A stretch of DNA of 64,000 bases from Gallaecimonas sp. GXIMD4217 (lineage in GTDB: Bacteria; Pseudomonadota; Gammaproteobacteria; Enterobacterales; Gallaecimonadaceae), in assembly GCF_038087665.1 (NCBI RefSeq), contig NZ_CP149925.1, positions 1,860,870 to 1,924,869 of the forward strand, given 5' to 3'. Every line of letters begins with the position of its first letter. The stretch's first letter is position 1. The notes beneath the pieces are model-generated. The model was not told the DNA's origin. It was given only the letters and a program-made list of their open reading frames with translations, and did no database searches. Made by a program: the position numbers and the translations under genes. Shown here one piece after another: positions 1 through 64,000 of this stretch.

Positions 1-470
1 AAATTGGAAACGCCAAACGCCAGTACATCGCCATTGCGCCTGAGGGTATTGAACGCTTCCGCCACTTCGTCTGCATCCATCAGATAATCGGGCCTGTGGA
101 TCAACAGCACATCCAGCCTGTCCGTGGCCAGGTTTTTGAGCGACTGTTGGGCCGAGGCGATAATATGCGCCCGGCTTGAATTATAGTGATTGACCTGCCC
201 AGGTACGGCGCGCACGCCTTGCTGCAAGACAATGCCACATTTGGTGATAAGCGTCAGCTGCTCGCGCAGCTCCGGCGCCTGTTTCAGCGCTTCGCCAAAA
301 CGTGCTTCGCAGGTATGGCCGCCGTATATGTCGGCATGATCCACGGCCGTTACCCCGGCCTCGATGCACTGCGCTATAAAATTTGCGCATTCCAAAGAGC
401 CCAGGCCCCAGTCGTTTAAGCGCCAAAATCCGGCCACTAGCTTGTCGATTGCTCTGCTCTTTCCAGCCAT
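1..470 (-). CDS. Aldo/keto reductase, YdhF-like (3' part missing at window edge)
   Basis: The minus-strand frame from the ATG at 470 runs off the left edge after about 156 codons. The product matches the NADPH-dependent aldo/keto reductase family, closest to the YdhF type as I remember it: it begins MAGKSRAIDKLVAGFWRLND, then has the catalytic-Asp/Tyr block 'TAVDHADIYGG', the lysine-containing 'LITKCGI', and 'LLIHRPDYLMDADEV' followed by 'FGVSNF'. These enzymes reduce carbonyl substrates in the cytosol; the substrate here is unknown. The N terminus is a few residues shorter than in YdhF and the ribosome site is weak, so the start is only the best available. A 19-bp dyad lies 17 bp upstream. 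Confidence 0.9.
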   Translation of the reverse strand, partial: MAGKSRAIDKLVAGFWRLNDWGLGSLECANFIAQCIEAGVTAVDHADIYGGHTCEARFGEALKQAPELREQLTLITKCGIVLQQGVRAVPGQVNHYNSSRAHIIASAQQSLKNLATDRLDVLLIHRPDYLMDADEVAEAFNTLRRNGDVLAFGVSN

Positions 471-826
471 TGTCTTTATCGATAACGTCGTGCAAATCGC
501 ACGACAATAACAGAAGTCGCTGGCAAACAGCCGGCGTTAGGGCATAAAAAGCCCCCGACCATAAAGGGCGAGTGGCGTTGGGTGCAGGGCGGCACCGAGA
601 TAATGCAGGTACCGCCCCGCCATTGACCCGGAATATGAGCACCTCGCCTGCCTGCGCCTGAGCGACAAGGTCAAGTCGGGAAGCTGAACTCGGCCAGCTT
701 GAAAGAATGACCTAACCCCTTGTTACATTAAAGATTTATGATGTCGCTGCCGGGGCCGGCCGTGCTAGGCTGGCCTGTGATTTGCGCTCGCGTAGCGCCC
801 GCTTCCCCATCAAGGACGTACTTATC
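471..826. other. 356-bp intergenic region between divergent genes
   Basis: This gap separates the leftward aldo/keto reductase from the rightward SDR gene. Apart from a GTCGTGC/GCACGAC dyad near its left end and an AT-rich patch around 721-745, just upstream of the SDR gene, I see no supported gene. Short open frames here are GC-driven and have no family resemblance or good ribosome site. Confidence 0.6.
487..505. promoter_or_regulatory. Inverted repeat, candidate operator of the aldo/keto reductase
   Basis: GTCGTGC (487-493) and GCACGAC (499-505) are perfect 7-bp arms around a 5-nt spacer AAATC. The dyad sits just upstream of the leftward reductase start at 470. It could be a repressor or activator site or a 5' UTR hairpin; no regulator gene is adjacent. 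Confidence 0.35.
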
Positions 827-1549
827 ATGGACATTTCAGGAAAGAACATCTTCATCACCGGCGGTGTCGGCGGCATCGGCTGGGCACTGACCAAGGCGCT
901 CTGCCGGCACCGGGCCGCCAAGGTCTATGTCACTTACCTTCACGACAGGGAGCTGGATCTGGAGCCCATCGCCACCGCTACCGAGATAGTGCCGGTGAAT
1001 CTGGACGTGACGGACCAGGAGCAGGTGGCCGCCGCGGCCCGCCAATGCGCCGATGCCGACATCGTCGTCAACAACGCCGGCGTGGAGTTCGCCAGGTCCT
1101 TCAGCGACGCCGATACCCTCAAGGCGGCAGAGCTTGAAATGAAGGTCAACTTCCACGGCACCCATTATGTATCCCAGCACTTCCTGCCCCAGCTCAAGCA
1201 AAAGCCCGAGGCCATGCTGATCAATGTGCTGTCCATCGGCAGCTTCGTGCTGGTCAACAAGCTCGGCACCTACTGCGCCTCCAAGGCCGCCGCCCACTTC
1301 CTGACCAAGGGTCTCAGGCTGGACTGCCGGGACAGCAAGGTCACCGTCATGGGGGTCTACCCCGGCTATGTGGATACCGCCATGACCGAGCGACTGGATG
1401 TGGCCAAGGCGACGCCGGATACCATTGCCGCCGCCATGTGCGAAGGCATCTTGGCGGGCCGCGAAGTGGTGTTCCCCGACGCCATGGCGGACGAACTCAA
1501 GGATCAGCTGCCCTGGGACAACGCCATCTTCGAGACCCTGACCGCCTAG
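827..1549 (+). CDS. SDR family oxidoreductase
   Basis: A 240-residue short-chain dehydrogenase/reductase. The Rossmann dinucleotide motif is near the N terminus (MDISGKNIFITGGVGGIG), the NAG motif is present as 'VVNNAGVEF', and the active-site YxxxK is in 'LGTYCASKAAAHF'. Cytosolic NAD(P)H-dependent oxidoreduction is expected; the substrate cannot be told. I chose ATG 827 because it directly precedes the Rossmann motif and has AAGGAC at 812-817; an upstream in-frame codon at 782 would add a non-conserved tail. Monocistronic. Confidence 0.92.
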   Translation: MDISGKNIFITGGVGGIGWALTKALCRHRAAKVYVTYLHDRELDLEPIATATEIVPVNLDVTDQEQVAAAARQCADADIVVNNAGVEFARSFSDADTLKAAELEMKVNFHGTHYVSQHFLPQLKQKPEAMLINVLSIGSFVLVNKLGTYCASKAAAHFLTKGLRLDCRDSKVTVMGVYPGYVDTAMTERLDVAKATPDTIAAAMCEGILAGREVVFPDAMADELKDQLPWDNAIFETLTA

Positions 1550-1667
1550 CCGAGCTTAGCGGCCTGCCTACCGGAGCAGCCTGGCGCAGCCATCTACCCA
1601 CTTAGGGGAATGGTGCCGGCCGGCTGCTTTCCTACAATGGCCTAAACCCATCAGGTAGAGCATCGCC

Positions 1668-2054
1668 ATGATCAGCCAATTCAACGATCTGCTCGGCTAC
1701 GCCAAGGAGCAACCGGATCCACAGCGCCTGCTGCTGCTGTTCGCCAAGGCCGAGCAGAGCAACAAGAGCAAGAAGAACGCCCGCGGCACCCTGACCCCGA
1801 CCATGTGTGTCGACAAGCTGCCGGAGGAAATCGCCGATTTCGATTCCCTGTGCCGTGAAGCAGACGGGATCTCCAGGGATTGGGACTTCATCTTCATCGC
1901 CAGCCTGGCCGGGGCCATGGGCAGGGCACCGAGCCCGGAAGACGCCGAGCCCTACCTCAACAAGATGACCAACGATTTGATGACCGGCCAGAACATCGCC
2001 CAATATGTGATTTTCGACCGCCAGCAGAATCCCATAGCGATGCATGCCAATTAG
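1668..2054 (+). CDS. Conserved small protein, sometimes labelled 'ribonucleotide reductase subunit alpha'
   Basis: A 128-residue soluble protein. It resembles a small family in Pseudomonas and related genera with an N-terminal FDDLL...PQRLL-like segment, a central 'LTPTMCVDKLPEEIADF', then 'DWDFIFIASLAG', and 'VIFDRQQNP' near the end. Database entries of this family often carry the name ribonucleotide reductase subunit alpha, but at this length it has none of the catalytic domain, so I treat the function as unknown. It is monocistronic and is followed by a strong bidirectional terminator. Confidence 0.8.
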   Translation: MISQFNDLLGYAKEQPDPQRLLLLFAKAEQSNKSKKNARGTLTPTMCVDKLPEEIADFDSLCREADGISRDWDFIFIASLAGAMGRAPSPEDAEPYLNKMTNDLMTGQNIAQYVIFDRQQNPIAMHAN

Positions 2055-2068
2055 GGTCGTTTGCAGCA

Positions 2069-2093
2069 AAAAGCCGGCAAGTCGCCGGCTTTT
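2069..2093. terminator. Bidirectional intrinsic terminator
   Basis: AAAAGCCGGC and GCCGGCTTTT are perfect 10-bp arms around a 5-nt loop, between the convergent ends of the genes at 1668-2054 and 2097-2819. Confidence 0.9.
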
Positions 2094-2096
2094 GTC

Positions 2097-2819
2097 TTAA
2101 TAACCAGCGAACTCCTCCAGCCGGATCCGCGCCTCGTCGACGCCCGCCCCGATCAGCATGGCCAGCATGGCACCGACCATGGCCGGCGGCCCGTCGATGT
2201 AATAGCACGGCGCTTGCAGATCATCCAGATGGCGCCTGAGCATGGCCTCGTCCACATGGCCCCGCTCCCCCTGCCAGTCCAAAGCGGACTTTTCCATCTG
2301 GGTCATGGTGGCCACCAGGGTGCAGCGGGGATACTGGCTGCAGCTCTGGCTGAGCTCCTCAAGAAAGGGGGCATCCTCGGGCCTGCGGTTGGCAAAGAAC
2401 ACCGTCAGCACCGGCCCGGCCCTGTCGTGAACCGCCTGGCGCACCATGCTGCGCACCGGGGTGACGCCGATACCGCCCGTGATCAGCACCACGGGCGTGT
2501 CGGCCTTGCCGGGCAGGGTAAAGTCGCCATAGGGGCCCCGCAGCTCCAGCTCGGCCCCCGGCTTCAGCCCGCGCAGCACCCGCTTGAAGGCACTGTCCCT
2601 GAGCCGGGTGGCGAAGACCAGCTCCTCCTCATAGGGGGCGCTGGCCAGGGAGAAGATGCGGTGGTTGCCCTCCTGATCGGTCTCGGGCGGCTCGACGAGA
2701 TCCAGCCGGGCACACTGGCCGGCCTTGAAGGCAAAGCCCGGCGGTTTGTCGAAATGCAGGGCCAGGGTGTCCTGGGCTATGGTTTCACAGCGCTTGAGTG
2801 TCAGGGATTGGGCGGGCAT
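2097..2819 (-). CDS. FAD/NAD(P)-binding oxidoreductase (ferredoxin-NADP reductase superfamily)
   Basis: A 240-residue protein with an FAD-binding beta-barrel (residues 1 to about 100, with 'HRIFSLASAPYE' for FAD binding) followed by an NAD(P)-binding domain that starts 'VVLITGGIGVTPVRSM'. The family moves electrons between NAD(P)H and a partner protein or carries them in oxygenase systems. There is no C-terminal 2Fe-2S cysteine cluster, so this is a stand-alone reductase module. The start ATG 2819 (MPAQSLTLKRC) fits the domain start; a longer frame upstream has no domain content. Partner unknown; no oxygenase gene is adjacent. Confidence 0.88.
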   Translation of the reverse strand: MPAQSLTLKRCETIAQDTLALHFDKPPGFAFKAGQCARLDLVEPPETDQEGNHRIFSLASAPYEEELVFATRLRDSAFKRVLRGLKPGAELELRGPYGDFTLPGKADTPVVLITGGIGVTPVRSMVRQAVHDRAGPVLTVFFANRRPEDAPFLEELSQSCSQYPRCTLVATMTQMEKSALDWQGERGHVDEAMLRRHLDDLQAPCYYIDGPPAMVGAMLAMLIGAGVDEARIRLEEFAGY

Positions 2820-2894
2820 GGCGGCTCTTGGGTTCGGGGCGGTCTTACAAGTGTGGCATAGCTCTGGCAATGGGGTAGCGGGCCGGGCCCGCCC

Positions 2895-2924
2895 TTGACA
2901 ATGGGCCTGGCTGTCCTGTCTAAA
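2895..2924 (+). promoter_or_regulatory. Candidate sigma70 promoter for the gene at 2952/2997
   Basis: TTGACA at 2895-2900, an 18-bp spacer, and TCTAAA at 2919-2924. It is followed by AAGGAG (2938-2943) and the ATG at 2952. Confidence 0.55.
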
Positions 2925-2951
2925 TGGTCTGGCAAACAAGGAGTTAGTTAT

Positions 2952-2996
2952 ATGAAGATCACCGCCGCGCCGGCGCCAGGCGCAGGATGGGCCTAG
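2952..2996 (+). CDS. 14-codon ORF in frame with and abutting the next gene (leader peptide or amber-interrupted N terminus)
   Basis: ATG 2952 has a strong ribosome site (AAGGAG 2938-2943, 8-nt spacing) and encodes MKITAAPAPGAGWA, then TAG at 2994-2996. The next codon is the ATG of the membrane protein at 2997, in the same frame. The stop may be a nonsense change that cut the N terminus off the downstream protein, or the short ORF may act as a translational leader with reinitiation. Confidence 0.45.
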   Translation: MKITAAPAPGAGWA

Positions 2997-3410
2997 ATGC
3001 CGACCAGAAGCGGAGCCCAGTCGCCAACCCGGGTAGCCAACGGCCACAACCTCGTCACCCTGCTGGGGCTGCTGGCAGGTCTTGCCCTGTGGCTGTTTGG
3101 CGCAGTGCAACTGGGCCGGGCCATGGACCAGGGCGCCCTTGGCCTGTTGCTGTTGGCGCAGCCGGCCTGGCTGGTGGCGATGGTGGCCGCCCTGAAGGGC
3201 TGGACCACTTGGCGGCTGCACCGCTTCCGTTGCCCAACATGCCGGGCAGCCATCCCACCCATGGCCCCCGAGCCCCGGCAGCCGGGTGCACCGCTGACCC
3301 GGTTCTGCCGGCACTGCCATGTCCGCTGGCAGCTGGGCAGCCAGCCCGGCCGTTCACGGCTGGTGGACGGCGGCTTCGACGGCATGGACGCCGATGGTGG
3401 CGGTGACTAG
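2997..3410 (+). CDS. Small membrane protein with zinc-ribbon-like cysteines
   Basis: A 137-residue protein, family not recognised. It has two hydrophobic segments (about residues 18-40, LVTLLGLLAGLALWLFGAV, and 45-66), then a cytoplasmic-looking tail with 'RCPTCRAA' and 'FCRHCHVRW', that is, two CxxC pairs about 25 residues apart that could bind one zinc ion. The sequence after residue 115 is Gly/Asp-rich. Two features in series precede it: a good promoter at 2895-2924 and a 14-codon in-frame ORF ending in TAG directly before this ATG. If the TAG were a sense codon the protein would start at 2952. Confidence 0.65.
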   Translation: MPTRSGAQSPTRVANGHNLVTLLGLLAGLALWLFGAVQLGRAMDQGALGLLLLAQPAWLVAMVAALKGWTTWRLHRFRCPTCRAAIPPMAPEPRQPGAPLTRFCRHCHVRWQLGSQPGRSRLVDGGFDGMDADGGGD

Positions 3411-3605
3411 CTCCCCGGGCGGGCTCCGGCCTTGCTCCACTCAACAGCAACAGCTTGCCGGATCCCGAATGCCTGACTAGGCTGGATCTCGGTCAAGGAA
3501 GACTGCACCCCAGTGTCACCTTCCCCAGGCCCCTTCTCTGCCGGCCATACGGCCCGGCGCCATCCACATACCCCGGTGAACCGGTTTCACCGCTGGAGGT
3601 TGAAG

Positions 3606-3995
3606 ATGAAAGTGACCCCCCTTTTGGTTACCACTACCGCACTGTTGCTCTCGGCCGCCACCACGGCCGCCACCTATACGGTCAGCCCGGATGAAGACAG
3701 TTGCTGGGATCCGCCCAACTGGTGCGTTGAGGCCCAAGCAAATTGGAGCGAGCACACCCAGGGCAAGCTGGTGGTGACCTACACCAACGTCTGCCAGCAC
3801 CGGGTATACCTGCGCAAGTGCAACGCCAGGAAGGACGGCACCGAGGATTGCGGTGCCGGCGGCCTCAGCGGTGGGCGCAGCACCAAATGGTCCACCACCA
3901 ATGCCTCGGGCGAATACAACTACAATTTCGTCGGCGTGCTCAACGGCAGCAAGGATTGGGTCTGCACCGGCAAGGTCCCCAACTGGCGGGATTGA
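3606..3995 (+). CDS. Secreted hypothetical protein
   Basis: A 129-residue protein with a clear Sec signal peptide (MKVTPLLVTTTALLLSAATTA, cleavage near residue 22). The mature part has six cysteines (at 'DSCWDPPNWCVEA', 'NVCQH', 'RKCNA', 'EDCGAG', 'DWVCTG'), suggesting disulfides in the periplasm or outside the cell. No family recognised. ATG 3606 has GGAGG at 3595-3599. An imperfect GGTGAA/TTCACC dyad lies directly upstream (3575-3591). Monocistronic with a strong terminator behind it. Confidence 0.8.
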   Translation: MKVTPLLVTTTALLLSAATTAATYTVSPDEDSCWDPPNWCVEAQANWSEHTQGKLVVTYTNVCQHRVYLRKCNARKDGTEDCGAGGLSGGRSTKWSTTNASGEYNYNFVGVLNGSKDWVCTGKVPNWRD

Positions 3996-4000
3996 AAGCG

Positions 4001-4024
4001 AAAGGCGGGGCAACCCGCCTTTTT
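4001..4024. terminator. Intrinsic terminator
   Basis: AAAGGCGGG, a GCAA loop, CCCGCCTTT and further Ts; between convergent genes ending at 3995 and 4090. Confidence 0.9.
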
Positions 4025-4089
4025 CATTTAAGAGGGACCACGCCATCACGGCGAACCCTGTCTGGCCGGCAGCCTTGGCGCCCCAGGGA

Positions 4090-4752
4090 CTAGAGGCGAC
4101 CGCGGATAAGCGTCGCCAGCTCGGCAAAGCCGGCGGCGTCGGCCAGATCCGAGGGGCGCTTGCCGTCGGCGGCCTCGACATCCAGGGCGCCGGCGGCCAG
4201 CAGGTGCTCGCAGCTCTCCCTGTCCCCCCTGCGGGCAATGGCGTGGAGGGCGGTGAAACCGCCGGCCTGGACGGCGTTGATGTCGGCATCGGCGCCGATC
4301 AACAGGCCGATGCAGGCCAGGCGCTGGGCATGATCCCAGTGGGCGGCGGCGCTGTGGATGGGCCTGACCCTGGACGGGTTGCTGGCCTCGATGTCCACGT
4401 CGGCGCCCTTGAGGACAAGATGCTGGGCGGCCTGGGCGTGGCCGAAGAACACCGCCAGATGCAGCGGCGCAAAGCCATCCACCGCCAGCAGATCCACCAG
4501 CTCGCCGGCACTGCCCAGCAGCTCGTCGATGCGGGTCAAATCGCCCAGGGCCGCCGCCTCCCAGATGTCCGGCTCGCAGTGGCGGCGCAGGTAAGGCAAC
4601 AGGCTGTCGTGACGATGGTAGAGGGCCAGCATCAGCGGGCTGAGCCCCTCTGTGGTGCGACAGGCGCTGAGGCCGGCCTCGGCGTCCAGCAGCCGGTGTA
4701 CCTGGACCTCGTTGCCCTCGCGGATCGCATCAAAAAAGGCAGCCTTATCCAT
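4090..4752 (-). CDS. Ankyrin repeat protein
   Basis: A 220-residue protein built from about five ankyrin repeats, visible as 'GLSPLMLALYHRHDSLLPYL', 'DGFAPLHLAVFFGHAQAAQ', 'RPIHSAAAHWDHAQRL', and 'GFTALHAIARRGDRES'. Ankyrin repeats mediate protein-protein contact; no signal peptide is visible, so it is probably cytosolic. It lies 42 bp downstream of hrpA on the same strand and may be read through from it. ATG 4752 has GGGGGA six bases upstream; a GTG directly before it is less well placed. Confidence 0.88.
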   Translation of the reverse strand: MDKAAFFDAIREGNEVQVHRLLDAEAGLSACRTTEGLSPLMLALYHRHDSLLPYLRRHCEPDIWEAAALGDLTRIDELLGSAGELVDLLAVDGFAPLHLAVFFGHAQAAQHLVLKGADVDIEASNPSRVRPIHSAAAHWDHAQRLACIGLLIGADADINAVQAGGFTALHAIARRGDRESCEHLLAAGALDVEAADGKRPSDLADAAGFAELATLIRGRL

Positions 4753-4794
4753 CACTTATCCCCCGTTTGACCTTCCTAGACAGTATGGCAGGGA

Positions 4795-7700
4795 TCAGCT
4801 CTCGCGCGCCTTTTCCTCCAGGAAATTGAGGATCCGCTTGTCGGAGATGGGATAGGGGGTGCCGAGCTGCTGGGCAAAGTAGCTGACCCTGAGCTCCTCC
4901 AGCATCCATTTGGCCTCGGCCAGCCAGGGCGCCTTGGCGCCCAGCTTGTTGCCGAGCTCGCTGATGCGCTCGGCCACCTTGTCCAGCTTGAGCTGGTGCA
5001 GGCGATCCCGGTTGGGATCCACCGCCAGCTTCTCCAGGCGCTTTTGCACCGCCTCCAGGTAGCGCTCCACGTCCGCCAGGCGCTTCTCGCCGGTGCGGGT
5101 GACAAAGCCCTTGTAGACGAGGCCGGCCAGCTGCGCCTTGATGTCGGCCTGGGCCTTGACCAGCTCCAGGCTGGTCTTGCCCTTGAGCTTCTTCTGGATG
5201 CCCTGGTGGGCCACCAGGATCCGCTCCACCCGCTCGGCAATGTTCAGAACGCGGTCGTTGAGTTCGGCCCTGACCGCGTCGCGCAGCTTGTCGAACTCGG
5301 CCTCGCTCCAGGCCAGGCCGCCGCTGTCGCAGACGATGGCGTCCACGGCGGCGCCGATGCAGTCGTCGATGAGCTCGCCCACCTTGCCGAAGGGGTTGAA
5401 GTACAGGCCCAGCTTGGCCTTGTTGGGCAGGCTGTCCTGCAGGTGCTTGATGGGCGACGGCACGTTCAGCAGCAGCAGGCGGCGCAGGCCCCTGGCCATG
5501 GCGTCCTGCTGGGCCTGGGGCGAGTCAAAGAGGCGCACGGCGACGCTGTCCTTCTCGTCCACCAGGGCCGGATAGGCGCGCACCTCCAGGCCCTGGCGGC
5601 GCTCGCTGAACACCTGCGGCAGGCTGCCCAGGGACCAGGCGGTGATGCCCTGTTGCTCAATGCCGGGGCTGGCGGCCTGGGACAGGGTCTCCTTGACCTT
5701 GCCCTGGAGCTGGTCCTTGAGAGCGTCCAGGCAGCGCCCCGAGGCCAGCACCTTGCCCTTGTCGTCCAGCACCGCGAAGCGCATCCGCAGGTGCGGCGCC
5801 AGGGCCACCTGCTCCCAGCTGTCCACCTCGGTGCGGGTGCCTGTTATCTTGCGCAGCTCGTCGCTGAGGGCGTCGACCAGGCGGCCCTTGCCCACCTCCA
5901 TGCGCGCCAGGGCGGCGTCGGCATAGTTGGGGGCCGGCACGAAATGACGGCGCAGCGGCTTGGGCAGGCCCTTGATCAGCGCCATCACCAGCTCCCGGCG
6001 CAGGCCGGGCACCTGCCAGTCAAAACCGCTGTTTTCTATCTGGTTCAGGGCCGCCAGGGGGATCTGCACCGTCACCCCGTCCTGGTCGCTGCCCGGCTCG
6101 AAGCAGTACGCCAGGGGCAGGTGCAGGTTGCCCTGCTGCCAGGTATCCGGGAAGTCGTTCTCGGTGACGTGATCGGTGCTCTGGGCCAGCAGATCCTGCT
6201 CGGTGAACTGCAGGGCCTGCTTCTCGGCCTCGCCGGCCTGCCTGAACCATTTGTCGAAACTGGTGCCGTCCACCACCTGGGCCGGGATGCGCTCGTCGTA
6301 GAGGGCGATGAGGCGGTCGTCGTCGATAAGGATGTCGCGGCGCCTGGACTTGTCCTCCAGCTCCTCGAGGCGGGCGATCAGCGCCAGGTTGTCCTTATAG
6401 AAGCGGTGCCGGCACTGCCAGTTGCCTTCGGCCAGGGCCTCGCGCAGGAAGATGGCGCGGCTCTCGACTGGGTTGATGGGGCCGTAGTTGACCTTGCGCC
6501 TGGGCACGATCACCAGGCCGTACAGGGTCACCTGCTCGTAGGCCACCACCTGGGCCCGTTTCTTCTCCCAGTGGGGCTCTGAATAGCTGCGCGAGACCAG
6601 TTCGCCGGCCAGGGGCTCCACCCAGTCCGGCTCGATGCGGGCGGCGGTGCGGCCGAATAGCCGCGAGGTTTCCACCAGCTCCGACACCATGACCCACTTG
6701 GGCTTCTTGCTGATCAGGTTGCCGGGGAACAGCAGGAAGCGGCTCTGGCGGGCGCCCAGGTATTCCCGCTCCTTGTCCTTGAAGCCGATATGGGACAGGT
6801 GCCCGGCCAGCAGCGCCCGGTGCACGGCGTTGTAGTCGGCCGGCTGCTGGCCCAGCTGGTAGCCCAGCTCTTCGCAGGCATCCTTGAGCTGCTCCACCAG
6901 ATCCTGCCATTCGCGCATGCGGTTGTAGTTGAGGAAGTCCGCCTTGCACAGCTTGCGCCACTGGCTGCGGCTGAGCTCGGCCTGCTGCGCCTCGGCATAG
7001 GCCCAGAGGTTCAGCAGCGCCATGAAGTCGGAATCCGGGTGGGCGAAGCGCTTGTGGGCCTCGTCGGCGGCCTGCTGGGATTCCAGGGGCCGCTCCCGGG
7101 GATCCTGGATGGCCAGGGCCGCCACTATCACCAGCAGCTCCTTCAGGGCCGCCTGGCGGTGGCCCTCGATGAGGCAGCGTCCCAGGCGCGGATCTATGGG
7201 CAGGCGCGACAGCTCCCGGCCCACCTGGGTGAGCCTGCGGTTGTTGTCGATGGCGCCCAGCTCCTCCAGCAGCTTGAGGCCGTCGCGGATGAACCTGTTG
7301 TCCGGGGCCTGCACGAAGGGGAAGGCTTCGATGTCGCCCAGGTTCATGGCCAGCATCTGCAGGATGACGGCGCCCAGGTTGGTGCGCAGGATCTCCGGGT
7401 CGGTGAACTGGGGCCGGCTCTCGAAGTCCTCCTCGCTGTAGAGGCGGATGCAGACACCGGCCTCCAGGCGGCCGCAGCGGCCCTTGCGCTGGTTGGCGCT
7501 GGCCTGGGAGATGGGCTCTATGGGCAGGCGCTGCACCTTGGTGCGGTAGCTGTAGCGGCTGATCCGGGCCGTGCCCGGGTCTATGACGTACTTGATGCCC
7601 GGCACCGTCAGTGAGGTTTCGGCGACATTGGTGGCCAGCACGATGCGCCGGCCCCTGTGGGGGGCGAAGATGCGGTGCTGCTCCGCCGCCGACAGCCGGG

Positions 7701-8652
7701 CGAACAGCGGCAGGATCTCGGTGTTGCGGAGCTTGCGCTTGGCCAGGGCATCGGCGGTGTCGCGAATTTCCCGCTCGCCGTTCATGAAGATGAGGATGTC
7801 CCCCGGCCCTTCCCGGCCCAGCTCGTCGACGGCGTCGAAGATGGCCTGGAGCTGATCCTTCTCTTCTTCCTCGGCGGTGATGGGCCGATAGCGCACCTCC
7901 ACCGGATAGGTACGGCCGGACACCTCCAGCATGGGGGCATCGTTGAAATGCCTGGAGAAACGCGCCGGATCTATGGTGGCCGAGGTGATGATCAGCTTGA
8001 GATCCGGGCGCTTGGCCAGGATGGTCTTGAGGTAGCCGAGCAGGAAGTCGATGTTGAGGCTGCGCTCGTGGGCCTCGTCGATGATGATGGTGTCGTAGCG
8101 GCGCAGCAGCCTGTCTTTTTGGATCTCCGCCAGCAGGATACCGTCGGTCATCAACTTGACGGCGGTGTCCTCGTTGGTGTGATCGGTGAAGCGCACCTGG
8201 TAGCCCACCAGGGTGCCCAGCTCGACCCTCAGCTCCTCGGCCAAACGGTCGGCCACGGCCCGGGCCGCCAGGCGCCGCGGCTGGGTGTGGCCGATGAGGC
8301 CGTTGATGCCCCGGCCCAGCTCCAGGCAGATCTTGGGCAGCTGGGTGGTCTTGCCGGAGCCGGTTTCGCCGGCGATGATCACCACCTGGTGCTCGGCAAT
8401 GGCCTTCTTGATGTCGTCCCGGGCCGCCACCACCGGCAGCTCGGCCGGGTAGTCCAGGTGCAGTTGGCGAGCCTTTCGCCTGGCCAGGCGGGCGATGGAG
8501 GCCTCCACGGCCTTCCCGACCTGGGCCAGCACCTTCTGCTGCTTCTTGGGATCGGCTATCTTGGCGACGCCTTCGATACGGCGCCTGAGCAGGTTGCGCT
8601 CCGATCCCATCACATCATTGAGTTTGGCGAGAAGGTCCTGGGGGCTGGCCAT
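4795..8652 (-). CDS. hrpA: ATP-dependent RNA helicase HrpA
   Basis: A 1285-residue DEAH-box helicase; E. coli HrpA is about 1300. Visible motifs include Walker A 'GETGSGKTTQLP' (near residue 95), DEAH box 'IIIDEAHERSLN', motif III 'ITSATID', motif VI 'QRKGRCGR', then the HA2/OB-fold region and the long C-terminal HrpA-specific domain (DUF3418-type, ending 'EEKARES'). HrpA unwinds RNA and, from work in E. coli, rescues stalled or collided ribosomes. ATG 8652 (MASPQDLLAKLND) is well placed. An intrinsic terminator pointing toward the gene lies 55 bp upstream, so transcription could be attenuated or start between the two. Confidence 0.97.
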   Translation of the reverse strand: MASPQDLLAKLNDVMGSERNLLRRRIEGVAKIADPKKQQKVLAQVGKAVEASIARLARRKARQLHLDYPAELPVVAARDDIKKAIAEHQVVIIAGETGSGKTTQLPKICLELGRGINGLIGHTQPRRLAARAVADRLAEELRVELGTLVGYQVRFTDHTNEDTAVKLMTDGILLAEIQKDRLLRRYDTIIIDEAHERSLNIDFLLGYLKTILAKRPDLKLIITSATIDPARFSRHFNDAPMLEVSGRTYPVEVRYRPITAEEEEKDQLQAIFDAVDELGREGPGDILIFMNGEREIRDTADALAKRKLRNTEILPLFARLSAAEQHRIFAPHRGRRIVLATNVAETSLTVPGIKYVIDPGTARISRYSYRTKVQRLPIEPISQASANQRKGRCGRLEAGVCIRLYSEEDFESRPQFTDPEILRTNLGAVILQMLAMNLGDIEAFPFVQAPDNRFIRDGLKLLEELGAIDNNRRLTQVGRELSRLPIDPRLGRCLIEGHRQAALKELLVIVAALAIQDPRERPLESQQAADEAHKRFAHPDSDFMALLNLWAYAEAQQAELSRSQWRKLCKADFLNYNRMREWQDLVEQLKDACEELGYQLGQQPADYNAVHRALLAGHLSHIGFKDKEREYLGARQSRFLLFPGNLISKKPKWVMVSELVETSRLFGRTAARIEPDWVEPLAGELVSRSYSEPHWEKKRAQVVAYEQVTLYGLVIVPRRKVNYGPINPVESRAIFLREALAEGNWQCRHRFYKDNLALIARLEELEDKSRRRDILIDDDRLIALYDERIPAQVVDGTSFDKWFRQAGEAEKQALQFTEQDLLAQSTDHVTENDFPDTWQQGNLHLPLAYCFEPGSDQDGVTVQIPLAALNQIENSGFDWQVPGLRRELVMALIKGLPKPLRRHFVPAPNYADAALARMEVGKGRLVDALSDELRKITGTRTEVDSWEQVALAPHLRMRFAVLDDKGKVLASGRCLDALKDQLQGKVKETLSQAASPGIEQQGITAWSLGSLPQVFSERRQGLEVRAYPALVDEKDSVAVRLFDSPQAQQDAMARGLRRLLLLNVPSPIKHLQDSLPNKAKLGLYFNPFGKVGELIDDCIGAAVDAIVCDSGGLAWSEAEFDKLRDAVRAELNDRVLNIAERVERILVAHQGIQKKLKGKTSLELVKAQADIKAQLAGLVYKGFVTRTGEKRLADVERYLEAVQKRLEKLAVDPNRDRLHQLKLDKVAERISELGNKLGAKAPWLAEAKWMLEELRVSYFAQQLGTPYPISDKRILNFLEEKARES

Positions 8653-9009
8653 GGTTTACCTGGGGTCACTGACGAAAGTCCAGGATCCTAAAGGATTGGC
8701 CCCCATAAAAAAAGCGGCCCGGCCACCGCAACGACCTAGGAAGAAAGGGCTATTTGCGATGCTTGCCCCATGGTCTGATGAGCACGCAATCCAAGCCGAT
8801 CTGCCGACATCCTTGGGGTCGGTGACGGAAAAACCGGCCATCGCCGCTCAAAAACAACCAGCACTCTCTGTTAACCCCTCTTTACAAAGCCGCTGCAACA
8901 GGTCTTGCTAGGTCTCGGGTCATGCCCTTCTGGGCTGCGGTTGGCCTTGGGCAGTTTCAGCACTGCCCGTGGCAGTACAAGCAAAACCCACATAATCAAG
9001 GAGAGATCC
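8653..9009. other. 357-bp divergent intergenic region
   Basis: Between hrpA (leftward) and a lipoprotein gene (rightward). It holds a leftward-facing intrinsic terminator (8707-8729) and, near 8880-8909, a weak promoter-like TTTACA with TTGCTA 18 bp away for the rightward genes. A 61-codon leftward frame here has no ribosome site or family and I do not call it. Confidence 0.5.
8707..8729 (-). terminator. Intrinsic terminator in the hrpA leader region
   Basis: On the minus strand GCGG(T)...(G)CCGC forms a 4-5 bp GC stem directly followed by seven Ts. No leftward gene ends here, so it ends either a short leader RNA of hrpA or an unannotated small RNA. Confidence 0.5.
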
Positions 9010-9573
9010 ATGAGACCAATTCGACAAGGCCTGGTCCTACTGGCCGCGATAACGGCCCTGGCAGGATGCGAGAAGCTGGACGGCAAGGTGACCGCCGGCG
9101 GCACCCTCAATTCCCTGGGCGGCAACGGCAAGGCGGTCTTTACCGTCAACGCCCAGCGCTGCAACGGCAAGCCGGTCAAGGGCCACGCCAATTTCCAGGA
9201 CAAGACCGCCATTGACTGGCAGGCCCAGGGCGGGGTCAGCTTCAACGCCCGGGTCACCGATGCCGGCCTGTGCGGCGACGACATCCCCCTGGACGACGGC
9301 ATCCCGGTCTGCGATCTGGACTGCGGCCCAGGCCAGTACCAGGTGGACTTCGACTACCGCTCCACCAACCCGGCCCTGCCCGGCGAGGGCAGCGGCATCG
9401 TCTGCCTGATGGATACCGGCGAAGGCGTCAACCGCAGCTACGACACCCACGGCATCATCAACCTGCTCCGCATCGACTCGGGTCCCTTCTCGGGCTACGC
9501 CAACATGGGCAGCATGAGCGGCAACGTCCAGGCCCATGACTGCCCCGCCGCCGACGAAGACGGCAACAGCTGA
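9010..9573 (+). CDS. Lipoprotein of unknown function, upstream of the S8 protease
   Basis: A 187-residue protein with a lipoprotein signal: basic start MRPIRQ, hydrophobic core and lipobox LAGC with Cys20. The mature domain has several cysteines ('AQRCNGKP', 'AGLCGDD', 'VCDLDCGPG', 'IVCLMD', 'HDCPAA') and many Gly/Asp turns, suggesting a disulfide-bonded domain outside the inner membrane. AAGGAGAG at 8998-9005 fixes the start. It ends 26 bp before the subtilisin-type protease and the two are probably cotranscribed; a role linked to that protease is possible but not shown. Confidence 0.82.
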   Translation: MRPIRQGLVLLAAITALAGCEKLDGKVTAGGTLNSLGGNGKAVFTVNAQRCNGKPVKGHANFQDKTAIDWQAQGGVSFNARVTDAGLCGDDIPLDDGIPVCDLDCGPGQYQVDFDYRSTNPALPGEGSGIVCLMDTGEGVNRSYDTHGIINLLRIDSGPFSGYANMGSMSGNVQAHDCPAADEDGNS

Positions 9574-9599
9574 CCGCCCCAATCAAGGAAGGTGACACT

Positions 9600-11156
9600 A
9601 TGAACAAGCAACAATCGCTGCTGGCGGCCGCCATTGCCGCCACCCTCGCCCTGCCCGCCGTCGCCGCCGAGCCCCTGCCCATGGTGGTGGAATACAAGCC
9701 CGGCAAGGCCGACAACCTCAAGGCCGCCCTGGCGGCGCACGGCATAGAGGTGCGCCGTGATCTGGCCGCCTTCAACAGCCTGTCGCTGCGCCTGGACAGG
9801 TCCCAGTTCAAGGCCCTGGCCGGGCTGGACGGTATCGCCGGCCTCTATCCGGACGTGCCGCGCCGGCTGCTGGCCGAAGGCAGTGCCTCGGTGGAGGTTT
9901 CCCCCTACGGCATCGCCATGACCCAGGCCGACCAGCTCGACTACCTGGGCGGCAAGAAGGTCTGCATCGTCGATACCGGCTTCGCCTACGGCCACCCGGA
10001 TCTGCCGGACGCCACCGTTGACGGCGCGCCGGACGGCGGCGCAGGCCCCTGGGATCAGGACGGCCATGGCCACGGTACCCATGTGGCCGGCACCATAGCC
10101 GCCACCGGTGGCAACGGCATCGGCGTGGTGGGCGTGAACGCCACCGGCGCCATGGAGCTGCATATCGTGCGGGTCTTCGATGACGGCGGCGGCTTCGCCT
10201 ACGCCTCGGATCTGGCCGGTGCCGTCAACGACTGCGTCGCCGGCGGCGCCGACGTGATTTCCATGAGCCTGGGGGGCGCCCTGGAAAGCCGCCTGGAAGC
10301 CAGGGCCATGGACAGGGCCGCCAAGGCCGGGGTACTGCTGATCGCCGCCGCCGGTAACGACGGCAATGCCACTCACTCCTACCCGGCCTCCTACGACAGC
10401 GTGATGTCGGTGGCGGCCGTGGACGGCGGTGGCAACCACGCCGACTTCTCCCAGCGTACCGCCCAGGTGGAAATAGCCGCACCCGGGGTGGCGGTGCTGT
10501 CTACCGTGCCCGAGGGCATGGGCTCGGGGGGCATGGCCGGTGTCAGCCAGGACGGCATGGGCTACGAGGCCAACGCCATGGAAGGCTCCGCCTTTGGCGA
10601 TGTCACGGCGCCCCTGGCCGATTGCGGCCTGGGCACCGAGAGCTGCGGTGACGTCAGCGGCCAGATCTGCCTGATCGAACGCGGCGAGATCAGCTTTGCC
10701 GACAAGGTGGCCCAGTGCCAGGCGGACGGCGGCGTCGGCGCCATCGTCTACAACAACGCCCCGGGCAATTTCAGCGGCACCCTGGGCGGCAGCAGCCCGC
10801 TGATGGCGGTCTCGGTCAGCCAGGCCGACGGCCTGGCCCTGCTGGCCAAGGCCGGCATGGACACCAGCCTGACGGTGGCGCCGATGACCGACTACGGCTA
10901 CATGTCCGGCACCTCCATGGCCACCCCCCATGTGTCCGGCGTGGCGGCCCTGGTCTGGAGCCACTTCCCAGAGTGCGGCGCCAACGACATCCGCCTGGCC
11001 CTGCGGGCATCGGCCCAGGACCTTGGCGAGGGTGGCTACGACTACCGCTTCGGCTGGGGGCTGGTGCAGGCCAAGGACGCCTATGACTACCTGATGGCCA
11101 ACGGCTGCAAGGGCGGCGGCGGCAAGATCAGGGGCGGCGACGGCAGCCCCCGTTAA
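9600..11156 (+). CDS. Secreted subtilisin-family (S8) serine protease with PA insert
   Basis: A 518-residue preproenzyme. Order: signal peptide (residues 1-22), an I9-like propeptide (about 25-90, ending near 'GIAGLYPDVPRRL'), then the S8 catalytic domain with Asp125 ('CIVDTGFAYGHPDL'), His161 ('GHGHGTHVAGT') and Ser439 ('GTSMATPHVSG'). Between the oxyanion region and Ser439 lies a protease-associated (PA) domain of about 100 residues ('LADCGLGTESCGDVSGQICL' to 'GALVSVSQ'-like end), as in many extracellular subtilases. The C terminus is short and Gly-rich. A protein-degrading enzyme outside the cell is expected. AAGGAAGG precedes the ATG. Confidence 0.94.
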   Translation: MNKQQSLLAAAIAATLALPAVAAEPLPMVVEYKPGKADNLKAALAAHGIEVRRDLAAFNSLSLRLDRSQFKALAGLDGIAGLYPDVPRRLLAEGSASVEVSPYGIAMTQADQLDYLGGKKVCIVDTGFAYGHPDLPDATVDGAPDGGAGPWDQDGHGHGTHVAGTIAATGGNGIGVVGVNATGAMELHIVRVFDDGGGFAYASDLAGAVNDCVAGGADVISMSLGGALESRLEARAMDRAAKAGVLLIAAAGNDGNATHSYPASYDSVMSVAAVDGGGNHADFSQRTAQVEIAAPGVAVLSTVPEGMGSGGMAGVSQDGMGYEANAMEGSAFGDVTAPLADCGLGTESCGDVSGQICLIERGEISFADKVAQCQADGGVGAIVYNNAPGNFSGTLGGSSPLMAVSVSQADGLALLAKAGMDTSLTVAPMTDYGYMSGTSMATPHVSGVAALVWSHFPECGANDIRLALRASAQDLGEGGYDYRFGWGLVQAKDAYDYLMANGCKGGGGKIRGGDGSPR

Positions 11157-11165
11157 GGGCAGTAA

Positions 11166-11189
11166 AAAAGCGGCCCTCGGGCCGCTTTT
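11166..11189. terminator. Bidirectional intrinsic terminator
   Basis: AAAAGCGGCC/GGCCGCTTTT arms around a CTCG loop, between convergent genes. Confidence 0.92.
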
Positions 11190-11190
11190 G

Positions 11191-11604
11191 CTATCCTGCC
11201 TTGTAGCATTCGTGCAGCTGGCTGTCCATGGCCCGAAGCACGTCACGGCGGCTGATCACGCCGACCAGCTTGCCCTCGTCCAACACAGGGTAGATCTTGG
11301 GTTTCTGGCCGGTCATGCGTTCGGCCAGGGCCAGCACCGAGTCGTCCGGCTCGCACCAGAGCACGTCTTTTCGCATCACGTCCGAGACCTTGCCGACCAG
11401 CTCGCAGTGATAGCTGGATTCCAGCAGTAGGCGCAGGAAGTCCTGCTCCGAGGCAAAGCCCACCAGGTTGCCGGCCCCATCCACCACCGGGGCGCCGATC
11501 TGCTTGACGGACAGCAGCCTTTCCACGGCGGCGGCAATGCTCATGTCCTCCATCAACACCACGGGGTGGCGCTGCATGTAGTCGCTGACGACCAAGGATT
11601 TCAT
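11191..11604 (-). CDS. CBS-domain pair protein
   Basis: A 137-residue protein made of two CBS domains (about residues 5-60 and 75-130), with 'GAPVVDGAGNLVGFASEQDFL' and 'KIYPVLDEGKLVGVISRRDVLRAM' as the paired beta-alpha-beta signatures. Such tandem CBS modules sense adenine nucleotides or SAM and usually regulate a partner. There is no catalytic domain. Two adjacent ATGs are possible; the second (11604) has better spacing from GGGGAG. A paralogous stand-alone CBS protein lies at 37651-38076. Confidence 0.88.
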   Translation of the reverse strand: MKSLVVSDYMQRHPVVLMEDMSIAAAVERLLSVKQIGAPVVDGAGNLVGFASEQDFLRLLLESSYHCELVGKVSDVMRKDVLWCEPDDSVLALAERMTGQKPKIYPVLDEGKLVGVISRRDVLRAMDSQLHECYKAG

Positions 11605-11705
11605 CATGTCTCCCCTTGAGTAACACTCCCTTTAAGCATAGCCGGTCGTTGTTTTCTTGAGTCATAGTCCCCATAACCAGGTCAAAGACTTAGAGGATTT
11701 TTGGC

Positions 11706-12527
11706 TTGGCTATCTTCACCCTGCTTCTCGCCGCCGCTTTGCTGATCGCCTGGTTCCTGGCCGGGGACAAAGTGCTGGCCGCCTATTACCGCAGCCGGGA
11801 GCGCGCCTTGGGTCCAACCGAGCGTGCCCAGCTGGCTCGGGACATGCCGCTGTTCCCTGCCCTGCCGGAGCAGTTGCAGCACAAGCTGCTGGGGCTAGTC
11901 AGCCAGTTCCTGGCCCGTACCCGCTTCGTGGGCTGCGCCGGCCTGACCGTGACCGAACGGATGAAGAACCTGGTGGCGGCCCAGGCCTGCCTGCTGCTGC
12001 TGGGCCGGGACGAGCTGGCCTATCCCGGGGTCAGCACCGTCTACCTGTACCCGGACGACTTCCTGACCCCCCACGAGCTGCACCTGCCCGGCGGCGTGGT
12101 GGACGTGCGCGAGAAACGGCTGTCGGGGGAGTCCTGGCCGGACGGCCGGGTGGTGTTGTCCTGGGCCAGCTGCAAGCGCTCGGCGGCCAACCCCTTCGAC
12201 GGCGAGAACCTGATCTTCCACGAGTTCGCCCACCAGCTGGATCAGGCCAAGGGCCAGGCCACGGGTGCGCCGCTGCAGGCCAGCCTGGACGATGCCAGGG
12301 CCTGGCAGCAGGTGTTCCTGGAGTCCTACGACCGCCACTGCCGGGCGGTGGAGCTGGGGGTGAACGACCTCATCGACGGCTACGGCGCCCAGAGCCCGGT
12401 GGAATTCTTTGCGGTGGTGACGGAAGTATTCTTCGAAAAAGCCGCGGCCCTGGCAGAAGCAGAACCGCGGCTTTATGAGCAGTTACGCCAGTTCTACGGG
12501 CTGGATCCCCGCTACTGGCAGCCCTGA
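11706..12527 (+). CDS. mtfA: MtfA-family zinc peptidase (M90)
   Basis: A 273-residue homologue of Mlc titration factor A. The zinc site is 'NLIFHEFAHQLDQ' (HExxH) and the third-ligand region is 'PVEFFAVVTEVFFEKA', as in E. coli MtfA, which binds the glucose repressor Mlc and has aminopeptidase activity. Unlike E. coli MtfA it has an N-terminal hydrophobic segment (MAIFTLLLAAALLIAWFLAG), so it may be membrane-anchored. The start is TTG 11706 with GAGG upstream. A perfect 10-bp inverted repeat lies inside the 3' end (12438-12474). Confidence 0.88.
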   Translation: MAIFTLLLAAALLIAWFLAGDKVLAAYYRSRERALGPTERAQLARDMPLFPALPEQLQHKLLGLVSQFLARTRFVGCAGLTVTERMKNLVAAQACLLLLGRDELAYPGVSTVYLYPDDFLTPHELHLPGGVVDVREKRLSGESWPDGRVVLSWASCKRSAANPFDGENLIFHEFAHQLDQAKGQATGAPLQASLDDARAWQQVFLESYDRHCRAVELGVNDLIDGYGAQSPVEFFAVVTEVFFEKAAALAEAEPRLYEQLRQFYGLDPRYWQP

Positions 12528-12531
12528 AGGC

Positions 12532-12894
12532 TTAGTGCTCGCAGCTGTCGTCGCACTGGTGGTCGTCGGCCTCGAGGATCTGCACCAGATTGGCCTTGTC
12601 GAAGATGCGTACCCGGCGCAGGGGCATGGTCTCGTCTTCCAGGGCCCGGAAGATGCCGCGGGCCTCGCGGTGGAAGCGGCTCAGGTTGACGTCGCGCTGA
12701 GACAGGTTGGTCACCAGCATGGTGGCGCCCTCGGGGCGGATCAGCAGGTGATCGCCCTTCTCCCAACCGAAGTCGGCGATGGCCTCAGGGCTGAGGGTGA
12801 GCTCGTCTTCACCCAGGATCACATAGGCCGGCTCCTGGTGGTCCATGGCCGGACGGTTCACCACGGTTTTTCCCTGTTGTCTCGGTTTCAGCAT
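12532..12894 (-). CDS. Hypothetical protein
   Basis: A 120-residue acidic cytosolic protein, not recognised. Residues 25-75 ('AYVILGEDELTLSPEAI...GDHLLIRPEGATM') look beta-rich, and the C terminus is 'HQCDDSCEH', a Cys/His cluster that could bind a metal. ATG 12894 (MLKPRQQ) has TTGGAG six bases upstream; an ATG seven codons earlier lacks this. Its 3' end faces mtfA with a 4-bp gap. Confidence 0.7.
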   Translation of the reverse strand: MLKPRQQGKTVVNRPAMDHQEPAYVILGEDELTLSPEAIADFGWEKGDHLLIRPEGATMLVTNLSQRDVNLSRFHREARGIFRALEDETMPLRRVRIFDKANLVQILEADDHQCDDSCEH

Positions 12895-12946
12895 CTTTGA
12901 CTCCAAAAAAGGCATCTGCCATCAATTCGCCGCCAATGATAACCAC

Positions 12947-13876
12947 TTAGAACCAGCGCCGCCACCACATTGCCAGGGTGCCCAGGCCGAACAGGGCCAC
13001 CATAATCAGGCTCACCCACTCCCAGCCCCTCGGATCGTCCAGCCAGGGCAAGCCGCCCACGTTCATGCCGAAGAAGCCGGTGACCACCGACATGGGCAGG
13101 AACAGCACCGTGATGATGGACAGGAAGTAGAGGATGCGGTTCATGGACACCTGGCGGGCGGCGTCCATGTCGTCGCGCAGCAGCTTGGCCCGTTCCCTGA
13201 GCAGCACCAGCAGATCCAGCACCCGCTGCATGCGATCGTCCACCTCCAGCAGCAGGCGCACCGCCTGGCGGGGCAGCTCCTCGGCGCCGTCGTCCACCAG
13301 CTCGGTAAGCACCCGCTGCTGGGGCTCCAGATAACGGCGCAGCGCCAGCAGATCCTGTTCCAGCACCAGCAGCCGGGTACGGCTGTCGCGGCCTTTCTTC
13401 AGCCAGAGCGATTCCAGCTCGCCCATTTCATCGCCCAGGCCGTGCAGGTGGCCGTCCGCCCCCTTGATCAGCGACTTCATCAGCTCCCCCAGCACCGCCC
13501 AGGTGTCCTTCTGCCTGGGGCCGGCGGACAGCAGCTGCTGGACCCGCACCACCGAGCGCAGGCCCTGGCCGGCCAGGGTAATGAGGTGCTGGTCGTTGAT
13601 CAGGCAGCGCAGCGACACCATGTCCTCGGCCTCCTTGCCGGGGTTGAAGTTGATGCCCTTGAGGATCAGCAGCAGCCCACCCTCTTCCAGTTGGAAGCGC
13701 GGCCTGGCCTCTTCGGCCAGGGCCGCCTCCACCAGGTGGGCCGGGAAATACCGCTCCAGTCGCTGCTGGATGCCCTCCCTGTTGCGGTCCAGGTGCAGCC
13801 ACAGGGGGGCGGCGTCTTCGGGCAGCCGCTCCGGCTCCAGTGCCTGGACCGGCGCCAGGGCAAAGGCCAATTCCAT
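12947..13876 (-). CDS. zntB: ZntB-like divalent cation transporter (CorA superfamily)
   Basis: A 309-residue CorA-superfamily protein: a soluble alpha/beta N domain, a long coiled-coil stalk (about residues 130-245), and two C-terminal membrane helices. The pore motif is 'GFFGMNVGGLPWL'; the GMN...GG form with 'VGG' fits ZntB, which moves Zn2+ with protons, better than classic CorA (YGMNF). The start ATG overlaps the fumC stop (TGATG), so the two are translationally coupled. Confidence 0.88.
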   Translation of the reverse strand: MELAFALAPVQALEPERLPEDAAPLWLHLDRNREGIQQRLERYFPAHLVEAALAEEARPRFQLEEGGLLLILKGINFNPGKEAEDMVSLRCLINDQHLITLAGQGLRSVVRVQQLLSAGPRQKDTWAVLGELMKSLIKGADGHLHGLGDEMGELESLWLKKGRDSRTRLLVLEQDLLALRRYLEPQQRVLTELVDDGAEELPRQAVRLLLEVDDRMQRVLDLLVLLRERAKLLRDDMDAARQVSMNRILYFLSIITVLFLPMSVVTGFFGMNVGGLPWLDDPRGWEWVSLIMVALFGLGTLAMWWRRWF

Positions 13877-15237
13877 CAATCTTCGTCCTTGTTGCAGAGT
13901 TTTCGGGGATCGAGCAGCTTTTTCAGCCTGGCCTCGGGGATGTCGGTCTTTTCCAAGGCCACCTCCAGGATGGGCCGGCCCTCGGCGTAGGCCTGCTTGG
14001 CGATGGCCGCCGCCTGCTGGTAGCCGATCTCGGCGTTCAGCGCCGTCACCAGTATGGGGTTGCGGTCCAGGCTGGCGTTGATCTTGTCCTGGTCCACCTC
14101 GAAGCCGGCGATGGCCTTGTCGCCGAGATGGTCGCAGGCATTGGCCAGCCAGTCCACCATGTTGTTCAGGTTCAGCGCCAGCAGCGGCAGCATCACGTTG
14201 AGCTGGAAGCTGCCGCTCTGGGCGGCCACGGCGTTGGCGTTGTCCAGGCCCATCACCTGGACGCTGACCATGGCCACCGCCTCCGGGATCACCGGGTTGA
14301 CCTTGCCGGGCATGATGCTGGAGCCGGGCTGCAGGGCCGGCAGGCGGATCTCGCCAAGGCCGGCCAGGGGCCCGGAGTTCATCCAGCGCAGGTCGTTGCT
14401 GATCTTCATCAGCACCACCGCCAGTTGGCGCAGGGCGCCGGAGGCGGCCAGGGACGCCTCCTGGGCGGCCATCTGGGCGAAGGGCCAGGGATGGGGATCC
14501 ACCCTCAGCCCCAGGCGCTTGCTGAGCCGGGTGCAGACACCCGAGGCCAGCCTGGGATGGGCGTTGATGCCGGTACCCACGGCGGTGCCGCCCAGGGGCA
14601 GCTGGCCCAGCCGGGGCTCCAGCTGGCGCAGCTCGGCCTCCACCGCCTCCAGCTGCACCTGCCAGGTGGTCAGCTCCTGGCCCAGGGTCAGGGGCATGGC
14701 GTCCATCAGGTGGGTACGGCCGGTCTTGACGACGTCCTGGAGCGACTTAGCCTTCTGCTCCAGGGTGCGGCACAGCCTGTCCAGGGCCGGCAGCAGTGTC
14801 CTGGCGATGCCCAGCAGCACCGACAGCTGCAGGGCCGAGGGCACGGTGTCGTTGGAGCTCTGGCCCATGTTGACGTGGTCATTGGGATGCACCCCCTGCC
14901 CGGCCAGGCGCGCCAGCACTTCGTTGACGTTCATGTTGCTGGAGGTGCCGGAGCCGGTTTGGAACACGTCCACGGCGAAGGCCTGGCGCGGCTTTTCCGC
15001 CAGCACCTGATCGGCGGCGGCGATGATGGCCTCGGCCTGGTCCTGCGCCAGCAAGCCCAGGGCCTCGTGGGTCTGGGCGGCGGCGCGCTTGATCTCCACC
15101 AGGGCAGTAATGAAGCGCCAGGGCATGGCCTGGCCGGAGATCTGGAAGTTGTCGAGGGCGCGCTGGGTCTGGGCGCCGTAGAGGGCATCATCGGGCAGGG
15201 TGACGCTGCCCATGGAGTCGATTTCGGTGCGGCTCAT
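13876..15237 (-). CDS. fumC: Class II fumarate hydratase
   Basis: A 453-residue fumarase C: fumarate + H2O to L-malate in the TCA cycle, iron-independent homotetramer. Visible are 'SSNMNVNEVLA', 'TGRTHLMDAMPLTLGQE', and the family signature 'GSSIMPGKVNPVIPEA' with the catalytic serine loop. The 'VMGLDNANAVAAQSGSFQLNVM' stretch fits FumC rather than aspartase. AGGACC precedes ATG 15237. It is the first gene of a fumC-zntB pair; linking iron-free fumarase with a zinc transporter could be chance. Confidence 0.95.
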   Translation of the reverse strand: MSRTEIDSMGSVTLPDDALYGAQTQRALDNFQISGQAMPWRFITALVEIKRAAAQTHEALGLLAQDQAEAIIAAADQVLAEKPRQAFAVDVFQTGSGTSSNMNVNEVLARLAGQGVHPNDHVNMGQSSNDTVPSALQLSVLLGIARTLLPALDRLCRTLEQKAKSLQDVVKTGRTHLMDAMPLTLGQELTTWQVQLEAVEAELRQLEPRLGQLPLGGTAVGTGINAHPRLASGVCTRLSKRLGLRVDPHPWPFAQMAAQEASLAASGALRQLAVVLMKISNDLRWMNSGPLAGLGEIRLPALQPGSSIMPGKVNPVIPEAVAMVSVQVMGLDNANAVAAQSGSFQLNVMLPLLALNLNNMVDWLANACDHLGDKAIAGFEVDQDKINASLDRNPILVTALNAEIGYQQAAAIAKQAYAEGRPILEVALEKTDIPEARLKKLLDPRKLCNKDED

Positions 15238-15520
15238 GATAGGTCCTGTGGGTGGCGGATAGCCTCAGTGTAGTTGCCCGCCCAGGCAGGCCCCAAGCCG
15301 GTAAAATCGCTTTCTTTGATTCAGCTTTTCAATCAGTTAGGGCTTCAATGGTGGCGGCCACAGTGTCCACCGCGGCGCTGTAGAGACGGGGCCCGAGCCG
15401 CAGGGGTAGCCCTGGCAGCCAGCGGGATCAGGGAAAGGGCTTTCATGGGGTCGGCTGTCACCTGTTGTCTGGCCCTGGTGCCGGCGCTAGACTGGTCCGG
15501 CCTCAACGCAAGGACAAGCC

Positions 15521-16252
15521 ATGACCGCCACCCCCAGCCACAGCACCCTGCTGCGCCAGTCCCGCCACTGGCTGAGCCAGGAACAGCAACGGGCCCTGCT
15601 GCCCATCATCGACTGCTGTTTCGGCGGCATAGCCCCGGAAGACTACCTGCACAAGTATTTCCTCAGCGAAGGGCCCTTCGAACGCCGCCTCAAGCTCTTT
15701 TACGACGGCAGGCAGCTGGTGGGCTACTGCCTGCTGACCTTCAGTCGCGCTTGCACCCGGGGCCGACCCCTGGTGCTGATCGGCGCCTCGGCGGCCTTCC
15801 TGCCCGCCTACCGCCACGGCAACCAGACCCTGGCGTTTTCCATTGCCGAGGCCCTGGCCTACAAGCTGCGCCACCCCCTGACCCGGGTTTATTTCGCCGA
15901 CACCATGATCAGCCCGGCCATGTACAGGGTGATGGCCAAGGCCCTGGGGCTGATCTTCCCGCACCCGGAACATGAACTGGACGCCGGCGGCCGGGCCCTG
16001 CTCAAGAGCCTGCAGTGCGGCGTCATGGACCGCGAGCCCCACTGGCATCCGCACCTGTGCCGGGTCGGCCGCCAGGCCCAGTATGACGAAACCGAGCTGG
16101 CCCGCTTCCGCCAAAGCGACAAGGCGGAGATCCGCTACTACCTGGACATCAACCCGGATTTCCACCAGGGCTACGGGGTACTGGCCCTGGTGCCGGTGAC
16201 CTTTGCCAACCTGCTCAAGACCTTGTGGAAGCGCCTGGGGGCCCGGCCATGA
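15521..16252 (+). CDS. Acetyltransferase-like hypothetical protein
   Basis: A 243-residue protein. The pattern 'RLKLFYDGRQLVGYCLLTF' followed by 'GASAAFLPAYRHGNQTLAFSIAEA' and 'VYFADTMISPAMYRVMAKAL' is that of a GNAT-type fold with an N-acyltransferase beta4-alpha3 region, but I do not recognise the specific family. The last ten residues are basic and hydrophobic (LLKTLWKRLGARP). Its stop overlaps the start of the 2OG-oxygenase gene (ATGA), so the two are coupled. Confidence 0.7.
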   Translation: MTATPSHSTLLRQSRHWLSQEQQRALLPIIDCCFGGIAPEDYLHKYFLSEGPFERRLKLFYDGRQLVGYCLLTFSRACTRGRPLVLIGASAAFLPAYRHGNQTLAFSIAEALAYKLRHPLTRVYFADTMISPAMYRVMAKALGLIFPHPEHELDAGGRALLKSLQCGVMDREPHWHPHLCRVGRQAQYDETELARFRQSDKAEIRYYLDINPDFHQGYGVLALVPVTFANLLKTLWKRLGARP

Positions 16253-16583
16253 GCCCGTGGCGGAACTGGCTGCGCTGGCAAAAGGGCCGCCAGCAAAGCG
16301 GCTACGACAAGCTGCTGCTGTTGACCGGCACCTGGCCCCTGCCCTTCGACTGCTACCTGCTGCGCTTCAACGAGGGCAGCGCCATACCGCCCCATGTCGA
16401 CAGGGTGGGCTCAACCTGGTGCTGAAGAAGGCCCGCCACGGCGGCGAGTTCCACTGCGCCGATCCCCTTTATGCCACGGAGCGGCTCAAGCTGTTCCGTC
16501 CGGACATCAGCGAACACTGGGTCAGCAGGGTGGAAGCGGGCAGCCGCTACCTACTCAGCATCGGCTGGGTGAGAAAGGACTAA
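16249..16583 (+). pseudogene. 2OG-Fe(II) oxygenase-like gene with internal frameshift
   Basis: Translation from ATG 16249 gives MSPWRNWLRWQKGRQQSGYD, later 'PFDCYLLRFNEGSAIPPHVDR', and then hits TGA at 16423. A different frame continues the family: 'GLNLVLKKARHGGEFHC', 'RPDISEHWVS', and 'GSRYLLSIGWVRKD', ending at 16583. The first part carries the HxD iron motif (HVD), the second the distal His and the Arg that binds 2-oxoglutarate. The break is at about 16402-16412, where the HVD-to-LNL distance also looks shorter than usual, so a small deletion is likely. It is a pseudogene or a sequence error. It ends in a tail-to-tail overlap with the next gene. Confidence 0.75.
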
Positions 16584-17344
16584 TACTCGCTGCCCAGGCG
16601 TTCCACCCGGGCCGGCGGCGTCATGCCCGGCAGCCATTTCTGGTAGATGCGGGCGAAACTGCCGTCGGCCTTGCTGGCCTCCAGGGCCTGCTGCCAGGCA
16701 TCTATGGTGGCCTTGGGGGTACCCCGGGAAAAGGCGATGTAGAGGTGGTTATCCGCCACCTGGTACAGGCTCTTGACGTCGTCCTGATCGAAGCCGGCCT
16801 GCTCCAGCAGACTCGGCATGGTCAGGCTGGTGGTGCACCAGAGCTCGATGCGGCCCACCATCAGCTTCTTGGCGGACTGCAGCGGATAGGTGGTGTCTTC
16901 CAGGTTGGTAAAGCCCCGCTCGGTCAGCAGCTGCTCTTCCACGGCGCCGCGATAGACGCCGATGCGCTTGAAGCGCCTGGCGTCATCCAGGCTGTTGATG
17001 ACGATGTCGCTGTCCTTGACCGCGTAGAGATCAATGGTGCCGCTGGCGATGGGACCAAGCAGGGTGAACAGCTTCTCCCGGGCCGAAGTGCGGGTCATGG
17101 CGAACAGCACCACGTTGGGGTGCTGGCGCATCATGTTCCAGCCCCGCACCCAGGGCACCACTTCGATGGGGTAGTCCTTGCCCAGCCGCCGCTGCAGATC
17201 CGCCACCACCTCCACCGCCAGGCCGGTGGGCCTGCCCCCTTCGGTGTAGCTGATGGGCTTCCATTGTTCGGTGAAAAGGCGCAGGGGCTCTTCCGCCCCC
17301 AGGGGCAGGCTACAGAGGCAGCACAACAGCAACAAAATTCGCAT
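16580..17344 (-). CDS. Periplasmic solute-binding protein, family 3
   Basis: A 254-residue secreted protein with signal peptide MRILLLLCCLCSLPLGA, then the SBP_bac_3 pattern 'LRLFTEQWKPISYTEGGRPTGLAVEVV', 'VLFAMTRTSAREKLFTLLGPI', and 'LYIAFSRGTPKATIDAWQQAL'. No permease or ATPase gene is adjacent, so it may be an orphan sensor-type binding protein rather than part of an amino-acid ABC importer. GGAGGAAAGG precedes the ATG. Confidence 0.88.
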   Translation of the reverse strand: MRILLLLCCLCSLPLGAEEPLRLFTEQWKPISYTEGGRPTGLAVEVVADLQRRLGKDYPIEVVPWVRGWNMMRQHPNVVLFAMTRTSAREKLFTLLGPIASGTIDLYAVKDSDIVINSLDDARRFKRIGVYRGAVEEQLLTERGFTNLEDTTYPLQSAKKLMVGRIELWCTTSLTMPSLLEQAGFDQDDVKSLYQVADNHLYIAFSRGTPKATIDAWQQALEASKADGSFARIYQKWLPGMTPPARVERLGSEY

Positions 17345-17440
17345 GGTCCTTTCCTCCAGGGCACCTGAAGGATCCCTTAGTTGCCGGCCGGAAGGCTGTC
17401 AATGCCGCGGCAAGGGTTCGGCGCCAGGCAGGCCATGACA

Positions 17441-17470
17441 AAAAAGGCCAGTCCGGAGACTGGCCTTTTT
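17441..17470. terminator. Bidirectional intrinsic terminator
   Basis: AAAAAGGCCAGTC, a CGGA loop, GACTGGCCTTTTT: 13-bp perfect arms at the 3' end of the glycerophosphodiesterase gene. Confidence 0.93.
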
Positions 17471-17479
17471 CGAAAGTGT

Positions 17480-18325
17480 TTAGTGGCTGTAGCCCACCAT
17501 CATGCGCTTGAGCTTGTACTCGTCCATGATGGCATAGAGGCGGTCAGGGTAGTCGGTTTCGATGCCGTCCACCCCCAGGGCCAGCACCTTGCCCATGGCC
17601 TTGCGGGAGTGCACGCCCCAGGCGATGACCTTCATGCCCCTGTCATGGGCGCGGCGGATGAAGTCCTTGCCCAGGAAGCTGTGGTAGACCTGGATGTAAT
17701 CCACGTCCATGTCCAGCGGGTTGACGCGGCGGATCTCTTCGTCCACCAGCACGTTGAAGCGCGGGGACCAGCCGAACATCACGTACAGGCGCGGCAGGCC
17801 GGGGGCCAGCTTGGAGAAGCGCTCCAGGATGGCCGGATCGAAGGACTTGATGATGACCCTGTCCTGCATCTTGTGGGTGCGGATGTGCTTGAGCACCTCA
17901 CCCTCGATGCCGTCGCCGCCCACCTTCAACTCGATGATCAGCCTGGTATCGGAGTGGGATACCGCGTTCATGACCTCGGTCAGGGTGGGGATCCATTCGT
18001 CCAGGTACTGAGGACCGTACCAGGAGCCGGCATCCAGGGTGTTGAGCTGGGCCAGGGTGTACTCCGAGACCTTGCCGGCACCGTTGGTGGTCCTGTCCAC
18101 CTGGCGGTCGTGGATGGCGACCAGGGCGCCATCGCGGGAACGGCGGATATCGACCTCGACCGCGTCCACGCCCAGCTTCAGGGCCTTCTGGATGGAAGAG
18201 AGGGTGTTCTCAGGCGCGTGACCGGCTGCGCCCCTGTGACCGATGACCATGGTCTTGGCCTGGGCCACGCCCACGACCAGCGTGCTTGCAAGCAGCACAA
18301 AACGGAAAAGGTTCTTGAAAACCAC
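17480..18325 (-). CDS. Periplasmic glycerophosphodiester phosphodiesterase
   Basis: A 281-residue GDPD. Signal peptide (MVFKNLFRFVLLASTLVVGV, cleavage after AQA). The catalytic pattern is 'IGHRGAAGHAPENTL' (HR and E) then 'VDAVEVDIRRSRDGALVAIHD' (E, D, H). It hydrolyses glycerophosphodiesters to glycerol-3-phosphate and an alcohol in the periplasm; shorter than E. coli GlpQ. I start at GTG 18325, which has AAGGGG six bases upstream; a TTG six codons earlier has no ribosome site. The window also holds glpK, but 44 kb away. Confidence 0.9.
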   Translation of the reverse strand: MVFKNLFRFVLLASTLVVGVAQAKTMVIGHRGAAGHAPENTLSSIQKALKLGVDAVEVDIRRSRDGALVAIHDRQVDRTTNGAGKVSEYTLAQLNTLDAGSWYGPQYLDEWIPTLTEVMNAVSHSDTRLIIELKVGGDGIEGEVLKHIRTHKMQDRVIIKSFDPAILERFSKLAPGLPRLYVMFGWSPRFNVLVDEEIRRVNPLDMDVDYIQVYHSFLGKDFIRRAHDRGMKVIAWGVHSRKAMGKVLALGVDGIETDYPDRLYAIMDEYKLKRMMVGYSH

Positions 18326-18421
18326 GTTCTGCCCCTTAGTCAAGGCTCTTTGGCCCTGTTGCTTTTTTGTTATTAATTAATGAAGGCTTAATAGTACGCA
18401 GAAAGGCGCGCGGGGTAAACA

Positions 18422-18445
18422 CCAAGGGGGCCAGCGGCCCCCTTG
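18422..18445. terminator. Intrinsic terminator
   Basis: CCAAGGGGGCC/GGCCCCCTTG hairpin downstream of fabV. Ts follow on the plus strand; the minus-strand T-run is weak. Confidence 0.65.
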
Positions 18446-18448
18446 TTT

Positions 18449-19651
18449 TTAGAGATCGATGAACTGCGTCCGGGGGTTGGGATCCACGTCGGCGTCGTAG
18501 TTCACGTCGTCCAGGCCGAAACCGAACAGCTTCAGGAATTCTTCCTTGTAGCCCTGGTAGTCGGTCAGTTCGGACAGGTTCTCGGTGGTGACCTTGTCCC
18601 ACAGCTCCTGGCAGGCGTTCTGCACTTCGGCGCGCAGCTCCCAGTCGTCCATGCGGATACGGTTCATGTCGTCCACGTCGGCCGGGGCGCCTTCGGGCTT
18701 GTAGAGCTGCTCGGCGAACAGGCGGTAAACGTGCTCCATGCAGCCCTCGTGCAGGCCCTTTTCCTTCATCACCTTGTAGACGATGGCGATGTACAGGGGC
18801 ATGACCGGGATGGCGGAGGAGGCCTGGGTGACCACGGACTTCAGCACGCCGACGTGGGCATTGCCGCCCTTTTCCTTGAGCATGGCGTCGATGGCGTGGG
18901 CGGCGCGATCCAGATCTTCCTTGGCCTTGCCGATGGTGCCGTGCCAGTAGATGGGCCAGGTGATCTCGGTGCCGATGTAGCTGTAGGCCACGGACTTGGC
19001 GCCGTCGGCCAGTACGCCGGCATCGTTCAGGGCGTTCATCCACAGTTCCCAGTCCTGGCCACCCATGACGGTGATGGTGTCCTGGATCTCCTGCTCGTTG
19101 GCCGGCTCCACGTCCATGGAGATGATCTGATCCTTATTGGTGTCCACGGCGGTGGCGCTGTAGGACTGGCCGATGGGCTTGAGGGTGGAGCGGACCAGCT
19201 CGCCGGTGTCTGGCAGCTTGCGTACCGGCGAGGCGATGGAGTAGACCACCAGATCGATCTGGCCCAGGTCCTCGCGGATGATGTCGATGACCTTCTGCTT
19301 GGCTTCGTGGGAGAAGGCGTCACCGTTGATGGACTTGGCGTACAGGCCCTCTTCGGTGGCTATCTTGTCGAAGGCCACGGCGTTGTAGAAGCCGGCGGTG
19401 CCGGGCTTGGTGTCGGTACCCGGCTTCTCGTAGAAGACACCCAGGGTGGCGGCACCGGCACCGAAGGCGGCGGCGATGCGGGACGGCATGCCGTAGCCAC
19501 TGGAGCTACCGATCACCAGTACCCGTTTCGGGCCGTTCTCGATGGCCGGGTGTTCCTTGGTGTAGTTGATCTGCTCGCGGATGTTGGCTTCGCACCCGGC
19601 CGGATGGGCGGTGGTGCAGATAAAGCCACGGATTTTCGGTTTGATAATCAT
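18449..19651 (-). CDS. fabV: Trans-2-enoyl-ACP/CoA reductase FabV
   Basis: A 400-residue FabV, the last reductase step of fatty-acid elongation (NADH-dependent reduction of enoyl-ACP). Key features: [20 protein letters not shown] at the start, the Rossmann '[20 protein letters not shown]', '[10 protein letters not shown]', and the catalytic Tyr-x8-Lys in '[12 protein letters not shown]'. FabV is known to be triclosan-insensitive. ATG 19651 matches the family N terminus; a longer upstream frame would add non-conserved residues. Confidence 0.97.
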
Positions 19652-19949
19652 GGGGTTTCCGGTATTCCACTGGGATAACGTGGCGATGTTAGCGCAAAAA
19701 CTCCAGTCTAAACATCCGACTTCCCGGGCAAAATCCACTGATTGAACCAGTTGGGCTACCAGTGCCAACGGCAATCCGATGGCACCGGCGTCAACACGAG
19801 CCACCAGGATTAACGCTTTAATTTATCTAGAAAAAAGGGTATTCGAACGTTCTGCTTCGGCAAAAAGCGGGCTGTCATCCTGCCGCCATCTATATCCTGG
19901 CGGCTATCCTTGTAGGGACGGCCGGGCGTTTTTCAGAGGGGGAGTAGCC

Positions 19950-20264
19950 ATGGCGGTAGTCAGCATCCATTACCGTTCCAACAAGGGCCAGTCGGGCGAG
20001 CTGGTGGAAGAGGTCAACGAGACCGAGATCTGCGATGTCAGCGAGGCCGTGGTCAAGCTGGTGGTGCGGCACCTGTATCCGGAAACCAGCAGCCGCTATC
20101 CCTACCCGGAGGCGGTCCAGGATCTGCCCCAGGGCGACAGTCCCAGCGACAAGCTCAACCGCGCCATCCAGGTGGCCGAGACCCTGGGCTTTACCCAGCT
20201 CAGCTTCCGCTACCTGGAGTCGAAGTCGGCGCGCGAAGCCAAGGAGCGTTATGCCCTGCTTTAG
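19950..20264 (+). CDS. Hypothetical protein
   Basis: A 104-residue protein, not recognised. It begins MAVVSIHYRSNKGQSGELVE, has no signal or membrane segment, and is acidic in the first half with an 'ETLGFTQLSFRYLESKSAREAKERY' C-terminal helix-like end. ATG 19950 has GGGGGAG immediately upstream; the longer frame beginning at 19779 is unsupported. Confidence 0.7.
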   Translation: MAVVSIHYRSNKGQSGELVEEVNETEICDVSEAVVKLVVRHLYPETSSRYPYPEAVQDLPQGDSPSDKLNRAIQVAETLGFTQLSFRYLESKSAREAKERYALL

Positions 20265-20404
20265 ATAAGCAGCGCCACCAAGTCTCCCAGTCGCTCGGCC
20301 AACCGGGCGGCTCCACCTTTATTCCCCTGGCCAGCTAAGGGCCCAAGCCCCGCCTCGCCACTACTCAATAACAGCAGACGCGTCCCGTTGGGATGGGAAA
20401 GCGC

Positions 20405-20629
20405 TTAGACGGGATCCATGGGCCGCCAGCGCCTGTCCCACCAATGGCCATGGCGCATCAGGGCGCTGCGATAATGGCGACTGAGGTAGTCTTCCAGCAG
20501 GGTATCGTCCAGCGCGATATGCAGCGCCGCCAGGCGCTGCTGGACCTTGCCGGTGGTGAATTCGTCGCTGTGGAAGTCGGCGACGATGCGGGCGATCTGG
20601 TAGCCGATGGCGGGATCTATCTGACTCAT
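20405..20629 (-). CDS. Hypothetical small protein
   Basis: A 74-residue protein, not recognised: MSQIDPAIGYQIARIVADFH, then a Trp/Arg-rich end 'HGHWWDRRWRPMDPV'. It is probably cytosolic and helical. ATG 20629 has GGAG nine bases upstream; the longer frame above it reads through promoter-like sequence. Confidence 0.6.
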   Translation of the reverse strand: MSQIDPAIGYQIARIVADFHSDEFTTGKVQQRLAALHIALDDTLLEDYLSRHYRSALMRHGHWWDRRWRPMDPV

Positions 20630-20740
20630 GGGAAACCACTCCAGTGAGAGACGAGACCAGCTTACTCCCTTAACCCAGCCGCATAATGATATAGCGCAAG
20701 GCCGGGCCCACCGACACGAAAATTTCATTGCCTTTTCAGA

Positions 20741-21817
20741 TCAATTGCTTGCCCACAGGTCCGGCAGCGCTCCCTGGGGCGGCACGCCGCTGGCGGCCTC
20801 CTTGGCCAGGAACTTGAGGATCTTGGCGCAGTGGATGGCCAGCTTCTGGTCCTGGAATTCGGCCAGATCCAGGCTGCTGGCCGGGGCCTTGGCCACCGCC
20901 CTTTCCAGGCCGTTGTGGCTGTAGCTGAGCGCCTGCACGTCCTCGCCCCGGGTGCGGCACTGCACCAGGAACCCCTTGTCGCCCCTGGCCAGCCCCACCT
21001 GGGCGATGCGGTTGATGGGCAGGCGGTATTCGATGCCGCCGCGCTGGGGGTGATACCAGCGGCGCAGCACCAGGGTGTTGTGATCCAGCAGGTCCAGATC
21101 CAGCTGCAGGGGAGCGCGCTGGCCCTGGGTGAGGTGGAACAACTGCTGCAGCCGCATCACCAGTTGCCAGTGGCGGGGACCGGTGAGCCTGGTCTGCTGG
21201 GCATCCAGGGCGATCAGCTGCGCCAGGGTCTTCATGCCGGGCTGGCCCAGCACCCTGTTGATCCAGGCCTGGATACCGGGGTAAGGCGCCAGCTCGAAGC
21301 CGCCCTCGTCGGCCACATGGGTGTAGGCGAACAGGGCAATGTCGGCAATGGTGAAGCGGGCGCCGGTGATGAAGTCGTTGCCGCTCAGCACCTTCTCCAT
21401 CACCGCCAGGGCCTTGTGGCCGCCTGCCTGCTTGGCCTCGAACTCGGCGCGGCGGGACTCGGGGAGGCCCTGGTATTCCTTGATGAAGCGGGCCACGGCG
21501 ATGTTGGGTTCATGGCTGTACTGCTCGAAGAACAGCCACTCCATGACCTTGGCACGGCTGTAGCCCTGCTCCGGCAGCAGCGGGCTGTGCTCGGCCAGGT
21601 AACAGAGTATGGCGTTGGATTCGCACAGCACCCGGCCGTCTTCCAGCACCAGGGCCGGGATCTTGCCGTTGGGGTTGATGGACAGGAATTGCGGGGTCCG
21701 GGTTTCGCCCTTGAGGATGTCCAAATGGATCCAGTGGTGGGGGATATTCAGCAACAGCAGCAGTTGCTTGACCTTGTAGCAATTGCCGGACTTGAGGTCG
21801 CCGTACAGCTTCAACAT
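20741..21817 (-). CDS. Glutathione S-transferase with unknown C-terminal extension
   Basis: A 358-residue protein. Residues 1-75 are a thioredoxin-fold GST N domain (MLKLYGDLKSGNCYKVKQLL, 'NPNGKIPALVLEDGRVLCES', 'ESNAI' for glutathione contact) and 85-200 a helical GST C domain ('FTIADIALFAYTHVADEGGF'). Typical bacterial GSTs end near 205; here about 150 further residues follow, with a beta-rich centre ('LVLRRWYHPQRGGIEYRLPI', 'GFLVQCRTRGEDVQALSY') and a Lys/Ala helix near the end. I do not recognise that extension. ATG 21817 has AAGGGG upstream. The second half could be a regulatory or targeting domain. Confidence 0.82.
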   Translation of the reverse strand: MLKLYGDLKSGNCYKVKQLLLLLNIPHHWIHLDILKGETRTPQFLSINPNGKIPALVLEDGRVLCESNAILCYLAEHSPLLPEQGYSRAKVMEWLFFEQYSHEPNIAVARFIKEYQGLPESRRAEFEAKQAGGHKALAVMEKVLSGNDFITGARFTIADIALFAYTHVADEGGFELAPYPGIQAWINRVLGQPGMKTLAQLIALDAQQTRLTGPRHWQLVMRLQQLFHLTQGQRAPLQLDLDLLDHNTLVLRRWYHPQRGGIEYRLPINRIAQVGLARGDKGFLVQCRTRGEDVQALSYSHNGLERAVAKAPASSLDLAEFQDQKLAIHCAKILKFLAKEAASGVPPQGALPDLWASN

Positions 21818-21937
21818 TTCAAACCCCTTAAAGATCAAATTCTTGTTGGCATGCTTCTCGATCTTCCGCCGAGATTTGCCTTATTTGTCGGGGTCAGTGT
21901 AACGCCGGCGCCTTCAGTGCAAGCTGAACGAAACATG

Positions 21938-21960
21938 AAAAAGGGCGGCCTGTGCCGCCC
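21938..21960 (-). terminator. Intrinsic terminator
   Basis: GGGCGGC, a CTGT loop, GCCGCCC; five Ts follow on the minus strand, directly behind the isoaspartyl peptidase gene. Confidence 0.9.
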
Positions 21961-21964
21961 CGTC

Positions 21965-22969
21965 TCAATGGCCGTAGATGGCCACCTGTCGCCCGCCCCT
22001 GCTGGAGTGGCTGGCCCGGTACATGCCCTGGGTGTTGAACGGCATGGCGATGTTGCCCTTGCCGTCGATGATGATCACCCCGCCGCTGCCGCCGGCACGG
22101 CCGATACGATCAAGGATCACTTCCCTGCCCGCCTGGTCCGCCTCCTTGCCCTGGTAGCGGATACGGGCGCAGATGTCGGCGCTGGCGTTGTAGCGGATGA
22201 AGTATTCGCCATGGCCGGTGGCGGAGACGGCGCAGACGCCGTTCTCGGCATAGGTGCCGGCGCCAATGACCGGCGAGTCGCCGATGCGGCCCCAGCGCTT
22301 GCCGGTCATACCGCCGGTGGAGGTGCCGGCAGCCAGGTTGCCATGGCCGTCCAGGGCCACGGCGCCGACGGTGCCGTACTTGTAGTCGCCGTTCAGGGGA
22401 GCGGCGGCCCGGTAGTCCCCGCCCTTGTGCTGCTGCGCCTTGAACTTGCGCAGGGACTGCAGCCGCGACTCGGTATCGAAGTGGCTGTTGGCCACTTGGG
22501 CCAGGCCCTGGGCCCTGGCGAAGGTATCGGCACCGCTGCCGGACAGCATCACGTGGGGGGAGTCGGTCATCACCTTGTGGGCGGCCAGGATGGGATTCTT
22601 GACGGTGGTGACCCCGGCCACGGCGCCGGCATCCAGGGTGCGGCCGTCCATCAGCGAGGCATCCAGTTCGTGGCGCTCGTCCCAGGTGTAGACGGCGCCC
22701 CTGCCGGCGTTGAACTGCGGCGAGTCCTCCATGACGACGATGGCCGCCTTGACCGCCTCCAGGGCCTGGCCACCGGCCTTGAGCACCGCCACACCGGCAT
22801 CCAGGGCCTCACCCAGCTTGGCCTTGTAGGCCGCCTCCTGCTCGGGACTCATGTTCTCCTTCAAGATGGTACCGGCACCGCCGTGAATGGCCAGGGCAAA
22901 GTCGGCCCGGGGCTCCTCGGCGGCCAGGGGCATGGCCGCCAGGGCCAGGGTGCAAAGCAATCGTCTCAT
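21965..22969 (-). CDS. iaaA: Isoaspartyl peptidase / L-asparaginase (Ntn-hydrolase)
   Basis: A 334-residue plant-type asparaginase with a Sec signal peptide (MRRLLCTLALAAMPLAAEEP). 'LAIHGGAGTI' opens the enzyme; the autocleavage site is 'KYGTVGAVALD', giving the nucleophile Thr200; substrate residues follow in 'STGGMTGKRWGRIGDSPVIGA'. It cleaves isoaspartyl dipeptides and asparagine; the signal peptide puts it in the periplasm. ATG 22969 has GGAGGGAC upstream. Confidence 0.92.
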   Translation of the reverse strand: MRRLLCTLALAAMPLAAEEPRADFALAIHGGAGTILKENMSPEQEAAYKAKLGEALDAGVAVLKAGGQALEAVKAAIVVMEDSPQFNAGRGAVYTWDERHELDASLMDGRTLDAGAVAGVTTVKNPILAAHKVMTDSPHVMLSGSGADTFARAQGLAQVANSHFDTESRLQSLRKFKAQQHKGGDYRAAAPLNGDYKYGTVGAVALDGHGNLAAGTSTGGMTGKRWGRIGDSPVIGAGTYAENGVCAVSATGHGEYFIRYNASADICARIRYQGKEADQAGREVILDRIGRAGGSGGVIIIDGKGNIAMPFNTQGMYRASHSSRGGRQVAIYGH

Positions 22970-23181
22970 GTTGTCCCTCCTTTTTTGCCAGTGTTGCCAT
23001 ATCCGCCCGCCGTGGACAAGGGCGCTGCGGCAAGGGGCTTGTGACAAGCGGCTTCTAAACAGGAAGCTTCAGTAATGGGCCAGGTATATGGCTTCCAGGC
23101 CCTTCCCCCCATTAGACCAAAGTCGAAACGCCGCCATGGCCGGGCCGTGCTACAAGATCCCCAGGACAAGCAGGAGGCCCC

Positions 23182-24870
23182 ATGGCACTGAAGGAAAGTC
23201 ACTTCACCGGACCCAACAAGGAAACACTCTGGCACAAGACCATAGGCCAGCGCTTTGATGAGGTGGTGGCGGCGCAGCCGGATCACCTGGCCCTGGTGGT
23301 CCGCCACCAGGATATTCGCTGGAGCTACAGCGACTATCGCCAGCAGGTGGATCGCCTGGCCATGGGCCTGCTGGCGCTGGGCATAGAGCCCGGAGACCGG
23401 GTCGGGATCTGGGCCCCCAACTGCGTGCAGTGGTGCCTGGTACAGTTCGCCACCGCCAAGATTGGCGCCATCATGGTCTGCATCAACCCCAGCTACCGCA
23501 GCTTCGAACTGGACTTCGCCCTCAACAAGGTGCAGTGCAAGGCGCTGGTGACGGCCCGGGGCTTCAAGGGCAGCGACTACCTGGCCATGCTGGCCGAGCT
23601 GGCGCCGGAGCTGGCCCAATGCCGGCCAGGTGAGCTTCGGGCCCATGCCCTGCCCCATCTGCGCCATGTGATCGCCCTGGGCGATGAAGCCGTGGCCGGT
23701 TGCTGGCGCTTCGACGACATCCTCAGCGACAGCGACGAACTGCGCCAGCGCCTGACGCTCAGGGGGCGGCAGCTGAACCCGGACAGCCCCATCAACATCC
23801 AGTTCACCAGCGGCACCACCGGCAGCCCCAAAGGGGCGACCCTGACCCACAACAACATCCTCAACAACGCCAGGTTGGTGGGCGACGGCATGCACTTCGG
23901 CCCCAGCGACCGACTGTGCATCCCGGTGCCCCTCTACCACTGCTTCGGCATGGTGCTGGGCAACCTGCTCTGCGTGGCCCACGGCGCCACGGCGGTGTTC
24001 CCGGCCGAGAGCTTCGATCCCGTCTCCACCCTGGAGGCGGTACAGGAAGAAGGCTGCACCGCCCTGCACGGGGTGCCGACCATGTTCATCGCCGAGCTGG
24101 AATGCCCCCAGTTCGAGCGTTTCGATCTCAGTACCCTGCGCACCGGCATCATGGCCGGCTCCCCCTGCCCGGTGGAGGTGATGCACAAGGTGATGGCACG
24201 CATGCACATGCAGGAGGTGCTGATCGCCTATGGCCAGACCGAGGCCAGCCCCATCAACCACATGACCCTGGCCGACGATCCCCTGGACAAGCGCATCGGC
24301 ACCGTCGGCAAGGCCGGCGAGCAGGTGGAGGTGAAGATAGTGGATCCCCTGGGCCAGACCCTGCCCATAGGCGAGCAGGGCGAGATCTGCAGCCGCGGTT
24401 ACAACATCATGCACGGCTACTGGGGCGACGAGGCCCGCACCCGCGAGGCCATAGACGAGGCAGGCTGGCTGCACTCCGGCGACCTCGGCATCATGGACGA
24501 GGACGGCTATGTGCAGGTGGTGGGCCGGATCAAGGACATGATCATCCGCGGCGGCGAGAACATCTATCCCCGCGAGGTGGAGGAATTCTTCTACAGCCAT
24601 CCCAAGATCCAGGACGTACAGGTGTTCGGGGTGCCGGACGAGAAATACGGCGAACAGGTCTGCGCCTGGATCCGCCTCAAGGAGGGCCAACAGGCCAGCG
24701 AAGAGGAGCTCCGCACCTTTGCCAGGGAGCGCATCACCCACTTCAAGATCCCCAGGTACATCCGCTTCGTGGAGCAGTACCCCATGACGGTCACCGGCAA
24801 GATCCAGAAGTTCAGGATGCGCGAGGCCATGACCCAGGAGCTGGCCGAGCCGGCCCGCGCCGGCCACTAA
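23182..24870 (+). CDS. AMP-binding fatty-acyl-CoA synthetase
   Basis: A 562-residue adenylate-forming enzyme. The AMP/ATP P-loop motif is 'IQFTSGTTGSPKGATLTH', the A5/A8 regions are 'YGQTEASPINHM' and 'HSGDLGIMDEDGYVQVVGRIKDMI', and the C-terminal catalytic Lys lies in 'TVTGKIQKFRMREA'. It activates a carboxylate as acyl-AMP and transfers it to CoA. Architecture and length fit medium/long-chain acyl-CoA synthetases of the fatty-acid degradation type; substrate not determined. No beta-oxidation genes are adjacent. Confidence 0.9.
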   Translation: MALKESHFTGPNKETLWHKTIGQRFDEVVAAQPDHLALVVRHQDIRWSYSDYRQQVDRLAMGLLALGIEPGDRVGIWAPNCVQWCLVQFATAKIGAIMVCINPSYRSFELDFALNKVQCKALVTARGFKGSDYLAMLAELAPELAQCRPGELRAHALPHLRHVIALGDEAVAGCWRFDDILSDSDELRQRLTLRGRQLNPDSPINIQFTSGTTGSPKGATLTHNNILNNARLVGDGMHFGPSDRLCIPVPLYHCFGMVLGNLLCVAHGATAVFPAESFDPVSTLEAVQEEGCTALHGVPTMFIAELECPQFERFDLSTLRTGIMAGSPCPVEVMHKVMARMHMQEVLIAYGQTEASPINHMTLADDPLDKRIGTVGKAGEQVEVKIVDPLGQTLPIGEQGEICSRGYNIMHGYWGDEARTREAIDEAGWLHSGDLGIMDEDGYVQVVGRIKDMIIRGGENIYPREVEEFFYSHPKIQDVQVFGVPDEKYGEQVCAWIRLKEGQQASEEELRTFARERITHFKIPRYIRFVEQYPMTVTGKIQKFRMREAMTQELAEPARAGH

Positions 24871-24872
24871 CG

Positions 24873-24902
24873 AAAAACCCCGGCCACAAGGCCGGGGTTC
24901 TT
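24873..24902 (+). terminator. Intrinsic terminator of the acyl-CoA synthetase gene
   Basis: AACCCCGGCC, an ACAA loop, GGCCGGGGTT, then a short T-rich end. Confidence 0.85.
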
Positions 24903-24945
24903 GATGGGTTGCAGGGCCGCATCTGACGGGCCGGCCCAGGGAAAA

Positions 24946-24979
24946 GAAAAAAGCCCCGAGATTGCTCTCAGGGCTTTTG
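24946..24979 (-). terminator. Intrinsic terminator of the tRNA-fMet operon
   Basis: On the minus strand AAAAGCCC...GGGCTTTTTT with GAGA/TCTC extending the stem, four bases after the last tRNA. Confidence 0.85.
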
Positions 24980-24982
24980 ATT

Positions 24983-25059
<77 letters not shown>

Positions 25060-25147
25060 TCAGTTTGGGTGTTCCGCCGTTCTTAACGGCGCAGGCCCGC
25101 CTGAGGCCTGTTTGTCTTGCCTGCTCTTGGAGCCGGAAAGACCAAGT

Positions 25148-25224
<77 letters not shown>

Positions 25225-25314
25225 TCAATTTGGGTGTTCCGCCGTTCTGGACGGCGCAGGCCCGCCTGAGGCCTGTTTGCTTTCCTCGCTCTATTGGAGC
25301 CAGAAAAACCAAGT

Positions 25315-25391
<77 letters not shown>

Positions 25392-25404
25392 TCAGAGGTG
25401 GCAC

Positions 25405-25432
25405 ATAATACCCTTCTTCCCGGGCATTGCAA
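25405..25432 (-). promoter_or_regulatory. Promoter of the tRNA-fMet operon
   Basis: On the minus strand TTGCAA (25432-25427), a 16-bp spacer and TATTAT (25410-25405), followed by a GC-rich discriminator, as is usual for stringently controlled stable-RNA promoters. Confidence 0.8.
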
Positions 25433-25522
25433 GCCCGCCCGGTTCGTTTGTCGAAATATCGGGCAACCTGGTCAAACATCCATCTGATACAATTCAAATA
25501 TCAAACAGTTAGGGAAAACACC

Positions 25523-27874
25523 TTGCCGCTGCAGCAGTCCCACCATGGGATCCTGGTCGCCATTTCCGTGCTGATCGCCACCCTGGCCGCCTATACCAGC
25601 CTGGTGCTGGTCAACCGTGCCCACCAGACGCCCGACGGCCGGGACCAATGGCTGTTGTTCGCCGCCGCCATCTTCGGCACCGGGGTCTGGTCCATGCACT
25701 TCACGGCCATGCTGGCCCTGCGCCTCAAGATCCCCTTCGCTTTCGAGCCGCTGATCACCGCCGCCTCCTGGATCATGGCCTGCTCCTTCAGCGCCCTGGC
25801 CCTGTCGCTCAAGGAATGGCTGAACACGCCGCTACGCCTGCCCCTGGCCGGGACCTTGATGGGCATGGGCATTGCCGGCATGCATTACACCGGCATGGCC
25901 GCCATGGTGGTCCAGGCCGAGATCCGCTACGCCGGCTGGTCGGTACTGGCCGCCTGCCTGGTGGGGATAGTCGCCTCCCTGCTGGCGCTAAGGGCCACCG
26001 AAATGGCCCCTATCGGCAGCCGGCGCATCCGCCTGCTGGCGGCGCTGCTGGGAGGCCTGGCCGTGTCGGGGCTGCACTTCGTGGCCATGGCCGGTACCGG
26101 CTTTCACTTCGATGAGGCCCTGCCGGCGAGCGGCGGCAGGCTGTCCCTGCCCCTGCTCGCCACCCTGGTGATCCTGGCCACCCTGCTGCTGATGGCCACG
26201 GCCTGGGTGCTGAGCACCCTGGCCGAACGGGCCCAGCAGCACCGCCATCTCTACGCCAGCCTGTCGGAAATCGAACTGCACCGGCGCCTGCTGCGGCGCC
26301 AGGTGGAAGGACTGGAGATCTGGCTCAACGACGACGGTCGGCTGGAGCATGTCAGCGGTGATAGCCAGGCCATACTGGGCGAGCGGCGCCTGGACGAACA
26401 CGACCCCTGGCGCTTCCTGGATCCCCCTTCACGGTTGCTGCTCCAGCAGATCTGGCAGCAGCTGAGGCAGCAGCATCAGCTCACCCTGTGCCTGATCCTC
26501 ACCAAGGCCGGCGGCGACACACTGAAGCTGGGCCTGGACGCCAGCCTCAGCCCGGCCACGGGCAGCGGCCTGCTGCTGCTAAGACGCATCCAGGACAGGG
26601 AAACCCACCTGCGCGACAGCGAAACCGGCCTGTCCAGCCGCCAGTACCTGGAAGATCAGCAGGCCTGCCCCGCCGCCCTGACCCTGGTGGTGATCCAGGT
26701 GCCGCTGTTCAACTCCCTGGTGCACCTGGGCAGCACCGACAGTTACCACCAGGCCCTGAGTCTCTGGGTGAGCCGCCTGCGCCAGACCTTCCAGGGTTCC
26801 AGGCCCGCCTACCTGGCCAGGCTGGACACCGATGCCTTCCTGGTGGCCATAGAAGACGAGGACAGGCAGTGGCAGCCCAGCGACGGCTGGGCGGTCAGGG
26901 CCTTGCTGGCCGCGCCCCTGACGGTGGGCCCGGAGTCCTGGCACCTGAACCTGGCCATGGGCATCACCTGGGTGGCCAAGGGCAGCAGCGGCAAGCTCAT
27001 GGTGCAATCGGCCCTGGCCGCGCTGCGGGGGGCCCAGCAGCAGCTGGACAGGATGCTGTTCGTGGACAAGGCCGACACCCCGGTGCTGGCCGAGCGGCTG
27101 CAGCTGGAACAGGAGCTGCACCTGGCCCAGGTCGCCAGCGACTTCCGCCTGCTGTTCCAGCCCAAGATGCACCTGGACAGCGGCCAGGTGACCAGCCTGG
27201 AGGTGCTGCTGCGCTGGCATCACAAGGACAGGGGCATGGTGGCCCCCAACGAGTTCATCCCGCTGCTGGAACACACCGGCCTCATCCACCATGTGGGGGA
27301 CTGGGTGCTGGACAGGGCCCTGGCCCAGCTGGGCCAATGGCGCCAGCACCCGAGGCTGCAGCGCCTGGATCTGGCGGTGAACATCTCGGCGCTGCAGCTG
27401 CAGAACGACAGCTTCGTCTCCAACCTGGAGAAGAGCCGCCACCATCACGGCGTCGAGGCCCACAAGCTGATCCTGGAGGTCACCGAAACCGTGGCCATGG
27501 CCCAGCCCCAGGTCGCCCAGCACCAGATGGACAAGCTGCGCCGGCTGGGCTACCAGCTGTCCATCGACGACTTCGGCACCGGCTATTCGTCCCTGGCCTA
27601 CCTGCGCGACTTCCCGCTGCACGAGCTGAAGATAGACAGGACCTTCGTACAACAGCTGGATACGGAGGAAGGCCGGCAACTGGTCAAGATCATGGGCATG
27701 ATTGGCCAGACCCTGGGCTACCGCACCGTGGCCGAGGGAGTGGAAAGCCAGGCACAACTGACCCTGCTACGCACCCTCGGCATCGACCTGGCCCAGGGCT
27801 ACCTTATTGCCAGGCCCATGGCCATCCAGGAGCTGACCGACTGGCTGCTCAGCCGCGCCGGTAACTCAGGCTGA
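25523..27874 (+). CDS. MHYT-domain membrane protein with degenerate GGDEF and EAL domain
   Basis: A 783-residue c-di-GMP phosphodiesterase. The N-terminal MHYT sensor has seven membrane helices and three MHYT-like motifs ('SMHFTAM', 'GMHYTGM', 'LHFVAM'). A degenerate GGDEF region follows ('ARLDTDAFLVAI' in place of GGDEF). The EAL domain starts 'FQPKMHLDSGQ'; the EAL motif is 'EVLLRW', and the metal and catalytic residues look intact ('NISALQLQ', 'LEVTETVAM', 'SIDDFGTGYSSLAYL', 'LKIDRTFV', 'AEGVESQAQL'). So it likely hydrolyses c-di-GMP to pGpG. I start at TTG 25523 with AGGGA seven bases upstream. Its last 26 bp overlap the convergent exporter gene. Confidence 0.9.
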   Translation: MPLQQSHHGILVAISVLIATLAAYTSLVLVNRAHQTPDGRDQWLLFAAAIFGTGVWSMHFTAMLALRLKIPFAFEPLITAASWIMACSFSALALSLKEWLNTPLRLPLAGTLMGMGIAGMHYTGMAAMVVQAEIRYAGWSVLAACLVGIVASLLALRATEMAPIGSRRIRLLAALLGGLAVSGLHFVAMAGTGFHFDEALPASGGRLSLPLLATLVILATLLLMATAWVLSTLAERAQQHRHLYASLSEIELHRRLLRRQVEGLEIWLNDDGRLEHVSGDSQAILGERRLDEHDPWRFLDPPSRLLLQQIWQQLRQQHQLTLCLILTKAGGDTLKLGLDASLSPATGSGLLLLRRIQDRETHLRDSETGLSSRQYLEDQQACPAALTLVVIQVPLFNSLVHLGSTDSYHQALSLWVSRLRQTFQGSRPAYLARLDTDAFLVAIEDEDRQWQPSDGWAVRALLAAPLTVGPESWHLNLAMGITWVAKGSSGKLMVQSALAALRGAQQQLDRMLFVDKADTPVLAERLQLEQELHLAQVASDFRLLFQPKMHLDSGQVTSLEVLLRWHHKDRGMVAPNEFIPLLEHTGLIHHVGDWVLDRALAQLGQWRQHPRLQRLDLAVNISALQLQNDSFVSNLEKSRHHHGVEAHKLILEVTETVAMAQPQVAQHQMDKLRRLGYQLSIDDFGTGYSSLAYLRDFPLHELKIDRTFVQQLDTEEGRQLVKIMGMIGQTLGYRTVAEGVESQAQLTLLRTLGIDLAQGYLIARPMAIQELTDWLLSRAGNSG

Positions 27875-29027
27875 GGAAGATCACCAGTCCAAGCACCGCC
27901 GACAACACCATGGTCACCACCATGGGCAGGGCCGAATCGGCGCTGTGGGCGGCGGCCACCCCCAGCCCGACCAGGGCACCGAAGCCAAAGCGGGAGCTGC
28001 CGGCCAGGGAGGAGGCGGTGCCGGCCATGTCCGGGACCTTCTGCAGCAGCAGGGCCATGGCATTGGAGCCCACCATGGACAGGCAGCCGATATAGCCGGC
28101 CACGCCGGCCACCAGCGCCGCAAAGGGCCACTGCCAGTACACGGCCAGGAAGGCCAGCCCCCCCATCAGGCTCTGCAGCACCAGGGCCAGCAGCAACAGT
28201 CGCTGGGCGCCCCAGCGGTGCACCAGGCGGCCGTTACCGTAGGTCAGCACCATCAGCACCACCACGTTGAGGCCGAAGTAGTAGCCGAACTGGGCCTCGG
28301 AAACGCCATAGAGTTCGATATAGACAAAGGATCCCGAGGTCAAGAAGGCCATCAGGCCACTGAAGGAAAAGGCCGCACAGAGGATCAGGCCCAGGGCCCT
28401 GGGGTTGGCCAGCAGCAGGCCAAAATCCTTGAGGGTTTGGCCCAGGGCCAGGGGCCGCCGCACCTTGAGGGTTTCCGGGATCCGCCACCACACCAGGGCC
28501 ACGGCGGCCAGGGCCGCCAGGGCCAGCAGCCAGAAGATGCCCTGCCAGGGCGCCACCAGCAGCACATAGCCGCCGATCAGCGGCGCCAGCAGCGGTGCCA
28601 GGGTGATCACCAGGGTGATGGTGGACAGCAGCCGGGACAGCTCGTTGGGATCGTCGATAAGGTCGCGCAGCAGCGCGTAGATCACCACAGAGGAGGCCGC
28701 CCCCATCATGCCCTGGAGGACACGGATCAGCTGCAGCATCTGGATGTCACTGGCCAGGGCGCAGGCCACCGACAGCACAGTGAACAACAGGGTGCCGCCC
28801 AGGATCACCGGCCGCCGGCCTATGGCGTCCGCCACCGGCCCCAGCAGCAGCTGGCCCAGGGCGAAGCCCCCCACATAGGCGGATACGGTGGCCTGGACCT
28901 GGCTGGGATCCACCCCCAGATCCCGGGCGATGCCGGGCAGGCTCGGCAGATACATGTCGATGGCCAGGGGGGTCAGCATGGCGACCAGGCCCAGGGTCAG
29001 GAGCAGGGAAAAAGGCGTCTTGGTCAC
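27849..29027 (-). CDS. Bcr/CflA-family drug efflux transporter (MFS)
   Basis: A 392-residue, 12-helix major-facilitator protein. The family pattern is visible in 'DMYLPSLPGIARDLG', 'GQLLLGPVADAIGRRPVILGG' (loop 2-3 motif A) and 'LLAPLIGGYVL'. It probably exports a drug or small peptide by proton antiport. The start is GTG 29027 with AGGAGG upstream. Its 3' end overlaps the EAL gene by 26 bp. Confidence 0.92.
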   Translation of the reverse strand: MTKTPFSLLLTLGLVAMLTPLAIDMYLPSLPGIARDLGVDPSQVQATVSAYVGGFALGQLLLGPVADAIGRRPVILGGTLLFTVLSVACALASDIQMLQLIRVLQGMMGAASSVVIYALLRDLIDDPNELSRLLSTITLVITLAPLLAPLIGGYVLLVAPWQGIFWLLALAALAAVALVWWRIPETLKVRRPLALGQTLKDFGLLLANPRALGLILCAAFSFSGLMAFLTSGSFVYIELYGVSEAQFGYYFGLNVVVLMVLTYGNGRLVHRWGAQRLLLLALVLQSLMGGLAFLAVYWQWPFAALVAGVAGYIGCLSMVGSNAMALLLQKVPDMAGTASSLAGSSRFGFGALVGLGVAAAHSADSALPMVVTMVLSAVLGLVIFLSLSYRRG

Positions 29028-29169
29028 GCCGCCTCCTGTGAAAAGCGCTTACGGTCACACAGTGTGACACAGCGGAACAAAAAGCGTCAGGGGTCAGGCG
29101 CTTAGCGGCGCTATTTTCACGCCGTAGCGCCATGCTAGGCTGTGCCCCCTTGGCAAGCGGGAGAACAAC

Positions 29170-29595
29170 ATGACGGACATCCGTATCATCCAGGCCGATC
29201 TGGCCCTGGCTGGCGCGGTGGAAGCGGCCCTGCCGGAATTCGCCCGCAAGCGCACCGTCGACCAGTACCTGGCCCGTTTCCAGGGCCGGCCCCATCTGTG
29301 CCTGGTGGCACTGGTGGATGGCCGGGCCGCGGCCTACAAGCTCGGCTACCGGCTGGACGAGGGCGTTTTCTATTCCTGGCTCGGCGGGGTGCTGCCACCC
29401 TGGCGCCGGCTTGGGCTGGCGCAAAGGCTGCTGGATGCCCAGGAAAGCTGGGCAAGGCGCCACGGCTACCAGCGTATCGAGGTCAAGTCCACCCCGGAAT
29501 TCCCCACCATGCTGGCCTTCCTGGCCAAGAACGGCTACCGGTCCCAGGGCGGCCCTGGCCGCAAGCTGCTATTCGTCAAGCCGCTAGCCAGATAA
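29170..29595 (+). CDS. GNAT family N-acetyltransferase
   Basis: A 141-residue GNAT domain. The acetyl-CoA-binding motif A is 'SWLGGVLPPWRRLGLAQRLL' and motif B is in 'FPTMLAFLAKNGYRSQG'. The acceptor is unknown. GGGAG precedes the ATG. Its 3' end overlaps the convergent MAPEG gene by 20 bp. Confidence 0.88.
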   Translation: MTDIRIIQADLALAGAVEAALPEFARKRTVDQYLARFQGRPHLCLVALVDGRAAAYKLGYRLDEGVFYSWLGGVLPPWRRLGLAQRLLDAQESWARRHGYQRIEVKSTPEFPTMLAFLAKNGYRSQGGPGRKLLFVKPLAR

Positions 29596-29977
29596 GGCGC
29601 AGCCACAGCGCCAGCAGCACCAGGTTGGACAGCAGGAAGATCCCGAGCCGATGCCCCACGTGGTTGTAGGTCAAATGAATGGCGCTGTGGACGGCCCGCA
29701 GCGCCACGTAGCCCCAGGCCAGAGCCAGGGCAACCGGCTCCGAGCCCTCGCCCAGGGCCAGGAAGGCCACCACGGCGGTGTAGAACAGCACCGGCATCTC
29801 GAACAGGTTGCGGTAGTTGTTGCCGGCCTGCACCACCTTGTCCGGCATGTCACCATCCATCAGCTTGTACTGGCGCAGCCTGACCTCGCCGCTGCGGGCG
29901 GCCTTGATGCGCCGGATCAGCATCAGCACGGCCACCGCCGTGGTCAGCAGCAGCAGCGCAAAAGCACTATGGAGCAT
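29576..29977 (-). CDS. MAPEG family membrane protein
   Basis: A 133-residue four-helix membrane protein. It has the MAPEG pattern 'QAGNNYRNLFEMPVLFYTAV' and 'RAVHSAIHLTYN', seen in eicosanoid and glutathione metabolism homologues; bacterial versions are of unknown substrate. ATG 29977 has AGAGGTG upstream; the longer frame beginning at 30058 is not supported. Confidence 0.85.
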   Translation of the reverse strand: MLHSAFALLLLTTAVAVLMLIRRIKAARSGEVRLRQYKLMDGDMPDKVVQAGNNYRNLFEMPVLFYTAVVAFLALGEGSEPVALALAWGYVALRAVHSAIHLTYNHVGHRLGIFLLSNLVLLALWLRLIWLAA

Positions 29978-30140
29978 GTTCACCTCTGGCTTTATTCCAT
30001 TTCCACCCCAGCCTACACCAAAACCACCACGGCTCATGAAAAACACGTTGTTTTTCAACGCTTATCCACCTTTGCTAAATGCCGCCACATGGTGAATGAT
30101 AAGGAGGCCAGTGTAGCCAAGGAGCCCGGCCGCAGCCGCC

Positions 30141-30977
30141 ATGCGATACCATTTCAACAATTTCACCCTGGATTGCGAGCAGCTCAGCCTGACCTTGGCT
30201 GACCACTGCCTGACCCTGGACGCCCGCATGGCGCGGCTGCTGACGCTGCTGATCGAGGCCTATCCCGACCACCTCGGCCAGCGCCAGCTCCTGGAGCAGA
30301 TCTGGCCGGACACCGTGGTGTCGAACTGGTCCATTTCCAGGCTGGTGTCCGATACCCGCAAGCTCTTTCAGGAACACGGCATTGATGAGCCGGTGATCCA
30401 GACCCTGCACGGCCGGGGTTATCGCCTGGCCCCCGAGCTCAGGGCGCAGCTCAAGGCCAGCCCCGGCGAGGCCACCCCCGATGTTGGCCACAACAGGCGC
30501 CCGTACCGGCTGCTGGCCGCAGCCGCCCTGCTTGCCGTCCTGGCCGGGTCGGCATATCAATGGGCGACCAAGGGTAAGGACGCTTCGCAGCTGGTCATCG
30601 GCGAGGCCGGGGATACCAAAGGCCGGATCCTCTGGGTGGACGACCACCCACAGAACAACGGCCAGGAAAGGCAGTTCCTGGCGCAGCGCCGCATCGCCGT
30701 CTACACCACCGCCAGTACCGAGGAGGCCCTGATCTTGCTGTCCATGTACAGCTACGACGCCGTGATCTCGGACATGGGCAGGAACGGGGACAACCTGGCC
30801 GGTCTCAAGCTGCTCAAGACCATGCGCGCCCGGGGCGACGACACGCCCTTCTTCCTCTACACCATACTGCCGTCATCCGCCCAGACCCAGCTGGTGGCAA
30901 GCCATGGCGGCCAGGGGGTCGCGGTAAAATCCCAGGCCCTCTATGAGCAGCTGCTGCCGTTGTTCCAGGAGCAATAA
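30141..30977 (+). CDS. Winged-helix protein with TM helix and C-terminal receiver domain
   Basis: A 278-residue protein with an unusual order. Residues 1-100 are an OmpR/CadC-type winged helix ('LLTLLIEAYPDHLGQRQLLE', 'VSNWSISRLVSDTRKLFQ', 'IQTLHGRGYRLAPE'). Residues 122-141 form one hydrophobic helix (LLAAAALLAVLAGSAYQW) after a basic HNRRPYR. Residues 160-278 are a response-regulator receiver: acidic pocket D167/D168 ('ILWVDDHP'), phosphoacceptor D211 ('VISDMGR'), T241 and K263. Regular OmpR proteins place the receiver first and have no TM helix; CadC proteins have no receiver. By the positive-inside rule the receiver would be outside the membrane. Target genes unknown. Only start in frame is ATG 30141, with no well-spaced ribosome site. 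Confidence 0.85.
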   Translation: MRYHFNNFTLDCEQLSLTLADHCLTLDARMARLLTLLIEAYPDHLGQRQLLEQIWPDTVVSNWSISRLVSDTRKLFQEHGIDEPVIQTLHGRGYRLAPELRAQLKASPGEATPDVGHNRRPYRLLAAAALLAVLAGSAYQWATKGKDASQLVIGEAGDTKGRILWVDDHPQNNGQERQFLAQRRIAVYTTASTEEALILLSMYSYDAVISDMGRNGDNLAGLKLLKTMRARGDDTPFFLYTILPSSAQTQLVASHGGQGVAVKSQALYEQLLPLFQEQ

Positions 30978-31199
30978 CGGCGTCGCCAACCTTCTTGCCC
31001 GGCGCATGTAAACCTTTGTTTTTTATAGATTCAAAAACTTTCAAAAGGTTTCACTGCCCCCCTTTCTCCATCCCAAGTAAATCTGGAATTACGCCCTGGC
31101 CGGGCGTACCCAGAACAGTCCCGATGGACGGGGCGATGCCAGTCCCTGGAACCGCCTTAAGGCACCGGACATGGAACTTGACCGCAGATGGAGACGCAG

Positions 31200-32867
31200 A
31201 TGAAAAAGTCCCTTTTGGCCACCCTGGTGGCCCTGAACCTGGCCGCCTGCGGCGGCAGCAGCGACAGCACCCCGGATAACACCACCACCCCGCCGCCACC
31301 GCCGCCGGCCGAAACCGCCCTGACCGGCTTCTTCGTCGACAGCCCGGTGGCCGGCATCGACTACAGCACCGAGACCCATAGCGGCGTCACCAGCCCGGAA
31401 GGGGCCTACGACTACGAGGAAGGGGAAACCGTCACCTTTTCCATTGGCGATCTGATCTTCCCGGCCGTCGCCGCCAGTGGCATGGTGACGCCGGCGGACA
31501 TCGCCGCCGGAGACGAAACCACCCAGACCAATATCCTGCAGATCCTGCAATCCCTGGATGCCGATGGCGATCCGAGCAACGGCATCAGCCTGATCGACGG
31601 CGCCGCCGACGCCTTTGCAGGCACCAGCCTCGATATCACCTCCAGCGACTTCGACAGCCAGGTCACCGAGGTGCTGAGCACCCTAGGCGACGGCATCGAC
31701 CTGGTCAGCGAAGAGCAGGCCCAGGCCCACTTCCAGCAGTCCCTGCGCCAGCAGCTCCAGGGCGCCTGGCTGCTCAGCGAAGGGGACGGCATGCGCAACG
31801 TGCTGACCTTCATCGACGATGAGCATTACATCATCATCCACGAGCACAGCGACGAGCCCGGCACCGAGGGCAGCCAGGCCGCCGGCTCGGTGGAATTCGG
31901 CAACTACGACTGGGATCCCGACACCGGCAACGTCGAACTGAGCCTGATCGGTGAATCCGACGGCTGGGGCGGCCTTTATGACGGCGGCCCGGCGGTGAAT
32001 ACCCTGGCCATCAGCGGCGACACCCTGACCCTCGGCTTCGTCGATGGCGAAGTCAATTTCACCCGCGTCAGCGACGCCGACAACCCCCTGATCGGCTCCT
32101 GGGCCGCCGACGACCAGGAAGACGACAACATACTGGTGCTGACCTTCCTGTCCGACAGCCAGTACGTCATCGCCCACAGCAACAGCCCCGACGCCTACCA
32201 AGGCCAAGAGGTGCAGCCCCTGGCCGGCGAGTTCGGCAGCTACAGCTACTCGGGCGGTGAACTCATGGTCCAGGGTGTCACCGTCGACACCGACGGCCCC
32301 GGCGGCCTGTTCGATGGCGAAGAAGGGCCGCTGCGGGCCGAGCTGGACTTGGAAAGCTGGGGTGAGATCGTCTTCTACGAGGACGGCGATGCCGACTTCG
32401 CCATGAGCCGGGTGGGTACCTTTGCCACCACCCTGGTGGACGACCCCAATGCCGGTGCCGAAGGCGAGCTGGGCACCATCACCACGGTGCGCCATTTCGG
32501 CGGCTTCCAGGATCTGCAGCTCGACGGCACCCTCTGGCAGATGGACGTGACCTTTGCCGCCGTCAACCAGGCCGAGTGCGCCGTCACCTTCGAGGACGGC
32601 AGCTGCGGCTCCACCTTCGAGGTACAGCTGCTGGCCGACGGCAGTGGCGTGATAGAGGACATCCATGAAGACAACCCCCTGCCCCTGGAGTGGCGACTGA
32701 GCACGGCCGGCACCATCGAGATCGACTTCAGCGACGGCGAACTGGGCCTGCACATGGTCATCGCCAAGCTGGCTTATGACGACGAACAGCACCATGTGCT
32801 GCTGGGGCTGTATTCCGATGAGGGCGAGGAAGACTCCCTCTGGCAGACCGTCATGCGGCCCCAGTGA
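31200..32867 (+). CDS. Repetitive acidic lipoprotein
   Basis: A 555-residue protein with lipoprotein signal MKKSLLATLVALNLAAC (lipobox LAAC, Cys17) followed by a Gly/Ser and a Pro-rich linker. Residues 185-275 and 297-385 are two copies of one beta-rich unit (G-W...LTF..D..Y.I.H..S...EFG.Y....GGL.DG), and a more diverged unit may follow. The N part (about 40-175) has a carboxypeptidase-regulatory-like start. The mature protein is strongly acidic. Probably anchored at the cell surface or outer membrane; function unknown. GGAG precedes ATG 31200. Confidence 0.8.
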   Translation: MKKSLLATLVALNLAACGGSSDSTPDNTTTPPPPPPAETALTGFFVDSPVAGIDYSTETHSGVTSPEGAYDYEEGETVTFSIGDLIFPAVAASGMVTPADIAAGDETTQTNILQILQSLDADGDPSNGISLIDGAADAFAGTSLDITSSDFDSQVTEVLSTLGDGIDLVSEEQAQAHFQQSLRQQLQGAWLLSEGDGMRNVLTFIDDEHYIIIHEHSDEPGTEGSQAAGSVEFGNYDWDPDTGNVELSLIGESDGWGGLYDGGPAVNTLAISGDTLTLGFVDGEVNFTRVSDADNPLIGSWAADDQEDDNILVLTFLSDSQYVIAHSNSPDAYQGQEVQPLAGEFGSYSYSGGELMVQGVTVDTDGPGGLFDGEEGPLRAELDLESWGEIVFYEDGDADFAMSRVGTFATTLVDDPNAGAEGELGTITTVRHFGGFQDLQLDGTLWQMDVTFAAVNQAECAVTFEDGSCGSTFEVQLLADGSGVIEDIHEDNPLPLEWRLSTAGTIEIDFSDGELGLHMVIAKLAYDDEQHHVLLGLYSDEGEEDSLWQTVMRPQ

Positions 32868-32887
32868 GCAGGACTGCGGCCATGTTT

Positions 32888-32913
32888 GAGGCGCCGATGG
32901 GCGCCTCTTTTTT
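32888..32913 (+). terminator. Intrinsic terminator
   Basis: GAGGCGCC, GATG loop, GGCGCCTC, then six Ts, behind the lipoprotein gene. Confidence 0.92.
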
Positions 32914-32921
32914 AAGCAAGC

Positions 32922-32946
32922 AAAAAGGCGCCAACCGGCGCCTTTT
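32922..32946 (-). terminator. Intrinsic terminator (minus-strand gene)
   Basis: AAAAGGCGCC, AACC loop, GGCGCCTTTT; the A side gives a T-run for the leftward transcript. Confidence 0.88.
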
Positions 32947-32964
32947 CTTCGCCACGCAAGGGAT

Positions 32965-33813
32965 TCAGGGCTTGGCCAGGGAGGCCAGGCGCATCTCGAA
33001 CATGTCGGGCACGGACACCCAGTTGGCCGCATCCTGGGCCCAGTAGTTGCCGCCTTCCTCGCCCTGGCGCAGCTCAAGGCTGGCCAGTACCTGGGTGGCA
33101 AAGGCGCTCTTCTTCCAGTGCGGGGTATGGAAATAAAGCACCGGCAGCTCGGCACGGGCCTTGAGACGCTCCACCAGCTCAATGCCTTGTGCCTCGGTGC
33201 CTTCACCGCCGACGATCAGCAGATCGGCCGCCGCCAGGCATTCATCCAGGCCCAGCAGTTCGCAGTCGGCCACGGCCAGATCGCCCATCTTGCCATTGAG
33301 CCAGCGAGCCACCCTGTCCTTGTGGCTGCCCAGATTGGCGGTGACCACCAGGGCGCCGGAGCGGGGCAAGGCGGCGCTCTGGCCCGTGACCAGCCAGCCG
33401 ATCAGCTCCTTGAGGTTGTCATGGAAGGGCTCCAGCTCATAGGTGACAGGCACCGTGCCGAAGGCCAGGTAGCGGCGGCCGTCCTTGCTGCCGGCGGCGG
33501 CCAGGGGCTGGCCGGTCTTGCGGCCCACCAGCAGCGGGAAGCTGGCGTCACCGGCCGGCACCATGAACTGGCTGTAGCGGCCGGGGGCGTAGCGCAGCGG
33601 CGCGTTCAGCAGGTTCATGGCCAGCGCCTGCTGGCTGGGCTGCCACCTTTCCTTTATCAGCTCGCTCCCCTTGTCGGCCTTGGCCTTGGGAGTCGTTTCC
33701 AGCACGGTCTGGTCGGGCGCCTTCACCGGGGCCCGGGCATGGGGATTGGAGTCACAGCCCCATAACGCCATTAGCGTGGTAACCACGAGCGATGCACGTA
33801 TCGTTTTTTTCAT
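32965..33813 (-). CDS. Lipoprotein weakly like the N-terminal domain of ImpA-type metalloproteases
   Basis: A 282-residue lipoprotein (MKKTIRASLVVTTLMALWGC, lipobox with Cys20). The body has 'VPAGDASFPLLVGRKTGQPL', 'KDGRRYLAFGTVPVTY', 'LVVTANLGSHKDRVARWL' and 'LLIVGGEGTEAQG', which recalls the N-terminal domain that precedes the M60-type catalytic domain in ImpA-like mucin metalloproteases. No catalytic HExxH is present, and the gene ends there, so it would be a stand-alone domain. This is a weak resemblance by eye. ATG 33813 has GGAGAG upstream. It is divergent from the GNAT-nitrilase gene. Confidence 0.65.
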   Translation of the reverse strand: MKKTIRASLVVTTLMALWGCDSNPHARAPVKAPDQTVLETTPKAKADKGSELIKERWQPSQQALAMNLLNAPLRYAPGRYSQFMVPAGDASFPLLVGRKTGQPLAAAGSKDGRRYLAFGTVPVTYELEPFHDNLKELIGWLVTGQSAALPRSGALVVTANLGSHKDRVARWLNGKMGDLAVADCELLGLDECLAAADLLIVGGEGTEAQGIELVERLKARAELPVLYFHTPHWKKSAFATQVLASLELRQGEEGGNYWAQDAANWVSVPDMFEMRLASLAKP

Positions 33814-33894
33814 TTGGCTGCTCTCCAATACCTCTTGCACGGTGGCTACATTAGCGCCCCGTTCACAAGGCCTGAATATCATTTCAACAAAAAT

Positions 33895-33949
33895 ACCCGC
33901 CGCAAATGCCAAGGCGGGTGTGACAAAGGCCACACCCTTGGTTAGGGTG
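33895..33949. promoter_or_regulatory. Three overlapping inverted repeats upstream of the GNAT-nitrilase gene
   Basis: Stem 1: ACCCGCC (33895-33901) with GGCGGGT (33913-33919). Stem 2: GGGTGTG (33916-33922) with CACACCC (33931-33937). Stem 3: CACCC (33933-33937) with GGGTG (33945-33949). Stems 1 and 2 share GGGT, stems 2 and 3 share CACCC, so they are mutually exclusive. No T-run follows. The ribosome site AGGAGG (33963-33968) is 14 nt downstream. Confidence 0.4.
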
Positions 33950-33975
33950 AAGTTAAGCGAACAGGAGGATGCCCC

Positions 33976-35514
33976 ATGGCCGGTGACGATCTGGTGCTGA
34001 CGGTACGCAGTCTGGAACACGGCGATTACCCCGCCCTTCGGGCCCTGATGGAAAAGGTCTACCCGGATCTGGACGGTGCCTGGCCCCGCAAGACCATCGC
34101 CAACCTCATCGACAGCTTCCCCGACGGCCAGGTGGCCATAGAGGAGAGCGGCAAGCTGGTGGCAGCGGCCCTGACGGTGATGGTGGACTACAAGCGCTTT
34201 TCCAACCCCCACACCTATGACGACCTCATCTCCAAGCGCCTGACCATGCTCCACGACGACGAAGGGGACGCCCTCTACGGCCTGGACGTGTTCGTGCATC
34301 CGGATTATCGCGGCTACCGGCTGGGGCGGCGTCTCTACGAGGTGCGCAAGGAGCTGTGCCGCAGCCTCAACCTCAAGGCCATCCTGGCCGGCGGGCGCAT
34401 CGTCAACTACCACCAGTACAAGGACCAGCTCAGCCCCAGCCAGTACATAGAGAAGGTGGACCGCAAGGAAATCTACGATCCCATTCTCACCTTCCAGCTC
34501 GCCAACGACTTCCAGGTCAAGCGCCTGCTGCGCCAGTACCTGCCCGAAGACGACAAGTCCCAGGGCTACGCCACCCTGCTGGAATGGAACAACATCCTCT
34601 ACGAGCCCGCCGAGGATCTGCTGTCGCTGCGCAAGAGCCAGGTTCGCCTGGGCGCCGTGCAGTGGCAGATGCGCCTCTTTCATTCCGTGGAGGAGGTACT
34701 CAGCCAGATCGAGTACTTCGTGGATGCCCTCTCCGATTACCAGAGCGACTTCGCGGTGTTCCCGGAGTTCTTCAACGCGCCGCTGATGGGCCTGACCGAC
34801 ACCAGCCAGCCCCAGGAGGCCATCCGTTTTCTGGCCGGCTTCACCGAGCAGTTCAAGCACGAGCTGTCGCGCATGGCGGTGAGCTACAACATCAACATCA
34901 TCACCGGCTCCATGCCGCTGCTGGAGAACGGCGAGCTGTTCAACATCGCCTATCTCTGCCACCGCAGCGGCAAGGTGGACGAGCAGCGCAAGATCCACAT
35001 CACCCCCCACGAGCGCAGGGACTGGGTCATAGAGGGCGGCCACGAGCTGCGCACCTTCGACACCGACGCCGGCCGCATCGGCATCCTGATCTGCTACGAT
35101 GTCGAGTTCCCGGAGCTGGGGCGTATCCTCTCCGACCAGGGCATGGACATCCTGTTCGTGCCCTTCTGGACGGACACCAAGAACGCCTACCTCAGGGTAC
35201 GCAACTGCGCCAAGGCCAGGGCCATCGAGAACGAATGCTATGTGGTGATCACCGGCTCCGTGGGAAACCTGCCGGTGGTGGACAACCTGGACGTGCAGTA
35301 TGCCCAGTCGGCGGTATTCAGCCCCTCGGACTTCGCCTTCCCCCACGACGCCGTCATGGCCGAAACCACCCCCAACACCGAGATGATCCTGTTCTCGGAC
35401 GTGGACTTGGACCGGCTCAGGGTGATCAGGAGCGAAGGCTCGGTGCGCAACCTCAAGGACAGGCGCCGGGATCTCTACAGCGTCCACTGGCATGCCAAGG
35501 GGCCCAGGCCCTAG
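33976..35514 (+). CDS. GNAT acetyltransferase fused to carbon-nitrogen hydrolase
   Basis: A 512-residue two-domain enzyme. Residues 1-210 are a GNAT domain ('LDVFVHPDYRGYRLGRRLYE' is the acetyl-CoA motif). Residues 222-500 are a nitrilase-superfamily domain with the Glu-Lys-Cys triad: Glu264 ('FPEFF'), Lys339 ('RKIHITP') and Cys373 ('ILICYDVEFPEL'). The fusion is known in proteobacteria, usually labelled bifunctional GNAT/carbon-nitrogen hydrolase; the substrate is unknown. It might couple amidase release to acetylation. AGGAGG precedes the ATG. Confidence 0.92.
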   Translation: MAGDDLVLTVRSLEHGDYPALRALMEKVYPDLDGAWPRKTIANLIDSFPDGQVAIEESGKLVAAALTVMVDYKRFSNPHTYDDLISKRLTMLHDDEGDALYGLDVFVHPDYRGYRLGRRLYEVRKELCRSLNLKAILAGGRIVNYHQYKDQLSPSQYIEKVDRKEIYDPILTFQLANDFQVKRLLRQYLPEDDKSQGYATLLEWNNILYEPAEDLLSLRKSQVRLGAVQWQMRLFHSVEEVLSQIEYFVDALSDYQSDFAVFPEFFNAPLMGLTDTSQPQEAIRFLAGFTEQFKHELSRMAVSYNINIITGSMPLLENGELFNIAYLCHRSGKVDEQRKIHITPHERRDWVIEGGHELRTFDTDAGRIGILICYDVEFPELGRILSDQGMDILFVPFWTDTKNAYLRVRNCAKARAIENECYVVITGSVGNLPVVDNLDVQYAQSAVFSPSDFAFPHDAVMAETTPNTEMILFSDVDLDRLRVIRSEGSVRNLKDRRRDLYSVHWHAKGPRP

Positions 35515-35535
35515 CCCGCCGCGCTTTCCTTCCCC

Positions 35536-35566
35536 CGGCCCCTTGCGTATAGTGGGGCCGTTTTTT
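35536..35566 (+). terminator. Intrinsic terminator
   Basis: CGGCCCC (35536-35542), 11-nt loop, GGGGCCG (35554-35560), then six Ts. A TATAGT inside the loop may also be a -10 for rnb. Confidence 0.75.
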
Positions 35567-35582
35567 CTACCACCAGAAGTCC

Positions 35583-37523
35583 ATGTTCAAAGACAATCCG
35601 CTGTTGGCCCAGCTGAAGGCCGAGATCCGCGAAACCCTGACCATAGTGGAAGGGACCATCAAGTCCACGGACAAGAAGTTCGGTTTCCTGGAAGCCGAAG
35701 GCGGCGAAAGCTATTTCGTGCCCCCGCCCTTCATGCGCAACGTCATCCACGGCGACAAGATCAAGGCGGTGGTCCGCACCGTCAACGACAAGGAACAGGC
35801 CGAGCCGGAGAGCCTCATCGAGCCCTTCCTGACCCGCTTCGTGGGCCGCATTCGCGAGCGGGACGAAGGCCGCCTGGCGGTGGTGGCCGATCACCCCAAG
35901 ATCAAGCAGGGCATCAGCTGCCGCGTCGCCCGCGGCAAGAAGTTCAAGCTGGCCCAGGGCGACTGGGTGGTGGCCGAACTCAAGCGCCACCCCCTCAAGG
36001 GCGACAAGGGCTTCTATGCGGAGGTCATAGAGCATGTGGCCGCCGCCGATGACCACTATGCCCCCTGGCATGTGACCCTGGCCCGCCACAACCTGCACAA
36101 CCAGGCCCCAACCCTGGATGGCGAGCTGCACCTGGACGACGCCGGCCTGGCGCGCGCCGACCTCACCGCCCTGCCCCTGGTCACCATCGACAGCGCCTCC
36201 ACCAAGGACATGGACGACGCCCTGCTGGCCGAGAAGACCGACGACGGCTTCAAGCTGACCGTGGCCATCGCCGATCCCACCGCCTATGTGCCGGCGGACT
36301 CCGAGCTGGACAAGGCCGCCGCCGCCCGCGCCTTCACCGTCTACCTGCCGGGGCGCAACGTCACCATGCTGCCGGAGAAGCTCTCCGACGAGCTGTGCTC
36401 GCTGATGCCGAACGAGCAGCGCCCGGCCCTGGTGGCCGAGCTGCACTTCGCCGCCGACGGCACCCCCAAGGGCGAGGCCAGCTTCCAGCTGGCCATGGTC
36501 GAGTCCAAGCACAAGCTGGCCTATAACGACCTGTCCGACTACCTGGAAGGCGTCGAGGGCGCCTGGCAGCCGGGCGATCAGGCCCTGGCCGAGCACATCC
36601 AGGTGCTCCATGAGTTGACCCAGGCCCGCGTCGACTGGCGCAGCAAGCACGCCCTAGTGTTCGGCGACCGCCCCGATTACCGCTTCGAGTTGAACGAGGC
36701 CGGCGAAGTGGTCACCGTCCATGTGGAGCCGCGCCGCATCGCCAACCGCATCGTCGAAGAAGCCATGATCGCCGCCAACATGGCCTGTGGCCAGTTCCTG
36801 CGCGAACACCTGGGCGCCGGCGTCTTCAACGTCCACCTGGGCTTCGAGGAAGAGAAGCTGGCCGACGCCGTGGCCCTGCTGGAAGAGCACGGCGCCCCCG
36901 TGGCGGCCGAGAACCTCAACACCCTGGGCGGCTTCTCCGAGCTGCGCCGCTGGCTGGAGGCCAACGACCAGGGTTACCTGGACAGCCGCCTGCGCCGCTA
37001 CCAGGGCTACGCGGTGATGACCCACGAGCCCGGCCCCCACTTCGGCCTGGGCCTGGACGCCTACGCCACCTGGACCTCGCCGATCCGCAAGTATGGCGAC
37101 ATGGTCAACCATCGCCTGATCAAGGGCATCCTCAGCGGCAATCAGCATGCCCTGCCCCAGGGCGATCTGCTCGAGCACCTGTCGGATCTGCGCCGCCTCA
37201 ACCGCCTGGCCGAGCGCGACGTGGGCGACTGGCTGTACGTGCGCTGGCTGGGCCAGCATGTGGATCAAGACCTGGCCTTCGACGCCGAGATCATCGACGT
37301 CAACCGCGGCGGCCTGAAGGTACGCCTGGTGGACAACGGCGCCGTGGCCTTCGTGCCGGCCAAGACCCTGCACGACACCAAGGATGAGCTGGACTGCAAC
37401 TACGACACCGGCATCGTCTCCATCAAGGGCCAACCCAGTTACCGCCTGGCCGACACCGTCAAGGTCAAGCTGATCGAGGCGGTGGAGGAAACCCGCAACC
37501 TGGTGGCCAAGCCGGTGGCCTGA
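35583..37523 (+). CDS. rnb: Exoribonuclease II
   Basis: A 646-residue RNase II (E. coli 644). Order: cold-shock domains ('STDKKFGFLEAEGGESYFV' and a second), the RNB catalytic domain ('VTIDSASTKDMDDALLAEK' with clustered Asp residues for metal binding), and a C-terminal S1 domain ('VNRGGLKVRLVDNGAVAFVP'). It degrades unstructured RNA 3' to 5' to 5'-mononucleotides. Length and core motifs are intact. Terminators bracket it, so it is probably monocistronic. Confidence 0.96.
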   Translation: MFKDNPLLAQLKAEIRETLTIVEGTIKSTDKKFGFLEAEGGESYFVPPPFMRNVIHGDKIKAVVRTVNDKEQAEPESLIEPFLTRFVGRIRERDEGRLAVVADHPKIKQGISCRVARGKKFKLAQGDWVVAELKRHPLKGDKGFYAEVIEHVAAADDHYAPWHVTLARHNLHNQAPTLDGELHLDDAGLARADLTALPLVTIDSASTKDMDDALLAEKTDDGFKLTVAIADPTAYVPADSELDKAAAARAFTVYLPGRNVTMLPEKLSDELCSLMPNEQRPALVAELHFAADGTPKGEASFQLAMVESKHKLAYNDLSDYLEGVEGAWQPGDQALAEHIQVLHELTQARVDWRSKHALVFGDRPDYRFELNEAGEVVTVHVEPRRIANRIVEEAMIAANMACGQFLREHLGAGVFNVHLGFEEEKLADAVALLEEHGAPVAAENLNTLGGFSELRRWLEANDQGYLDSRLRRYQGYAVMTHEPGPHFGLGLDAYATWTSPIRKYGDMVNHRLIKGILSGNQHALPQGDLLEHLSDLRRLNRLAERDVGDWLYVRWLGQHVDQDLAFDAEIIDVNRGGLKVRLVDNGAVAFVPAKTLHDTKDELDCNYDTGIVSIKGQPSYRLADTVKVKLIEAVEETRNLVAKPVA

Positions 37524-37540
37524 CCGCCAGCCGTCACCTG

Positions 37541-37570
37541 AAAAAAGCCCGGCCCTGCGCCGGGCTTTTT
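37541..37570. terminator. Intrinsic terminator of rnb
   Basis: AAAAAGCCCGG and CCGGGCTTTTT, 11-bp arms around a short loop. Confidence 0.93.
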
Positions 37571-37650
37571 GTTTTCATTGGGCTGCTCTGGATCAACCTC
37601 CAGGCTCATCTAAGCTGATCTCATAGGGTTTTCAGCAGCAAGTACCTCCG

Positions 37651-38076
37651 ATGAGCAGCATCGTCGCCCACATCATGACCAGGGAGCTTCGCACCCTGCC
37701 GTCGACCGCCTCCCTCAAGGAGGCCCATGAGCTGATCAGGGACACCGGCATCCGCCATATCCCCATCATGGAGGACGGCCGCCTGCTGGGGGTACTGACC
37801 CAGAAGAAGCTGCTCGCCAAGGTGATGTCGCTGATGATGAGCCACCCCATCGACGAGCTGGACGCCCTGGAGGCCAAGATCCCGGTCACCGATCTGGTGG
37901 ATTGCGACTGCCACAGGGTGGCGGAGAACGAACCCCTGGTGGAGGCCGTCGAGTTCTTCCTCAACAACAAGCACGGCTGCCTGCCGGTGGTGGACGAAGA
38001 CGGCAAGCTGCAGGGCATGATCACCTCCTCGGATTTCGTGCGCCTGTGCGCCCACCTGCTCGACCATCGCCACTGA
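37651..38076 (+). CDS. CBS-domain pair protein
   Basis: A 141-residue protein of two CBS domains ('IRHIPIMEDGRLLGVLTQKKLL' and 'HGCLPVVDEDGKLQGMITSSDFV'), with no catalytic domain, so a nucleotide-sensing regulatory subunit for an unknown partner. It is a paralogue of the CBS gene at 11191-11604. It lies alone between rnb and the serine hydrolase gene. Confidence 0.88.
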   Translation: MSSIVAHIMTRELRTLPSTASLKEAHELIRDTGIRHIPIMEDGRLLGVLTQKKLLAKVMSLMMSHPIDELDALEAKIPVTDLVDCDCHRVAENEPLVEAVEFFLNNKHGCLPVVDEDGKLQGMITSSDFVRLCAHLLDHRH

Positions 38077-38113
38077 CAGCCACATCTGCTAAGCTCAGCC
38101 ATCTTTTTGAAAG

Positions 38114-39073
38114 ATGGACCTTTTCATGCTGCGCCTGCTGCTTCTGCTGTGTCTTGCCTGGCCGGCCCTGGCCACCCCCTTGGACGAACTCTTTGCCGAA
38201 GAAGGCCCAAGGCCCTTCCGGGGCGAGCTGCTGATCAGCCGGGACGGCAAGGCCCTCCACCACCACAGTGCCGGTGTCGAACCGGGAAGCCGCTACCTGA
38301 TCGGCTCGCTCAGCAAGCAGCTCACCGCCGCCCTGGTGCTGATGGCCGTGGACCAGGGCAAACTCAACCTGGACGCCCCCATAGGCCGCTACCTGCCGGC
38401 CCTTAGCCAGGACTGGCAGGCCAGGGTAAGGGTACGTCACCTGCTCAACCACAGCAGCGGCATCCTGGCCCAGGACAGGCCCCTGGCCACGGCACCGGGC
38501 GAGGCCTTTCGCTATTCCGATCTGGGTTACCAGTTGCTGGGCAGGATACTGGAGCGGGTACAGGGCCTATCCTTTGCCGAGCAGACCAAGGCCCTCTTTG
38601 CCCGTTGCGCCATGACAGGCGCCAGCCCGGATGGCCCCGTGCTGCCCGGCTTCGTGGAAGACGAGCAACACCGGCTGGCCGTGGCGGCCATGGATGGTCG
38701 CGCGCGGCAACTGGCCAGCGGCACCCTGGCCGCCACCGTGGCCGATCTGGTGGCCTGGAACCACTGCCTGCATGAAACGGACCTGCTCGGCAAGGCCAGC
38801 TATGAAGCCATGACCACCGCCTCGGCCACCCGGGACCACCGCTGGGGCAAGCTGGGCTACGGCTTCGGGGTGCAGCTGGGGGACGGCGAGATCAGCCACA
38901 GCGGCTATGTGCCCGGCTATATCGCCACCCTGCTCTATTATCCGGCCACCAGGACCAGCGTCGCCATATTGGAGAACGTCTCCTGGCACTGGGCGGACAT
39001 GGGCCGGGTCTTCTACTTCCATGACCAAGTCAGGACGCGCCTGGCGGCACTGGGATCAGACGACCGTCAATGA
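38114..39073 (+). CDS. Secreted beta-lactamase-fold serine hydrolase
   Basis: A 319-residue class C beta-lactamase/DD-peptidase-fold protein with a signal peptide (MDLFMLRLLLLLCLAWPALA). Active-site Ser-x-x-Lys is 'IGSLSKQL', the second motif is 'RYSDLGYQL' (Tyr; Asp instead of the usual Asn) and the third is 'SHSGYVPGY' (HSG). It probably acts as an esterase or peptidase outside the cytoplasm; beta-lactam resistance should not be assumed. An ATG four codons later also fits the signal peptide. Confidence 0.88.
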   Translation: MDLFMLRLLLLLCLAWPALATPLDELFAEEGPRPFRGELLISRDGKALHHHSAGVEPGSRYLIGSLSKQLTAALVLMAVDQGKLNLDAPIGRYLPALSQDWQARVRVRHLLNHSSGILAQDRPLATAPGEAFRYSDLGYQLLGRILERVQGLSFAEQTKALFARCAMTGASPDGPVLPGFVEDEQHRLAVAAMDGRARQLASGTLAATVADLVAWNHCLHETDLLGKASYEAMTTASATRDHRWGKLGYGFGVQLGDGEISHSGYVPGYIATLLYYPATRTSVAILENVSWHWADMGRVFYFHDQVRTRLAALGSDDRQ

Positions 39074-39100
39074 GCCCCCAAACCGACAGGGAGTGACAGC

Positions 39101-40045
39101 TTGACCATCAAACAACAATGGCAAGACCCGGATTGGCTGATTGACGCAAGCCAGTGGATCGAGACCGAGCTTGAGAAGCGGCAGCTGTCGGCTACCGCGC
39201 CCCTTGAACGGGTTTCCGGCTGGGCCCTGGGGCACATTCTGAGGCAAGGAACCAGCCGGGGAGACTTTTACTTCAAGGCCACGGCGCGACTCCCCCTCTT
39301 TTCAAACGAAGCCAGCCTGTGTGCCACACTCCACGAACTCTTTCCCGGTGCAACGCCCGCCCCCCTGGCCATACGGGCCGACAGGCAGTGGCAGCTGACG
39401 GCCAGCTTTGGCCAGGCGCTGCCGGAAGACAGCGAGACGAGCGTTTGGGCCGACGCCTTTGCCGACTATGCCCGCCTGCAGAGCCGCTCTCCCCGCTACC
39501 TGGACAGGCTCCGGGCCAGCGGCTGCCTGGCCAGGCCCATCGAGGCCCTGCCGGCGCAACTGGCCGAGGCTTTTGACAACCCCGATATCACCGCCATGCT
39601 GCCCGCTGTGGTCCGGTCCAACACCGCCAAAACCCTCGACAAGGTCGCGACCGCCATCACCGCCCTGGGCCGCCATCCCCTGCCGGAAGCGCTGGTTCAC
39701 GGCGATTTGCACATAGAGAATATCGCCAAGACCCAGGACGGTTTTGTCTTTTTCGACTGGAGCGATGCCTGCATCAGCCACCCCTTCATCGACGGTACCT
39801 ACCTCTACCGCATGGCTGGGGGCCCAGAGAAGGAGCGCATCATAGACGGCTACCTGAGCGGTTGGACGCAACTGGCGGACAAGGCCGAGCTGCGCCAGTG
39901 CTGGGATACTGCCGAGATCCTCTGCTACGCCCACCAGGCCCTGTCCTATGGGTCCATGATGCTCAACATCCCCGAGCCGGGTCGGACGGACCTGAAAACG
40001 GCCTTTGAAAACGCCTTTATCCGCCTGAGCAACAAGGCCAGTTAG
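39101..40045 (+). CDS. Aminoglycoside-phosphotransferase-family protein (kinase fold)
   Basis: A 314-residue APH-type kinase. The catalytic loop is 'ALVHGDLHIENIAKTQDG' and the Mg-binding Asp is in 'VFFDWSDACISHP'. The family phosphorylates small molecules or antibiotics; this member is too divergent to name a substrate and is unlikely to be an acquired resistance gene. The start is TTG 39101 with AGGGAG upstream. Confidence 0.85.
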   Translation: MTIKQQWQDPDWLIDASQWIETELEKRQLSATAPLERVSGWALGHILRQGTSRGDFYFKATARLPLFSNEASLCATLHELFPGATPAPLAIRADRQWQLTASFGQALPEDSETSVWADAFADYARLQSRSPRYLDRLRASGCLARPIEALPAQLAEAFDNPDITAMLPAVVRSNTAKTLDKVATAITALGRHPLPEALVHGDLHIENIAKTQDGFVFFDWSDACISHPFIDGTYLYRMAGGPEKERIIDGYLSGWTQLADKAELRQCWDTAEILCYAHQALSYGSMMLNIPEPGRTDLKTAFENAFIRLSNKAS

Positions 40046-40056
40046 CCGGCCCTGGC

Positions 40057-40533
40057 CTACAGCTGCAGCATGTCCGGGGTGGCGTAATGGGCCAGCTTCA
40101 CGTCGCTAAGGTTGTCCCAGCCCCCTTCCCAGACCAGCTGCGCCACGGCCAGGCTCGGCATGGGCTTGGCATGGCCGAGCCGGGCCAGCAGCGCCTCCAG
40201 GCCCGGGTTGTGGGCCACCACCGCCAGATGCTTGTGGGGATGCTTCCGGCAGCAGGCCAGGATGGTGTCGGCGTCGGCGCCGTACAGCTCGGGCAACAGC
40301 AGTATGGCGCTCTCGCCGAAGGCGCCGTCGTGGGCCAGCATCTGGGCGGTGCTGTAGGTGCGCACCGCGTCCGATACCAGCACATGGTCGGGCTGGGGCA
40401 GGGTCTTCAGCCAGCTGGCCACCAGGGTCACCTGGCGGTAGCCGCGCCCGCTCAGGGGCCGGAAGCGATCGCCCAGCTCCTCGTGGCGCCAGCTGGACTT
40501 GCCGTGGCGGATCAGGGTCAGTCGATGGGGCAT
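40057..40533 (-). CDS. sixA: SixA-type phosphohistidine phosphatase
   Basis: A 158-residue histidine phosphatase. 'LTLIRHGKSSW' holds the catalytic RHG, and the second His is in 'LAVVAHNPGLEALL'. SixA removes phosphate from histidine of phosphotransfer proteins (ArcB in E. coli; PTS NPr). AAGGTGAC precedes ATG 40533. It is divergent from rimO. Confidence 0.9.
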   Translation of the reverse strand: MPHRLTLIRHGKSSWRHEELGDRFRPLSGRGYRQVTLVASWLKTLPQPDHVLVSDAVRTYSTAQMLAHDGAFGESAILLLPELYGADADTILACCRKHPHKHLAVVAHNPGLEALLARLGHAKPMPSLAVAQLVWEGGWDNLSDVKLAHYATPDMLQL

Positions 40534-40614
40534 GTCACCTTCTTCTGATGCAGTGGAGCCATCACTTGAGTAAAATAGCCCGCCTTTTGTCGTGCCAGTT
40601 TTTTCGAGGTGTTC

Positions 40615-41931
40615 ATGAGCGTACCAACCATCGGTTTCGTCAGCCTGGGCTGTCCCAAGAACCTGGTGGATTCCGAGCGGATCCTCACCCAGCTCAGGGT
40701 CGAGGGCTACAACATCGTGCCCACCTATGACGACGCCGATCTGGTGATCGTGAACACCTGCGGCTTTATCGACAGCGCCGTCCAGGAGTCCCTGGACGCC
40801 ATCGGCGAGGCCCTCAAGGAAAACGGCAAGGTCATCGTCACCGGCTGCCTGGGCGCCAAGGAAGACGAGATCCGCCAGATCCACCCCCATGTGCTGGGCA
40901 TCACAGGTCCCCACGCCTACGAGGAAGTGCTCAAGCAAATCCACGACCACCTGCCCATGCCCAAGGAGCACAACCCCTTCGTCGATCTGGTGCCGCCCCA
41001 GGGCGTCAAGCTGACCCCCCGTCACTACGCCTACCTGAAGATCTCCGAAGGCTGCGACCACAAGTGCTCCTTCTGCATCATCCCCTCCATGCGCGGCCGC
41101 CTGGACTCCAGGCCCATAGGCCAGGTGATGGCGGAGGCGGAAAGGCTGGTCAATGCCGGCGTCAAGGAGCTGCTGGTGATCTCCCAGGACACCTCCGCCT
41201 ACGGCACCGACCTCAAGCACCGCATGGACTTCTGGAATGGCCAGCCCCTCAAGACCGACCTCTACAACCTGGCCGACGCCCTGGGTTCCCTGGGCGCCTG
41301 GGTGCGGATGCACTATGTGTACCCCTACCCCAATGTCGAGAAGATCATCCCGCTGATGGCCGAGGGCAAGGTATTGCCCTACCTGGACATGCCGCTGCAG
41401 CACGCCAGCCCGCGCATCCTCAGGGACATGCGCCGCCCCGGCGCCATCGAGCGCCAGCTGGAGCGCATCCACAACTGGCGCAAGGACGTGCCGGATCTGA
41501 CCCTGAGATCCACCTTCATCGTCGGCTTCCCCGGCGAGACCGAGGAAGACTTCGAGATGCTGCTCACCTTCCTCAAGGAAGCCCAGCTGGACAGGGTCGG
41601 CTGCTTCCCCTATTCGCCGGTGGACGGCGCCCGGGCCAACGAGCTGGCCAACCCTATCGACGAGGCGGTCAAGCAGGAACGCTTCGAGCGCTTCATGCAG
41701 ACCCAGCAGGCCATCAGCGCCGCCAAGCTGCAGGCCAAGGTCGGCCGCACCCTGGAGGTGCTCATCGATGAGGTGGACGGCGAAGGCGCCGTCGGCCGCA
41801 GCCATGGCGACGCCCCCGAGATAGACGGCCTGGTCTACCTCAATGGCGAGCAGGGCGTGAAGCCGGGCGACATCGTCCAGGTGCGGATCGACAACGCCGA
41901 CGAATACGACCTCTGGGGTCGCAAACTCTGA
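40615..41931 (+). CDS. rimO: Ribosomal protein uS12 methylthiotransferase RimO
   Basis: A 438-residue radical-SAM enzyme (E. coli 441). The UPF0004 domain has '[14 protein letters not shown]', '[10 protein letters not shown]' and 'VTGCLGAK' (three Cys for the auxiliary 4Fe-4S cluster); the radical-SAM CxxxCxxC is '[18 protein letters not shown]'; the C terminus is a TRAM domain. It methylthiolates Asp88 of S12. ATG 40615 with GAGG at 40606-40609; an upstream GTG is less likely. Confidence 0.97.
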
Positions 41932-41935
41932 GCAG

Positions 41936-41960
41936 AAGGCGCCGCAAGGCGCCTTTTTTA
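41936..41960 (+). terminator. Intrinsic terminator of rimO
   Basis: AAGGCGCC, a GCAA tetraloop, GGCGCCTTTTTT. Confidence 0.9.
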
Positions 41961-42040
41961 GCGGCCCTCCCGGCACTGGCGGTCACTATGCGTGCAGATG
42001 CCCACCCTGATGTTGCGCGCTTGTATCAAAAGGTGACGAA

Positions 42041-43915
42041 ATGTTTTATCCTTGGCGCCGATTTCCACGGGGCCCCCAGATGCGTCGATTCGTCTTGCCG
42101 TTGTTGTTGCTGTTCAGCCAGGCCGTCCTGGCCTTCCCCCATGGGGAAGTCAGGGACTGGCGGCAGCAGATGCTGGATGCCCCCGAACTCAGCCTGAACA
42201 AGGCCCAGGCGCTGCTGGCATCGCCGGACGACCGGCAACGGCTGCTGGCGCTGCTGGCCATGGCCGAGGCCCATGCCTGGCAGGGCCAGGGCCAGGCCGG
42301 CAAGGAAAAGGCCCTGGCCGGCCTTGAGCTGGCCAGCCGGCTGGGCGACAAGGGTTTCCAAGTCGCCTTTCACAACGCCCTGGCCCGCAGCGAGCGCATC
42401 CTCGGTCATTACCAGGAGGCCCTGGGCTGGACCAGCCGTTCTGAGTCCCTGCTCGAGGCCCTGGCCGATCCCCTGCTGGCCGCCGAGCACCAGGCCGAGA
42501 TCGGCGAGACCCACCTCAACAGCAACCGCTATGGCCAGGCCCTGTCCGCCTTCGAACGGGCCTACGAACTGGTGCTGAGTTCAGGCGAAACCGACCACGA
42601 CCTGGCCCCGGTGCTCAACTACCTGGCCCTGACCTATGACGCCCTGGCCCAGTATGACAAGGCCGCCGACTATTACCGTCAGGTCCTCAAGCTCTTGGGC
42701 GACGGCAGCCGCGCCGAGCGGGCCGTGGTGCTCTACAACCTGGCCATGGCGGAAAAGGAGCTCAAGCACAGGGACCAGGCCGAGGCCCTGCTGGAGGAGT
42801 CCCTGGCCCTGTCGCTGCTGACCCAGAACGAGGTGGGCGCCGCCTACGCCGAGGGACAGCTGGGCCTCTTTGCCCTGGATAGGGGCGATTTCGAGCAGGC
42901 CCGGCGCCGCCTTGACCAGGCCCTGGCCAGCTTCGAGCAGCAGGACAATCCGCACCAGAGCGCCAATGCCCTGCTGGGCCTGGCCGAGCTGGCCATCCAG
43001 GAAGGCCAGGCAGACCGGGCCCTGGCCCTGCTGGCCCGCAGCCAGCCCCTGGTGGCGCCCGTTGACAGCAAGGGCCTGCGTCGCCATTACCTGGAGGTAC
43101 GGTTCAAGGCCGAGCGGGCCGCCGGCCATACCCAGGCCGCCCTGGACGCCATCGTCGCCCTCAGGGAGACAGAAAAGGCACTGCAGGAAGAGAGGCAGGC
43201 CATCACCAGCGAAGCCATGGCCATCCGCATGACCTCGCTGGAAAAGAGCCATGAGATCGAAAGGCTCAAGGGCCAGCAACTGCTGGCCGAGGAGAAGCAA
43301 AGCCATGAGCGGCGCTTCTTTCTGGTGGCCACCCTGGTGCTGCTGGCGCTGCTGTTCAATGCCTTCTTCTGGCTGCGCAAGGAAAGGGGCAACCGCAAGC
43401 TGCTGGGACTGATGGCCCACCAGGACGAACTCACCGGCCAGCCCAACCGCCGCGCCATCATGGCCGAGCTGAAGGCCAGGCTCGACAGGCAGCGGGGCCA
43501 CCCCCTGGCGGTGGCCATGCTGGATCTGGACCACTTCAAGCAGATCAACGACCGCCATGGCCACGACGTGGGCGACCAGGCCCTCAAGCACTTCGCCAAG
43601 GTCACCGACTCCTGCCTGCGCCAGAAGGACAGCCTGGGCCGCCTCGGCGGCGAGGAATGGCTGCTGCTGTTGCCCTATACCGAGCTGGCCCGGGCCAGGG
43701 AGGTGGTGGAGCGCCTGCAGCAGGCCCTGAGGGAAAGCCCCCTGCGCCACCAGGACCAGGACATCCGCCTCCAGCTCAGCGCCGGCCTGACCCAGGCCGA
43801 GCCAGGTGAGACCATCTGCAGCCTGTTGAAGCGGGCCGACCAGGCCATGTACCAGGCCAAGGCCCAGGGCCGGGACCGCTTGTTCGTGCTGAGCGCCGCT
43901 CAGGCCAGCCGCTGA
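42041..43915 (+). CDS. TPR-containing diguanylate cyclase
   Basis: A 624-residue protein. A signal peptide (hydrophobic core at MRRFVLPLLLLFSQAVLA) is followed by about seven TPR repeats in the periplasm, a coiled coil, one TM helix (RRFFLVATLVLLALLFNAFFWL), and a GGDEF domain with 'RLGGEEWLLLLP' (GGEEW, F to W). The RxxD inhibitory site 'RQKD' lies five residues upstream of GGEE, as in feedback-inhibited cyclases. It likely makes c-di-GMP from GTP in response to periplasmic ligands. ATG 42041 has AAGG upstream; ATG 42080 would give the shorter signal. Its end overlaps ubiT by 16 bp. Confidence 0.9.
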   Translation: MFYPWRRFPRGPQMRRFVLPLLLLFSQAVLAFPHGEVRDWRQQMLDAPELSLNKAQALLASPDDRQRLLALLAMAEAHAWQGQGQAGKEKALAGLELASRLGDKGFQVAFHNALARSERILGHYQEALGWTSRSESLLEALADPLLAAEHQAEIGETHLNSNRYGQALSAFERAYELVLSSGETDHDLAPVLNYLALTYDALAQYDKAADYYRQVLKLLGDGSRAERAVVLYNLAMAEKELKHRDQAEALLEESLALSLLTQNEVGAAYAEGQLGLFALDRGDFEQARRRLDQALASFEQQDNPHQSANALLGLAELAIQEGQADRALALLARSQPLVAPVDSKGLRRHYLEVRFKAERAAGHTQAALDAIVALRETEKALQEERQAITSEAMAIRMTSLEKSHEIERLKGQQLLAEEKQSHERRFFLVATLVLLALLFNAFFWLRKERGNRKLLGLMAHQDELTGQPNRRAIMAELKARLDRQRGHPLAVAMLDLDHFKQINDRHGHDVGDQALKHFAKVTDSCLRQKDSLGRLGGEEWLLLLPYTELARAREVVERLQQALRESPLRHQDQDIRLQLSAGLTQAEPGETICSLLKRADQAMYQAKAQGRDRLFVLSAAQASR

Positions 43916-44367
43916 GCCACCGCCTGTAACGGGCCGCTGAGCAGCGGCGGCAGCGCCCCCAGATCCAGGCTGTCGATCAGGTTCTTGACCTGCAGCCCCA
44001 GCTCCGTATCCCCCTCTATGGCCAGCCGGCGCTGGAAGAACAGGGTATCCGGATCCACCTTGCGTGCCGCCACCAGCAGCAGCTCGGCGGAGTTGGCCCG
44101 GAACACCACGTCGGCCTGCCGGGCCGGCTGCCGCACCACCAGGCGCCCATCCAGCACGCTCAGGTGCCAGTGAATGCCCAGATCCGGCACCTGCAGCGCC
44201 AGGTGATGGCCCGCCAGGAAGTCCAGCTCGCCCTCTTCCAGGGCGTCACGGAAGATCTGCGCCAGCAGCGCCTCCATCACCTTTTGTTGCAGCAGGAAGG
44301 GGGTCAGCCTCAAGGGTACTCGGGCCAGCTTGGGGCCATAGTGGGCCAGCAGGTTGTCTTCGGCCAC
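43900..44367 (-). CDS. ubiT: Ubiquinone accessory protein UbiT (SCP2 domain)
   Basis: A 155-residue SCP2 sterol-carrier-like protein (E. coli YhbT/UbiT). It starts MAEDNLLAHYGPKLARVPLR, with the conserved 'LDFLAGHHLALQVPDLGIHW' and 'DTLFFQRRLAIEGDTELGLQ' (hydrophobic-pocket region). In E. coli UbiT works with UbiU and UbiV in O2-independent ubiquinone synthesis, probably as a lipid-binding partner. It is divergent from ubiUV, as in E. coli. Confidence 0.92.
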   Translation of the reverse strand: MAEDNLLAHYGPKLARVPLRLTPFLLQQKVMEALLAQIFRDALEEGELDFLAGHHLALQVPDLGIHWHLSVLDGRLVVRQPARQADVVFRANSAELLLVAARKVDPDTLFFQRRLAIEGDTELGLQVKNLIDSLDLGALPPLLSGPLQAVAQRLA

Positions 44368-44503
44368 GGTGTCCTCGTCTCGTCATCATGCAATAGAGGC
44401 ACATTAAATACCCTTTTAACGCCCCTAAAACTGCCCCAGGTCAAAACCGGGCCGCTTTACCCCTTCTAGGATGGCAGGCCAGCATCCAAGTGGAGAGCAG
44501 TTG

Positions 44504-45499
44504 ATGGAGTTACTCTGTCCGGCCGGCAGCCTGCCGGCCCTGAAGGCGGCGGTGGACGCCGGCGCCGACGCCGTCTACATCGGTTTCAAGGACGAGACCA
44601 ACGCCAGGCACTTCGCCGGTCTCAATTTCACCGACCGCAAGCTGGAGCAGGCCAGCGACTATATCCGCCGCCATGGCCGCAAGCTTCATGTGGCCATCAA
44701 CACCTTTGCCCACCCGGGCGCCGACGACCGCTGGAAGATGGCCGTGGACAAGGCGGTGGCCCTGGGCGCCGACGCCCTGATCATCGCCGACATGGCGGTG
44801 CTCCAGTACGCCGCCCAGAAGCATCCCCAGGTGGAGCTGCACCTGTCGGTGCAGGCCTCGGCCACCAGCAGCGCCGCCATCGCCTTCTACCAGCAGGAAT
44901 TCAACGTCAAGCGGGTGGTGCTGCCCAGGGTGCTGTCCATACAGCAGGTCCGCCAGCTGGCCCGGGACACCGACGTGGAGCTGGAGGTGTTCGCCTTCGG
45001 CAGCCTGTGCATCATGGCCGAGGGCCGCTGCTACCTGTCGTCCTATATGACCGGCGAGAGCCCCAACACCGCCGGTGCCTGCAGCCCGGCCCGCTTCGTG
45101 CGCTGGCAGGACACCGACCAGGGCCTGGAATCCCGCCTCAACGGCGTGCTCATCGATCGCTACGGGGAAGGCGAAAAGGCCGGCTACCCCACCCTGTGCA
45201 AGGGCCGCTTCGAGGTGGAGGGTCGCCGCTACCACGCCCTGGAGGAGCCCACCAGCCTCAACACCCTGGCCCTGCTGCCCCAGCTCCAGGCCATGGGCAT
45301 CAGCGCCGTGAAGATCGAGGGTCGCCAGCGCAGCCCGGCCTATGTGGAGCAGATCACCACCGTCTGGCGCCAGGCCATCGACCGCTGCCGCCAGGACGCC
45401 GAGCATTTCTGCCTGGAATCCCACTGGAACGACACCTTGGGCGCCCTCTCCGAAGGCAGCCAATGCACCCTGGGTGCCTACCACCGCAAATGGCAATAA
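44504..45499 (+). CDS. ubiU: O2-independent ubiquinone hydroxylase subunit UbiU (U32 family)
   Basis: A 331-residue peptidase-U32-family protein (E. coli UbiU also 331). Start MELLCPAGSLPALKAAVDAG. The [4Fe-4S] cysteines are in 'GSLCIMAEGRCYLSSY', 'AGACSPARF' and 'TLCKGRF'. With UbiV it hydroxylates ubiquinone precursors without O2, using prephenate as oxygen donor. GGAG eight bases before ATG 44504. The intergenic region to ubiT has no clear FNR box that I can find. Confidence 0.95.
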   Translation: MELLCPAGSLPALKAAVDAGADAVYIGFKDETNARHFAGLNFTDRKLEQASDYIRRHGRKLHVAINTFAHPGADDRWKMAVDKAVALGADALIIADMAVLQYAAQKHPQVELHLSVQASATSSAAIAFYQQEFNVKRVVLPRVLSIQQVRQLARDTDVELEVFAFGSLCIMAEGRCYLSSYMTGESPNTAGACSPARFVRWQDTDQGLESRLNGVLIDRYGEGEKAGYPTLCKGRFEVEGRRYHALEEPTSLNTLALLPQLQAMGISAVKIEGRQRSPAYVEQITTVWRQAIDRCRQDAEHFCLESHWNDTLGALSEGSQCTLGAYHRKWQ

Positions 45500-45509
45500 A
45501 GGAGGCCAA

Positions 45510-46388
45510 ATGAAGATCGCACTGGGTCCCCTGCTCTATTACTGGCCCAAGGCCGAGGTCGAGGATTTCTACCGGGCCGCCCTGGCCAGCGACACCGACA
45601 TCGTCTACCTGGGCGAGACCGTCTGCCCCAAGCGGGTGGAGCTGCGCCTGGACGACTGGCTGGCCCTGGGCCGGGAGCTTGCCGCCGCCGGCAAGGAGGT
45701 GGTGCTGTCCTCCCTGGCCCTGCTGCAGGCCCCGGCCGAGCTCAGGGCCCTGAAGAAGCTGGTGGACAACGGCGACTTCCATATCGAGGCCAACGACATG
45801 GCCGCCGTGCAGCTGGCCCGGGAGCAGGGCCTGCCCTTCGTGTGCGGCCCGGCCGTCAACGTCTACAACGCCGACGTGCTGGCGCTGCTGCACAGGCACG
45901 GCATGCGCCGCTGGGTGATGCCGGTGGAACTGTCCCGCACCTGGCTGCAACGGCTGCGCTCGGACTGCGACCGCTTCGGCCTGAATGGTGCCTTCGAGGT
46001 GGAGGTATTCGCCTACGGTTACCTGCCCCTGGCCTACGCGGCCCGCTGCTTCACGGCCCGCTCCCATGACAAGCCCAAGGATCAGTGCGAGCTGATCTGC
46101 ATCCAGGATCCCAACGGCCGCAAGGCCCGCAGCCAGGAGGGCCAGGATCTGTTCACCCTCAACGGCATCCAGACCCAGTCCGGCTACTGCTACAACCTCA
46201 TCAACGATCTGCCGTCCATGGCCGGCCTGGTGGACGTGGTCCGGCTCAGCCCGCTGTCCCTGGAGACGCTGGACTGGGTCAGGGATTTTCGGGCCAATTT
46301 CGGAGGCCGGTCACCAAAACCCCTGGAAGGCCCTGTTTGCAACGGCTACTGGAACCAGGTGGAGGGCATGAAACTGGTCGGTCAATAG
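45510..46388 (+). CDS. ubiV: O2-independent ubiquinone hydroxylase subunit UbiV (U32 family)
   Basis: A 292-residue partner of UbiU (E. coli UbiV 292). MKIALGPLLYYWPKAEVEDF, then 'YLGETVCPKR' and 'LAYAARCFTARSHDKPKDQC', 'LICIQDP' for the FeS cysteines, and 'LNGIQTQSGYCYNL'. It follows ubiU after 10 bp with AAAGGAGG, so the two form an operon. Ends before a strong terminator. Confidence 0.95.
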   Translation: MKIALGPLLYYWPKAEVEDFYRAALASDTDIVYLGETVCPKRVELRLDDWLALGRELAAAGKEVVLSSLALLQAPAELRALKKLVDNGDFHIEANDMAAVQLAREQGLPFVCGPAVNVYNADVLALLHRHGMRRWVMPVELSRTWLQRLRSDCDRFGLNGAFEVEVFAYGYLPLAYAARCFTARSHDKPKDQCELICIQDPNGRKARSQEGQDLFTLNGIQTQSGYCYNLINDLPSMAGLVDVVRLSPLSLETLDWVRDFRANFGGRSPKPLEGPVCNGYWNQVEGMKLVGQ

Positions 46389-46405
46389 CCTCTATTGGCT
46401 AAATC

Positions 46406-46428
46406 AAGGCGGCCCAGGCCGCCTTTTT
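46406..46428 (+). terminator. Intrinsic terminator of ubiUV
   Basis: AAGGCGGC, CCAG, GCCGCCTT, then Ts. Confidence 0.9.
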
Positions 46429-46453
46429 GCTTTCATGGCATTGAAATAAATGA

Positions 46454-46478
46454 ATAAAAACAAATGCCTTGTTTTTAT
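46454..46478. promoter_or_regulatory. AT-rich perfect palindrome upstream of the M4 protease gene
   Basis: 10-bp arms ATAAAAACAA and TTGTTTTTAT around ATGCC. A promoter-like TTGACA (46486-46491) starts eight bases downstream, so this is well placed for an activator or repressor site; no matching -10 is strong. Confidence 0.45.
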
Positions 46479-46521
46479 CCTTTTGTTGACATCCATTTTC
46501 TTCTTGTCTAGCTCTGTATAG

Positions 46522-48720
<2,199 letters not shown>

Positions 48721-48728
48721 GAAACCAG

Positions 48729-48751
48729 GCCGGGGCGACCCGGCTTTTTTT
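48729..48751 (+). terminator. Intrinsic terminator of the M4 protease gene
   Basis: GCCGGG, GCGA, CCCGGC, seven Ts. Confidence 0.9.
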
Positions 48752-48793
48752 CTGGCTAAGCTTGAAATATCCCTCCCTCAGCCAGGAAACGAC

Positions 48794-49306
48794 ATGAACA
48801 AGCTGCTGCTCCCCGCTCTGGTGGCGCTATTCGCGCTGCCCTGCAGGGCCGACGAGCTGGTACTGGACTGGCAATACGAGGAACAGGACGTGGTCGGCTG
48901 GCGCCTGGCCTGGAACGGCCCCCTGGGCTGGCAGAAGCCGGACTGGTTGGCGGGCTGGCAATGGCGCCAGGAAGTCGCCGCCCTGCACTGGGTCAACGTT
49001 GCCGACAGCGACGAGGAACTCTGGGGCCTGGTTTGGACGCCGCTGCTGAACCGCCGCCTCTATGGCGGCGAACGCCTGCAGCTGTGGCTGGAGCTGGGTA
49101 TCGGCCTGACCCTCATCGATCGCACCGAGTTGCGCTTTCGCGATCTGTCCAGCCACTACCAGTTCGAGGATAGGCTCGGCCTGCGCCTGGCCTTCGGCGA
49201 GCGTCACGCCCTGGCCCTGCGCCTGTACCACTACTCCAACTGCAATTTCGAGACGCCCAACGACGGCATGGACATGCTGGCGCTGGGCTACCACTACCGC
49301 TTTTAG
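48794..49306 (+). CDS. pagL: PagL-type lipid A 3-O-deacylase
   Basis: A 170-residue outer-membrane beta-barrel with a signal peptide (MNKLLLPALVALFALPCRA). The C terminus matches PagL: 'LRLYHYSNCNFETPNDGMDM' gives the catalytic His146 and Ser148 and Asn149; the position of the P. aeruginosa catalytic Glu140 is Asp160 here. The final Phe is the outer-membrane signature. PagL removes the 3-O-acyl chain from lipid A, lowering endotoxicity. Size and motif fit; catalytic competence with Asp is uncertain. AGGAAA precedes the ATG. Confidence 0.82.
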   Translation: MNKLLLPALVALFALPCRADELVLDWQYEEQDVVGWRLAWNGPLGWQKPDWLAGWQWRQEVAALHWVNVADSDEELWGLVWTPLLNRRLYGGERLQLWLELGIGLTLIDRTELRFRDLSSHYQFEDRLGLRLAFGERHALALRLYHYSNCNFETPNDGMDMLALGYHYRF

Positions 49307-50109
49307 GGCGCCAGCTCCACCTCGTAGGAGGTGAACTTGCGGACGTTGATCACCCCTGTATCCAGGATCAGGTATTGGCCCTTGATGCCCAGCAGGGTAC
49401 CGGCCACGGTCGGCTCCTTGTCCAGGTTGAAGGAACTGAGCTTGCTGGGGTGCTGCTCGACCGGGTAGTTGAACTCGACCACCTCTTCGTCCAACACCTG
49501 CCAGGCATCGGCGCCAAACTGCAGCTTGAGATCGGCCAGTCTCTGTTCGATCAGCGGCAGCAACCGCACCGCCTCGGCCTTGAGATCCAGGGGCTCGCCG
49601 TCGCCCTTGAGCAGCGCCCGCCAGTTGGTCTTGTCGTTGATGAACTCGGCCAGGGCCACTTCCACCAGGCCGGCGATGCGCCGGGTGGCCACCCGGATCA
49701 GCGGCAGGGCCTGGGTGGCACCCTGATCCATCCAGCGGGTCGGCACCTGGCGGGTGATCCCCACCTTGAGGCCGGAGGTGTTGGCCAGGTAGACGATGTG
49801 GGGGATCATGCAGTGGGCCGTGCCCCAGTCCGGCTCCCGACAGGTGCCCAGGTGGTGATGGCAGGTCTCAGGCTTGAGGATGCACATGTCGCACTGGGCC
49901 AGCTTCTTCATGCAGGGGAAGCAGTAGCCCTGGGAGTAGCTCTTCCTAGTCTTGCGGCCACAGTGGCAGCAATAGATGTTGCCGGTGTAGGTGAAGGAAA
50001 AGGGTTTGCCGATCAGCGGGTTGAGATCCAGGGTCTGCTCGCCCACCACCAGCTGGTATTGCACCTGCTCACCCTGTCGGGTGCGCATCTTATCCAAGGT
50101 TCCGATCAT
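49303..50109 (-). CDS. DUF2797 family protein (zinc-binding)
   Basis: A 268-residue protein of the DUF2797 family. It has a cysteine-rich zinc region near residues 46-95 ('CCHCGRKTRKSYSQGYCFPC', 'CDMCILKPETCHHHLGTC') and a GIY-YIG-like 'YLANTSGLKVGITRQVPTRWMDQGATQAL'. Function unknown; a nucleic-acid-related role fits the motifs. Its 3' end touches pagL (4-bp overlap, convergent). Confidence 0.88.
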   Translation of the reverse strand: MIGTLDKMRTRQGEQVQYQLVVGEQTLDLNPLIGKPFSFTYTGNIYCCHCGRKTRKSYSQGYCFPCMKKLAQCDMCILKPETCHHHLGTCREPDWGTAHCMIPHIVYLANTSGLKVGITRQVPTRWMDQGATQALPLIRVATRRIAGLVEVALAEFINDKTNWRALLKGDGEPLDLKAEAVRLLPLIEQRLADLKLQFGADAWQVLDEEVVEFNYPVEQHPSKLSSFNLDKEPTVAGTLLGIKGQYLILDTGVINVRKFTSYEVELAP

Positions 50110-50160
50110 GCTCAGTCATCTTCTCTTGCTTGAAGGGCCAGTATACCGCCAGCGGCCATC

Positions 50161-50186
50161 AAAAAGGGGCCCGTGGGCCCCTTTGT
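50161..50186 (-). terminator. Intrinsic terminator of the RND operon
   Basis: AAAGGGGCCC and GGGCCCCTTT around GT; T-run on the minus strand. Confidence 0.9.
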
Positions 50187-53100
50187 TCATTTGCGCACCG
50201 GCCGGCCCCGGGAAAAGGCCCCGTAGAAGGCCGGCAGCACCAGCAACGTCAGGGCGGTGGCGCTGACGAGCCCGCCCACCACCACCGCCGCCAGCGGCCG
50301 CTGGATCTCCGAGCCGACGCCGCTGGACATCAACATGGGAATGAGCCCCAGCGCCGAGGTCAGGGCCGTCATCAGCACCGGCCTCAGCCGGGACACCGCC
50401 CCCTCGATCACCGCCTCGGCCAGCTCGGCGCCGCCGGCCAGGCGCTGGTTGATGGCATCCACCAGCACCACGCCGCTCTGCACCGCCACCCCGAACAGGG
50501 TGATGAAGCCCACCGAGCCCGGCACCGACAGGTACTGCCCGGAAATGGCCAGGGAAAACACGCCGCCGATCAGCGCCAGCGGCACGTTGAGCAGGATCAG
50601 CAGCGCCTGGCCCACCGAGCCGAAGGCGAAATAGAGCAGCACGGCGATGAGCAGCACCGAGCCCGGCACCAGCAGCGCCAAGGTGGCCTGGGCCCGGGCC
50701 TGGCTCTCGAACTGGCCGCCCACCTTGACGCTGTAGCCGCTTGGCAGCTCCAGGCCGGCCGCGGCGGCCTGGATGTCGGCCACCACCGAGCCCATGTCGC
50801 GGTCACCGACATTGGCCTGGATCACCAGCCGCCGCTGCACGTCGTCGCGGCGGATCTGCACCGGCCCCTGCGCCAGGCCCACCTCGGCCAGCTCGCCAAG
50901 CTGCACCCGAGCGCCGCCGGGGGCCTGCAGCCACAGCGCCTTGATGGCTTCGATGTCCTGGCGGTCGCCTTCGGCCAGGCGGACCTGGATAGGGTAGCGC
51001 TCGTTGCCGTCCACCACCTGGCCGGCGCTGGCGCCGCCCAGGCCCTGGGACACCAGCGCCATGACATCGCCCACCGCCAGGCCGTAGCGGCTGATCCGAT
51101 CCCGCCTGGGGCGGATCACCAGCTGCGCCTCGCCGCCCAGCTGCTCCATGGCCACGTCCCTGGTGCCGTCAATGGCGCGCACCAGGGCCTCCAGGGCCCG
51201 GCCCTTGTCCGCCAGCACCTCGAGATCCGGCCCGAACAGCTTGATGGCCAGCTGGGCCCGGACCCCGGACAGCAGTTCGTCGACCCGGGTGGCGATGGGC
51301 TGGGAGAAGTTGAACAGCAGGCCGGGATGCACCGCCAGCCGCTCGGCCATCCGCTGCTGCAGGCCCTGGCGGTCCCGGGCCGTGGTCCACTGGTCCACCG
51401 GCTTGAGGCCGATATAGATCTCCACATTGGACACCGGCTCGGGATCGCCGCCCAGCTCGGGGCGGCCGACCCGGCTGAGGGCATAGATCACCTCCGGGAA
51501 GTCCATCAGCTCGGCCTCCAGTTTCGAGGCGACGGCCAACGCCGTATCCAGGCTGGCGGTGGGCGCCAGGGTCACCCTCAGGTTGAGGGTGCCCTCCTCC
51601 AACTCGGGCACGAACTCGGTGCCCAGGAAGGGGGCCGTGGCAGCGGCGGCCCCCAGCAGCGCCAGCACCAGGGCCAGCACGGTGCGGGTGCGGTCCAGCA
51701 CCCAGCCCAGCAGGCGCCGGTAGCCGGCTTCCAGCCTTTCCAGCGGCCTGTTGCGGCGGGGCCGGATCCCGGCCCGGAACAGCAGGCTGGCCAGGGCCGG
51801 TACCACCAGCAGCGCCACCAGCACCGCGGCGGCCACCGCCAGCATCATCGACAGCGCCATGGGCTGGAACAGCTTGCCCTCCACCCCTTCCAGGCTGAAC
51901 AGCGGCGCGAACACCAGCAGCACTATGGCGGCGGCGAAGAAGATGGGCCTGGCCACCTCGCGGCCCGCCGCCATGATGGCCAGCGTCTTGTCGCCGCCCG
52001 GCGCCATCCGGCCCAGGTGCTTGAAGATGTTCTCCACCATCACCACGGAGCCGTCCACCAGCATGCCGATGGCCACCGCCAGGCCGCCCAGGGACATCAG
52101 GTTGGCCGACATGCCGAGCTGGGCCATCAGCAGCAGCGCCAGGCCAATGGACAGCGGGATCGACAGGATCACCAGCAGCGTCGCCCGCAGGTTCAGCAGG
52201 AACAGCGCCAGCACCACCAGGATGAAGCCGAAGGCCAGCAGCAGGGCGGTCACCACTGTGTCCACGGCCTTGGCCACCAGATCGGCCTGATCGTAGAAGG
52301 GCACCAGGGAGACTCCGGCCGGCAGGGCGGCCTGGATCCCGTCCAGCCGCGCCTTGATGGCGTCTATGGTGGCCTTGGTGTTGGCGCCCATGCGCTTGAG
52401 GACGATGCCGGACACCACCTCGCCCAGGGCCTCCACCTGGCCATGGTCGCCGCGGCGGCTCATGGACACGGCGCCCTGGCGGATCTCCGGGCCCATCCGA
52501 ACCTCGGCCAGGCTGCCGACCCGCACCACCACCCCATCCACCGTCTTGACCGGGATGGCGGCGATGGCGGCCAGGCCGTCCTCGCCCGGTGGCAGCCAGC
52601 CGACGCCGCGGATCACCAGCTGCTGCCGGCCCCGCTCCAGGTACCAGCCGCCGGCATTCAGGTTGTTGGCCTCGATGGCGGCCATCACCTGCTGCTGGCT
52701 CAGCCCGTGGGCCAGCAGCTGCCGGGCCGACAGCAACACCTGGTACTGGCGCACCTGGCCGCCGAAGCTCAGCACCTCGGTGATCCCTTCCACCGGCATC
52801 AGCATCAGCTTGACCAGGTAGTCGTTGAGGCTGCGCAGGCTCATGGCGTCATGGCCAGAGCCCGGCTCGGCCACCAGCAGGTATTGGAACACCTGGCCGA
52901 GGCCGGAGGTATTGGGCCCCATCTCCGGGCTGCCGGCCTGGGCCGGGATCAGCGCCCGGGCCGCCGCCAGCCGCTCGAACACCAGCTGGCGGGCCAGGTA
53001 GAGGTCGGTGCCCTCCTCGAACACCACAGTGACCAGGCTGAGGCCGGTCTTGGACACCGAGCGCACCTCGGCCACCCCGGGCAGGGCGTACATCACCGAT

Positions 53101-53309
53101 TCGATGGGATAGCTGATCAGCTTCTCCACGTCCTCGGCGGCCAGGCCGGGGGCCTCGGTGTTCACCGCCACCTGCACATTGGTCACGTCCGGGAAGGCGT
53201 CCAGGTTGAGCCTGTCGATGGCCAGGCTGCCGGCCACCAGGGCGCCAAGCAGGGCCAGCACCACCAGCAGCCGGTTGTTGACCGACCAGCCTATGAGGGT
53301 ATTGAGCAT
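50187..53309 (-). CDS. Heavy-metal efflux RND pump (CusA/CzcA family)
   Basis: A 1040-residue 12-TM RND pump of the HME class. It starts MLNTLIGWSVNNRLLVVLAL; the TM4 proton-relay region is 'AIGMLVDGSVVMVENIFKHL'. HME pumps moving Zn/Co carry DFG...DGA...EN, Cu/Ag pumps AxG...DA...EN; this one has A in place of the first Asp but DG next, so the metal cannot be assigned. Periplasmic loops and the second half ('GFITLFGVAVQSGVVLVDAI') are normal. Proton-driven export from periplasm or cytosol. It follows the adaptor gene by 8 bp. AGGAGG precedes the ATG. Confidence 0.93.
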   Translation of the reverse strand: MLNTLIGWSVNNRLLVVLALLGALVAGSLAIDRLNLDAFPDVTNVQVAVNTEAPGLAAEDVEKLISYPIESVMYALPGVAEVRSVSKTGLSLVTVVFEEGTDLYLARQLVFERLAAARALIPAQAGSPEMGPNTSGLGQVFQYLLVAEPGSGHDAMSLRSLNDYLVKLMLMPVEGITEVLSFGGQVRQYQVLLSARQLLAHGLSQQQVMAAIEANNLNAGGWYLERGRQQLVIRGVGWLPPGEDGLAAIAAIPVKTVDGVVVRVGSLAEVRMGPEIRQGAVSMSRRGDHGQVEALGEVVSGIVLKRMGANTKATIDAIKARLDGIQAALPAGVSLVPFYDQADLVAKAVDTVVTALLLAFGFILVVLALFLLNLRATLLVILSIPLSIGLALLLMAQLGMSANLMSLGGLAVAIGMLVDGSVVMVENIFKHLGRMAPGGDKTLAIMAAGREVARPIFFAAAIVLLVFAPLFSLEGVEGKLFQPMALSMMLAVAAAVLVALLVVPALASLLFRAGIRPRRNRPLERLEAGYRRLLGWVLDRTRTVLALVLALLGAAAATAPFLGTEFVPELEEGTLNLRVTLAPTASLDTALAVASKLEAELMDFPEVIYALSRVGRPELGGDPEPVSNVEIYIGLKPVDQWTTARDRQGLQQRMAERLAVHPGLLFNFSQPIATRVDELLSGVRAQLAIKLFGPDLEVLADKGRALEALVRAIDGTRDVAMEQLGGEAQLVIRPRRDRISRYGLAVGDVMALVSQGLGGASAGQVVDGNERYPIQVRLAEGDRQDIEAIKALWLQAPGGARVQLGELAEVGLAQGPVQIRRDDVQRRLVIQANVGDRDMGSVVADIQAAAAGLELPSGYSVKVGGQFESQARAQATLALLVPGSVLLIAVLLYFAFGSVGQALLILLNVPLALIGGVFSLAISGQYLSVPGSVGFITLFGVAVQSGVVLVDAINQRLAGGAELAEAVIEGAVSRLRPVLMTALTSALGLIPMLMSSGVGSEIQRPLAAVVVGGLVSATALTLLVLPAFYGAFSRGRPVRK

Positions 53310-53317
53310 GGTGCCTC

Positions 53318-54409
53318 CTAGTGGCCGTGGGCGTCGAAGCCGGCCTTGGCCAGCTCCGAGGCCAGGAAGAAGGCGCCCTTGACCACCACAGGGGTGCCGG
53401 CGTCCAGGCCCTGGATCCGGTAACCGCCGGCCAGACGCTCGCCCAGTTCCACTTCCCTGGGTTCGAAGCGCCCTTCCCCTTCGGCCACGAACACCTGCCA
53501 GTCGCCGTCCGGGCCCTGTACCAGGGCCTCGTCGGGCAGCACCAGGCCCAGCTCGCCTGTGCCTTGCGCGAACTGCACCTCGACGTACTGGCCGTCGTGG
53601 AAGCGGTCGTCGGCGTTGTCCAGGCTCAGTCGCAGCCGGTGGGTGCGGGTCCTGGGATCAATCCGGTGCGACAGGGTCTGGACGGAAGCCGGGGCTCGCT
53701 CCTCCCCGGCCAGTACCCAGGCCTGCCCACCCCCGGCCAGGGCCTGGGCCTGGCTCACCGGCAGCGCCGCCTCCACCCAGAGCACCCGCTCATCCAGCAG
53801 CCGCAGCAGCGGCTGGCCGGCCTGGATGCTCTCGCCCAGGCTGAAATCGTCGTCCAGCACCCGTCCCGGCTGGCCGGCGCGCAGCCGGTATTCGCCAAAG
53901 CGCAGCGGCTGGTCGGACTGCACCTCGTCGATGTCGGCCGCTTCCAGGCCCACCGCCTGGGCGGCGGCCAGGGCCTGCTCGTAGCGGGCGCGGATCTCGT
54001 CCCGGCGCTGGGCGCTGAGCACCTCGTCGCTCAAGGCCTGGGCCCGTTGCCATTCCCGCCAGGCCAGGCGCAGGGCCGACTGGCGCTCGGCCATGGCCTC
54101 GGAGAAGAGCGTGACCAGGGGAGTGCCGGCCCGGAGCCAGTCGCCGAGGCCGACATGGCGGGCCACCACCTGGGAGGCGATGCGGGGCGCCACCAGGCTC
54201 TGGCGGTAGCGGTCGGCCTTGATTTCGGCCGGGATCTGGACCAGGGACAGCAGCGCCCTGGGCTCAAGGGGCTGGATCTGGATGTCGAGCCGGCGTTGCT
54301 GGGCCGGGGTCAGCTGCACCGCGCTTTCGTGTTCGGTGTGGGCGTCCTGTTCGCTTGCCCACAGCCATAGCGGCAGCCACAGCAGGGCTGCACAGAATCT
54401 GCGTTTCAT
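53318..54409 (-). CDS. RND periplasmic adaptor (CusB/CzcB family)
   Basis: A 363-residue membrane-fusion protein with a signal peptide (MKRRFCAALLWLPLWLWA) and barrel-sandwich, helical hairpin ('RLAWREWQRAQALSDEVLSA') and beta-barrel domains. After the signal is a His-rich 'EQDAHTEHESAVQLT', a possible metal contact. It links the pump to an outer-membrane channel. That channel gene is not in this operon. It lies between the His-rich protein gene and the pump gene. Confidence 0.92.
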   Translation of the reverse strand: MKRRFCAALLWLPLWLWASEQDAHTEHESAVQLTPAQQRRLDIQIQPLEPRALLSLVQIPAEIKADRYRQSLVAPRIASQVVARHVGLGDWLRAGTPLVTLFSEAMAERQSALRLAWREWQRAQALSDEVLSAQRRDEIRARYEQALAAAQAVGLEAADIDEVQSDQPLRFGEYRLRAGQPGRVLDDDFSLGESIQAGQPLLRLLDERVLWVEAALPVSQAQALAGGGQAWVLAGEERAPASVQTLSHRIDPRTRTHRLRLSLDNADDRFHDGQYVEVQFAQGTGELGLVLPDEALVQGPDGDWQVFVAEGEGRFEPREVELGERLAGGYRIQGLDAGTPVVVKGAFFLASELAKAGFDAHGH

Positions 54410-54464
54410 GATGGATCCTCAAAAAATAAACAAAACCGGGCCTGACGGCCGTTTCGGACGAGGA

Positions 54465-54773
54465 TCAGCAGATGGGAGGACGGTGGCGCGGCGGCGGTGC
54501 CCAGGTGAAGAAGAAGGAGGCCGGTTGCAGCGGCTTGGGACTCGTCACCAGGGGCGGCTGCCAGGCGCTGCTGGACAGGCCGGTGAGGTGGGAAGCATGG
54601 CAGTGGCTGTGGGCGCAGTCGTCGTGGGCCTTGTCGGTGAGGCTCTGGGCCTCGCCGTGGCTGAGGTGCAGGGACTGGCTTTCCTCCGGATGCGGGCCGT
54701 CCTGATGCGCGGCCAGGCTCACCCCTTGCAGGGTCAGGGCCAGGATCAGCAGCAGGCTCAGGGTTCGCAACAC
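54465..54773 (-). CDS. Secreted His-rich protein, first gene of the metal RND operon
   Basis: A 102-residue protein with a signal peptide (MLRTLSLLLILALTLQGVSLA) and a mature part with 'AAHQDGPHPEESQSLHLSHG', 'HDDCAHSHCHASHLTG' and a Pro-rich end. The His/Cys clusters suggest periplasmic metal binding. Proteins of this sort often head czc/cus operons; no named family. GTG start 54773 has GGGAG upstream. The 17-bp palindrome at 54841-54857 lies 68 bp upstream. Confidence 0.75.
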   Translation of the reverse strand: MLRTLSLLLILALTLQGVSLAAHQDGPHPEESQSLHLSHGEAQSLTDKAHDDCAHSHCHASHLTGLSSSAWQPPLVTSPKPLQPASFFFTWAPPPRHRPPIC

Positions 54774-54840
54774 GGCAGGCTCCCACGGTGAATTCGGCCC
54801 CAGCATACCCAAGTCACCCGGGCGAGAAAAGCCCGGCGGA

Positions 54841-54857
54841 CAAGACACTGTGTCTTG
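54841..54857. promoter_or_regulatory. 17-bp perfect palindrome, candidate operator of the metal RND operon
   Basis: CAAGACAC, T, GTGTCTTG: 8-bp perfect arms. It lies 68 bp upstream of the first gene of the leftward RND operon and 55 bp upstream of the rightward gene at 54912, so it could control either. Confidence 0.45.
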
Positions 54858-54911
54858 CATGTGTGCCGGCAAGATGCTGAGATCCGGTGAAAATTCCCAC
54901 CGAGACAGCCC

Positions 54912-55214
54912 ATGCGCGCCCTGCTGCTGTTACTGCCCCTTGTCCTCCTGCCTCCTGGCCTTTGCGCCCAAGCCAAGGACCAGGCCCAGGCCTATTGCGA
55001 AACCCTGATCCGGGCCAGACTGGCCAGCCTGGGGGCGGCGGTGTTCGAGGAGGTGGCACAGCAGGACACCCAGGACGGCAGCCTGGTCTACCGGGGCCAG
55101 CTCCAGCCCCTGAAGCAGCAGGCCCCCATGGCCTTTCTCTGCCAGCTCGAACCCAGGGTCCAGGGCTGGTCGTTGAAGCGCCTGGAGCTGTACCAGCTGG
55201 TGGAACAGCCCTAG
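54912..55214 (+). CDS. Secreted hypothetical protein
   Basis: A 100-residue protein with signal peptide MRALLLLLPLVLLPPGLCAQ and a mature part with two cysteines ('AYCETLIRARLASLGAAVFE', 'MAFLCQLEPRVQG') that could form a disulfide. No family recognised. It is divergent from the metal RND operon and its 3' end overlaps the LysR gene by 4 bp. Confidence 0.7.
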   Translation: MRALLLLLPLVLLPPGLCAQAKDQAQAYCETLIRARLASLGAAVFEEVAQQDTQDGSLVYRGQLQPLKQQAPMAFLCQLEPRVQGWSLKRLELYQLVEQP

Positions 55215-56116
55215 GCGGCCAGCTCCCGGGCCAGGGCCTGGATCGCCTGGCACAGCAGCCTGGTGGCCGGCGCCATCATGGCACCGCTGCGTACAATGAT
55301 GCCGAACCTGGCCTCCATCTCGGGCATGTCGGTCACCTTCAGCATGGCCAGCCGACCGCCCAGGCTGGCCTGGCCAAGCACCATCTCCGGGACCAGGGCT
55401 ATCATGTTCGAGCCCAGCATGGCGGGCTTGATCACGTTGAACATCTCGTAGCGGAGGCTGATCTTGAGGCCGGAGCCCTGGTAACCCCGGCCAGCGAACA
55501 GCTGCTCAAAGAGGCCTTCCTTCATGGCCCTGGGCACCGCCAGGGCAAAGCCGGCCAACTCGGCCAGTTCCAGCTCCTGCCCGGCCAGCGGATGGTCCTG
55601 GCGGGCCACGAAGCCGACCCTGTTGGGTGGCAGCGGGTGGATATCCACGCCCTGTTCCTCACCCAGGCCGCTGATGTCCACTATGGCCAGATCCACCTCG
55701 CTGTTCTGGACCGCCCTGAGCATCTCGCGCCAGTTGCCCACCACCAGTTCGGCATGAAGCCGCGGATGGCTATCCAGGCAGCGGCACAGGGCCGGGGTCA
55801 GCAGCACCGCCGCCGGGATGGCGCTGGCCCCCACCACGATGTCGCCGATGTCCTCGCCCTTGAACAGGGCCACATCCCGCTTGAGGCGCTGCTCGGCAAT
55901 GAGGATATCCCGGGCCCGGGCCAGCACCAGCTCGCCGTGGGGCGTCAGCGCCACCCGTTTCTGGCTGCGGTCGATGATGGGCAGATCCAGGGCCGTCTCC
56001 AATGCCTGGATGGATCGGCTGAGGGCCGGCTGAGTGATATTGAGTGCCTGGGCGGCGCGGCCGAAATGGCCGATCTCGGCCAGGACCTTCAGGTGCGACA
56101 ACTGGCGGATCTTCAC
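55211..56116 (-). CDS. LysR-family transcriptional regulator
   Basis: A 301-residue LysR regulator: winged HTH at residues 1-60 ('GHFGRAAQALNITQPALSRS') and a periplasmic-binding-like effector domain ('VVGASAIPAAVLLTPALCRC'). The start is GTG 56116 with GAGG upstream. LysR proteins usually control the divergent neighbour; there is no clear gene divergent within 400 bp, only the orphan terminator region. Confidence 0.92.
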   Translation of the reverse strand: MKIRQLSHLKVLAEIGHFGRAAQALNITQPALSRSIQALETALDLPIIDRSQKRVALTPHGELVLARARDILIAEQRLKRDVALFKGEDIGDIVVGASAIPAAVLLTPALCRCLDSHPRLHAELVVGNWREMLRAVQNSEVDLAIVDISGLGEEQGVDIHPLPPNRVGFVARQDHPLAGQELELAELAGFALAVPRAMKEGLFEQLFAGRGYQGSGLKISLRYEMFNVIKPAMLGSNMIALVPEMVLGQASLGGRLAMLKVTDMPEMEARFGIIVRSGAMMAPATRLLCQAIQALARELAA

Positions 56117-56534
56117 CCATCACCTCGAATCTTTATGCATGAAAGTCGCATATCAGCATTGAGAACAGGCCTATCACCATATTGCCAATCATCGGCACCG
56201 CGCAAAGGGTTTCGTCGCCCGGCCCCATGCATTTAACGCATCTTCACACAAAAAAATTGCATTGGATCACCAGGGCGCTTCGGCGCTTTAATGGCTTGGC
56301 AGCAAGACAGCCCAACGGCATGAAAGCGGGTGATTATTCACAGCAGCGTAAGATTGTCCTCCCAACTCCAAGGACTTGGGCCACCGACAGGTGGCCATTT
56401 TTTTATGCCGGATCATCCTCTGCGGCCGCCAGGCTGGCCCAGCGACCTGGGATAGGCGTATTGGTTGGCAGGTTCCATGGGAAAAGGCGCAGTTGCCGCT
56501 TTTCCCAGCAGTGTAGCCCCTGGAAACCGGCTCT
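56117..56534. other. 418-bp intergenic region with an orphan plus-strand terminator
   Basis: It holds the promoter side of the LysR gene and a plus-strand terminator at 56379-56404, but no rightward protein gene ends there. Before the terminator is a TCCTCCCAAC stretch (56357-56366), with anti-ribosome-site character, and an AT-rich tract (56249-56261). A 137-codon rightward frame crosses the terminator and is not supported. Confidence 0.55.
56379..56404 (+). terminator. Orphan intrinsic terminator (candidate small-RNA 3' end)
   Basis: GGCCACC, GACA, GGTGGCC, A, then seven Ts. On the plus strand nothing coding precedes it within 1.1 kb, so it likely ends a small RNA begun after 56117. Confidence 0.8.
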
Positions 56535-57035
56535 TCAGGCGGGCTTCTCGCCCTTGAGGAAGTGGCCGAGCACGTACCAGCGGCCATTCACGTAGTTGAT
56601 GGTGATTTGCCCCGAGCTCATGACCAGGCCCTTGCCGTTGTTCACCGAATCCGTATAGATGTCATCGTAGGGGACCTGGCCGGGCACCGGGAAACGGATG
56701 AACAGGTAGCCTTCCTGGAATTTCTCGATGCTGACGCTGTCCTGGGTGATGGCGCCGGTTTTCAGCAGCATCGGGTTTTCCACCTTGACGCGCCGGGCCA
56801 TCAGGGGCCCCGCCCCCTTGCCGTTTTTGACGTCCTCGAAGTTGCTGGGATGCAGGTAGGCGCCGTAGCGATCCAGGCCGGTGTCGGCCTGGATGTCCTC
56901 GACGAAATGCTGCACGAAGCGCACCGGATCCTGTTCCATCAAATGGGCCTGGGGCGGCAGTTCGTTGTTGGCGGCACCGCAGGCGGAAACGACCAGGGCG
57001 CTAAGAAGAAAGAAAAACGTACGGGCTATGTCCAT
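56535..57035 (-). CDS. Hypothetical lipoprotein
   Basis: A 166-residue protein with a lipoprotein signal MDIARTFFFLLSALVVSAC (lipobox VSAC, Cys19). The mature part ('QHFVEDIQADTGLDRYGAYL', 'ISINYVNGRWYVLGHF'-like end) looks like a NTF2/DUF-type alpha+beta domain but is not recognised. AAGGAAGG precedes the ATG. Confidence 0.75.
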   Translation of the reverse strand: MDIARTFFFLLSALVVSACGAANNELPPQAHLMEQDPVRFVQHFVEDIQADTGLDRYGAYLHPSNFEDVKNGKGAGPLMARRVKVENPMLLKTGAITQDSVSIEKFQEGYLFIRFPVPGQVPYDDIYTDSVNNGKGLVMSSGQITINYVNGRWYVLGHFLKGEKPA

Positions 57036-57104
57036 GAGATCACCTTCCTTGATTGACTCTGGAGAGCCAGTCTCCCATAGCCCGATGACGCCATCAACTT
57101 GTTA

Positions 57105-57204
57105 TCAAAGCACTTTCACCATGTAGTAACGGGCCCCATCCAGGGGGTAATCGTCCAGGGTGAAGGCGACCCGGTAGCCGTGGTGCTCATAGAAGGGCCT
57201 GGCC
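57105..57204 (-). pseudogene. 3' fragment of a GNAT gene (duplicate of the end of 58188-58601)
   Basis: Reading leftward it encodes a C-terminal tail like that of the neighbouring GNAT (YEHHGYRVAFTLDDYPLDGA, then RYYMVKVL and stop TGA) with no start or upstream domain. It matches the intact gene at 82 of 84 positions over 57121-57204 and then differs in the last codons (MVKVL against MTKAL). An 8-bp direct repeat ACTTGTTA lies directly on both sides. Confidence 0.85.
57121..57204 (-). repeat. 84-bp direct repeat, left copy
   Basis: Matches 58204-58287 with two mismatches; the right copy is the 3' end of the intact GNAT gene. The repeats bracket the AT-rich frameshifted gene. Confidence 0.92.
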
Positions 57205-57262
57205 ACTTGTTAGCCCGCAGAAGAGAGCTGAGACAATGCTACCAAGTAAGTATGCTTACCAA

Positions 57263-58028
57263 TCAGTTCGACGTGCGGTAATCAGGAAACCTTCCAACAT
57301 AAGGCCCCGTGTCGTATGTAAAGGTATAAGTCTCAAACCAGCCGGAGCCACCGAAATCTGACGTGAACTCATATCGAGCCTCTATCTCAAAGGTCAGCTC
57401 GTCATTGTTTTTCTCTATCAAGTCGTAATCAACGCCAGTAACATCATTATCGCACATGGGCCTGCTAGAGCCACCGCAGATGTCATCCACTTCCTTATTC
57501 AGGCTGGCGATCAATTCATTAAAATCGTCCTCGGTTGCATCGCCCGCGCCATAGGCGATAAGGTCATCGGCCAGCAACAATGACTTGAAGGTGGTAGTTG
57601 AACCGTCACTCAGTTTTTTTACTTGAGGAGAAGCCCTTCTTAAAAGCGGCCAAGCCATTACCAAACTGCTCTTCAAGAGGCAGACGAAGAATCAGGGTAT
57701 CGCAAAATCCCATTTTGTTTACCTCGACCTGCCTAGGGAAGCAGACTTTCAGCATTCTATCTTGGTAGGAGGCGGTCACCTTGAAATAGCTTGAGGATTC
57801 CTTTTCGGCAAGAGTTCGGCCTAAATGAAAGTACCCATCCAGACTGTGGTCAAAGCCAGAGAACAGAAGCGTCTTGAATTGCTCGAAATTCCTCTCCTGA
57901 TTGAAGGAGACATTTTTGGGAAGATTCTTGACCAACAAGAGCTCCTGGCTTTCATCGGGGAGTTCTACCGCAAAGGCAGTAACACAAAAGAAACCCAACA
58001 GAAAAGCTACAAACTTCGTTTTTTTCAT
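57263..58028 (-). pseudogene. AT-rich secreted-protein gene with a one-base frameshift in an A7 tract
   Basis: Reading leftward, ATG 58028 (AAGGAGAG upstream) opens MKKTKFVAFLLGFFCVTAFA, a signal peptide, and continues to '...FKKGFSSSKKTE' and TGA at 57606. The +1 frame continues at once as 'KKLSDGSTTTFKSLLLADDL' and runs to 57263. Removing one A from the seven As at 57620-57614 restores one 254-codon protein; the length arithmetic fits exactly. It may be a pseudogene, a sequence error or a slippage site. No family recognised; base content is clearly more AT-rich than in the neighbours, so it is probably acquired. Confidence 0.7.
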
Positions 58029-58187
58029 ATCTCTCTCCTTGAAAATCGGCGTTCCAAAACAAGCGGAAACCTACAGAAAAAAAACACCTAGGTAAAGATT
58101 GTCACAAGATGAAACGAAATCACCACAATTGGCTGCCGAGCAGGCCAATCGTCCCAAGGGGTTTGCACAGATGCATCGTTACGCCGG

Positions 58188-58601
58188 CTAGAGCGCCTTG
58201 GTCATGTAGTAACGGGCCCCGTCCAGGGGGTAATCGTTCAGGGTGAAGGCGACCCGGTAGCCGTGGTGCTCATAGAAGGGCCTGGCCTGGAAGTCCAGGG
58301 TATCCAGCAACGCCCTGGTGCAGCCCCGGGCCCGGGCCGCCTCTTCCATGGCCAGGAGCAGCTCGCCGCCCCTGCCCTGGCCGCGCAGGGCCTCGGATAC
58401 CCAGAGGTGGTCGATGAACAGCCAGTTGCCGAAGGTGGTGCCGTCGATGCCGGCCAGCAGCTCGCCGCCGGCGTCCTTGATGGTCAGTGCCAGGGGCCGG
58501 CGCTCGACGGCCGGCCAACGGGCCCGGTTGAAGGCGCGGATCGCCTGGCTGAGGCGCTCGAGCAGGGCCGGCTCCGGCTGGTCGTGGAACGCTATGGTCA
58601 T
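58188..58601 (-). CDS. GNAT family N-acetyltransferase
   Basis: A 137-residue GNAT domain: motif A 'HLWVSEALRGQGRGGELLLA', motif B 'LLDTLDFQARPFYEHHGYRV'. Acceptor unknown. ATG 58601 fits the family start; no strong ribosome site is seen. Its last about 100 bp are duplicated at 57105-57204. Confidence 0.88.
   Translation of the reverse strand: MTIAFHDQPEPALLERLSQAIRAFNRARWPAVERRPLALTIKDAGGELLAGIDGTTFGNWLFIDHLWVSEALRGQGRGGELLLAMEEAARARGCTRALLDTLDFQARPFYEHHGYRVAFTLNDYPLDGARYYMTKAL
58204..58287 (-). repeat. 84-bp direct repeat, right copy
   Basis: The 3' end of the intact GNAT gene, 1083 bp from the left copy. Confidence 0.92.
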
Positions 58602-58677
58602 GGTCTGGTTGGCTGTGTCGGGACAGAGCGGGACAATGCCACAGCCAGGGGGCCCGGTGCCAGTCCCCTGGCTGCGG

Positions 58678-59154
58678 CTATTTAAGCAGCCTGGGGTCGA
58701 ATCGAAATGGCGTGATGTCGCCAAACAGCACCTGGTCTGCGTCGGGATGCTGGGGGTTAAAGAGGTAATTGAATTCCCCGGGGATCACCACGCTGGGCAC
58801 CTTCAGTAGGAGGCTTTGCCCTTCCTGTACCCAGGTGTTGCCGGTCTCCATGACCGACGACGCCATGGTGGCATCGGCCCAGTTGTCCGGCAGTGAGCCC
58901 AGATCCAGCTCCATCACCAGTGCCTCATCGAAGTGGACCGGCATCTTGTTGAAGGTCATCAGCACGTCACTTCGTCCCAGATGCACCAACAACTCCATGG
59001 CGGCCAGGGCCAGGCTGGAGCCCAGGTACACCATGTGCGTCCCCTTGCTGTTCCAGCGGCCGCCATACAGGAAGGCCCCTTCGCCGGACATCATCTCCTC
59101 GGCCGTTTTCGCGAACTCGGGATCAGCCACTCTCCATGCGGTGATCCGCGCCAT
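58678..59154 (-). CDS. RES-domain toxin (RES-Xre toxin-antitoxin)
   Basis: A 158-residue RES-domain protein: 'ARITAWRVADPEF', 'GAFLYGGRWNSKGTHMVYLG', 'LALAAMELLVHLGR'. RES toxins degrade NAD+ in known systems (ParT, MbcT). Its ATG overlaps the antitoxin stop by one base (TGATG), so the two are translated together, antitoxin first. Confidence 0.92.
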   Translation of the reverse strand: MARITAWRVADPEFAKTAEEMMSGEGAFLYGGRWNSKGTHMVYLGSSLALAAMELLVHLGRSDVLMTFNKMPVHFDEALVMELDLGSLPDNWADATMASSVMETGNTWVQEGQSLLLKVPSVVIPGEFNYLFNPQHPDADQVLFGDITPFRFDPRLLK

Positions 59155-59675
59155 CAGCTGAAGACCCCGTGCCTGAGCCGGCCAATGAGATCTTCCACTT
59201 CCCTGGCCCCCACCTCTGTGGTGGCGTGTTGTATGGGCGTTTCATTCTGCAGCAGCTGCTGGGGCGTGTGGAGCCACTGGACCGCCGCCTCGTTGTCACC
59301 GTGCATCAGCTGCACCGCGGCATCCTTCAGGCGGGCGTAGCGGACCACCCGATCGCTCTCGTCAACGTGCAGCCGTCCGGCCAGCTCGCGCCGGCGCAGC
59401 GTCGAGGCCGGGATCGACAGCAGGTTGCCGATCTCCCGCTTGGTGGTCTTCAGCTCCTCCAGCAGAACTTCGACGGCGCCAAAGTTCAGGCCCTGGCGGA
59501 TCTCACGCAGCACCTCGCCCGGCTCCAGCACCTGGTGCCCTATCACCTTGTCCAAGGCGTTGCGCGGACCCTTGCCTTTGCGGCTGGTGGCGGCAATAAA
59601 GCGCATCTGCCTGCGTCCTGACGAGGCCGCCCCAGGCAGGCTCTTGTCATGGTCACTCTTTGCTGAAAGTGTCAT
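59154..59675 (-). CDS. Xre/ParS-family antitoxin of the RES system
   Basis: A 173-residue protein: N-terminal helical DNA-binding half ('LEELKTTKREIGNLLSIPAS' then 'TLRRRELAGRLHVDESDRVV') and a C-terminal toxin-binding DUF2384-like half ('ALQLMHGDNEAAVQWLHTPQ'-like, ending 'LIGRLRHGVFS'). ATG 59675 has GAGGAAGG upstream; an ATG ten codons earlier is within the promoter. It should neutralise the RES toxin and repress its own promoter. Confidence 0.9.
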   Translation of the reverse strand: MTLSAKSDHDKSLPGAASSGRRQMRFIAATSRKGKGPRNALDKVIGHQVLEPGEVLREIRQGLNFGAVEVLLEELKTTKREIGNLLSIPASTLRRRELAGRLHVDESDRVVRYARLKDAAVQLMHGDNEAAVQWLHTPQQLLQNETPIQHATTEVGAREVEDLIGRLRHGVFS

Positions 59676-59703
59676 TTGAACCTTCCTCTTTCGCCATATG
59701 AAC

Positions 59704-59732
59704 ATTCTAGGCCGGCCCCAATGGGGAGTAAA
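59704..59732 (-). promoter_or_regulatory. Promoter of the RES-Xre operon with palindrome in the spacer
   Basis: On the minus strand TTTACT (59732-59727), 17-bp spacer, TAGAAT (59709-59704). The spacer holds the palindrome CCCCAATGGGG (59716-59726), well placed for autorepression by the antitoxin. Confidence 0.7.
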
Positions 59733-59843
59733 GGGGAATGCCTCTGGTCAAGCGGGGTCTGCCACACCAAGCGATCCCGGCCCGTGGGGCCAAACTGCTG
59801 TGATAGACTGGTCCTTTGCCGCCCACGGACAGATAACGACAGC

Positions 59844-61268
59844 ATGAGCAACGACGCTACCCTTCTCTGGCACGATTACGAGACCTTCGGCGCCGATCCC
59901 AAGAAGGACAGGCCGGCCCAGTTCGCCGCCATCCGCACCGATCTGGATCTCAACGAGGTGGGCGAGCCCCTGGAGTGGTACTGCCAGCCCCCCAACGATT
60001 ACCTGCCGAGGCCGGGCGCCTGCCTGGTGACCGGCATCACCCCGCAGATAGCCCAGGCCCGGGGCCTGGGCGAGCCGGAGTTCATGGCCAGGATCCACGC
60101 CGAGATGAGCAAGCCCAACACCTGCGTGGTGGGCTACAACTCCATTCGTTTCGACGACGAAGTCAGCCGCTTCGGTTTCTATCGCAACTTTTTCGACCCC
60201 TACAGCCGTGAATGGCAGCACGGCAACTCCCGCTGGGATCTGCTGGATGTGGTGCGGGCCACCTATGCGCTGCGCCCGGAGGGCATCAACTGGCCCGAGC
60301 ACGAGGACGGCAAGCCCAGCTTCAAGCTGGAGCACCTGACCCAGGCCAACGGCATCAGCCATGCCGATGCCCACGACGCCGTTTCAGACGTGCGGGCCAC
60401 CATCGCCCTGGCCAGGCTGATCAAGGAAAAGCAGCCCAGGCTGTTCGACTTCTTCTTCAAGCTCAGGCGCAAGCAGGCGGTGGCGGAGCTCATCGACGTC
60501 ATCAACCTCAAGCCCCTGGTGCACAGCTCCGGCAAGATCCCCGCCCTGCAGGGCTGCACCACCTATGTGGCGCCCCTGGTCTGGCACCCGGTCAACAAGA
60601 ACGCCGTCATCGTCGTCGATCTCAACGGCGATCTGGGGCCGCTGCTGAAACTGGACGACGCCGCCCTCAAGGCCCGCCTCTACACCCCCCAGGCCGAGCT
60701 GGCCGAAGGGGAGTCCAGGCCGCCGGTGAAGCTGGTGCACATCAACAAGTGCCCCATACTGGCGCCCGCCAAGACCCTGACCCCGGAACGGGCCGATGAG
60801 CTGGGCATAGACCGCCAGCGCTGCCGGGAGAACCTGGAGACCCTCAAGGCCCACCCTGAGCTCAGGGACAAGCTGGTGACCCTGTTCAGCGAGGACGGGG
60901 AGCGGCCGGCCCAGGACGCCGACGAGGCCCTGTACGGAGGCTTCTTCAGCGATCAGGACAGGGCCACCATGGAGGTGGTGCGCAGGATGGATCCCCAGCA
61001 GCTGGCCAGCGGCGACGTGAAGTTCCAGGATCCGCGCCTGAACACCCTGCTGTTTCGCTACCGGGCCCGCAACTATCCCCACACCCTCAGCGAGGCCGAG
61101 GCCCAGAAGTGGCAGCGCCACCGGGAGGAGGTGCTGGTGCACGGCGGCAGCGGCTACGGCATGGAAGATCTGATGCTGGAGCTGGAAACCCTGGCCCAGG
61201 AGAAACAGGACGACAGCCGCGCCATGAACATCCTCAAGGCGGTCTACGACTACGCCCAGTCCCTCTAA
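59844..61268 (+). CDS. sbcB: Exodeoxyribonuclease I
   Basis: A 474-residue ExoI (E. coli 475), a DEDDh 3'-5' exonuclease of single-stranded DNA. The first acidic motif is 'LLWHDYETFGADP', later 'YNSIRFDDEVSR' and 'SHADAHDAVSDVRATI' (catalytic His/Asp), then the SH3-like and helical C-terminal domains ending 'KAVYDYAQSL'. It acts in recombination and mismatch repair. Start ATG 59844 matches the family N terminus. Confidence 0.97.
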   Translation: MSNDATLLWHDYETFGADPKKDRPAQFAAIRTDLDLNEVGEPLEWYCQPPNDYLPRPGACLVTGITPQIAQARGLGEPEFMARIHAEMSKPNTCVVGYNSIRFDDEVSRFGFYRNFFDPYSREWQHGNSRWDLLDVVRATYALRPEGINWPEHEDGKPSFKLEHLTQANGISHADAHDAVSDVRATIALARLIKEKQPRLFDFFFKLRRKQAVAELIDVINLKPLVHSSGKIPALQGCTTYVAPLVWHPVNKNAVIVVDLNGDLGPLLKLDDAALKARLYTPQAELAEGESRPPVKLVHINKCPILAPAKTLTPERADELGIDRQRCRENLETLKAHPELRDKLVTLFSEDGERPAQDADEALYGGFFSDQDRATMEVVRRMDPQQLASGDVKFQDPRLNTLLFRYRARNYPHTLSEAEAQKWQRHREEVLVHGGSGYGMEDLMLELETLAQEKQDDSRAMNILKAVYDYAQSL

Positions 61269-62080
61269 TCCAGCGGCGGCGGCCGGTAGCGCCGGCCCCG
61301 CTGCAGGCGTTTCTCCTCCCCCCGGTCGCTGAGGTAGATCACCGGCAGGGACACCGGCTTGGCCTCGTTGGACACCGTCTTGACCACGAAATGCAGGTGC
61401 GGCTCGGTGGAAAAGCCGGTGTTGCCGGAGCGGGCGATCAGCTGGCCCGCCGCCACCTGCTGGCCCGGCTCCACCAGCACGCCGTGGCGGGCCAGGTGGA
61501 AATACTCCGCCAGGGTGCCGTCCTCGTGCTCGATGACCAGGTAGTTGGCGTCTTCCACGCAGCGCCGCTCAGGGCAGCCCTGGTCGGAATCCTCCCGCAC
61601 CTGCACCACCAGCCCGGCCCGGGCGGCACGCACCTCGCTGCCTTCTGGCATGGCCACGTCTATGGCATAGAAGCTGTGGGGTTCGGTGTGGCTGAAGGCG
61701 TCGCCCCAACCCTGGAGCAGCCAGTAGGCCTGGTCCGGCGACCAGGGCAGCCGGTAGCGGGCGCTGTCGTCATGGCGGGCCGAGAAGCGGCCCCGGGACC
61801 AGCTGTACCAGTACCGGTACTGCCAGTGGCCTATCTTGGTGAGCCTGACCAGCTCGCTCCTTTCGCCCGGGCCCAGTTCGGCCAGCAGCGGCAGCGAACG
61901 GTCGGCCTTGAGGCCCTGGCTGACCAGCTGCAGCCGCACCGTGACCGGCGTTTGCGACAGGTTTTCCATCTCGAAGCGGAGCTGCCGCTGTGATTCAACC
62001 ACCTCCAGGCAGAGGATCTCCTGCTGGCATTCCCGGCCAAGGGCGGCAAAGCTTGCCAGCAGCAACAACAACCATCTCAA
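61265..62080 (-). CDS. Secreted M23-family peptidase (LytM-type)
   Basis: A 271-residue protein with a signal peptide (MRWLLLLLASFAALGREC), a beta-rich N domain and a C-terminal M23 domain: zinc residues in 'HSFYAIDVAMPEGSEVRAAR' and 'EPHLHFVVKT'. M23 enzymes cut peptidoglycan cross-links or activate amidases. It starts at TTG 62080, which overlaps the stop of the upstream gene (TTGA), so it is translationally coupled. Its end overlaps sbcB by 4 bp. Confidence 0.88.
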   Translation of the reverse strand: MRWLLLLLASFAALGRECQQEILCLEVVESQRQLRFEMENLSQTPVTVRLQLVSQGLKADRSLPLLAELGPGERSELVRLTKIGHWQYRYWYSWSRGRFSARHDDSARYRLPWSPDQAYWLLQGWGDAFSHTEPHSFYAIDVAMPEGSEVRAARAGLVVQVREDSDQGCPERRCVEDANYLVIEHEDGTLAEYFHLARHGVLVEPGQQVAAGQLIARSGNTGFSTEPHLHFVVKTVSNEAKPVSLPVIYLSDRGEEKRLQRGRRYRPPPLD

Positions 62081-62541
62081 TCCACATTCTCCAAGGCCAC
62101 CAGGTAGTCACCGGCGAAGATCAGCCGCCCGGGCCAGTTTTCCTCGTCCAGGACGCGCTGCCAGATCTCGTAAGGCGGCGCCGCAAAGCGCTCGGCCCGG
62201 TATCGTTCCTTACCCGTCAGGGAAAGCACCTGCGCCTTGGTCATGCACAGGGCCAGGCTTTGCCTGAGCAGGCTGCGCCGGATGGCCTTGACCTCGGTTT
62301 CCGACAGCCCCAGGCAACGGCTGCCGGCCGGCCAGGCCCGCTTCCCCTGCTGCTCTTGGGCCGGCCCCGCCGCCGGTGCCGGCAGCCGGTCGAGATCCGG
62401 GCCGTCCTTGTAACGCACCGACACCTTGCGGCCCTGGCTACAGGGCCTGTCGGTCAGCACCACGGCGCCGTCCTTCTCACAGTGATAAACGGCCGCCAAC
62501 GTCGGCAGGCCAGCCGCACACAGCAAAAGCAAAGCACGCAT
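62077..62541 (-). CDS. Secreted DUF4124-like protein
   Basis: A 154-residue protein with a signal peptide (MRALLLLCAAGLPTLAA) and a DUF4124-type 'VYHCEKDGAVVLTDRPCSQG' region, then a basic Pro/Ala linker and a helical C-terminal part. Function unknown, periplasmic. GGAGG precedes the ATG; the stop is shared with the M23 gene start. Confidence 0.78.
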   Translation of the reverse strand: MRALLLLCAAGLPTLAAVYHCEKDGAVVLTDRPCSQGRKVSVRYKDGPDLDRLPAPAAGPAQEQQGKRAWPAGSRCLGLSETEVKAIRRSLLRQSLALCMTKAQVLSLTGKERYRAERFAAPPYEIWQRVLDEENWPGRLIFAGDYLVALENVD

Positions 62542-62596
62542 TCCCTTGCCTCCTTGTCATCCCGACTATCCAAAGATAGCCGAGGGAGGCCGGAAG

Positions 62597-64000
62597 TCAG
62601 GCGTTGGTGCGCACCCTGGCCACGGCGTCCAGCCAGCCCCGGTAGTCCCCGTCGCGCCGCTCGGGGGCCAATTGGCACTGGAAACGGGCATCCTCCTGCC
62701 ACAGAGTGGCCAACTCCGCCAGGGAGTCGAACAGCCCCGCCTGCAGGCCGGCCAGGTAGGCCACGCCCAGGGCCGTGGTCTCGTTGATCTGGGCCCTGGC
62801 CACATCTACCCCCAGGGTGTCGGCCAGCAGCTGGCAGAAATGGTCGTTGGCCACCATGCCGCCGTCCACCCGCAGGCCACGCAGCTCGTTGTGCCCTTCC
62901 CTGGTCATGGCCTCCATCAGATCCCGGCTCTGGAAGCACACCGACTGCAAGGTGGCGGCGACGATCTCGTTGATGCCGGTGTCCCGGGTCAGGCCGAAGA
63001 TGGCGCCCCTGGCGTCCGGATCCCAGTAGGGCGCGCCCAGGCCGGTGAAGGCCGGCACCATGTAGACATTGTGCTCGCCGGCGCCCCTGGCCAGGGCCTC
63101 GGTCTCGCTGGCGTGGCCGAACAGCCCGAGGCCGTCCCTGAGCCACTGCACGGCGGCGCCGGCCACGAAGATGGCGCCTTCCAGGGCATAGGTCACCCGG
63201 CCGTTCAGGCGGTAGCCGACCGTGGTCAGCAGCCGGTGCCGGGAGCGCACCGGGGTGGTGCCGGTGTTCATCACCATGAAGCAGCCGGTGCCGTAGGTGC
63301 TCTTGACCATGCCGGGCTCGAAACAGGCCTGGCCCACCAGGGCCGCCTGCTGGTCGCCGGCCACGGCGCAGATGGGGATGGCCGCGCCAAGCAGCGCCGG
63401 ATCCGTTGCGCCGAAGTCGGCGGCGCAGTCCAGCACCTCGGGCAGCAGCGACTTGGGCACGCCATAGAGGGCCAGCAGCTCTTCGTCCCAGCACTGCCCA
63501 TGGATATTGAACAGGCCGGTCCGGGAGGCGTTGGTGGCGTCCGTGGCGTGGACGCGGCCGCCGGTCAGCTGCCACAGCAGCCAGCTGTCGACGGTGCCGA
63601 AGGCCAGCTCGCCCCGTTCGGCCCTGTCCCTGGCCCCCGGCACCTGGTCCAGGATCCAGGCCACCTTGGTGGCGGAGAAGTAAGGGTCCAGCAGCAGGCC
63701 GGTCTTGTCGGTGACCAGGGCCTCATGGCCCTGGGCCTTGAGTTCGGCGCAGCGCTCGGCGGTGCGCCTGTCCTGCCAGACGATGGCCGGATAGAGGGGC
63801 TCGCCCGTGGCCCTGTCCCAGATCAGGGTGGTTTCCCGCTGGTTGGTGATGCCGATGGCGAGGATGTCCCCGGCGTCGAGACGGGCCTTCTTGAGGGCTT
63901 CACGGCAGACCTGCAGGGTGCTCTGCCAGAGGTCGGTCGGACTGTGCTCCACCCAGCCGTCCCTGGGGTAGTGCTGGGCGAACGCCTGCTGGGCCTGCCA
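62597..64000 (-). CDS. glpK: Glycerol kinase (5' end beyond window)
   Basis: The minus-strand frame runs past 64000, giving 467 codons plus a stop; full-length GlpK is about 500. FGGY-family signatures include '[20 protein letters not shown]', '[20 protein letters not shown]', '[15 protein letters not shown]' and '[20 protein letters not shown]'. It phosphorylates glycerol to glycerol-3-phosphate. A GTG at 63952 is internal because 'DGWVEHSP' continues upstream in frame. Confidence 0.97.

What the first reader, a model, noticed from the sequence alone, without database searches (positions are those of the whole stretch)
30141..30977. Inverted response regulator: CadC-type winged helix, TM helix, then a complete receiver domain
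Seen: OmpR-type winged helix (1-100), one hydrophobic helix (122-141) after basic residues, and a receiver with all core residues (D167, D168, D211, T241, K263). The 'WVDDHP'/'SDMGR' form belongs to a receiver subfamily I recall as mostly stand-alone. Known: OmpR has the receiver first and no TM; CadC/ToxR have no receiver. Inference: by positive-inside topology the receiver would be in the periplasm, where no ATP or histidine kinase acts, so it may bind a ligand or small phosphodonor, or the helix may only be peripheral.
Basis: partly seen in the sequence, partly recalled or inferred. Interest (0 to 1): 0.75.

Follow-up and report, generated by a model that had tools for sequence, protein, structure and literature searches.

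The report
Membrane gene regulator with misplaced receiver
A bacterial gene switch anchored in the cell membrane carries, on what is probably its outward-facing side, a domain type that normally works inside the cell; dozens of related bacteria keep the same arrangement, which suggests that the domain was reused as a sensor for conditions outside the cytoplasm.

Summary
In detail: window 30141-30977 encodes an OmpR/CadC-type winged helix, one hydrophobic helix and a C-terminal receiver. It belongs to a conserved family: 69 distinct members, window included, all have this order, and their receivers form one clade (57 rows, support 99/96). First, the receiver is not 'complete' as a family: D167, D168, D211 and T241 are kept in 69 of 69, the switch Lys (K263) in 17 of 69; an Arg three residues after the phospho-Asp position is kept in 69 of 69. 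Second, the periplasmic placement gains support from charge bias (50 for, 2 against, 17 ties) and a nearly Cys-free receiver half (2 Cys in 8,724 residues), though Cys absence alone is not diagnostic. Best reading: a ToxR/CadC-like one-component membrane regulator whose envelope sensor is a repurposed, probably kinase-independent receiver. A lipoprotein gene downstream is a possible target or partner. Topology, ligand and targets are inferred, not shown; no structure could be predicted.

The parts
30141..30977 (+). whole gene: wHTH - single hydrophobic helix - receiver, 278 aa
30141..30434 (+). N-terminal OmpR/CadC-type winged helix (residues 1-98)
   Evidence: Pfam Trans_reg_C at 24-96, E 7.9e-10; CadC chain 5ju7_A, phmmer E 2.3e-6
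30510..30566 (+). predicted transmembrane helix (residues 124-142), after RRPYR
   Evidence: mean Kyte-Doolittle 1.62; a hydrophobic segment (1.29 to 3.02) in the linker of 69 of 69 members
30606..30974 (+). C-terminal receiver domain of the WVDD...SDMGR type (residues 156-278)
   Evidence: Pfam Response_reg at 163-264, E 2e-9; family alignment
30639..30644 (+). acidic pair D167-D168
   Evidence: 69 of 69 members
30771..30782 (+). D211 (phospho-acceptor position) to R214, Arg at D+3
   Evidence: D and R in 69 of 69 members and in 18 of 18 aligned non-fused receivers; Met or Leu at D+3 in 30 of 30 canonical receivers
30861..30863 (+). T241
   Evidence: 69 of 69 members
30927..30929 (+). K263, switch-Lys position, not conserved in the family
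   Evidence: Lys 17, Asp 25, Thr 11, Glu 10 of 69; Lys in 30 of 30 canonical receivers
31200..32867 (+). downstream co-oriented gene for a predicted lipoprotein (LAAC lipobox), 555 aa; candidate target or partner; the ORF list starts it at 31188, the start at 31200 is my choice
   Evidence: no Pfam match up to E 0.05

Best explanation
It is a ToxR/CadC-like membrane-integrated one-component transcription regulator whose C-terminal sensor is a receiver domain moved to the periplasmic side. The N-terminal winged helix stays in the cytosol and binds promoters; the single helix spans the membrane. The receiver keeps its acidic pocket (D167, D168, D211), T241 and a subfamily Arg at D+3 but not the switch Lys, and works as an envelope sensor or dimerisation module. 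It probably responds to a divalent metal, an anion or ligand in that pocket, or to an envelope protein, rather than to a histidine kinase. The change alters dimerisation or position of the winged helix and so transcription, possibly of the lipoprotein gene beside it. Shown: domain order, conservation, residue patterns, one receiver clade, charge bias and Cys depletion. Inferred: membrane topology, sensing mode, DNA targets.
For: 69 of 69 distinct members (window included) have wHTH before receiver with a hydrophobic segment between. A second segment over 1.2 occurs in 2 of 69, both Ala/Val/Pro-rich. K+R in the 15 residues before and after the helix: means 2.70 and 1.30; more before in 50, fewer in 2, equal in 17 of 69. 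CadC-like controls: 23, 0 and 5 of 28 rows, 3 rows being duplicates. Eleven N-terminally anchored receivers of the same type lean the other way: more after the helix in 10, equal in 1. Cys: 139 in 6,634 wHTH residues, 2 in 8,724 receiver-to-end residues; 18 in 3,341 residues of 30 canonical receivers; 1.03% in conserved neighbouring gene models. D167, D168, D211, T241 and R214 in 69 of 69, while mean column identity of the full-length alignment (49 of the members) is 32%. Fused receivers on one side of a branch with 99/96 support, 57 fused and 18 other rows. A co-oriented next gene with a lipobox in 13 of 64 loci against 34 of 828 other gene models. Close homologues of the window lipoprotein (E < 1e-100) in 9 of 394 genomes, 7 of which also hold the regulator, itself in 16 of 394.
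Against: No structure was predicted and no topology measured. The window's own helix is only moderately hydrophobic, 1.62, and in 14 of 69 members more than 1% of 200 linker shuffles reach the observed value. Invariant pocket residues could equally mean that phosphotransfer still occurs, which would need the cytosol. Cys absence is weak evidence alone: post-helix parts of CadC-like controls have 51 Cys in 9,507 residues; 10 of 15 non-fused relatives, thought cytosolic, also lack Cys in the receiver; the canonical control contains several orthologues that share one Cys; and 49 of the 139 wHTH Cys lie in one column. All counts are on related sequences. In Pseudoalteromonas and most Shewanella loci the next gene is not a co-oriented lipoprotein.
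Confidence: 0.57

Rival explanations
1. The hydrophobic helix does not cross the membrane (peripheral, re-entrant or buried), so both domains are cytosolic and the protein is a membrane-associated atypical response regulator with inverted order, controlled by phosphorylation or a cytosolic ligand.
For: D, D, D and T invariant in 69 of 69; non-fused relatives are on TIR and DUF4062 proteins and on N-terminal anchors whose charge bias puts the receiver inside in 10 of 11; helix only 1.62 in the window.
Against: A hydrophobic segment of 1.29 to 3.02 in 69 of 69 linkers; charge bias like that of CadC-like proteins; the receiver half nearly Cys-free; switch Lys in 17 of 69 only.
Confidence: 0.23
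2. The periplasmic receiver senses nothing by itself: it is a dimerisation or stability module, or a handle for an envelope partner or for regulated proteolysis, as for ToxR/ToxS and TcpP/TcpH (the proteolysis part recalled).
For: The layout resembles ToxR-like proteins, for which a census describes partner proteins that guard against proteolysis or help dimers form (passages of PMC10269533); a lipoprotein neighbour in 13 of 64 loci.
Against: Pocket residues D167, D168, D211, R214 and T241 are invariant, more than a plain scaffold should need; the neighbour is not constant.
Confidence: 0.15
3. A chance or decaying fusion without regulated function.
For: Found in 16 of 394 genomes of the order and not found in 2 of the 5 same-genus genomes searched.
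Against: One receiver clade across gamma- and alphaproteobacteria with invariant residues and the same order in 69 of 69.
Confidence: 0.03

Closest known systems
ToxR/CadC-like transmembrane transcription regulators
   Same: N-terminal OmpR-type winged helix, linker, one helix with positive residues before it, C-terminal part beyond
   Different: The C-terminal part is a receiver domain
OmpR/PhoB response regulators
   Same: The same two domain types, Trans_reg_C and Response_reg
   Different: Reverse order, a hydrophobic helix between, switch Lys not conserved, Arg at D+3
Receivers of the WVDD...SDxxR type on TIR, DUF4062 or N-terminally anchored proteins (group named here)
   Same: W before the acidic residues and Arg at D+3 in 18 of 18 aligned rows; no Lys at the switch position in those 18, though L138 has one by spacing
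   Different: No winged helix; T241 not conserved (Thr in 5 of 18); predicted cytosolic in 10 of 11 anchored ones examined; on the other side of a 99/96 branch
Hybrid transmembrane regulators with two-component domains (census PMC10269533)
   Same: DNA-binding, membrane and receiver parts in one protein (passages read)
   Different: Those discussed in the passages are mainly combined with histidine-kinase domains; none is found here

Membership tests
ToxR/CadC-like transmembrane regulator | N-terminal OmpR-type winged helix | tested here: met
   Trans_reg_C E 7.9e-10 at 24-96; CadC chain E 2.3e-6
ToxR/CadC-like transmembrane regulator | single transmembrane helix after the DNA-binding domain, N-in | tested here: met
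   by prediction only: hydrophobic segment in 69 of 69; charge bias 50 for, 2 against, 17 ties
ToxR/CadC-like transmembrane regulator | C-terminal domain in the periplasm | tested here: inconclusive
   charge bias and Cys depletion agree, but Cys absence is not diagnostic; no direct test
ToxR/CadC-like transmembrane regulator | binds DNA from the membrane | not testable with these tools
   needs experiment
OmpR/PhoB response regulator | receiver N-terminal to the winged helix | tested here: not met
   winged helix first in 83 of 83 ORFs (69 distinct) that match both family profiles
OmpR/PhoB response regulator | receiver core D, D, D, T, K | tested here: not met
   as a family: D, D, D, T in 69 of 69 but K in 17 of 69; the window protein itself has K263
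OmpR/PhoB response regulator | phosphorylated by a histidine kinase | not testable with these tools
   no kinase domain in the protein; of the flanking genes I scanned three: a GNAT, a MAPEG and the lipoprotein without a match; the rest of the window was not scanned for kinases
Hybrid TTR / hybrid two-component system | histidine-kinase domains in the same protein | tested here: not met
   only Trans_reg_C and Response_reg pass the Pfam cut-offs
WVDD...SDxxR receiver group (named here) | W before the acidic residues, Arg at D+3, Lys not conserved | tested here: met
   W and Arg in 69 of 69 fused and 18 of 18 aligned others; L100, L103 and L138 also have both; L138 has a Lys at the switch spacing

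The most novel reading that the evidence does not exclude
A receiver domain has been moved across the membrane and turned into an extracytoplasmic sensor: its acidic metal-binding pocket, with the positive charge now supplied by an Arg at D+3 in place of the switch Lys, reads a periplasmic metal or anion and drives a ToxR-like regulator without any phosphorylation.
Probability: 0.35. Interest if true: 0.82.

Novelty: new variant of a known kind. Interest (0 to 1): 0.62.

Why it matters
Receivers are treated as cytosolic phospho-switches (established knowledge, recalled). A conserved family in which the receiver is, by prediction, outside the cytoplasm would show that the fold and its acidic pocket can serve as a sensor without kinase input. 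It would add a sensor class to transmembrane transcription regulators, of which few have been studied (passage of PMC10269533), and it can be tested with one topology assay and a few pocket variants.

Tried and rejected
A conserved operator: a perfect palindrome at 30037-30057 is the only exact copy in the genome; the 200 bases upstream in 64 loci were scanned for perfect inverted repeats with arms of 7 or more, 8 of 64 have one, none with this sequence, so I did not use it. A neighbour constant over the whole family: none; besides the family itself, six gene clusters are shared by three or more genus labels, all three each. Plasmid spread: one record, receiver part only, 36% identity. Anti-phage defence: no PADLOC match for the window protein; of three relatives scanned only the TIR part of one matches. 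PDB matches to pentatricopeptide repeats I set aside as repeat artefacts by judgement; the best receiver in the PDB by profile is 3kht_A, E 4.5e-8. The lipoprotein count depends on the pattern: a stricter lipobox gave 8 of 64 against 23 of 828, a looser one 13 of 64 against 34 of 828; gene models there are mechanical, and in L053 and L066 the central model was on the wrong strand. Papers (9 searches): 'periplasmic receiver domain' 0, 'membrane-anchored response regulator' 0, response regulator with N-terminal DNA-binding domain and C-terminal receiver domain 0, DUF4062 with receiver domain and TIR 0. Searches (15 of 33 listed) listed papers; of PMC10269533 I read passages, of the others only the listing and the start of the abstract. 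So I found no description in this open library; most subscription papers are not in it.

Full report
The gene. Window 30141-30977 encodes a 278-aa protein with Trans_reg_C at 24-96 and Response_reg at 163-264, the reverse of the OmpR order. Between them lies one hydrophobic segment, residues 124-142, mean Kyte-Doolittle 1.62, after RRPYR. The nearest solved winged helix by sequence is CadC, 5ju7_A, E 2.3e-6.

A family. Among the 59 genomes searched first (the window's own included), three others hold full-length relatives: two of the same genus and one of another family, 50, 49 and 45% identical. Two further same-genus genomes gave no full-length match. A search of 394 genomes of the order gave 25 with a match at E 1e-20; 16 of these hold the protein, one of them cut by a contig end, and the other 9 match the winged-helix side only. 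A scan of genome contigs found 115 stretches that encode a relative and kept 80 loci. Over the loci then held, 83 ORFs match both domain profiles, always winged helix first; 69 are distinct, the window's included. Named ones come from Shewanella, Ferrimonas, Microbulbifer, Rheinheimera, Pseudoalteromonas, Paraglaciecola, Pseudidiomarina, Marinobacter, Simiduia, Luteimonas and Pseudoxanthomonas and from Sphingopyxis, Sphingomonas, Altererythrobacter, Croceibacterium and a Parvularcula bin. A tree of 57 fused and 18 other receivers puts the fused ones on one side of a branch with support 99/96; that call warns of few columns and long branches. Rows of alpha- and gammaproteobacteria mix inside the fused part, with modest support, which suggests transfer (inference). 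A search with the receiver profile found a match at 1e-15 in 7 of 398 genomes of the phylum, so this receiver type is rare there.

The receiver is of an unusual type. In the 69, W165, D167, D168, N172, N173, D211, R214 and T241 are invariant. The switch-Lys position holds Lys in 17, Asp in 25, Thr in 11 and Glu in 10. In 30 canonical receivers (the best-scoring 30 of 619 matches in ten genomes that hold the family), Lys is there in 30 of 30 and the residue three after the phospho-Asp is Met or Leu in 30 of 30; it is Arg in 69 of 69 fused and 18 of 18 aligned non-fused receivers. Those 18 have no Lys at the switch position (Arg in 3), but the alignment there is gappy for the actinobacterial rows. 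Three receivers left out of that alignment (L100, L103, L138) also have the Arg; L138 has a Lys at the switch spacing and WADD for WVDD, so the loss of Lys is not complete in the wider group. T241 is not conserved in the non-fused ones (Ala 6, Thr 5, Cys 5, Ser 2). That the Arg takes over the charge of the Lys is my inference. The non-fused proteins include TIR-receiver (L137; L102, whose receiver is under the Pfam cut-off), DUF4062-receiver (L096), proteins with N-terminal hydrophobic anchors (L094 without any Pfam match) and a very long open frame with two receivers.

Topology. The 15 residues before the helix hold more K+R than the 15 after in 50 of 69 members, fewer in 2, equal in 17 (means 2.70 and 1.30). 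CadC-like proteins from the same loci give 23, 0 and 5 of 28 rows, three of them duplicates. Eleven receivers with N-terminal anchors show the opposite, 10 more positive after the helix and one equal, so in them the receiver is predicted inside. A second segment over 1.2 occurs in 2 of 69 linkers, both low-complexity, so a hairpin is unlikely. The helix lies 13 to 33 residues before the GRILWVDD motif; the variable part of the linker is before it, 19 to 118 residues. The winged-helix part has 139 Cys in 6,634 residues, 49 of them in one column, and the receiver-to-end part 2 in 8,724. Comparisons: 18 in 3,341 in the 30 canonical receivers, several of which are orthologues sharing a Cys; 7 in 1,568 in 15 non-fused relatives, 10 of which have none; 1.03% in conserved neighbouring gene models. 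This fits an oxidising compartment but does not prove it: post-helix parts of CadC-like controls have 51 Cys in 9,507 residues, exactly two in 14 of 25 proteins. The helix is weak in some members: in 14 of 69, more than 1% of 200 linker shuffles reach the observed hydrophobicity. These sequences are related, so the tests overstate independence.

Neighbours. The next gene downstream, 31200-32867, encodes a 555-aa predicted lipoprotein without a Pfam match. A co-oriented next gene with a lipobox is found in 13 of 64 loci (8 of 18 genus labels) against 34 of 828 other gene models; a stricter pattern gives 8 of 64 against 23 of 828. Close homologues of this lipoprotein (E < 1e-100) are in 9 of 394 genomes, 7 of which have the regulator (hypergeometric 1.4e-9, not corrected for kinship). 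In three of the seven the match lies within about 0.6 kb downstream on the same strand, in two on the same contig tens of kilobases away, in two on another contig. Weaker homologues are common: 56 of 394 genomes at 1e-12. In Pseudoalteromonas and most Shewanella loci the neighbour is different. So the lipoprotein is a candidate target or partner, not an established one.

How it most likely works. I read it as a ToxR/CadC-like one-component regulator with a receiver as its envelope sensor. ATP and histidine kinases do not act in the periplasm (recalled), and the switch Lys is not kept, so I expect the conserved acidic pocket to bind a divalent metal or an anion, or the domain to meet an envelope protein, and the change to alter dimerisation of the winged helix. 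Only the anatomy and the counts above are shown. The main rival is a cytosolic receiver with a non-spanning helix.

Known or not. The census of transmembrane transcription regulators (PMC10269533, passages read) reports response-regulator domains in 9.2% of them and discusses hybrids with kinase domains; I saw no wHTH-helix-receiver family in those passages, and did not read its tables or supplements, which could list it. Searches returned no papers. I therefore call it a new variant of a known kind.

Noticed in passing
window 24983-25391, strand -: Three tRNA-Met genes in tandem; ORFs with repeated GPDLNRRPSGYEPDELPGCSTPR text over them are probably spurious readings of the tRNA array.
   Followed up: partly
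window 30037-30057: Perfect 9+3+9 palindrome upstream of the gene, the only exact copy in the genome; not found upstream of 64 related loci scanned.
   Followed up: partly
window 29170-29592 (+) and 29579-29989 (-): GNAT acetyltransferase and MAPEG-family genes beside the regulator.
   Followed up: no
L060:8871-10706 and L069:8851-10662: In two Sphingopyxis loci the gene directly downstream is a second winged-helix protein with a hydrophobic helix.
   Followed up: no
L137:838-1842; L102:7224-8384; L096:7242-8360: TIR-receiver and DUF4062-receiver fusions with the same receiver type.
   Followed up: partly
L141:1-3330: A very long open frame with two receivers of this type.
   Followed up: no
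L075-L079, L082 (Shewanella): The linker between winged helix and receiver grows to 116-160 residues.
   Followed up: no
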